Origin: Eubacterium sp. | GTDB taxonomy: Bacteria > Bacillota > Clostridia > Oscillospirales > Acutalibacteraceae | DNA length: 28,706 nt | NCBI GenBank assembly: GCA_029054965.1 | Contig: JAIDEF010000075.1 | Coordinates: forward strand, 1 to 28,706 | Direction of reading: 5' to 3' | Part shown: piece after piece, positions 1 to 28,706 of the stretch | Layout: every line of letters begins with the position of its first letter | Position numbering within the stretch: the stretch's first letter is position 1 | Notes under the pieces: model-generated | What the model saw: the letters and a program-made list of their open reading frames with translations, nothing else | Database searches by the model: none | Told to the model about the DNA's origin: nothing | Translations under genes and position numbers: made by a program

Positions 1-1222
1 GTATTTAGAAGATTTATCAGAAAACATCAAAAGTGTTTTCAATAACAAAAGACAAAATGGTGTACATATCGGAGCATTTGCTTTATACGGTTATCAGAAA
101 GACCCAGACCAAAAGGGGCATTTGATAATTGATGAAGAAGCTGCACAGGTTGTAAGAGAAGTATTTACATTATTTGCTCAAGGCTACGGTAAAACAACTA
201 TTGCCCGTATACTGAATGATAGGGGTATTCCCAACCCAACCGAATACAAAAGGCAAAAGGGATTGCGTTATAAACAGGCAAGGTCAAAATCAAGTACATT
301 GTGGAAATACTTTGCAATATCAAATATGCTGACAAATGAAATATATCTCGGCAATATGGTACAAGGCAAATATGGCAGTATTTCTTACAAAACAAAAATT
401 AACAAGCCCCGACCAAAAGAAGAATGGTACATAAAAGAGAACACACACGAGCCGATTATTGACCGTGAGTTATGGGATAGAGTGCAAGCCTTAATCAAAG
501 AAAAAAGCAAGCCATTTTCTAATGGTCAAATCGGTCTTTTTGCTCGAAAAACCAAGTGTATGTACTGCGGTTATACACTGCGTACTACAAAACAGACTAA
601 CGGTGCACGTTATTTGGAATGTCCGACAAGGCACGTTTCAAAAGAAGCTTGTCAAGGTAGTATGATTTCTGTTGATGTTCTTGAAAGAATTGTACTAAAA
701 GAACTGCAAGAGTTATCAAAAAAATATATTGATAACAACTATATTGCAGAACACACAGAATTTAACAGCAGAATTACTGAGCAAATCGAAATTAAAGAAA
801 ACTTAATTTCAGATTATCAGCAGAAAAGCAATGAGTGTTCAGAGGGAATTAAAAGTCTGTATATTGATAAGGTCAAAGGACTTATTACAGAAGATATTTT
901 TATTGACCTTACAAAAAATTTACACGCTGATAAAAACCGTGCAGAAGAAATGATACTTACACTATCGGAACAAATAGAAGAACTTAAACAAAAACTGCTA
1001 TGTGCCGAGAGTAAAGAGGAACGAATAAAACAGTACACCAATATTGAAAAATTAAACCGTGAAATAGTCGATACAATGATTGATTATATTGAAGTCGGCA
1101 AACGAATCCCGGGAACGAAAAAAAGACCAGTAAATATTTACTGGAATTTCTGAAAATCCCCGTAAAATCAAGGGTTTTCGACACTGTATGTAATCGTAAA
1201 ATATAAGATTTTAAAAATCGTG
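1..1222 (+). mobile_element. Right end of an integrated element carrying a large serine recombinase
   Basis: The stretch consists of the 3' part of a large serine recombinase gene followed by about 70 non-coding bases, after which the sequence becomes an in-frame cotJC-like manganese catalase tail that lacks its own beginning. A recombinase gene lying beside a truncated host gene is the usual layout at the end of an element integrated by that recombinase. The left end, and hence the size and type of the element (prophage, ICE or skin-like), is outside the window. The right boundary near 1222 is inferred from where catalase similarity starts (Glu codon at 1226) and is only accurate to about 10 bases. 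Confidence 0.7.
2..1153 (+). CDS. Large serine recombinase, C-terminal part (5' truncated by window edge)
   Basis: Site-specific DNA integrase/excisionase of the large serine family; it cuts and rejoins attP and attB through a catalytic serine. The frame is open from base 2, so the TTG at 122 is not the true start. The visible 383 residues begin at the end of the catalytic region with the family hallmark GAFALYGYQKDP near residue 25. They continue through the recombinase domain (IIDEEAAQVVREVF), a zinc ribbon with Cys at visible residues 186, 189, 207 and 217, and a coiled coil at about 250-340 rich in Glu, Lys and Leu. The coiled coil in this family controls synapsis and the direction of recombination. 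The N-terminal domain with the catalytic Ser and Arg residues is outside the window. The stop at 1151-1153 is followed by an imperfect inverted repeat and then the interrupted catalase gene. The family call is firm; the activity of this copy cannot be judged without its N-terminus. Confidence 0.93.
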   Translation, partial: YLEDLSENIKSVFNNKRQNGVHIGAFALYGYQKDPDQKGHLIIDEEAAQVVREVFTLFAQGYGKTTIARILNDRGIPNPTEYKRQKGLRYKQARSKSSTLWKYFAISNMLTNEIYLGNMVQGKYGSISYKTKINKPRPKEEWYIKENTHEPIIDRELWDRVQALIKEKSKPFSNGQIGLFARKTKCMYCGYTLRTTKQTNGARYLECPTRHVSKEACQGSMISVDVLERIVLKELQELSKKYIDNNYIAEHTEFNSRITEQIEIKENLISDYQQKSNECSEGIKSLYIDKVKGLITEDIFIDLTKNLHADKNRAEEMILTLSEQIEELKQKLLCAESKEERIKQYTNIEKLNREIVDTMIDYIEVGKRIPGTKKRPVNIYWNF

Positions 1223-1235
1223 CCAGAGCAAAAGG
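1154..1235. other. Probable attachment-site junction (attR-like)
   Basis: This non-coding stretch separates the recombinase stop from the first recognisable catalase codons. It contains an imperfect inverted repeat, GAAAATCCCC (1150-1160) against GGGTTTTCG (1172-1180), which could be a weak recombinase terminator or half of an attachment site. The frame of the catalase tail stays open leftwards to 1166, but the encoded residues there do not look like CotJC. Similarity begins at the codons for PEQKARVTY, from 1223. A crossover between about 1205 and 1225 is my estimate. The exact core dinucleotide can only be found by comparison with the left end of the element. Confidence 0.5.
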
Positions 1236-1417
1236 CACGTGTAACTTATGATAACATTTTGCGATTAGTAGATGACCCTGATATTATTGAACCTATCAGA
1301 TTCCTACGTGAAAGAGAAATAGTTCACTACCAGCGTTTTGGTGAAGGTTTGAGGCTGGTAACCGACAGGCTTGACAGCAAAAATTATTATATGACTAACC
1401 CAAGCTTTGACAAGTAA
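1220..1417 (+). pseudogene. cotJC: 3' fragment of a cotJC-like manganese catalase, interrupted by the recombinase element
   Basis: The 65-residue frame matches the C-terminal third of the manganese catalase/CotJC family: EQKARVTYDNILRLVDDPD, then FLREREIVHYQRF, then the terminal DSKNYY..NPSFDK. CotJC is an inner spore-coat protein with a di-manganese catalase fold that degrades hydrogen peroxide. The Glu at residue 3 and the His at residue 36 are 33 residues apart, the spacing of the last two metal ligands in characterised Mn catalases. The ligands in the first two helices are missing. The GTG at 1220 has no ribosome binding site, so this is not a complete small gene. The native stop and a strong terminator are intact, which suggests a recent insertion or a reversible interruption instead of decay. 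Whether the 5' part survives left of the element is unknown. Confidence 0.82.
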
Positions 1418-1420
1418 GCA

Positions 1421-1460
1421 AAAAGAATGAGTGTATTTTACACTCATTCTTTTATTTTAT
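1421..1460 (+). terminator. Intrinsic terminator after the cotJC tail
   Basis: A 12-bp perfect stem (AAAGAATGAGTG at 1422-1433 with CACTCATTCTTT at 1441-1452), a 7-base loop and a T-rich tail. It starts four bases after the catalase stop, so it was probably the original cotJC terminator and now also insulates downstream genes from the mobile element. Confidence 0.9.
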
Positions 1461-1488
1461 TGCTATTAGTGTTTTTTTACATTATAAT
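1460..1488 (+). promoter_or_regulatory. Sigma-A promoter for the GNAT-arsC-like-pepP operon
   Basis: -35 TTGCTA (1460-1465), 17-bp spacer, -10 TATAAT (1483-1488). It lies directly behind the terminator and about 39 bases before the GNAT start codon at 1527, which has GGAGA at 1515-1519. Confidence 0.75.
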
Positions 1489-1526
1489 ATAAACTGAAAA
1501 AACATTCTGGTTATGGAGAATCAAAT

Positions 1527-2003
1527 ATGATAAGACAAATAAAGCAATATGAGATAGAAGAATGTGTTTCAGTAATAAAAAACAGCTTTAAGGACATTGC
1601 TGAGAAATTCAACATAACAAAGGAAAACTCACCCAATTATGTACTTTTCTCTACTGACAGTGAAAAGCTTAAATCTCAGTTTAATAATGGCAGACTTATG
1701 TTTGCTGCTATTGACAATGAAAGCATAATCGGCTACTATTCACTTGACGTAAGCAACAAGGAATGTGAGATAAACAACCTTTGTGTTATACACGAATACA
1801 GGCACAAAGGAATCGGCACAATGCTTTTAAAGCATGCAATTATAAAAGCAAAAGAATTAGAATTAAATAAAATAAATATCAGCATTGTTGAAGAAAATGT
1901 CAAACTTAAAAGCTGGTATGAGGAATTTGGATTTGTACACACTCATACCCAAAAGTTTGATTTTTTCTCATTTACTTGCGGATATATGGAAATGATATTA
2001 TAA
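1527..2003 (+). CDS. GNAT family N-acetyltransferase
   Basis: A single-domain GCN5-related acetyltransferase of 158 residues, predicted to move an acetyl group from acetyl-CoA to an amine in the cytoplasm. The pyrophosphate-binding motif A is clear: after the beta-4 strand INNLCVIHEY comes RHKGIG (residues 92-97) and the helix TMLLKHAIIKAKE. Motif B follows as the NISIVEEN..LKSWYEEFGF segment typical of small GNATs. The ATG at 1527 is preceded by GGAGA seven bases away and by a good promoter. It is the first gene of a tight unit: the next start is 12 bases after its stop, with its own AAAGGAGA. The substrate cannot be deduced; the Phe-rich C-terminus (FDFFSF) is distinctive but not diagnostic. 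Confidence 0.9.
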   Translation: MIRQIKQYEIEECVSVIKNSFKDIAEKFNITKENSPNYVLFSTDSEKLKSQFNNGRLMFAAIDNESIIGYYSLDVSNKECEINNLCVIHEYRHKGIGTMLLKHAIIKAKELELNKINISIVEENVKLKSWYEEFGFVHTHTQKFDFFSFTCGYMEMIL

Positions 2004-2015
2004 AAGGAGATAATT

Positions 2016-2363
2016 ATGTTATTTATTGAATATCCAAAATGCTCTACATGTCAGAAGGCGAAAAAGTGGCTTGATAACAACGGCGTGAAATATGACAGCA
2101 GACATATTAAAGAAAATAATCCAACCTTTGAGGAGCTTAAAGAATGGTATGAAAAAAGCGGTATGCCTCTCAAAAGATTTTTCAACACCAGCGGTATGCT
2201 TTATAAATCCATGCAGTTAAAGGACAAGCTACCTGAAATGAGCGAGGATGAGCAGCTTCAGCTTCTGGCAACAGACGGAATGCTTGTTAAAAGGCCCTTG
2301 CTTATTGGTGACAATTTCGTGCTTTGCGGTTTTCGTGAAAAGGAATGGCAGGAGATTTTATGA
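2016..2363 (+). CDS. ArsC/Spx-family thioredoxin-fold protein (YffB/ArsC-like)
   Basis: A 115-residue protein, full length for the ArsC/Spx/YffB superfamily. The N-terminal PKCSTCQKAKKWL places Cys9 and Cys12 in a CxxC at the start of helix 1, and the family signature VKRPLLI occurs at residues 91-97. Classical glutaredoxin-dependent arsenate reductases use a single Cys with a C-terminal Arg triad. Spx keeps CxxC but binds RNA polymerase. This protein has CxxC but is shorter than most Spx proteins (about 130) and shows no obvious polymerase-binding extension, so a generic thiol-redox role is safer than either name. No other arsenic gene is nearby. It overlaps the following peptidase start as ATGA (2360-2363), indicating translational coupling. 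Confidence 0.85.
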   Translation: MLFIEYPKCSTCQKAKKWLDNNGVKYDSRHIKENNPTFEELKEWYEKSGMPLKRFFNTSGMLYKSMQLKDKLPEMSEDEQLQLLATDGMLVKRPLLIGDNFVLCGFREKEWQEIL

Positions 2364-4153
2364 TTGTTAATGAAAAGCTTGATGCTTTAAGAAAGCTGAT
2401 GAATGAAAAAAACATTCAGGCTTATATTGTTATGACCGATGATTTTCATTCTTCTGAATATGTAGGTTCATATTTTAAGGTACGAGAATATCTGTCAGGC
2501 TTCACCGGTTCAGCCGGAACACTTGTTGTTTTAAAAAACGAGGCTGCACTTTGGACCGACGGAAGATATTTTATACAGGCTGAGGAGCAGCTAAAGGGCG
2601 GCTCCATTGATTTGATGAAGTCAGGTCAGCCTGATGTGCCTGACATAATTGAATATCTTTATAATAAACTTAATGACGGTGACACAATAGGTTTTGACGG
2701 AAGAACTGTAAGCAACGCCTTTGCCAGCAAGCTGATTGAAGCATTGAGAGATAAAAGCATTACATTATCTTATCAGGTTGATTTAGCTGATGAACTATGG
2801 ACAGACAGACCACCGCTTTCAAGAGAGCCTGTATGGGAGCTTGATGTCAAATACACCGGTCTTTCAAGGAAAGAAAAGCTTAAAAGCATACGCGAAAAAA
2901 TGGCAGAAACAGGTGCAGATATTTTACTGCTGACTGCTCTTGATGAAATCGCCTGGATACTGAATTTACGTGGTAATGATATAGCATGCACTCCTGTTTT
3001 TCTGGCATATATGATTATAGAAAAATCATCAGCAACACTCTGTGTTCACAAAGAAATACTGAATGATGAGATTATTCATCAGCTTGAAAATGACGGCATA
3101 AGTCTTGCTGATTACAATGATTTTTACAGCTTGATAAGCGAAGCCGACAATGATAAAATTGTGCAGCTTGACGGCAGCACTGCGAATTACTGTGTAATCA
3201 AAAGTATACCCGAAAGCACAAAAATCATTGACAGTCAAAGCCCTGTTGTGATGATGAAGGCAATAAAAACGCCTGCTGAAATGAACAATATCAGAGCTGC
3301 ACACATTAAAGACGGTGTGGCAGTTACACGCTTTATTTACTGGCTAAAGCACAATACAGGCACGGAAAATATCACTGAATTAAGTGCTGCTGAAAAGCTT
3401 GAGCAATTCAGGGCTGAAAACGACTCTTATCTTGGTCCAAGCTTTGAGCCGATTATTGCATATGGTGCTCACGGGGCAATTGTTCACTATGAACCAACCG
3501 AAGAAACAAACGTAAAAATTGAGCCGAAAGGACTTTGCCTGACTGACACAGGCGGACACTATCTTGAGGGCACAACGGATATTACACGCACCATTGCTCT
3601 TGGCAGACTGACTGATGAAGAAAAAACGGCTTTCACTCTTGTTTTAAAGGGTCATCTTAATTTAGCTGCTGCCAAATTCAAATATGGTATCTGCGGTGAA
3701 AACCTTGACTACCTTGCAAGGTATCCACTCTGGTCGCACGGACTTGACTATAATCATTCAACAGGTCACGGCGTGGGCTGCCTGCTGAGTGTTCACGAAG
3801 GACCACAGAGAATTCACTGGAATGTAAATTCAAATCAAAACCATTATGTTTTAGAGGAAGGAATGATAATATCCAACGAGCCCGGCTATTATCTTGAAAA
3901 CCATTTTGGCATAAGGCACGAAAATCTTGTTTTGGTGAGAAAGGGTAAAAAGAACAGCTACGGACAATTTATGTACCTTGAAAATCTGACAATGGTACCA
4001 TTTGACAGAGATGCTATTGACCCATCACTGCTTAACAGTGCCGAGCTTGGATGGCTGAATGAATACCATAAAAAAGTTTTTGATACTATTTCACCTTACC
4101 TTAACGGTGACGAGCTTGAATGGCTGAAAAAGACGACTGAAAAAATAGTATAA
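2360..4153 (+). CDS. pepP: Xaa-Pro aminopeptidase (aminopeptidase P, M24B)
   Basis: A cytosolic di-metal peptidase removing the N-terminal residue before proline, which frees proline-containing peptides for use. The 597-residue protein has the long three-domain layout: two creatinase-like N-terminal domains (about 1-300), a pita-bread catalytic domain (about 305-530) and a C-terminal extension. The metal ligands are visible: Asp396 (LTDTGG), Asp407 (TTDITRT), His470 (HSTGHGVG), Glu507 (ISNEPGYY) and Glu521 (GIRHENL). I chose the ATG at 2360 over one 15 bases upstream because GGAG at 2351-2354 is five bases before it and it overlaps the previous stop. It is the last gene of the operon, followed by a bidirectional terminator. 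The tail WLNEYHKKVFDTISPYL is typical of the long aminopeptidase P group. Confidence 0.95.
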   Translation: MIVNEKLDALRKLMNEKNIQAYIVMTDDFHSSEYVGSYFKVREYLSGFTGSAGTLVVLKNEAALWTDGRYFIQAEEQLKGGSIDLMKSGQPDVPDIIEYLYNKLNDGDTIGFDGRTVSNAFASKLIEALRDKSITLSYQVDLADELWTDRPPLSREPVWELDVKYTGLSRKEKLKSIREKMAETGADILLLTALDEIAWILNLRGNDIACTPVFLAYMIIEKSSATLCVHKEILNDEIIHQLENDGISLADYNDFYSLISEADNDKIVQLDGSTANYCVIKSIPESTKIIDSQSPVVMMKAIKTPAEMNNIRAAHIKDGVAVTRFIYWLKHNTGTENITELSAAEKLEQFRAENDSYLGPSFEPIIAYGAHGAIVHYEPTEETNVKIEPKGLCLTDTGGHYLEGTTDITRTIALGRLTDEEKTAFTLVLKGHLNLAAAKFKYGICGENLDYLARYPLWSHGLDYNHSTGHGVGCLLSVHEGPQRIHWNVNSNQNHYVLEEGMIISNEPGYYLENHFGIRHENLVLVRKGKKNSYGQFMYLENLTMVPFDRDAIDPSLLNSAELGWLNEYHKKVFDTISPYLNGDELEWLKKTTEKIV

Positions 4154-4161
4154 TTTTAAGC

Positions 4162-4206
4162 AGAAAAAAGGACATCCTCTTTTGTGAAGATGTCCTTGAT
4201 TTTTTG
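4162..4206. terminator. Bidirectional terminator between pepP and putP
   Basis: A 12-bp stem with one mismatch (4168-4179 with 4186-4197), a 6-base loop, T-rich on the plus side and a run of A on the left that gives a U-tract on the minus strand. It serves the two convergent genes. Confidence 0.85.
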
Positions 4207-4207
4207 A

Positions 4208-5743
4208 TTATTTTGCTTTATTCATTTTTTTGACTTCGTTAAACTCATCAATAATTTCCTTTTCAGGCTTTGGTGTTATGAGTGAAACAACAACATTAAC
4301 AACAAGGCTGATAACAAAAGCAGGAAGAAGCTCATAGATATTGAGAACAGGAGCAAGACCTGCAATAACATATTTCCAAAGGAATACCATTACTCCGCCG
4401 ACAATCATACCTGCAACTGCACCATACTTATTTGAACGCTTCCAGAACAGTGAAAGCAGAACAACAGGACCAAACACTGCACCGAAGCCTGCCCATGCAA
4501 ATGAAACGATACCGAATACGGATGAATTAGGATTCCACGCAATAACAACACCGATAACAGAAATGATGATAAGAGTTACTCTTGCAACAATCATTTTACT
4601 TGTTTCGCTGAGATTAACCTTGAAAAGTCCGCCGATAATATTTTCACTTGCTGCGGATGATGCTGCGAGAAGCTGACTGTCAGCAGTTGACATTGTAGAA
4701 GCAAGAATACCTGCAAGAATAACACCTGCAACAAGAGCAGGGATAATACCGCTTTGTGAAAGCAGAGTTGCAATCTGAATAATAATTGTTTCGCTGTCAT
4801 CAAATGCAGGGAGTGCACCCGATTTAACCATTGACATACCTACAACGCCGATAAGCACAGCAATGCTCATTGAAATAACTACCCATACAGAAGCTACACG
4901 GCGTGAGGTCTTGACCTTGTTTGGATTTTCAATAGCCATAAATCTAAGAAGTATATGAGGCATACCGAAATAACCAAGTCCCCAGGCAAGTGTCGAAACA
5001 ACTGAAAGTGCCGAGAAGGTGCCTGCTGAGTCCGTTTTAGCATCATAGCCCTGGAACATATTAAGATAACCGCTGAGATTTTTTGCATTTTCAATAACAG
5101 CATCCATACCGCCTGCCTGCTTAATACCAAAAACAAGCACGATAAGCAGAGCAATTGTCATAATGATAGACTGAATAAAGTCTGTTATTGACGCTGCATT
5201 AAAACCACCTAACGAGGTATAACCAACAATAACAATTGCAGATACAACCATCGCAATATGATAATCAATACCAAAAAGTGTACCGAACAGCTTACCGCAG
5301 GCTGCAAAGCCTGAAGCTGTATAAGGCACGAAGAAAATGATGATCATTACAGCGGCAATTGCCATAAGAATTCTGCTGTTATCTCTATACCTGCGTGAGA
5401 AATAATCAGGAATTGTGATTGCACCGATTTTTGCGGAATAATTTCTCAAAAGCTTAGCGACAATGAGCCAGTTAAAATATGTACCAACTGCAAGACCGAT
5501 AACTGTCCAGCCAACCTCGGCAAGACCTGCTGCAAGAGCAAGACCCGGCAAGCCCATAAGAAGATAGCTTGACATATCAGATGCCTCGGCACTCATTGCT
5601 GTAACGAGGGGACCAAGCTTTCTGCCACCGAGATAAAAATCGCCGACATTTTTTGTCTTTTTTGAATATGCAACACCTACAATAACTACTGCTGCAAGGT
5701 AAACAACAATAGAAATCATAATACAAATTTGAGCTGTTGTCAT
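4208..5743 (-). CDS. putP: Sodium/proline symporter
   Basis: A sodium:solute symporter (SSS family) of 511 residues with about 13 hydrophobic segments, the usual length for PutP, importing proline with sodium. Signatures are AEASDMSSYLLMGLPG at about residues 52-67, where Asp56 corresponds to the sodium-linked Asp55 of E. coli PutP, and ASTMSTADSQLLAASSA in the second half, which is typical of proline carriers. The ATG is preceded by a strong AGGAGGAG and a recognisable promoter. It diverges from a prolyl-tRNA editing gene and converges on an Xaa-Pro aminopeptidase. Substrate choice within SSS is inferred from these PutP-like motifs; pantothenate or another amino acid is less likely. Confidence 0.92.
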   Translation of the reverse strand: MTTAQICIMISIVVYLAAVVIVGVAYSKKTKNVGDFYLGGRKLGPLVTAMSAEASDMSSYLLMGLPGLALAAGLAEVGWTVIGLAVGTYFNWLIVAKLLRNYSAKIGAITIPDYFSRRYRDNSRILMAIAAVMIIIFFVPYTASGFAACGKLFGTLFGIDYHIAMVVSAIVIVGYTSLGGFNAASITDFIQSIIMTIALLIVLVFGIKQAGGMDAVIENAKNLSGYLNMFQGYDAKTDSAGTFSALSVVSTLAWGLGYFGMPHILLRFMAIENPNKVKTSRRVASVWVVISMSIAVLIGVVGMSMVKSGALPAFDDSETIIIQIATLLSQSGIIPALVAGVILAGILASTMSTADSQLLAASSAASENIIGGLFKVNLSETSKMIVARVTLIIISVIGVVIAWNPNSSVFGIVSFAWAGFGAVFGPVVLLSLFWKRSNKYGAVAGMIVGGVMVFLWKYVIAGLAPVLNIYELLPAFVISLVVNVVVSLITPKPEKEIIDEFNEVKKMNKAK

Positions 5744-5779
5744 TTTTCTCCTCCTATAAATACTAAATATTGATATTTT

Positions 5780-5808
5780 ATTTTAACACATTATTACTTT
5801 AATGTAAA
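5780..5808 (-). promoter_or_regulatory. Promoter for putP
   Basis: On the minus strand: -35 TTTACA (5808-5803), 17-bp spacer, -10 TAAAAT (5785-5780). Each box is one base from consensus. It is about 35 bases before the putP start. Confidence 0.55.
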
Positions 5809-5841
5809 TATATTATTTTACACTGTATATAAATACAATAC

Positions 5842-5870
5842 TTTAAATTAAAATGAATATGTGATAGAAT
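5842..5870 (+). promoter_or_regulatory. Promoter for the prolyl-tRNA editing gene
   Basis: Extended -10 TGATAGAAT (hexamer 5865-5870) with a weak -35 TTTAAA (5842-5847) at 17 bp. It lies 30 bases before the ATG at 5901, which has CGGAG upstream. Confidence 0.5.
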
Positions 5871-5900
5871 AAAATTTATATTAACGAAACGGAGAATATT

Positions 5901-6446
5901 ATGGAACTGAAAAAGGGACGACCTGTTGATTTGAACAACAGACTTGAAAAGGAAATAAAAGTATATGACCTGCTTGATAAGCTTGGCATTGAATACCATC
6001 ACGTTGACCACGAAGCGGCAGAAACAATGGAGGTTTGCAGTGAAATCGACAAAGTACTCGGAACTTTGATTTGCAAAAATTTATTTTTATGCAACAGAAC
6101 CAAAACCGAGTTTTATCTGTTAATGATGCCCGGTGACAAGCCCTTTAAGACAAAGGATATTACAAAGCAAATCGGATGCTCTCGCCTTTCCTTTGCAGGT
6201 GCTGAATTTATGGAGGAATATCTCAATATCAAGCCGGGTGCCGTATCGGTTTTAGGACTTATGAATGACACCGAAAATCACATTCAGCTTTTAATTGACA
6301 AGCCGGTTTCAGAAGGTGAAACAGTCGGCTGCCACCCCTGTGTGAACACATCAAGCCTTAAGCTCAACACTGATGATATACTTGAAAAATTCCTGCCTGC
6401 AGTTAACCATAAACCGATTATTGTTGACCTGCCTGATTATGATTAA
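5901..6446 (+). CDS. Prolyl-tRNA editing protein (ProXp-ala/PrdX, YbaK-like fold)
   Basis: A free-standing trans-editing deacylase that removes alanine mistakenly attached to tRNA(Pro), so that proline codons are read correctly. The 181-residue length, an N-terminal region resembling the prolyl-tRNA-synthetase-associated domain (YDLLDKLGIEYHHVDHEAAETMEV), the LICKNLFLCNRTKTEFYLLMM core and the diagnostic GCHPCVNTSSLKL near residues 143-155 all match PrdX/ProXp-ala proteins of Clostridia. In proline-fermenting clostridia prdX lies beside proline reductase genes; none is seen here. Instead it sits divergent to putP. Three reading frames on the same strand follow it, so it may lead a longer transcript, but a 49-base gap separates it from the next gene. 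Confidence 0.88.
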   Translation: MELKKGRPVDLNNRLEKEIKVYDLLDKLGIEYHHVDHEAAETMEVCSEIDKVLGTLICKNLFLCNRTKTEFYLLMMPGDKPFKTKDITKQIGCSRLSFAGAEFMEEYLNIKPGAVSVLGLMNDTENHIQLLIDKPVSEGETVGCHPCVNTSSLKLNTDDILEKFLPAVNHKPIIVDLPDYD

Positions 6447-6495
6447 AATGATTGGCATTAGTTAGATTAATATGAAATTTACGGAGGCAAGGTAA

Positions 6496-6828
6496 ATGGC
6501 TGTTACAGTTAATATTTATTATAGCGGCGTTAACGGAAACGCAAGAAAATTTGCAGAAGAAATGATATCAGCAGGAATCGTGAGCGACATTCGTGCAGAA
6601 GACGGGAACCTCAAATATGAATACTTTTTACCAATAGAAGATAAGGAAACTGTTCTTTTAATTGACTGCTGGAAAGACCAGCATTCACTTGATATTCACC
6701 ACTCCTCGCCTATGATGGAAAGGATTATTGAGCTGCGCGAGAAATATGATTTACATATGAAGGTTGAGTGTTATATATCTGATGAAACAGGAATTTCAGA
6801 AACAAATAAATCATTTATAAAGGAGTAA
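6496..6828 (+). CDS. Antibiotic biosynthesis monooxygenase (ABM) domain protein
   Basis: A small protein of 110 residues with the ferredoxin-like ABM fold, related to putative quinol monooxygenases such as YgiN. The pattern is an N-terminal strand (VTVNIYYSG), a helix with NARKFAEEM, a central YEYFLPIEDKETVLLIDCWKDQHSLDIHHSSPMMERI segment and a final strand (MKVECYI). The W-x-D-x-x-S/A-x-x-x-H-x-x-S/T pattern is the usual ABM signature. Members act on small aromatic or quinone substrates or have no known role, so a specific function is not claimed. It has a good ribosome site (ACGGAGG) and is 22 bases upstream of the next gene. Confidence 0.82.
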   Translation: MAVTVNIYYSGVNGNARKFAEEMISAGIVSDIRAEDGNLKYEYFLPIEDKETVLLIDCWKDQHSLDIHHSSPMMERIIELREKYDLHMKVECYISDETGISETNKSFIKE

Positions 6829-6850
6829 ATCAAAATACAGGAGTATTATA

Positions 6851-7411
6851 ATGAATAATATAATGACATTTACTGACAGAGAAGAATTCAAAAAATGGCT
6901 TTGTGTCAATTGTCAATCATATGACGGTATCTGGCTTTTATTCGGCAAGGCCGGCGGACCTAAAACAATAAAAGCAGGTGAGGCACTTGAAGAGGCTTTA
7001 TGCTTTGGCTGGATTGACGGACAGATGCAGAGCATTGATAACAAAGCATATAAAAAATACTTTTCTATGCGAAGAAAAAACAGCAAGTGGTCCGAGAAAA
7101 ACAAGGCATTGGCTAACAGTCTTGAACAACGGGGTCTTATGACCGATTTTGGCAGAAAGAAAATTGAAGAAGCCAAAAGTAATGGTCAGTGGGATGCTCA
7201 AAAACCTGCTGCGATTACAGATGAACAAATTAATTGTCTATCAGAATTGCTGAAGGAATATGAGCCTGCTTTTACAAATTTTCAGGCAATGTCCTTATCG
7301 ATAAAGAAAACCTATACAAGAGCTTATTTAGATGCAAAAACAGAAACAGGACGAAAGAACCGAATTGTTTGGATGGTAGACAGGCTCAATAAAAATCTGA
7401 AACCTATGTAA
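6851..7411 (+). CDS. YdeI/OmpD-associated (OmdA) family protein
   Basis: A 186-residue protein of the OmdA/YdeI family. The hallmarks are SYDGIWLLFGKAGG near residues 23-36, then EALCFGWIDGQMQSID (about 48-63), RRKNSKWSEKNKALA (about 74-88), and a C-terminal helix pair with MSLSIKKTYTRAYLDAKTETGRKNRI. YdeI of B. subtilis and its relatives are linked to stress or bacteriocin tolerance, but the biochemical role is not established, so none is assigned. The ATG at 6851 is preceded by a weak CAGGAG seven to eight bases upstream. The next gene begins 13 bases after its stop, which suggests co-transcription with the GH26 gene. Confidence 0.88.
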   Translation: MNNIMTFTDREEFKKWLCVNCQSYDGIWLLFGKAGGPKTIKAGEALEEALCFGWIDGQMQSIDNKAYKKYFSMRRKNSKWSEKNKALANSLEQRGLMTDFGRKKIEEAKSNGQWDAQKPAAITDEQINCLSELLKEYEPAFTNFQAMSLSIKKTYTRAYLDAKTETGRKNRIVWMVDRLNKNLKPM

Positions 7412-7424
7412 CGGAGAGAAATAT

Positions 7425-8417
7425 ATGAAAAAAATTGTTTGGTTTATTTCAATAATACTGTGTTTGTCCCTTCTTTGCTCCTGTGCAAAAATTGAAACTG
7501 ATAAATCGGTAATGACATTAAGCAATGCAAATGCAGATGAAACTACAAAAAAGATTTATTCCTACATCTGTGATACATATGAAAACGGCATAATCTCCGC
7601 TCAGCAGGAATCCACATGGATGGGCAGCAGTGACTATGAAATGGATTATATATATAATACCACCGGCAAGCTTCCGGCAATGCGCGGACTTGATTTTATG
7701 GATGATGATTTTGAAGGTGTAGTTCAGCGTTCAATTGACTGGTGGAACAAGGGAGGACTTGTTACAATCTGCTGGCACTGCGGTTCTGATTTTACGGACA
7801 GTTACGATGAATGTATAGGTGATGAAATAGATAATTGGGATTTAATTCTTACTGACGGAACACCTGAAAATAAGGCGTTTATTGAAAGTATGGATAAAGC
7901 AGGTAATGCTCTGCTTAAGCTCCAGGCGGAGGGTGTAACTGTTCTGTGGCGTCCCTTTCACGAATTTGACGGAAAGTGGTTCTGGTGGGGTAAAGGCGGT
8001 GCTGACAATTTCAAAAAACTCTGGATTATGATGTACAAACATTTTACAAATGATTTAGGACTGAATAATCTTATCTGGGTTTTGGGTTATTCTCATAACG
8101 GAAAAAATGTTTCAAAATGGTACCCGGGAGATGAATACTGTGATATTGTCGGTGCAGACAGCTATGAGGTATCAGAAAACGGAGCAGAGGCAAGATTGTT
8201 CAGTAATGTGAAAAATGTTACACAGGGCAGAAAGCCTTTATTTTTCCACGAATGCGGACTTATCCCTACTGAGGAACAATTAAAACAAACACAATGGTGT
8301 TCATTTATGGCATGGCATACGGAATACCTCATTGATACAAATACAAAAGAACATATGAATGAAATTTATAATAGTGATTATGTGATTACACTTGATGAAC
8401 TGCCAAGCTTTGTTTAA
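7425..8417 (+). CDS. GH26 family glycoside hydrolase lipoprotein (beta-mannanase-like)
   Basis: A secreted, lipid-anchored endo-glycanase of 330 residues. A signal peptide (MKKIVWFISIILCLSLLCSC) ends in a lipobox with the acylated Cys at residue 20. The rest is one GH26 (alpha/beta)8 domain. The acid/base Glu180 lies in LWRPFHEFDGKWFWWG and the nucleophile Glu276 in PLFFHECG, the positions expected in clan GH-A family 26. GH26 members are mainly beta-1,4-mannanases, with some mixed-linkage glucanases and xylanases, so mannan is the likely but unproven substrate. There is no carbohydrate-binding module or cohesin/dockerin, so it is a compact cell-surface enzyme. Upstream CGGAGAG gives translation. 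An acetyltransferase-fold gene and an SGNH esterase follow, suggesting work on acetylated glycans. Confidence 0.92.
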   Translation: MKKIVWFISIILCLSLLCSCAKIETDKSVMTLSNANADETTKKIYSYICDTYENGIISAQQESTWMGSSDYEMDYIYNTTGKLPAMRGLDFMDDDFEGVVQRSIDWWNKGGLVTICWHCGSDFTDSYDECIGDEIDNWDLILTDGTPENKAFIESMDKAGNALLKLQAEGVTVLWRPFHEFDGKWFWWGKGGADNFKKLWIMMYKHFTNDLGLNNLIWVLGYSHNGKNVSKWYPGDEYCDIVGADSYEVSENGAEARLFSNVKNVTQGRKPLFFHECGLIPTEEQLKQTQWCSFMAWHTEYLIDTNTKEHMNEIYNSDYVITLDELPSFV

Positions 8418-8494
8418 CTATTATAGTAAAATAATATGCAGTTTGATATATTCCGAACATCTATAACTTATTTAAATTTATTAAGGTGATTACT

Positions 8495-9127
8495 ATGGCA
8501 AATACATATAAAATTATTGATGAAAAGAATTGGGTTAGAGGGATGCACTGTGCTGTTTTCAGGAACAATATTGAGCCTGCATTCTGTGTAACCTTTGAGG
8601 TGGATGTTACAAATTTCTTGCAAAAAGTAAGAAAACAAAACTTGTCATTTACACTATCCATGGTTTATGCTGTGTGCAGATGTGCAAATGAAATTGAGGC
8701 GTTCAGATATCGTTTCTTAGACGGACAGGTTGTTTTATTTGATAAAATTGACACGGCATTCACATATCTGAATAAAGAAACTGAATTGTTTAAGGTAGTC
8801 AACGTACCTATGACAGATACGCTTGAGGAATATGTTAATTATGCATCACAGATTGCAAATGAGCAGAAAGAATATTTTACAGGACCGCTTGGCAATGATG
8901 TTTTTCAGTGTTCACCTATGCCGTTTTTGACATACACGCATATTTCTCATACAAATTCCGGCAAAAAGGATAATGCAACACCTCTTTTTGACTGGGGAAA
9001 GTATTATAAAAAAGAAAACGGAAAAATAGTTATGCCTGTTTCCGTTCAGGCACATCATTCATTTGTTGATGGAATACACATAGGTAAATTTGCAGAAAAG
9101 CTGCAGAAATATTTGAAAGAACAATAA
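8495..9127 (+). CDS. CatA-like (chloramphenicol acetyltransferase fold) O-acetyltransferase
   Basis: A 210-residue protein with the type-A chloramphenicol acetyltransferase fold. The catalytic HHxxxDG is present as VQAHHSFVDGIHIGKF (His188, Asp192), and the MPFLTYTHISH stretch corresponds to the active-site Ser/Thr region of CAT trimers. An N-terminal FxVTFEVDVTNF and LSFTLSMVYAVCRCANE also match. I prefer the ATG at 8495 over the GTG at 8486 because AAGGTG at 8483-8488 is the ribosome site. Many gut Firmicutes carry chromosomal CAT-fold proteins with no resistance role, and this one sits between a GH26 enzyme and an SGNH esterase. Acetylation of a sugar or metabolite is therefore as plausible as chloramphenicol inactivation. 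Confidence 0.87.
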   Translation: MANTYKIIDEKNWVRGMHCAVFRNNIEPAFCVTFEVDVTNFLQKVRKQNLSFTLSMVYAVCRCANEIEAFRYRFLDGQVVLFDKIDTAFTYLNKETELFKVVNVPMTDTLEEYVNYASQIANEQKEYFTGPLGNDVFQCSPMPFLTYTHISHTNSGKKDNATPLFDWGKYYKKENGKIVMPVSVQAHHSFVDGIHIGKFAEKLQKYLKEQ

Positions 9128-9145
9128 GCATTGAGGGGTTTCATT

Positions 9146-9886
9146 ATGATAAAGATAATTATTGCAGCAACCGTTATATTTGCTTTTGCAGGTGCTGTGT
9201 TATTACTGCTGTATTATTTTGGATTCATCGAATTTTATCATCCAATGAATAAGGCTGAGAACAATCAGATAAAGGTGGCTTGTGTCGGTGACAGTATTAC
9301 ATACGGCTGTACTGTCCAAAACTGGCGCAGGAATAATTATCCAACCATTCTTGGGAATTTGCTGGGCACAAACTATTGCGTCAATAACTTTGGTTATACG
9401 AACCGCACTGCTATCAAAAGTGCCGATTATCCATATACGAATGAAAAATTATACCAGAAAAGCCTTGATTTCAAGCCTGATATCATTGTTATAATGCTCG
9501 GTTCAAACGATTCAAAAGAGAATAATTGGAATAAAGATAAATTCATAAATGATTACTGTGAAATTGTTGAAAGCTATTTAAATTTGAACTCAAAACCAAA
9601 AGTGTATGTACTTGCTCCAACACCTTTATTTGAGGTTGGCGGTAGGGTTATGTGGCAACTCAGAAAAGATATTGTTGATGAAGAAATTTATTTTTGCGTA
9701 AAACAGATAGCTGATAAAATGTGTGTTCAATGTATAGATATGCATAGCGTATTTGAAAATAAAAAAGAGCTGTTTTCCGATGGTGTACATCCAAATGCCA
9801 AGGGCAGTAAAATATTTGCTCAAAAGATATATGAAACAATAGTCATCAACAATGAGAAAATAAAATGCGATTCAAAAATTATATGA
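9146..9886 (+). CDS. Membrane-anchored SGNH/GDSL hydrolase (putative esterase)
   Basis: An esterase of 246 residues tethered by one N-terminal membrane helix (about residues 2-27, Ile/Ala/Leu-rich), with the catalytic domain outside the cell. SGNH blocks are clear: GDSITYG with Ser50, an Asn/Gly block at NNFGYTN, GSND with Asn121, and DGVHPNAKG with Asp212 and His215. Relatives include acetylxylan esterases, lysophospholipases and peptidoglycan or exopolysaccharide O-acetyl esterases. Next to a GH26 glycanase, removal of acetyl groups from mannan or another glycan is a reasonable inference. The ATG at 9146 is chosen because GAGGGG at 9133-9138 lies seven bases before it; the TTG at 9131 would place the Shine-Dalgarno inside the gene. 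It is followed by a strong terminator. Confidence 0.88.
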   Translation: MIKIIIAATVIFAFAGAVLLLLYYFGFIEFYHPMNKAENNQIKVACVGDSITYGCTVQNWRRNNYPTILGNLLGTNYCVNNFGYTNRTAIKSADYPYTNEKLYQKSLDFKPDIIVIMLGSNDSKENNWNKDKFINDYCEIVESYLNLNSKPKVYVLAPTPLFEVGGRVMWQLRKDIVDEEIYFCVKQIADKMCVQCIDMHSVFENKKELFSDGVHPNAKGSKIFAQKIYETIVINNEKIKCDSKII

Positions 9887-9924
9887 TATGTAAATCTTTT
9901 TCTGACATTTCCGAATAAAAAAAT

Positions 9925-9975
9925 CAAAAAAGAGCAGCTAATTGACAGATGTTACAATTAGCTGCTCTTTTAATT
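9925..9975. terminator. Strong bidirectional terminator
   Basis: A perfect 16-bp stem (9929-9944 with 9955-9970) and a 10-base loop, flanked by A and T runs on both sides. It separates the SGNH hydrolase from the convergent pflA. Confidence 0.93.
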
Positions 9976-9987
9976 CAAAGCATTTTA

Positions 9988-10698
9988 TTATTTTAGTTTG
10001 CCGTCAAGATACTGCTGCAATTCATCAAGCCTTGAATGCTCAAGGGCAGAAATATCCTTAAGAGGATTGTCAATTTCAAGATTATCATACTTGAAAAAAC
10101 CCATTGTGTGGAATGCAAGCAATTCATATTTTTCAAACTTAAATTGTTTTGCAAACTCGGCATAGCTGTCAATGCTTCTTTCATTGTCATTGATACCGGG
10201 AACAATAACTGTTCTCAGCCACATTCTTACACCATTATCACTGCAGAATTTACCGACTGCTATAAAGTTCTGAAATACACCCTTAGTGTATTTGCTGTAA
10301 TCCTCTTCATTATAAAATTTCAAATCGAGAATAACAAGGTCAGCACCAAGCAGAGCCTTTTTTACATCGTCAGTAAGAGGCACACTTCCGGAGGTATCAA
10401 CTGCATAACTAATTCCCTCCGCTTTTAAAAGCTCACCGCACTCATTAATAAATGCTGCATTGAGCAATGGTTCACCGCCTGAAAAGGTAGCACCTCCGCC
10501 CTTAACGAAATATGTTTTGTAGCGTTTGATTTTATTAACAAGGTCACTGCTTTCCCACAAATTGCCTGATTTGTGCCAAGTGTCAGGATTATGGCAATAA
10601 GCGCATCTGAGCGGACAGCCTGTAAAAAATACCGCATATCTTATTCCGTCGCCGTCGAGTGCTGCCATAGATTCAAAGGAATGAATATCCGCTTTCAT
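9988..10698 (-). CDS. pflA: Pyruvate formate-lyase activating enzyme
   Basis: A radical SAM enzyme (236 residues) that uses a [4Fe-4S] cluster and S-adenosylmethionine to place the glycyl radical on PflB. The cluster Cys residues are 28, 32 and 35 in FTGCPLRCAYCHNPDTW, the PflA-type CxxxCxxC. GGGATFSGGEPLLN (about residues 67-80) is the glycine-rich SAM-binding motif. WLRTVIVPGINDNE and LAFHTMGFFKY are typical of PflA C-terminal halves. The ATG at 10698 lies six bases from AAGGAGGTG; the TTG codon one position earlier is not needed. It follows pflB in the same direction, with a hairpin in the 107-base gap between them. Confidence 0.96.
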   Translation of the reverse strand: MKADIHSFESMAALDGDGIRYAVFFTGCPLRCAYCHNPDTWHKSGNLWESSDLVNKIKRYKTYFVKGGGATFSGGEPLLNAAFINECGELLKAEGISYAVDTSGSVPLTDDVKKALLGADLVILDLKFYNEEDYSKYTKGVFQNFIAVGKFCSDNGVRMWLRTVIVPGINDNERSIDSYAEFAKQFKFEKYELLAFHTMGFFKYDNLEIDNPLKDISALEHSRLDELQQYLDGKLK

Positions 10699-10761
10699 CA
10701 AAGCACCTCCTTATAATATAGTTTTAAACACTTATATTTTACATTTTATAATAATATCACG

Positions 10762-10795
10762 AAACCCATTGAAACACAATGATTTCAATGGGTTT
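10762..10795 (-). terminator. Hairpin between pflB and pflA
   Basis: A perfect 13-bp inverted repeat (10762-10774 with 10783-10795) with an 8-base loop. On the transcribed minus strand it is followed by only TTT, so it is a weak terminator at best. It could cause partial termination or protect the pflB message, lowering pflA relative to pflB. Confidence 0.55.
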
Positions 10796-10805
10796 TAAAA
10801 TCAGA

Positions 10806-13034
10806 TTACATAGCTGTATGGAAAGTTCTTGAAATAACCTCTTCCTGCTTTTCACGAGTAAGCTTATTGAAGTTAACTGCATAACCGCTTACACGGATTG
10901 TAAGTGATGGATAGAGGGTTGGATCATTCATTGCAGCAATGAGCTTTTCCCTGTCAAGAACATTAACATTAAGATGATGAGCATCCTGTGCAAAATAACC
11001 ATCAAGCATTGTTGTTAAGTGCTCAATCTGCTCTGCCTTATCCTTACCAAGAGTTGCAGGTGTGATTGAGAAGGTATTTGAAATACCATCCTGACAGCAG
11101 GCATAATCAAGCTTTGCAACTGAATTAAGTGAAGCAAGAGCACCCTCAGCATCACGACCGTGCATTGGGTTTGCACCGGGAGCGAATGGCTCGCCTGCCT
11201 TACGTCCGTCAGGTGTAGCACCTGTCTTTTTACCATACATTACATTTGAAGTGATTGTAAGGATTGAAAGAGTATGCTTAGCACCACGGTATGCAGGAGT
11301 TTTGCAAAGCTCCTTATAGAAATATTCAATAATATATTTACCGATAAAATCAACACGGTCATCATCGTTACCGTATTTAGGGAAGTCACCCTCAACCTTA
11401 AAGTCGGTAATTACACCACGCTCATCCTTAATAGGAGTAACCTTTGCATACTTAATAGCTGAAAGTGAATCAGTAACAACAGACATACCTGAAACACCGA
11501 AAGCCATAAGTCTTTCAACATCAGTATCGTGGAGTGACATCATAAGTCTTTCATATGCATATTTATCGTGCATATAGTGGATAACATTCATTGTGTTAAC
11601 ATAAAGCTTTGCCATCCATGAAAGATACTTTTTATATGCAGCAAGTACCTTATCGTAATCAAGAACTTCCTCTTCAAATACTTCGCCCTTAGGAGCAATC
11701 TGCTCTGCACCGATTTCATCCTTACCACCGTTTAAAGCCATAAGAAGAACCTTTGCAAGGTTACATCTTGCACCAAAGAACTGCATCTGCTTGCCTTCCT
11801 TCATAGCTGATACACAGCAAGCAATTGCATAGTCATCGCCATACATTTTTCTCATAACATCGTCATTCTCATACTGGATTGAATCGGTGTCAATAGAAAC
11901 CTGTGCACAGAAATCCTTGAAGCCCTGTGGAAGATGCTCTGACCAGAGAACAGTGATGTTTGGCTCGGCTGATGGACCAAGGTTGTAGAGTGTCTGAAGA
12001 ACACGGAATGAAGTCTTTGAGCACATTGACTTACCTTCGCCTGTGATACCTGCCAAAGCAAGTGTTACCCAAACAGGATCACCTGCAAACAAATCATTAT
12101 ACTCAGGTGTACGAAGATGACGAACTAAACGAAGCTTAAGAACCAAGTCATCAATAAGCTCCTGAGCACCCTTTTCATCAAGAACACCGTCGGCAATATC
12201 TCTTTCAATATAGCAATCGATGAATTCTGCAATTCTGCCGATTGAGTTAGCAGCACCGTTCTGCTCCTTGATTGCACCAAGATAGCCGAAGTAAAGCCAC
12301 TGGATAGCCTCTTTAGCATTTGATGCAGGCTTTGAAATATCATAACCATAATCAAGAGCAAGACCCTTTAACTGATTCATAAAGTCGAGCTGCTTTGATA
12401 AATCCTCAAGATTATGAATAACATCCTCAGTTAAAGCATCTACCTCACTCATATTCTTTTTATCAAGCTTTTTCTGCTCAATAAGGTAATCCATACCATA
12501 AAGGGCAATTCTTCTGTAGTCACCAATAATTCTGCCGCGTGCATATGCATCCGGAAGACCTGTAAGAATACCTGCGTGACGTGCCTTTTTCATTGTATCT
12601 GTATATGCACGGAATACACCGGTATTATGAGTTGTTCTGTATGTAAACTCATCCTTGATTTTATCTGAAAGCTCATAACCATAAGCACGACAAGCCTGAA
12701 CTGTGTTTCTTAAACCTGCAAATGGTGAAACACCACGCTTTAAAGGCTCATCTGTCTGCAGACCAACAATAATATCCTTTTCCTTATCGATATAACCAGG
12801 TGCGTGAGATAAAATTGACAATACCTTTTCTGTGTCAATATCAAGCACACCGCCGTTTTCGTTTTCCTTAATAAGCAGATCATTCACCTTAGCCAGAACA
12901 GACTCTGTTCTTTCTGTCGGTCCTTCAAGGAATGATGCATCGCCGTTATATGCGTGATAGTTTAATTTGATGAAGTTTGATACATTGATTTCATTGCACC
13001 AAACACCTTCTCTGAAATTTCTCCATGCTTCCAT
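10806..13034 (-). CDS. pflB: Pyruvate formate-lyase (formate C-acetyltransferase)
   Basis: A glycyl radical enzyme converting pyruvate and CoA to acetyl-CoA and formate, central to anaerobic sugar fermentation in the cytoplasm. It has 742 residues, close to E. coli PflB. The catalytic Cys pair is Cys406-Cys407 in [26 protein letters not shown], and the radical is carried by Gly717 in [10 protein letters not shown] near the C-terminus. The ATG at 13034 is chosen because GGAGGA lies about eight bases upstream; a TTG at 13049 would overlap that site. The position after the ACC motif reads SAMKEGKQ where many PFLs have SPM..GKQ, a minor variation. It is 31 bases behind a DUF134 regulator gene and upstream of pflA, giving one probable operon. 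Confidence 0.97.
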
Positions 13035-13065
13035 AAATAAATCCTCCAAAATATATTAAAATAAT

Positions 13066-13476
13066 TTAATGCTGAACTACATAGCACTCTCTTCCGGGCT
13101 CGTGATAAATACCTATACAGTTAGCACATTTTCCGTGCTTACAGTGCCTGCACTTGCTTTTGCCGCATTGACCGCAGCAATAGCCTGAATTTTCACAAAG
13201 CTCATATTCGCCGCCGCTCACCTTTAATTCCTTATTATGCAGTATAGAATCGGAAATTTTATACCTTGCACCTTCATAAACCGAGGTTATTGTTGTTCTT
13301 GCTACCTGCATTTGTTTGGCACACTCCTGCTGAGTCAAGCCCTTATAATCAATAAGCCGAACCGTTTCAAGCTCATCGACTGTAATTTCAACAACATCCT
13401 TTGCCTTTTCTTCGGAATTGAAAGATCTGATTTCAGGTGCCTTGCATATTCGCTTATGCTTTCTGGGACGTGCCAT
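13066..13476 (-). CDS. DUF134 DNA-binding protein with a Cys-rich C-terminal tail
   Basis: A small putative regulator of 136 residues. The N-terminal part is the DUF134 domain: MARPRKHKRICKAPEIRSF, then ITVDELETVRLIDYKGLTQQECAKQMQVARTTITSVYEGAR, which is a sigma-70-region-4-like helix-turn-helix at about residues 45-72. The C-terminal 43 residues hold nine Cys (94, 100, 101, 104, 109, 112, 117, 120, 131), including CCGQCG and CRHC..GKCANC, which look like a metal or iron-sulfur site. It begins at the ATG at 13476; a GTG nine bases upstream overlaps the AAGGGTG ribosome site. It is the first gene of the pfl transcript, 31 bases ahead of pflB. An oxygen- or metal-sensing control of its own operon is inferred; no DUF134 function is established that I know of. 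Confidence 0.88.
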   Translation of the reverse strand: MARPRKHKRICKAPEIRSFNSEEKAKDVVEITVDELETVRLIDYKGLTQQECAKQMQVARTTITSVYEGARYKISDSILHNKELKVSGGEYELCENSGYCCGQCGKSKCRHCKHGKCANCIGIYHEPGRECYVVQH

Positions 13477-13511
13477 AATTATCACCCTTTATAATCGTTT
13501 CAACACCTTTG

Positions 13512-13539
13512 ATTATACATAATTATTGACATATGTCAA
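13512..13539 (-). promoter_or_regulatory. Consensus promoter of the DUF134-pflB-pflA operon
   Basis: On the minus strand: -35 TTGACA (13539-13534), 16-bp spacer, -10 TATAAT (13517-13512). Both hexamers are perfect. It lies about 36 bases before the DUF134 start. Such a strong promoter needs a repressor if the operon is regulated, and the -35 box is inside a palindrome. Confidence 0.85.
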
Positions 13540-13542
13540 TAA
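13523..13542. promoter_or_regulatory. Perfect 20-bp palindromic operator over the -35 box
   Basis: TTATTGACATATGTCAATAA is a perfect palindrome with no following T-run, so it is not a terminator. The core TTGACATATGTCAA has the layout of CRP/FNR-family sites (FNR TTGAT-N4-ATCAA, PrfA TTAACA-N2-TGTTAA). Overlap with the -35 box suggests repression. The bound regulator could be an FNR-like protein, the DUF134 protein itself or something else. Confidence 0.65.
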
Positions 13543-13657
13543 CAAATAGACAAATACTATTAATTATTTCTTTTTTCAGCACAATACATAAAACAAAAAA
13601 CAACGATGAATATTTTTTGTGCAATTGGCAAAAACAATATTGAAAGGTTGTGATATT

Positions 13658-14104
13658 ATGGATAGAACCGGCAAAGACGGCGATACAGTTAAGCTTTTAA
13701 AAGAATGTGATTCCGGTATCAAAATGGGAATTTCTGCTATTGATGATGTTATTGATGATGTTAAAAATACTGAGTTCAAATCACTGCTTCGTGACAGCAA
13801 GGCTGAACATGAAAAGCTCAAGAGTGAAATTACAGGTCTGTTAAATCAGCATAATGACGAAGGCAAAGACCCTAACCCCATGGCTAAAGGAATGTCATGG
13901 ATAAAAACAAATATGAAAATGGCAATGGACAGAGATGATACAACCGTTGCCGATTTAATTACAGACGGCTGTAATATGGGCACTAAATCCCTGAGCCGAT
14001 ACCTTAATCAATATAAATCAGCAGATACAAAATCACGCGACATCACAGGCAGACTCGTCAGAATCGAGGACAGACTTGTTACTGATGTAAGACAATTTTT
14101 ATAA
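13658..14104 (+). CDS. DUF2383-like helical (ferritin-like) protein
   Basis: A 148-residue, all-helical protein resembling the DUF2383/PA2169 family of four-helix bundle proteins common in Clostridia. Visible features are TVKLLKECDSGIKMGISAIDDVIDDV, then a long LRDSKAEHEKLKSEI helix, KGMSWIKTNMKM (about residues 83-94), TVADLITDGCNMGTKSLSRYLNQY, and a final helix IEDRLVTDVRQFL. No signal peptide or membrane segment is present. The ATG at 13658 follows AAAGGTTGTGAT; the frame is open 39 bases further upstream, but no ribosome site supports an earlier start. It diverges from the pfl operon and may share its control region. The role is unknown; some relatives are linked to stress or sporulation. 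Confidence 0.75.
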   Translation: MDRTGKDGDTVKLLKECDSGIKMGISAIDDVIDDVKNTEFKSLLRDSKAEHEKLKSEITGLLNQHNDEGKDPNPMAKGMSWIKTNMKMAMDRDDTTVADLITDGCNMGTKSLSRYLNQYKSADTKSRDITGRLVRIEDRLVTDVRQFL

Positions 14105-14107
14105 AAA

Positions 14108-14151
14108 GAAAAAGACATTTCGCCGACAAAAGTGACGAAATGTCTTTCATT
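14108..14151. terminator. Bidirectional terminator
   Basis: A perfect 12-bp stem (14111-14122 with 14136-14147) and a 13-base loop, A-rich before and T-rich after. It serves the DUF2383-like gene and the convergent glycerophosphodiesterase gene. Confidence 0.9.
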
Positions 14152-15015
14152 TTATTTTGTAATGTTATCTGTTGTAATTAAGGTTACACCCTCTGCAGCA
14201 AGCTTATCGAGTGTGTCAGTGTCATCAATTGTCCATGCACCGACCTCTAAGCCCTTTTCAATACACTTTTTAATCATACCCTTTTCAAAATTTGCTTCCT
14301 TATTACCATTGAAATCAATACCGCAGTTATCAAGAGAAAGAGCAAGTTCAATATCCTCATCAGTGATTTCCTGTGTTAAGAAGTAAACAGGAGCATCTGT
14401 GAGTGCTCTGATTTTTTCCAGATTTTCAAAATGGAAGGAAATATAAACCGCCTGTGCACCATACTGCTCAACAAGGTCAATGATTTCGTTGTAATACTCT
14501 GTATTATTTTTGCCCTTAAGCTCAATAACGGCAGCCATACCATAATCCTTACAGATTTTCAGATAATCCTCAAGCGAGCAGAAGCTGAGATCAGGATAAT
14601 TTTCATAATTAACGCCATTGGCAACTCTTTGCTTCATAAGCTCCTCATAGGTTGATTTTTCAACAAATGCGGACTTATCCATCATTCGGTATGTGTGTGA
14701 ATCGTGCGAAACTATCCAAACACCATCCTTGGTTCTGTAGATGTCACACTCAGCACCCCAGTAGCCGTGCTTGCCTGCCTCTTCAAAAGCAGGTGCAGTA
14801 TTTTCAGGTGCTACACTCCTCATACCTCTGTGGGCAATAAGAGTAACATTCTGTTCTGTCTGAAGAACTGAATAATCTGCTGTTTTGCAATACCAATTAA
14901 GTGCGCACACACCGGCGATAACCACCAGTACAATCAGTGCCAGAAGAACGGACAGAACAATGACTGCTACCTTTTTCTTCTTTGACCACTTTTTTCCCTC
15001 GGCTGCATTACTCAT
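14152..15015 (-). CDS. Membrane-anchored glycerophosphodiester phosphodiesterase family protein
   Basis: An enzyme hydrolysing glycerophosphodiesters to glycerol-3-phosphate and an alcohol, probably at the outer face of the membrane. Of 287 residues, about 1-15 are a Lys-rich cytoplasmic start, 16-38 a membrane helix, and 57-287 a GDPD TIM barrel. Catalytic and metal residues are visible: AHRG (His62, Arg63), PENT (Glu71), ECD (Glu89, Asp91), SHD (His104), and a later ELKGK strand. The ATG directly follows the stop of the nitroreductase gene (TAAATG), with GAGGGGG inside that gene's end, so translation is coupled. The substrate could be a phospholipid headgroup or teichoic acid. Confidence 0.93.
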   Translation of the reverse strand: MSNAAEGKKWSKKKKVAVIVLSVLLALIVLVVIAGVCALNWYCKTADYSVLQTEQNVTLIAHRGMRSVAPENTAPAFEEAGKHGYWGAECDIYRTKDGVWIVSHDSHTYRMMDKSAFVEKSTYEELMKQRVANGVNYENYPDLSFCSLEDYLKICKDYGMAAVIELKGKNNTEYYNEIIDLVEQYGAQAVYISFHFENLEKIRALTDAPVYFLTQEITDEDIELALSLDNCGIDFNGNKEANFEKGMIKKCIEKGLEVGAWTIDDTDTLDKLAAEGVTLITTDNITK

Positions 15016-15786
15016 TTAATTTTCCCCCTCATTATTTTCCGGAAATTTGATTACCTTACTGTCATTCGTACAGAACCTACCGCTGCTGTCCCATTCTCCA
15101 CTGACACCTTTTGCCTTTGCACCAATGCAGAAATGAAGCTGCGCAACGCCAAAGCTTATACTTTTATCACTGTACGGTTCGTCAACATAACCGGATATTA
15201 CACCATTTTCATACTTAAAATGAACCGGTCTGCTGTTTGTAGCAGACGGAGCTTTTTCAACCAGCTTCATAGCATATTCATAATAGGAGGGCAGTTTTTC
15301 ATCGCACACAACAAACATTTTCTGATACGGCTTATTCTGCTTATGCGTAATATTATGCATTATTTTTTCTTTCTGGCTGAGCTTCGGCTTGACGTTGCCG
15401 ACAACAATTACACCATAAAGTCTTGTTTCCTTTGGTATTTTAATCATTTCAAGGATTTTATTTTCATTATAGGTGCCTGTCACCCAGCAGGTACCCAATC
15501 CATGGTAGGCACATTCAAGCACAATCATTTCGCCGAAATAGCCTGATTTAACACGCATTTTTTCCGAATCGTCACCACAGATTGCAATCAAAGAAAATTT
15601 ACCTGTAAAAATCGTGAAGGCAGATGAGCCGTCATCAACAAATCTGAAATCAAGCCCTGCGTTTTTATTAACAATATCCACCAGATTTTTAATAACCGCC
15701 TTTGTACTGTCATCAAGACCCACGGAGCGGTATGTACGCCTTGAGCGGCGCATTTCTATGGCTTTGATATATTCATCGTTAGTCAT
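15016..15786 (-). CDS. Nitroreductase-family protein (putative TM nitroreductase type)
   Basis: A flavin-dependent oxidoreductase-like protein of 256 residues. The N-terminal IEMRRSRRTYRSVGLD is the usual FMN-phosphate-binding start of nitroreductases, and FGEMIVLECAYHGLGTCWVTGTYNE (about residues 85-109) is the second flavin-contact segment. After about residue 150 a second half (YYEYAMKLVEKAPSATNSRPVHFKYENG) resembles another nitroreductase module, as in the pseudo-dimeric TM-nitroreductase group. No transmembrane helix is seen despite that name. Activity on nitro compounds is not assured. It is 44 bases downstream of asnB with its own promoter in the asnB tail and AAGGAAGAT before the ATG, and is directly coupled to the glycerophosphodiesterase gene. 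Confidence 0.85.
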   Translation of the reverse strand: MTNDEYIKAIEMRRSRRTYRSVGLDDSTKAVIKNLVDIVNKNAGLDFRFVDDGSSAFTIFTGKFSLIAICGDDSEKMRVKSGYFGEMIVLECAYHGLGTCWVTGTYNENKILEMIKIPKETRLYGVIVVGNVKPKLSQKEKIMHNITHKQNKPYQKMFVVCDEKLPSYYEYAMKLVEKAPSATNSRPVHFKYENGVISGYVDEPYSDKSISFGVAQLHFCIGAKAKGVSGEWDSSGRFCTNDSKVIKFPENNEGEN

Positions 15787-15813
15787 ATTTTATCTTCCTT
15801 ATACTTTGTATAA

Positions 15814-15841
15814 TTTATATTATACTATATTTATATGTCAA
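15814..15841 (-). promoter_or_regulatory. Promoter for the nitroreductase-GDPD pair
   Basis: Minus strand: -35 TTGACA (15841-15836), which overlaps the last codons of asnB, 16-bp spacer, -10 TATAAA (15819-15814), 27 bases before the start codon. It would allow expression independent of asnB. Confidence 0.65.
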
Positions 15842-17654
15842 ATTCAACATTGTAATTTTTAATCCATACATAAATCTGGAAAATATATGCAAGCACCTGA
15901 GGCGCCGCCATCAGCTGACCATACCATGGCTCTGTCAGACTGTCTGGATTTTGCATAAGATTAAACACAGCATCTTTATTGAGCATTTCGCCGAGGGGAC
16001 AGGTTTTATCGTTAAGAGCAACGGCTGCAAGCTCCGACACAGCTTTAAGATAAGCCGGGTTATGGGTCTTTGGATAAGGGCTTTTTTTGCGCCATACAAT
16101 TTCTTCAGGCAAATCATTTTCAAAGGCTTTTCGCAGTATCCCTTTTTCCCTGCCGTCGAGCGCCTTTATTTCCCAAGGCATATTATAGGCATATTCAACA
16201 AGTCTGTAATCGCAAAACGGAACACGCACCTCTAACGATGATTCCATACTCATAACATCCTTGCGATACAGAAGAGTCTGCATAAACCATTTAAGGTTGA
16301 GAATGAACATTTCTCTCATTCTTTTTTCAAGCACACTGTCACTTTCAAGAAAAGACACCTGTGAAATTGTACTGTCATAAGCACTTTTCAGATATTCCTC
16401 GCCGTATGGCAAAAAGCCGTCTCTTAAAATACTGCGTCTTGCGGCAGTCGATCTTGACCACGGAAAAACCTCTTCAAACAGAATTTCCTTTCTGTGATAC
16501 CATGGATAGCCGCCGAAAATTTCATCAGCACATTCACCTGACAAACAGACTGTGAAATCCTTTTTTACCTCTTTGCAAAACAGCAGCAGTGAAGAATCAA
16601 CATCTGCAAAGGCAGGCAGTCCCCTGGCAATCGCAGCCTCTCCGAGAGCTTTTGCCACATCATTGTTATCAAGAACAACATTATGGTGAACTGAATCAAT
16701 ATAATCACTTATCAAGCCGATATAATCACTGTCCTTGTTCGGCTGAAAAAGACTCTTTTTAAAATAAATATCATTATCTACATAATCGACGGAAAATGTA
16801 TTAAGTTGCTCTCCCCTGCTTTTGTAATAATCAGAAGCAACCTTAGATATGATTGATGAATCAAGACCGCCGCTTAAAAATGTTGCAAGAGGAACATCGG
16901 AAACAAGCTGACGCTCAATTGAATCCTTAACAAGAGAATAGGTATGCTCAATTGCCTGCTCTCTGCTTTCAGTATTAACAGCAGCAGTTAGCTTCCAGTA
17001 TGAATTAATTTCAATATTTCCGTTTTTAACAGTCATATAGCTGGCAGGAGGCAATTCCTTAATATCTTTAAAAATTCCGTTTCCTATTGTCTTTGCAGGA
17101 CCAAGCATAAATATTTCATTGAGTCCGTTCTCATCCACCACAGGCTTAATATCAGGCACGCACAGAAGAGTGCTTATTCTGCTGGCAAAAGCAAATTGCT
17201 TTGGCTTTGATGAATAATAAAGAGGCTTTACACCGATTCTGTCACGGGCGATGAAAAGGCTTTTATCCATTTCATTGTAAACAGCATAGGCAAAAATACC
17301 ATTAAGCTTTTTAACACTGCTTTCACCCCATTTGTCAAAAGCCTTTAATACAACCTCTGTATCACAATGGGTATCAAAGGTATAACCAAATGATTTGAGC
17401 ATATCCCTGACCTCATCGGTATTATAGAGCTCGCCGTTATAAGCAATAATATAATTACCGAAACGCATCGGCTGAGAACCCTTCTCAACATCAATAACCG
17501 CAAGCCTTCTGTGTATTAAAGCGATGTTACGGTCAACATATTCACCTTTTCCGTCAGGTCCTCTCATTTTTAGTGATAAGCTCATTTTTTCAATGACAGG
17601 CTTTTCAGCCCTTAAATCTATGGAAGAAGATAAAATTCCTGCTATTCCGCACAT
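15831..17654 (-). CDS. asnB: Asparagine synthase (glutamine-hydrolysing)
   Basis: An ATP-dependent amidotransferase making asparagine from aspartate and glutamine, in the cytosol. It has 607 residues in two domains: an N-terminal class-II glutaminase (about 1-200) with nucleophile Cys2 after the initiator Met (MCGIAGIL), plus MRGPDGKGEY, AYNGELYN and HCDTE; and a C-terminal synthetase (about 235-600) with the PP-loop SGGLDSS at 261-267, CLSGECADEIFGGYPW and the KSPYPKTHNP segment. The ATG is preceded by GAGGTGAT. All key residues are present. The bulky glutaminase Cys2 context matches the long AsnB group of Firmicutes. It diverges from an XRE regulator gene across a 144-base control region. 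Confidence 0.95.
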   Translation of the reverse strand: MCGIAGILSSSIDLRAEKPVIEKMSLSLKMRGPDGKGEYVDRNIALIHRRLAVIDVEKGSQPMRFGNYIIAYNGELYNTDEVRDMLKSFGYTFDTHCDTEVVLKAFDKWGESSVKKLNGIFAYAVYNEMDKSLFIARDRIGVKPLYYSSKPKQFAFASRISTLLCVPDIKPVVDENGLNEIFMLGPAKTIGNGIFKDIKELPPASYMTVKNGNIEINSYWKLTAAVNTESREQAIEHTYSLVKDSIERQLVSDVPLATFLSGGLDSSIISKVASDYYKSRGEQLNTFSVDYVDNDIYFKKSLFQPNKDSDYIGLISDYIDSVHHNVVLDNNDVAKALGEAAIARGLPAFADVDSSLLLFCKEVKKDFTVCLSGECADEIFGGYPWYHRKEILFEEVFPWSRSTAARRSILRDGFLPYGEEYLKSAYDSTISQVSFLESDSVLEKRMREMFILNLKWFMQTLLYRKDVMSMESSLEVRVPFCDYRLVEYAYNMPWEIKALDGREKGILRKAFENDLPEEIVWRKKSPYPKTHNPAYLKAVSELAAVALNDKTCPLGEMLNKDAVFNLMQNPDSLTEPWYGQLMAAPQVLAYIFQIYVWIKNYNVEFDI

Positions 17655-17752
17655 ATATAAATCACCTCAGCTTACTATATGTATTTTGTGAGAAATAGTG
17701 ACAAAAAATCAAAATGTTAACTTCAGTTGACAAAATTTCCATTGAAAATTGC

Positions 17753-17781
17753 TGGAAAGCAACTACCGGATATGGTATATT
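17753..17781 (+). promoter_or_regulatory. Putative promoter for the XRE/DUF4097 pair
   Basis: Extended -10 TGGTATATT (hexamer 17776-17781) with a weak -35 TGGAAA (17753-17758) at 17 bp, 17 bases before the ATG. Upstream, TGTTAAC-TTCA-GTTGACA (17715-17732) is a near-perfect inverted repeat in the asnB/XRE intergenic space and is a candidate regulator site. Confidence 0.45.
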
Positions 17782-17798
17782 TGTGTTGAGGTGATAAA

Positions 17799-18539
17799 AT
17801 GACATTAGGAAACAGACTTTACGAAATGAGAAAGGAAAAGGGTCTGTCACAGGAAAAGACAGCAGAGGTGCTTGGTGTAACAAGGCAGACTATATCAAAG
17901 TGGGAAACAGATCAGTCAACTCCTGATTTTGATAAAATACTGCCTCTGTGCGAGCTTTACGGAATCAGCACCGAGGAACTGCTGACAGGAAAAAAGCAGG
18001 AAAACTGCAGCACAGATAATACAGACAGCTGCAATGACAGTACAGTTAATAATAAATATAATTATGATAACCAATATAGCTATTACAGCGATACTGCACA
18101 GAACGATGATATCAATAATGAGATAAATGATAAAACAGCAAACGGCAGAAAAAGATTTGCAATACTTACATCAATAGCAGTTTGTATGTATATACTTTCA
18201 GTAGTGCCGCCGATTGTTTTTGACGGCAGCGATATATCCACTGCTGCATTTTTCGTTATAATCGCACTGGCAACCATGCTGATTGTTTTCGGTGCTCTGT
18301 CAAAGCCGAAAAGACACGTAAACAACGAATATGAAAACGTTATGACAGGTCAAAAAAGATTATATAAACAGATAACAGGTATTTTATCAGGTATAACACT
18401 TTGTATTTATCTGACAATCAGCTTTCTTACAAGCCGATGGGATATGACATGGATTATATGGATAATTTATGGTATCGTCTGCAAAATTGTAGATTTGGTA
18501 TTAACACTTAAGGAGAGTGATAAAGATGGAGAAAAATAA
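17799..18539 (+). CDS. XRE-family regulator with a four-helix membrane domain
   Basis: A 246-residue protein joining a DNA-binding and a membrane domain. Residues 4-60 are a Cro/C1-type helix-turn-helix (LGNRLYEMRKEKGLSQEKTAEVLGVTRQTISKWETD). Residues 66-116 are a polar, Asn/Asp/Tyr-rich linker. Four hydrophobic segments follow at about 120-138, 146-167, 190-210 and 215-236. This architecture is widespread in Firmicutes next to genes for membrane or cell-envelope stress proteins. The ATG has TTGAGGTGAT upstream. It overlaps the next gene by 14 bases, so the two are translated together. A membrane-signal-dependent control of its own operon is inferred; the signal is unknown. Confidence 0.88.
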   Translation: MTLGNRLYEMRKEKGLSQEKTAEVLGVTRQTISKWETDQSTPDFDKILPLCELYGISTEELLTGKKQENCSTDNTDSCNDSTVNNKYNYDNQYSYYSDTAQNDDINNEINDKTANGRKRFAILTSIAVCMYILSVVPPIVFDGSDISTAAFFVIIALATMLIVFGALSKPKRHVNNEYENVMTGQKRLYKQITGILSGITLCIYLTISFLTSRWDMTWIIWIIYGIVCKIVDLVLTLKESDKDGEK

Positions 18540-19275
18540 CAGAGGCTTACTTATTACACTTATTATTCTGCTCAGCATCATTGCGTTGCTGCTTTCAGGT
18601 ATGTTTACATTTTCTTTAATATCAGGGACACGTTTACTCGGCTCATTCATTCCTATAAAAGCACAGACTATTTTTGACCAGAGCTACAATGCTGATGAAA
18701 TAAAGAATATTGCAATTGACAGCAGTGCAGGCGACATAACAGTTAAAGTCAGCAATGACGGAAAAATCAGACTTACTGCCAACGGATTAAGCAGTGATAA
18801 TTTCAGTGCTGTGGCTGATGGCAGCACACTAAGCATATCAAGCAAGGAGCTGAAAGGAAAATATAAGTTTTTCCCCTTCGGTGCACTAAAAGAAGGCACT
18901 GATATTGTACTATATATTCCGAGAGAAATTGATTCAGTTGACATAACATCCAACTTTGGTAATATTGACATTGAGAATTATATTGTTACAAACCTTACCA
19001 TAAACACTGATATGGGCAACATTGATGCAGAAAAGCTTGGCGGCTCATTTGACATTAACACTAATATGGGCAATATTGATATTGAAAAAATCGATATAAC
19101 TTCAAATTCAAAAGCCGCAACCAATATGGGTGACATTGACATTGAAAGAACAAATGAGATAAATATTTACGCAAAAACCTCTATGGGTGATTGTGATGTC
19201 AAGGACAACACACCGACTGCCTCAGTTATATTAACTGCCCAAACAGATATGGGTAATATTGATATAAATGATTAA
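18526..19275 (+). CDS. DUF4097-family membrane-anchored beta-repeat protein
   Basis: A 249-residue protein with one N-terminal membrane helix (about residues 7-32) and an outside domain of the DUF4097 beta-strand repeat type. Six short repeats of the form x-M-G-N/D-I-D-I-E occur at residues 144, 163, 181, 201, 220 and 242, spaced 18 to 22 residues apart. This is the regular ladder expected for stacked beta rungs. The first half has SAGDITVKVSNDGKIRLTA, another DUF4097 feature. ATG 18526 is preferred to GTG 18517 because AAGGAG at 18510-18515 sits at a suitable distance. It is translationally coupled to the XRE regulator. The molecular role of the family is not known; a sensor, anti-sigma-like or scaffold role is possible. 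Confidence 0.87.
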   Translation: MEKNNRGLLITLIILLSIIALLLSGMFTFSLISGTRLLGSFIPIKAQTIFDQSYNADEIKNIAIDSSAGDITVKVSNDGKIRLTANGLSSDNFSAVADGSTLSISSKELKGKYKFFPFGALKEGTDIVLYIPREIDSVDITSNFGNIDIENYIVTNLTINTDMGNIDAEKLGGSFDINTNMGNIDIEKIDITSNSKAATNMGDIDIERTNEINIYAKTSMGDCDVKDNTPTASVILTAQTDMGNIDIND

Positions 19276-19359
19276 TAATTAATTGTGACAGTATTTTTAA
19301 ATGGCTTAATTTGTGTATTTTAACTAAATTATTGCCAATATTTTTTACACTGCCTTTTA

Positions 19360-19388
19360 TTGAAAAATAGGCTGTGCTATTGTAAAAT
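19360..19388 (+). promoter_or_regulatory. Promoter for the phosphoribosyltransferase-like gene
   Basis: -35 TTGAAA (19360-19365), 17-bp spacer, -10 TAAAAT (19383-19388). The expected transcript start near 19395 favours the ATG at 19424 over the one at 19403. Confidence 0.65.
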
Positions 19389-19423
19389 AGAATAAGTAAG
19401 ATATGAAAGGCAGTGAGAAATAT

Positions 19424-20068
19424 ATGGATAAACCTGTTTACACAATTACTTCACACAGGGATGAGAGGGTGTTCATTCACGCAATGCCCGGTCACTATAT
19501 CTCGGCATCAAACCACATGAATTATTACATAGGCACATCCGATATCAAGCACAATCACGATGTTTCTGTTGATGCAGCAATGCTGCTTGCTCAGTATTAT
19601 AATGAAAGAAGCATTAAGGTTGATACTGTTCTGTGCCTTTATGAAACACAGGCACTTGGGGCCTACCTTGCCCACGAGCTGTCAAGACCGAATATGCTTA
19701 ATCCGAATCCGGAAAACAAGGTTTACGTGCTTGGCTCGGAATACGACTCAGCAGGCAATCTGATTTTCCGTGATAATTTAAAGAAGCTTATCAGCTCAAA
19801 GGATGTTGTTATTCTAATTTCCTGTATCACCAGCGGCAAAACTGTTGAAAGAGCTGTTGAAAGTATTTCATACTACGGCGGCAGAGTAGTTGGTATTTCA
19901 TCCGTTTTCTCTGCTATTGATAAGGTTGAGGGTATGGAAATCAACACAATTTTCAATAAAGACGATGTACCCGGCTATGCAGCATACACCCCCCATAGCT
20001 GCCCGCACTGTGCTGCAGGTGAAAAGGTCGATGCAATTGCCAACGGCTACGGATATTCCCTTCTTTAA
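19424..20068 (+). CDS. Phosphoribosyltransferase-like protein (orotate PRTase-related)
   Basis: A 214-residue protein of the type-I phosphoribosyltransferase fold. The best sign is DVVILISCITSGKTVERAVESISYYGGRVVGI at about residues 127-158, which matches the PRPP-binding strand-loop (usually VDD..TTG) but with Ser-Cys in place of the two acidic residues. Orotate PRTases often have a divergent loop, yet loss of both acids leaves catalysis uncertain. The segment VDTVLCLYETQALGAYLAHEL is the substrate-side helix. The C-terminal HSCPHCAAGEKVDAIANGYGYSLL adds a CxxC that may bind zinc. No pyr genes are nearby, so a housekeeping pyrimidine role is not supported by context. It is followed by the leucine T-box, not by a terminator. 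Confidence 0.72.
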   Translation: MDKPVYTITSHRDERVFIHAMPGHYISASNHMNYYIGTSDIKHNHDVSVDAAMLLAQYYNERSIKVDTVLCLYETQALGAYLAHELSRPNMLNPNPENKVYVLGSEYDSAGNLIFRDNLKKLISSKDVVILISCITSGKTVERAVESISYYGGRVVGISSVFSAIDKVEGMEINTIFNKDDVPGYAAYTPHSCPHCAAGEKVDAIANGYGYSLL

Positions 20069-20075
20069 TTGACTC

Positions 20076-20103
20076 TTGACAAATATTTTTTATTTGCTAT
20101 AAT
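20076..20103 (+). promoter_or_regulatory. Promoter of the leuA T-box transcript
   Basis: -35 TTGACA (20076-20081), 16-bp spacer with an extended TGC, -10 TATAAT (20098-20103). It is near-perfect, as expected for a gene controlled mainly by downstream antitermination. Confidence 0.9.
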
Positions 20104-20109
20104 ATTTAT

Positions 20110-20392
20110 ACAACTTAATAGTACCCATATCAAAGGCAATGAAGCAGAAAAAGACCTTATTTATTCAGTTTCAGAGAATCGGCGGCAGGTGAAAGCCGAT
20201 ACGGATTATTTGGTGCATAGCTCTCTGCGGAGCCGCTGTTTTGAATAGAAATGAATAGGAACAGCCGTGTTGTTACGTTACAAACAAAGGCATTGATTGA
20301 TGCTAAAGGGCAATTTATTTGCTGAAATAGGGTGGTACCACGTATAATTATTACGTCCCTATACATTACTGTATAGGGGCTTATTTTTTTGT
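20110..20392 (+). ncRNA. T-box leader (leucine) with terminator, upstream of leuA
   Basis: The conserved T-box sequence AGGGTGGTACCACG is at 20329-20342. It is followed by an intrinsic terminator: a 10-bp stem at 20355-20364 with 20371-20380, then a T-rich tail. ATAGGG before the T-box can pair with CCCTAT in the terminator stem (20357-20362), giving the alternative antiterminator. A Stem-I-like region is seen at about 20170-20230, with the hairpin ATCGGC(GGCAGGTGAAA)GCCGAT (20179-20200) and the AGAGA element. Uncharged tRNA binds the specifier and the T-box bulge and lets transcription continue. A Leu specifier CTC is available at 20221-20223, which suits leuA, but I could not fold the stem fully and the exact codon is uncertain. 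Confidence 0.9.
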
Positions 20393-20427
20393 TCCTATGC
20401 ATCGAAAGTGAAAGGAGATTCTTAATT

Positions 20428-22164
20428 ATGAAAAAAGGGTATGAAAAATACGTTGGCTTCAAGCCGATAAACATCCCGGACCGTACATGGCCCGACAAAA
20501 CCATCACCAAGGCGCCTATCTGGTGCTCAGTTGATATGCGTGATGGTAATCAGTCACTTGTTGACCCGATGAACCTTCAGGAAAAGCTCGAGCTTTTCTC
20601 AACTCTTGTTGAAATCGGAGTTAAGGAAATTGAGGTAGGCTTCCCTTCAGCAAGCGAAACCGAATATGAAATTTTAAGAACACTCATTGACGGCGGTTAC
20701 ATTCCTGATGATGTTACAATTCAGGTACTTGTGCAGGCAAGACCGCACCTTATCAAGAAAACCTTTGAGGCTATAAAGGGTGCAAAGAATGTAATTGTTC
20801 ATTTTTACAACTCCACATCAACACTGCAGAGAAAGGTTGTTTTCAAAACCGATATGCAGGGTGTAATCGATATTGCAGTTAAGGGTGCAAGGCTTATTTA
20901 TGAGCTGACAGAGGAGCAGAAAAAATCCAATCCTGAAACAAACATCCGCTTTGAATACAGCCCTGAAAGCTTTACAGGAACTGAAATGGACAACGCTGTT
21001 GAAATATGCCGTCAGGTTATGGAGGAGCTTCATATCACGAAGGAAAATCCGATTATACTCAACCTGCCTTCAACTGTTGAAGGCTCAACACCAAACGGCT
21101 ATGCAGACCAGATTGAATATTTCTGTCGTCATTTACCAAACCGTGATGCAGCAATCATTTCACTTCACCCACACAATGACAGAGGCACAGGTGTTGCTGC
21201 AGCCGAGCTTGCACTGCTTGCAGGTGCTGACAGAATTGAGGGCACACTGTTCGGAAATGGTGAAAGAACAGGTAATGTTGACTTAGTTACCCTTGCACTT
21301 AATATGTGGACACAGGGTGTTGACCCTGAGCTTGATTTCCACAACATCAATAAAATCAAAGAGGTTTACGAACGCACAACAAAAATGGCTGTTCCACCAC
21401 GTCACCCGTACGCCGGCGAGCTTGTTTTCACTGCATTCTCAGGCTCACACCAGGATGCTATCAACAAGGGCAAAATGTATATGGAGGAAAGCGGCACTGA
21501 GCTTTGGGAGGTACCATACCTTCCTATTGACCCTGCCGATGTGGGCAGAGAATACGAGCCTATTATCCGTATCAACTCACAGAGCGGAAAGGGCGGCACT
21601 GCATATATACTTGCAAATGATTACGGCATCAAAATGCCTAAGGCTATGCACCCTGAATTTGGTGCAGTTGTACAGAAGGCTTGTGATGAAAAGGGCAAGG
21701 AGCTTCATAATCAGGAAATATTCGACCTCTTCCAGGAGGAATACAGAAATGTGTGCGGTCCTTACAGACTACTAAACTACAAAATCAGTGAGGAGAAAAA
21801 CGAGGCGGATTATATGACCTCTGTTCACTTTACAGGCGAGATTAAGTATAAGGACAATGAGCCTGTAAAAATTGAGGGTGTAGGCTCAGGACCTATCGGT
21901 GCATTCTGCCAGGCTATGAATGAAATCGGTCTTACAGGCTACGAGTTCGTCGACTACAGCGAGCACGCAATTGCAGTAGGCTCTGACTCAAAGGCAATCA
22001 GCTACATTCACCTTAAGAATCCACAGGGCAAGGATGTATTCGGTATCGGTGTAAGCCACAACATCAGCTATGCCTCAATGAAGGGCATTATCTGTGCTAT
22101 CAACCGTGATCAGGATGACACAATGCGTGATGACACAATGCCCGGCATTTTTGATGTTTGCTGA
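20428..22164 (+). CDS. leuA: 2-isopropylmalate synthase, type 2
   Basis: Catalyses the first committed step of leucine synthesis, acetyl-CoA plus 2-oxoisovalerate to 2-isopropylmalate. The 578-residue length and the opening KYVGFKPINIPDRTWPDKTITKAPIWCSVDMRDGNQ are those of the LeuA type-2 group (longer, also found in fungi and actinobacteria). The catalytic Arg38-Asp39 (DMRDGNQ) and metal-binding His247 and His249 (ISLHPHNDRGTG) are visible. A C-terminal regulatory domain of about 140 residues follows (HFTGEIKYKDNEPVKIEGVGSGPIGAF and onward), the site of leucine feedback in the family. The ATG has AAAGGAGA nine bases upstream. It is controlled by the T-box, and leuB follows 241 bases later on the same strand without an evident terminator between. 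Confidence 0.96.
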   Translation: MKKGYEKYVGFKPINIPDRTWPDKTITKAPIWCSVDMRDGNQSLVDPMNLQEKLELFSTLVEIGVKEIEVGFPSASETEYEILRTLIDGGYIPDDVTIQVLVQARPHLIKKTFEAIKGAKNVIVHFYNSTSTLQRKVVFKTDMQGVIDIAVKGARLIYELTEEQKKSNPETNIRFEYSPESFTGTEMDNAVEICRQVMEELHITKENPIILNLPSTVEGSTPNGYADQIEYFCRHLPNRDAAIISLHPHNDRGTGVAAAELALLAGADRIEGTLFGNGERTGNVDLVTLALNMWTQGVDPELDFHNINKIKEVYERTTKMAVPPRHPYAGELVFTAFSGSHQDAINKGKMYMEESGTELWEVPYLPIDPADVGREYEPIIRINSQSGKGGTAYILANDYGIKMPKAMHPEFGAVVQKACDEKGKELHNQEIFDLFQEEYRNVCGPYRLLNYKISEEKNEADYMTSVHFTGEIKYKDNEPVKIEGVGSGPIGAFCQAMNEIGLTGYEFVDYSEHAIAVGSDSKAISYIHLKNPQGKDVFGIGVSHNISYASMKGIICAINRDQDDTMRDDTMPGIFDVC

Positions 22165-22180
22165 TTTAAGGATTGTTATC

Positions 22181-22393
22181 ATGGAAATTATTTCTATTTT
22201 AATATCGGCACTTTCAGTAATTGTCGGAATAACTCTGTTTTTTGCTTTAGTTAACCTTATAAAGCTAATCAAAACCAACAGTGACAAAACAGTATAAAGC
22301 ATTTCGGACAAATTAAATAAAAATATGACTGCTGTTGCTGTTTTAACTGTTTTTGCAGTAATATTATGTGCTGTAAACATTTTCATAAAATAA
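22181..22393 (+). pseudogene. Small hydrophobic ORF(s) between leuA and leuB, split by one in-frame TAA
   Basis: An ATG at 22181 preceded by AAGGA (22168-22172) opens a 38-codon frame: MEIISILISALSVIVGITLF and a second half with a Lys-rich end. It encodes one membrane helix (about residues 3-27) and stops at a TAA at 22295-22297. The same frame then continues for 9 codons of polar residues and a second helix (MTAVAVLTVFAVILCAVNIF region), stopping at 22391-22393, only 12 bases before leuB. Without that single TAA it would be a 70-residue, two-helix membrane protein. Two separate tiny proteins (38 and 22 residues), a nonsense-mutated gene, or chance are all possible; I see no known family. Confidence 0.45.
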
Positions 22394-22405
22394 TCGGAGG
22401 ATGCT

Positions 22406-23476
22406 ATGAACAACTATAAAATTACAGTATTAAAGGGCGACGGAATCGGCCCTGAAATTGTTGACGAATGTATAAAGGTGCTTGACAAGGCAGGTGAAAA
22501 ATTCGGCTTTAAGCTTGATTATGATTATCAGCTTTTAGGCGGTGCTGCAATTGACGCAACAGGTGTTCCCTTCCCTAAGGAAACAGAAACTGCCTGCAAG
22601 GCAAGCGATGCAGTTCTTCTTGGATCCGTAGGTGGTCCAAAATGGGATACACTGCCGAGCGAAATCAGACCTGAAAAGGGACTGCTTGCAATCCGTGAGG
22701 CACTTGGCTTATTTGCAAACCTTCGTCCTGCAAAGATTTTTGCTCCGCTTAAATCTGCATCTCCTATTAAAGAGGAAATCATCGGCGATGAGCTTGACAT
22801 CCTTATTGTAAGAGAGCTTACAGGCGGAATATATTTTGGTGACAGAGCAACCTATGAGGAGAATGGTGTTGTTGGTGCATACGACACTGAGCGTTACACC
22901 TATCCTGAAATCAAGAGAATTGTTGTTGCAGGCTTTGAGTACGCTATGAAGAGAAGCAAGCGACTCACCTGTGTTGACAAGGCTAACGTTCTTGACAGCT
23001 CAAAGCTCTGGAGAAAGGTAATGGAGGAAACCTCAAAGGATTACCCTGAGGTTGAGGTTTCATATATGTATGTTGACAACTGTGCAATGCAGTTGGTACG
23101 CAATCCAAATCAGTTCGACACAATCGTTACATCAAATATTTTTGGTGATATTCTTTCTGATGAGGCATCAATGATAAGCGGCTCAATCGGTATGCTCGCA
23201 TCTGCTTCACTGGCAGAAGGCACATTTGGTCTTTATGAGCCTATTCACGGCTCTGCTCCTGACATTGCAGGTCAGGGCAAGGCCAATCCGTTAGCTACTA
23301 TTCTTTCAGGTGCAATGATGCTCAGATATTCACTTAACGAGAGTGAAGCAGCCGACGCTATTGAAAAGGCAGTTGACACTGCTTTAACCAAGGCAAGAAC
23401 ACCTGATATTGCTGAGTACGGGCTTGAAACCGTTAACACCTCACAGATGGGTGACATTGTAGCAGATTTATTATAA
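22406..23476 (+). CDS. leuB: 3-isopropylmalate dehydrogenase
   Basis: An NAD-dependent oxidative decarboxylase converting 3-isopropylmalate to 2-oxoisocaproate. It has 356 residues, a full-length LeuB. Seen are [14 protein letters not shown] at the N-terminus, [34 protein letters not shown], the substrate/metal site at [33 protein letters not shown], and [18 protein letters not shown], the NAD-site loop. The ATG has CGGAGGA seven bases upstream. The gene probably shares the T-box-controlled transcript of leuA. leuC and leuD, which normally lie between or beside these genes, are not in the window. A terminator follows. Confidence 0.96.
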
Positions 23477-23485
23477 TAAAAATAT

Positions 23486-23524
23486 ACAATCGGGGTTCTT
23501 GAATAAGAATCCCGATTTTTTTAG
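23486..23524 (+). terminator. Terminator after leuB
   Basis: A 13-bp stem with one G-T pair (23488-23500 with 23505-23517), a 4-base loop and a run of T. It ends the leuA-leuB unit. Confidence 0.9.
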
Positions 23525-23549
23525 TATTTGAAAGGAGAAATAATCTTAC

Positions 23550-24320
23550 ATGAGTGACTGGAACAGTGAACAATATTTGAAATTTAAAAAGGACAGAACA
23601 CAGCCGTCAATTGATTTGGCTAACAGATTGAATACTGGTAACCCACAAAGAATTATTGACATCGGCTGCGGACCGGGTAACAGCACAGCAGTTCTAAAAG
23701 ATCGTTATCCTGAAGCATATGTGCTTGGAACAGACTTTTCACCAAATATGATAGAAAAGGCAAAGGCCGATTACAATAATATTGACTTTATGATTTTTGA
23801 TGCGACCAAGGATTTTGAAAAGCTTAATGATAAGTTTGACATCGTTTTTTCAAACGCTTGTATTCAGTGGGTGCCTAATCATAAAAAACTTCTTAATGAT
23901 ATGATAAGCATTTTAAACCAAAATGGTATTATGGCGATACAGGTGCCTGTTAATTTTGAAGAACCGATACACAGAATTATTACCGAATTGGTTACGAGCA
24001 GTAAATGGGCTAACCATTTCACACCGAGAATATTTTACACCTTAAAAGAAAATGAATACTTTGATATTCTCTCATCCCTCACAAACAAATTTGAAATATG
24101 GAAAACAATATACTGCCACCGAATGCCGTCGCACCAAAGCATTATTGAATGGTACAAATCAACAGGAATGAAGCCATATCTTGATGTACTTAATGAGAAT
24201 GAACAGAAACAGTTCATTGCAGATGTTCTTGATGAAATAAAGAAAGAATATCCTATTCAGGCAAATGGTGAAATTATTTTCAGATTTCCAAGGCTTTTTA
24301 TGATGGCAGAAAAGGAATAG
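23550..24320 (+). CDS. tam: Trans-aconitate 2-methyltransferase-like SAM methyltransferase
   Basis: A class-I S-adenosylmethionine methyltransferase of 256 residues whose full length and motifs match Tam. The start MSDWNSEQYLKFKKDRTQPSIDLANRL is typical. Motif I is IIDIGCGPGNST (about 35-46), followed by the acidic LGTDFSPNMIEKAK, then DIVFSNACIQWVPNH and the Tam-type VQVPVNFEEPIHRII. Tam esterifies trans-aconitate, a toxic by-product of aconitase. In yeast the related Tmt1 also methylates 3-isopropylmalate, the LeuB substrate. The ATG has AAAGGAG twelve bases away. The gene sits behind the leuB terminator and in front of its own hairpin; I did not find a clear promoter in the 73-base gap. 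The exact substrate is not determined. Confidence 0.88.
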   Translation: MSDWNSEQYLKFKKDRTQPSIDLANRLNTGNPQRIIDIGCGPGNSTAVLKDRYPEAYVLGTDFSPNMIEKAKADYNNIDFMIFDATKDFEKLNDKFDIVFSNACIQWVPNHKKLLNDMISILNQNGIMAIQVPVNFEEPIHRIITELVTSSKWANHFTPRIFYTLKENEYFDILSSLTNKFEIWKTIYCHRMPSHQSIIEWYKSTGMKPYLDVLNENEQKQFIADVLDEIKKEYPIQANGEIIFRFPRLFMMAEKE

Positions 24321-24333
24321 CATTATAATACAA

Positions 24334-24369
24334 CAATCCCCTGCAGTTCAAACTGCAGGGGATATTTTT
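24334..24369. terminator. Bidirectional terminator
   Basis: A 12-bp perfect stem (24336-24347 with 24352-24363), a 4-base loop and a T-rich end. It serves the methyltransferase gene and the convergent ABC permease gene, whose stop lies at its edge. Confidence 0.92.
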
Positions 24370-26359
24370 AATCAAGCAAGCCTAGTGACTGTGCATATTT
24401 ATAGGTGTTTTTATAATTTGTATTAATATATAACGAATCCGATGTCAGTTTTTCATAATATTCTTCACTGTTATTGCTGAGCTTATTCAGTTCCTCAACA
24501 CTCATAGCTTTTATTTTTTCACGGTATTCATCGTCGGCTTTTGAAGTGAAGGACATTACATAAATCCAATAGCTGTTTTCAGTAACATAATCCATATCCT
24601 CAGTATCTACAGGTTTATCCTCATAATAATATCTGTCTGTATAATAATCAACATAATAGCCTGTATATCTGCTTAGATAATCAAGGAATTCAGCTTTATT
24701 GACATTCAACAAGTCTTTTTTGTATGCTTTCAATAGCTCTTCTGTTTCCTGCAACGATAAATTCTTTGATGTTTTCTTATAATTCTCTGTATCATCAGAA
24801 TAGATTTCACTTTCAAAGGTTGAATATATCAGATTCTCGCTTTTAACAGCAGTAATACCAAACTGACTTAGGGCTTCTTCGGTCTTCATAAGAGCAACCA
24901 TTTCATCCGAAATCATTTTAGCAGGGACCGCATACCTTCTTGTAACAGTCTTGCCGTTCTTTAAATGATACACAATTCTGCATTCATAGCTGTTTTCATA
25001 CACATAATCATACTGCATCATATCACCCCAGGTATTGGAGTTAAGAGCCTTGCCCCTTTTGATGGTTTCATCATCAATTATTTTCTTATGAAGCTGTACT
25101 GCATTTTCAATACTGTCAGCAGCAGCAAATTTATATGAGCCTGACGTTTCAAAATCATAAACAGATAATGCATCGCTATAATATGAAATACTGCTATAAT
25201 TTATCAGTCCCATACTGCCGTCAATTAATTCAACACTCTCAATTTCGTCAGTTTCAGGAACATATTTAACATAATTTGAATAGCTTGGGAAACTAACAAG
25301 TCCTACAAACAAAATGCACAATGCACCGCTGACTGCAAAGGTTATTGCTGTTTTTTTGATAAATATCTTTTTATAGAAAACTCCGCTGAAAATCATAGTT
25401 CCGATGACAGAAAATAATATTGCCAAAGGCATTGCAATAAAATAATTTAACTTTGAAGCGCACTGAAGAAACTCTGCCGCTACAACAAAAGCAAGAAACA
25501 TAAACGGTAAAATTTTACCTGATGGTGTAAATTCTGCAATCTCAGCCTTTCTGTTTTTGAACACAATATATCCTGCTGCAAAAAGAGCAACTATTTCAGC
25601 AGCCTCAACTAAAATGATGTATAAATTCTTATCTGCTGATAATGCATATTCAACACTGCTTTCCCAAAGCATAAGGATATTTTGCACAGGATGAATAATT
25701 GAAACAATAAAAGGATTTGCATCAACACCCCATATTTTATTAACTACATCAATTGCGCCTGTTGTAATACACACCGGTGCAAACAAAGCAATGATAACGA
25801 AAAAGAAATACTGAACTCTTTTGCCCGAAAGCACGGCACAGAAAACAAACAGTGTATAAACACAAAGTGTATCAAACAAAAATGCAACTGCAATCTTGAA
25901 AAATGCAGAAAAATCCATTATATAAGTCACAAGCTTGGTTGATGCCGAAAGAAGTATAGCTATATTAATTGCCGCCATAACAACCATTGCAACAATATTA
26001 ATAACTGCACCATAAAGATATTTTGCAATAAAATATTCGCTTCTCTTAATCGGCATAGCAAAGAAGGTATCACTGGCTCTTTTGCTGTAAATTTCCTTAA
26101 ACATCTGCATTGCCAAAAACAGGCTGAAAATCATACAGACAACACAAAAATAGTTAACAAGCAGAATAACCTCATCAGTAATATCATACTTGTTGGTAAA
26201 AACCGATGATGAGTTGCTGATAATAGTGCCTGCGGCACTAAAAACGGATGCTAACACGGAAAGGAAAATCAGAACAATTGCTCCGGGCAGCTGCTGTTTA
26301 AATGTTTTTGCGAATACGGCTTTGAAGCCGCCCTTATAATTTAAGGTTGTTGATGTCAT
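24368..26359 (-). CDS. ABC-2-type transporter permease with a large C-terminal soluble domain
   Basis: The membrane partner of the ATPase next to it. It has 663 residues from the chosen ATG. The first part (about 25-360) has eight to nine hydrophobic segments with the EIYSKRASDTFFAMPIKRSEYFIAKYLYG stretch typical of ABC-2 permeases of the GntR/YtrA-linked type. The last 300 residues are soluble, Tyr/Glu/Lys-rich, with no match I recognise, and would lie on the outer face after the last helix. The ATG at 26359 lies inside the ATPase tail (26-base overlap), and GGAGGTGG about ten bases upstream supports it over the ATG at 26380. It is probably an exporter or a flippase for a peptide antibiotic, lipid or envelope component; the substrate is unknown. 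Confidence 0.85.
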   Translation of the reverse strand: MTSTTLNYKGGFKAVFAKTFKQQLPGAIVLIFLSVLASVFSAAGTIISNSSSVFTNKYDITDEVILLVNYFCVVCMIFSLFLAMQMFKEIYSKRASDTFFAMPIKRSEYFIAKYLYGAVINIVAMVVMAAINIAILLSASTKLVTYIMDFSAFFKIAVAFLFDTLCVYTLFVFCAVLSGKRVQYFFFVIIALFAPVCITTGAIDVVNKIWGVDANPFIVSIIHPVQNILMLWESSVEYALSADKNLYIILVEAAEIVALFAAGYIVFKNRKAEIAEFTPSGKILPFMFLAFVVAAEFLQCASKLNYFIAMPLAILFSVIGTMIFSGVFYKKIFIKKTAITFAVSGALCILFVGLVSFPSYSNYVKYVPETDEIESVELIDGSMGLINYSSISYYSDALSVYDFETSGSYKFAAADSIENAVQLHKKIIDDETIKRGKALNSNTWGDMMQYDYVYENSYECRIVYHLKNGKTVTRRYAVPAKMISDEMVALMKTEEALSQFGITAVKSENLIYSTFESEIYSDDTENYKKTSKNLSLQETEELLKAYKKDLLNVNKAEFLDYLSRYTGYYVDYYTDRYYYEDKPVDTEDMDYVTENSYWIYVMSFTSKADDEYREKIKAMSVEELNKLSNNSEEYYEKLTSDSLYINTNYKNTYKYAQSLGLLD

Positions 26360-27233
26360 AACCTGCCACCTCCATTTCACTGATAAATAATTCCTCTAAG
26401 GTAAGAGGAAGACTTTCGACATAAACAGGATTTTTGCTGTTTATGATTTCGTTAATAATACTCTTATCGCCTTTAACTGTAATTTCAATCACTTTGCCCT
26501 GACGTGATTCCTTTGTAATATTAAGCTGCGGCTTAATATCAATATAATCATTTTCCTCCATAACAAACTGATATCTGTAAAGGCTCATCTGCTCGCCGTC
26601 AATATCACTTTCAAACAAAACACCGCCAAGGTGAAGCAGACCGATATGGTCACAAAAGCCCTCAAGCTCTCTTAAATTATGACTGGCAATAACTACTGTT
26701 GCACCTGTTTTGTCAACATAGTCAATCAGTATCTTTTTTACAAGCTCACGGATAACAGGGTCAAGTCCGTCAAATATTTCATCAAAGAAAATATATTTTG
26801 GATTATAGGATAATGCAAGAATAATAGCTGATTGACGCTGCATCCCCTTACTCATTGATGCTATCTTCTGAACAGAATTTATCGGGAAAAGCTTTTTCAG
26901 CTCATTATATCTGTTGTTATCCCAGCTTGGATACACTGAGCTGTAATAAAGTGCTGTTGTATCAAGCGTTGCACCTGAATAAAAATAAGGAAAATCCGAA
27001 ACAAAAGCACATTGGCATTTAACAGCCGGATTTTCAAAGGGCTTACTGCCGTCAATAAACACATCTCCGCCATCAGGATAAAAAACGCCTGCCAATATTC
27101 TCAGCAATGTTGACTTGCCTGCTCCGTTTGAGCCAACCAGTCCGAAAACAGAACCCTCGCCGATAGAAAATGAAATATTATCAAGTGCCTTTTTATCACC
27201 GAATAGCTTAACAATATTCTTTATTTCAATCAT
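26334..27233 (-). CDS. ABC transporter ATP-binding protein (YtrB-like)
   Basis: The nucleotide-binding subunit (299 residues) that powers the permease. Walker A is GSNGAGKST at 34-42, the signature helix is SMSKGMQRQ at 127-134 (Lys and Met replace the usual LSGGQ), Walker B is YIFFDE at 147-152, and His185 is the switch (ASHNLREL). After about residue 200 comes a C-terminal domain of the ABC-2/DrrA type. The start overlaps the GntR stop by eight bases, with GGGGAGGGG upstream, so it is translated together with the regulator. The SKGM signature is usual in YtrB/BceA-like transporters regulated by GntR proteins. Confidence 0.94.
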   Translation of the reverse strand: MIEIKNIVKLFGDKKALDNISFSIGEGSVFGLVGSNGAGKSTLLRILAGVFYPDGGDVFIDGSKPFENPAVKCQCAFVSDFPYFYSGATLDTTALYYSSVYPSWDNNRYNELKKLFPINSVQKIASMSKGMQRQSAIILALSYNPKYIFFDEIFDGLDPVIRELVKKILIDYVDKTGATVVIASHNLRELEGFCDHIGLLHLGGVLFESDIDGEQMSLYRYQFVMEENDYIDIKPQLNITKESRQGKVIEITVKGDKSIINEIINSKNPVYVESLPLTLEELFISEMEVAGYDINNLKL

Positions 27234-27594
27234 GGTTATCCCCTCCCCATAAATCGTTAATCATTTCAATTACTTCTTCTTTTTTTAATCCATAGCCTTT
27301 TAACTCCAACAACACTGCTTTAAGCTGTTCTTTGGTAAGACTTTTTATTCGGTCAGTATTATTGTCACTGACATAAACACCCTTACCTACGACAGTATAA
27401 ATAACCTGCTGCTGTTCAAGCTCCTTATAAGCCTTGGCAACTGTGTTCGGATTAACGCCTATCTCACATGCCATTGACCTGACCGAAGGCAATGGACCAT
27501 TTATATCATAAACTCCAAGGTTGATAAGCTTAATTATCTGCTTTTCAAGCTGTTGATAAATAGGCTCACGGCTTCTTGTATCAATACTAATCAT
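27226..27594 (-). CDS. GntR-family transcriptional regulator, YtrA subfamily
   Basis: A small repressor of 122 residues. The winged helix-turn-helix is at about 8-73: REPIYQQLEKQIIKLINLGVY, LPSVRSMACEIGVNPNTVAKAYKELEQQQVIYTVVGKGVYV. The short C-terminal two-helix tail (about 80-115, LTKEQLKAVLLELKGYGLKKEEVIEMI) has no ligand-binding domain, which defines the YtrA type. In B. subtilis YtrA represses an ABC operon induced by cell-wall antibiotics. The gene is first in the operon with the ATPase and permease. The start codon has AGGA about ten bases away, in the tail of the operator region. Auto-regulation is inferred from tandem repeats at the transcription start. Confidence 0.93.
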   Translation of the reverse strand: MISIDTRSREPIYQQLEKQIIKLINLGVYDINGPLPSVRSMACEIGVNPNTVAKAYKELEQQQVIYTVVGKGVYVSDNNTDRIKSLTKEQLKAVLLELKGYGLKKEEVIEMINDLWGGDNHD

Positions 27595-27635
27595 TGCTCA
27601 TATTCCTAATCCTTTCCCAGCCGTGCCGACTGTAT

Positions 27636-27653
27636 TATTACACTTAGTACACT
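27636..27653. promoter_or_regulatory. Tandem operator-like repeats of the GntR/ABC operon
   Basis: Two contiguous 9-base repeats, TATTACACT (27636-27644) and TAGTACACT (27645-27653), on the plus strand. With ACTGTATT upstream they also form an imperfect palindrome. They sit just after the -10 box of the operon promoter, at the expected transcription start, where YtrA binding would block initiation. Confidence 0.55.
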
Positions 27654-27656
27654 TTC

Positions 27657-27685
27657 TTTATATCATATTATTTTATCATAGTCAA
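27657..27685 (-). promoter_or_regulatory. Promoter of the GntR/ABC operon
   Basis: Minus strand: -35 TTGACT (27685-27680), 17-bp spacer, -10 TATAAA (27662-27657). The tandem repeats lie immediately downstream. Confidence 0.75.
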
Positions 27686-27714
27686 TAGACTTTATAAATT
27701 GTTTATGATATAAT
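27686..27714 (+). promoter_or_regulatory. Promoter of the GH3 gene
   Basis: Extended -10 TGATATAAT (hexamer 27709-27714) with a weak -35 TAGACT (27686-27691) at 17 bp. It lies back to back with the GntR/ABC promoter, 16 bases before the ATG. Confidence 0.6.
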
Positions 27715-27730
27715 TTACGCAGGTGATGAT

Positions 27731-28706
27731 ATGAATTTAAAGAATAAAATAAGCGGTGCCGTACAGAAGATTATTGACAAATTAAGCGGCAGTGGTGTTA
27801 TGCAGGATGAGAACACTGTAAACGGGAAAAAATTTATATTCCCCGATATGCCTGAAACTGCACTGAAGGCTGCAGAGGAAGGAACTGTTCTTTTAAAAAA
27901 TAATGGTGTATTGCCTCTTAACATAAATGAAAAAATCGCAGTATTCGGAAGATGCCAGATTGACTATTTTTATGTAGGATATGGCAGCGGTGGTGATGTT
28001 AACCAGCCATATGAGATTAACCTGATTGACGGATTAAAAAACAATGGAGCAAAGCTGAACGAAAAGCTGCTTGGAATATATAACAACTGGTGCAAAAACA
28101 ACCCGGTAAATCACGGCTTCTGGGGACACTGGCCGATGAATTATCCTGAAATGGAGCTTACTGAAAGTATTGTTAGTGATGCCGCAAAGGACGGCGAAAC
28201 GGCTGTTATAGTGCTTGGCAGAGCTGCAGGTGAGGACAGGGAAAACAAGCTTGAAAAAGGCAGCTATTACCTTACTGACACTGAAATAAAAATGCTTAAT
28301 CTCGTAACCGGTACATTCAAAAAAACTATTGTTGTTATGAACTGCGGCAATATTATTGATATGTCATGGGTAAAAAAATACGGTGATAAAATAAATGCCA
28401 TAATTTATGCATGGCAATGCGGTATGGAAAGCGGAAATGCCCTTGCAAATATTTTAACAGGAAAGACTAACCCAAGCGGTAAGCTGACAGATACTATTGC
28501 CGTAAATTATGAGGACTACCCCAGCTCAAAGGATTTTGGAAATGCCGATTTCAACAATTACACAGAGGATATTTTTGTTGGCTACAGATATTTTGAAACC
28601 TTTGACAAAACAAAGGTACTGTTTCCGTTCGGTTTCGGACTAAGCTACACAGATTTTGAAATAACGCCAAACAATTTCGTGTATAATCTGTGTCTTATGT
28701 CCATGT
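27731..28706 (+). CDS. GH3 family beta-glycosidase with permuted domain order (3' truncated by window end)
   Basis: A cytoplasmic-looking (no signal peptide) GH3 glycoside hydrolase, of which 325 residues are visible and the frame is open to the last base. The ATG at 27731 follows AGGTGATGAT. The seen part is the GH3 C-terminal (alpha/beta/alpha) domain at the start of the protein: AAEEGTVLLKNNGVLPL (about 48-64), IAVFGR, GYGSGGDVN, IVLGRAAGEDRE, IYAWQCGMESGNALANILTG with NPSGKLTDTIA, YTEDIFVGYRYFE and LFPFGFGLSYTDFEI. The TIM-barrel with the nucleophile Asp should therefore come after, as in the reversed-order beta-glucosidases of Ruminococcus albus and Butyrivibrio. Substrate is unknown until the rest is read. 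Confidence 0.88.
   Translation, partial: MNLKNKISGAVQKIIDKLSGSGVMQDENTVNGKKFIFPDMPETALKAAEEGTVLLKNNGVLPLNINEKIAVFGRCQIDYFYVGYGSGGDVNQPYEINLIDGLKNNGAKLNEKLLGIYNNWCKNNPVNHGFWGHWPMNYPEMELTESIVSDAAKDGETAVIVLGRAAGEDRENKLEKGSYYLTDTEIKMLNLVTGTFKKTIVVMNCGNIIDMSWVKKYGDKINAIIYAWQCGMESGNALANILTGKTNPSGKLTDTIAVNYEDYPSSKDFGNADFNNYTEDIFVGYRYFETFDKTKVLFPFGFGLSYTDFEITPNNFVYNLCLMSM

Follow-up and report, generated by a model that had tools for sequence, protein, structure and literature searches.

Putative skin-like intervening elements, with their own large serine recombinases, in the spore-coat catalase gene cotJC of gut Clostridia

Several sporulation genes are known to be interrupted by elements that carry a serine recombinase, namely sigK (skin, Bacillus subtilis), spsM (SP-beta), spoVFB (vfbin), gerE (gin) and yabG (yin); excision is demonstrated for them, and each case is reported as one insertion per gene (PMC10747680; PMC5595907). 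In Clostridioides difficile, skin lies in sigK and has the recombinase CD1231 and the recombination directionality factor (RDF) CD1234, a small protein under the control of sigma-E and SpoIIID (PMC5025042). In the promoters of this species, the -35 box is ATA for sigma-E and AC for sigma-K, and the -10 boxes are similar (PMC3789822). In heterocyst-forming cyanobacteria, several interruption elements are described in 10 of 87 genes, with four of them in one nifD (PMC4874684).

The elements described here lie in cotJC. They share with the five systems named above a serine recombinase and an interrupted sporulation gene, and with gin an apparently non-phage nature, whereas excision is so far a prediction in the case of cotJC. 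With C. difficile skin (PMC5025042), the likeness extends to the insertion within a mother-cell gene of an element that has a large serine recombinase (LSR), to precise rebuilding of the gene, as predicted for cotJC, and to a small RDF under sigma-E there and a small ORF with a sigma-E-type promoter at cotJC. The two differ in the gene concerned, in the presence of several sites and elements in one cotJC, and in the position of the small ORF, which at cotJC sits just before the LSR gene. The heterocyst elements are similar in occupying genes of a terminally differentiated cell, with several elements per gene, but belong to another phylum, cell type and set of genes (PMC4874684). A literature search, with preprints and most subscription papers outside its scope, returned no report of an interrupted cotJC.

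The codon-137 junction, its attachment sites and its genome

The window analysed here (28,706 nucleotides) is the entire contig C395 of G000, a metagenome-assembled genome (MAG) of 421 contigs (1.86 Mb, 92.67% complete). Its features are collected in Table 1, in which the codons of cotJC are numbered as in the intact gene of G007 (199 codons).

Table 1. Features at the left end of the window
Feature	Positions	Strand	Evidence
LSR-C, C-terminal 383 residues of large serine recombinase	2..1153	+	open frame, Pfam PF07508, PF13408, PF14287
Element arm of attR, right element end	1194..1225	+	aligned with 69 right junctions
Crossover dinucleotide GA, bases 1-2 of cotJC Glu137	1226..1227	+	partner C99:2620-2621
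cotJC 3' piece, codons 137-199 and stop	1226..1417	+	Mn_catalase over cut-off, frame joined with C99
Terminator-like palindrome 3' of cotJC	1421..1453	.	opposite-strand self-match, T-rich sequence after

The recombinase fragment is a single open frame in which the Recombinase, Zn_ribbon_recom and DUF4368 profiles all score above their cut-offs. It ends with a TGA at 1151-1153; its 5' end lies outside the contig, and the first 135 residues are absent from the assembly. Over the 383 residues present, it is 90% identical to the LSR of G008, a member of the same genus. The crossover GA lies 72 bases past the LSR stop, and host DNA resumes there with the Glu137 codon; the Mn_catalase match, above cut-off, spans profile positions 147-197. 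The abrupt start of cotJC is a site-specific junction. The first-pass annotation had described the last 64 CotJC codons as starting abruptly about 70 bases after the recombinase stop, and only its codon number needs correction, to 63 host codons. Its description of an intact stop and terminator agrees with the TAA at 1415-1417 and the palindrome that follows, and its placing of a serine-recombinase element inside cotJC is borne out by exact junctions on both sides.

The second junction was found on contig C99 (L005), the only other place besides C395 where a Mn_catalase search of G000 gave a match. There, cotJC is interrupted at the identical GA, and the piece carries codons ~63-137. When C99 and the window are joined at the GA, the result is an open frame of 137 codons, with 0 gaps and 89.8% identity to codons 63-199 of G007. 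The absence of codons 1-60 from the C99 piece is explained by a second cut near codon 62, seen on that contig; these codons were not found in any of the 421 contigs, which is likely an assembly gap. The first-pass annotation had made its reading depend on a cotJC 5' half beyond the other end of the element and on a frame that rejoins: the first of these was found for codons ~63-137 but not for the first 60 codons, and the frame proved open throughout. Three of the features by which skin-like elements are recognized are present here: the reading frame of a sporulation gene cut by the element, exact att sites that restore the frame on recombination, and a serine recombinase encoded by the element (in the window, its C-terminal part).

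Across 46 left and 69 right junctions at codon 137 (site C, see below), the bases shared by every one were GA, with which the Glu codon begins. All 69 right ends match GA[AG]CA[AG]AA[AG]; therefore, excision would restore Glu. The element arms are inverted repeats with the consensus GTTGtnCTTa...GCAgCA-GA-TGgtgC...TAAGaACAAC, a layout usual in the attP sites of serine integrases, and the attR arm in the window has kept chiefly the inner part of this consensus. In the two-armed loci (n = 15), a mean of 17.7 of 30 bases was common to both arms, versus 7.8 after shuffling. Scans of viral contigs for excised circles with two attP patterns gave 0 matches each, which does not count against excision because the patterns reach near relatives only.

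The complete codon-137 element of G008 measures 11.4 kb. Its cargo comprises a large surface protein, a tyrosine integrase, Replic_Relax, a TrwB/TraG-type coupling protein and an M48 peptidase; among these five proteins scanned, the coupling protein and Replic_Relax were the only transfer genes, and the element of G000 is incomplete. The surface protein has a relative on C99, at the corresponding end of the element (291 of 517 aligned positions). Both are large surface-type proteins with CarboxypepD_reg at the left end of the element (L038:4042-8658 in G008; L005:2827-4545 in G000), and their C-terminal parts differ. The cotJC of G008 has three cuts, of which that at site B was read from the right side and that at site D from the left: a second recombinase gene stops 20 bases ahead of the cotJC piece before the element, and the piece after the element runs as far as the site-D sequence.

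With regard to the sporulation genes of the host, G000 has spoIIAA-spoIIAB-sigF, sigG and sigH (translations read by eye), cotJA-cotJB and both halves of sigK. No match to spoIVA was found in G000, while it is present in 20 of its 24 genus mates in the relative set; none of the sigma-factor loci read (10 of 12) could be recognised as sigE, and G000 has no sigE-like match as strong as those of its relatives. These absences are most simply read as gaps in the MAG, and a loss of sporulation is possible. The sigK gene is split in two in 4 of 40 genomes (G000, G015, G023 and G024), all at the same place; in G000 the pieces are C288:777-1118 and C170:1304-1651 (L266, L265), split at the IENEIL site, and an LSR gene adjoins the 3' part.

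The small ORF ahead of the recombinase gene

A conserved ORF of ~48 codons precedes LSR-C on the same strand in 86 of the 92 copies that have at least 350 bases upstream. Its profile had no other match within the loci collected by then. The 35 database homologues carry neither a functional name nor a Pfam domain, and searches of Pfam, PHROGs and solved structures with the members and the profile turned up nothing convincing. The pattern ATA-N16-18-CATANNNT occurs within 110 bases upstream of the small ORF in 45 of 68 non-redundant copies, with a spacing of exactly 17 in 39 copies; in 200 rounds of shuffling the mean was 1.07 and the maximum 5. Being related by descent, the 68 sequences are no independent sample, and what matters in this count is that the boxes are kept between differing spacers. 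The same sigma-E-type pattern precedes only 12 of 923 other ORFs in these loci, and the sigma-K pattern was found in one of the 68 upstream regions. These other ORFs replaced spoIVA promoters as the control; the latter had the pattern in 2 of 20 cases (shuffle mean 0.57) and were uninformative because another frame mostly runs up to spoIVA in an operon-like manner, as seen when the upstream stretches were viewed by eye.

The first-pass annotation had proposed looking for a sigma-E or sigma-K promoter upstream of the recombinase. A sigma-E-type promoter is strongly indicated in the element family, and its pattern is present in G008, which carries the nearest relative of the window's element, although the upstream region of the window's own LSR is unassembled. 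We regard the ~48-residue protein as a candidate RDF. The LSRs of sites A, B and D are mostly without the pattern directly upstream; among 12 complete A or B elements, it stands before the LSR in L097, before a 70-residue ORF in L100 and before two other ORFs in L181.

Recurrent cuts of cotJC and the recombinase lineages

The cuts in cotJC recur at a few places: site A (codon ~30), site B (~62), site C (137) and site D (~178, read from the left side only). A junction was counted when it was read with at least 25 bases beyond it, and this count supersedes an earlier one by profile coordinates (46 and 56). In the relative set, 26 of 40 genomes, including G000, had a Mn_catalase match; junctions at A, B or C were read in 9 genomes, and G004, G021 and G024 are cut at D only. 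G009 was removed from this set since its cut coincides with a contig end. SpoIVA, the product of another mother-cell gene, served as the control and gave exactly one match in each genome that has it (34 of 40).

In the class sample, a Mn_catalase match was present in 257 of 391 genomes. Fifty-two of these, chosen by eye for weak best matches (others with weak matches, e.g., G076, G109, G132, G137 and G372, were left out), were searched again, and at least one junction was read in 44 of the 52. Not counted were G104 and G303 (contiguous pieces), G228, G354 and G284 (pieces close or in a single frame), G359 (codons 1-91 only), and G188 and G207 (cuts at contig ends). As G036 and G037 also belong to the class listing, at least 46 of the 257 class genomes have a cut cotJC.

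Over both sets, junctions at A-C were read in 53 genomes, 15 of which have at least two of these sites cut. Both sides of the junction were read in 9 genomes at A, 27 at B and 9 at C. A few genomes have three cuts in one cotJC: in G197 sites A, B and C are all cut, each with both sides read, and the single-contig genome G173 has three cotJC pieces in order. G047 and G192 possibly have two cotJC copies, in which case the pieces could derive from different genes. Site D was used only for G004, G008, G015, G021 and G024, which have the same element sequence after the cut; in other genomes marked at D the end of the gene may be plain divergence.

Automatic joining of 42 pairs gave 37 open frames and 5 flagged ones, a rough check given that the scoring favoured in-register cores. 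Among the flagged joins, the stop in L100 is the gene's own, L038 joins at GA, and for L098, L098/L099 and L115/L114 inspection by eye gives an in-register join; some of the open joins have misplaced cores (e.g., L178, L182 and L109/L091).

In a tree of 49 LSRs, from which that of the window was excluded because of its missing N-terminus, the clades track the cut site, with 7 label changes (6 groups) versus 24.4 in shuffles, and a value as low in 0 of 200. Site C forms one group (support 84/68, or 100/100 without the long row L094), site B two, site A three and site D one. When named genomes were scanned with four LSRs of site C, at least 539 relatives were obtained, the best 80 of which were taken. 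Among these best 80, 68 loci adjoin a cotJC cut at codon 137, with the cut 3' piece in 50 and the cut 5' piece in 18 lying within 700 bases of the LSR end; as these loci were fetched independently, LSR-C stands beside the same codon more often than chance would allow. Three of the 80 end at a contig end and 9 have neither piece adjoining; in six of the latter a piece of cotJC lies at another place in the locus (L135, L159, L191, L200, L201 and L205), and no piece was found in the fetched loci L138, L146 (Holdemanella biformis) and L188. The hosts of LSR-C include Diplocloster modestus, Clostridium fessum, Parablautia intestinalis, Anaerotruncus colihominis, Anaerotignum lactatifermentans, Roseburia faecis, Longicatena caecimuris and Sporofaciens musculi. 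In viral contigs, a cut cotJC lies beside LSR-C in 5 of 20 loci. A sequence of Subdoligranulum variabile labelled as a circular plasmid (L269; OY725852.1, 5257-5514) has a site-C LSR, the promoter-bearing small ORF and a cotJC 3' piece, and may therefore be a chromosomal contig that was wrongly labelled.

The domain order of LSR-C is that of the TndX/TnpX-type recombinases of conjugative transposons; its identity to TndX is ~31%, and the TnpX domain is its best solved-structure match by sequence. LSR-C differs from these enzymes in its attachment, in those 68 of the best 80 loci, to one codon of one gene.

The 3' pieces at site C, counted where ungapped (gapped pieces were dropped), are open in 59 of 60 cases, with one internal stop (L154). 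The median dN/dS of cotJC 3' pieces is 0.175 over 263 pairs. Between G000 and G008, the LSR has a dS of 0.86 (dN/dS 0.06), versus a saturated or nearly saturated cotJC, indicating that the element moved after the hosts had parted. Since the element is younger than the split of the two species, the low dN/dS of the cotJC pieces may predate the insertion, and we set it aside as proof of function after insertion; a comparison with genes uncut there comprised 4 pairs only and was not used. The LSRs of D. modestus (L130) and C. fessum (L133) are nearly identical, which appears to be a sign of recent transfer between genera. As judged from these comparisons, the elements that cut cotJC are living mobile elements.

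Proposed excision in the mother cell and alternative explanations

Taken together, these data support the proposal of the first-pass annotation that excision may be developmentally timed. The scale, with recurrent sites, several recombinase lineages and several elements in one gene, lay beyond the view of that annotation. The codon-137 element is probably a skin-like intervening element with its own LSR, and cotJC would be rebuilt in the mother cell. Points on the other side are the lack of recognisable spoIVA and sigE in G000, an element younger than the G000/G008 split, the mostly pattern-free LSRs of sites A, B and D, and the three LSR-C loci devoid of cotJC. We infer the following course of events: sigma-E would switch on the small protein in the mother cell; this protein would act as the RDF for the recombinase, which would join attL with attR, release the element in circular form and make a complete cotJC available to coat assembly. 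In the forespore, the element would stay in place and thereby be passed on through the spore. As cotJC serves only a dying cell, it would offer a safe harbour, and this could explain why unrelated recombinase lineages are found at several sites in one gene of 199 codons. On the whole, cotJC pieces in many gut Clostridia look as if split by elements built for self-excision in the mother cell. We also lean, with some reserve, towards a broader view, in which cotJC is a standing split gene in gut Clostridia on which unrelated lineages have converged; some species would perform two or three excisions per mother cell, each through its own sporulation-controlled RDF (for codon 137, a new family of ~48 residues under sigma-E), and sigK of the window's species would be rebuilt likewise.

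The main rival holds that these are ordinary integrative elements (IMEs, ICEs or prophages) for which cotJC serves as attB since growing cells can do without the gene, and that leave it at a low level for transfer, outside developmental control. The coupling protein, Replic_Relax and tyrosine integrase of the G008 element agree with it, as do the near-identity of the D. modestus and C. fessum recombinases, the kinship of LSR-C with TndX, an LSR younger than the host split, and the failure to recognise spoIVA or sigE in G000. Nevertheless, we find this rival unlikely: it does not account for the sigma-E-type promoter, frequent before the small ORF and rare before other ORFs, for several recombinase lineages at one gene, or for the parallel split of sigK in G000. 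A mobile element with its attB in cotJC, the alternative named by the first-pass annotation, is, moreover, compatible with the skin-like reading, given that such elements are mobile.

That cotJC has instead been inactivated for good, its pieces being remnants yet to decay, seems very improbable. The elements are recent in their hosts, one 3' piece does contain an internal stop, and the gene may be dispensable, as C. difficile mutants of two CotJC homologues are described as having reduced catalase activity and no marked coat defect (PMC11222575), so that the pressure to rebuild may be weak. However, all the other ungapped 3' pieces are open, and complementary halves have been retained in many genomes. 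An artefact of assembly or binning is a negligible prospect, even though G000 is a fragmented MAG whose two contigs end within the element and though the cuts in G009, G188 and G207 fall at contig ends: both halves lie on a single contig in the isolates P. intestinalis (L135), S. musculi (L180) and L. caecimuris (L172), cuts are present in the single-contig genomes G173, G230 and G075, and this explanation is already refuted for the element family as a whole.

Rearranged sporulation genes have so far been reported as single cases in a few strains, whereas cotJC is cut repeatedly across a class and appears to be favoured by such elements as a safe location. As unrelated recombinases cut it at the same few codons, the idea of a safe harbour in genes of doomed cells becomes directly testable. 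The findings suggest that sporulation may restore genes which the annotation of gut genomes lists as broken, and annotation alone is no ground for calling draft genomes cotJC-negative. They also offer a sizeable collection of naturally occurring serine integrases whose attB and attP halves are known, together with an adjoining candidate directionality factor.

Two minor observations concern the gene itself. In G104:C16 and G303:C24 (L104 and L103), a frameshift breaks cotJC close to site B with no element present; this could be a scar or an error of sequencing. Downstream of the codon-137 3' piece, L151 (3265-3342) and L162 (8742-8816) carry a short second copy of the cotJC 3' end (codons ~174-199), which is perhaps the right side of a site-D element.
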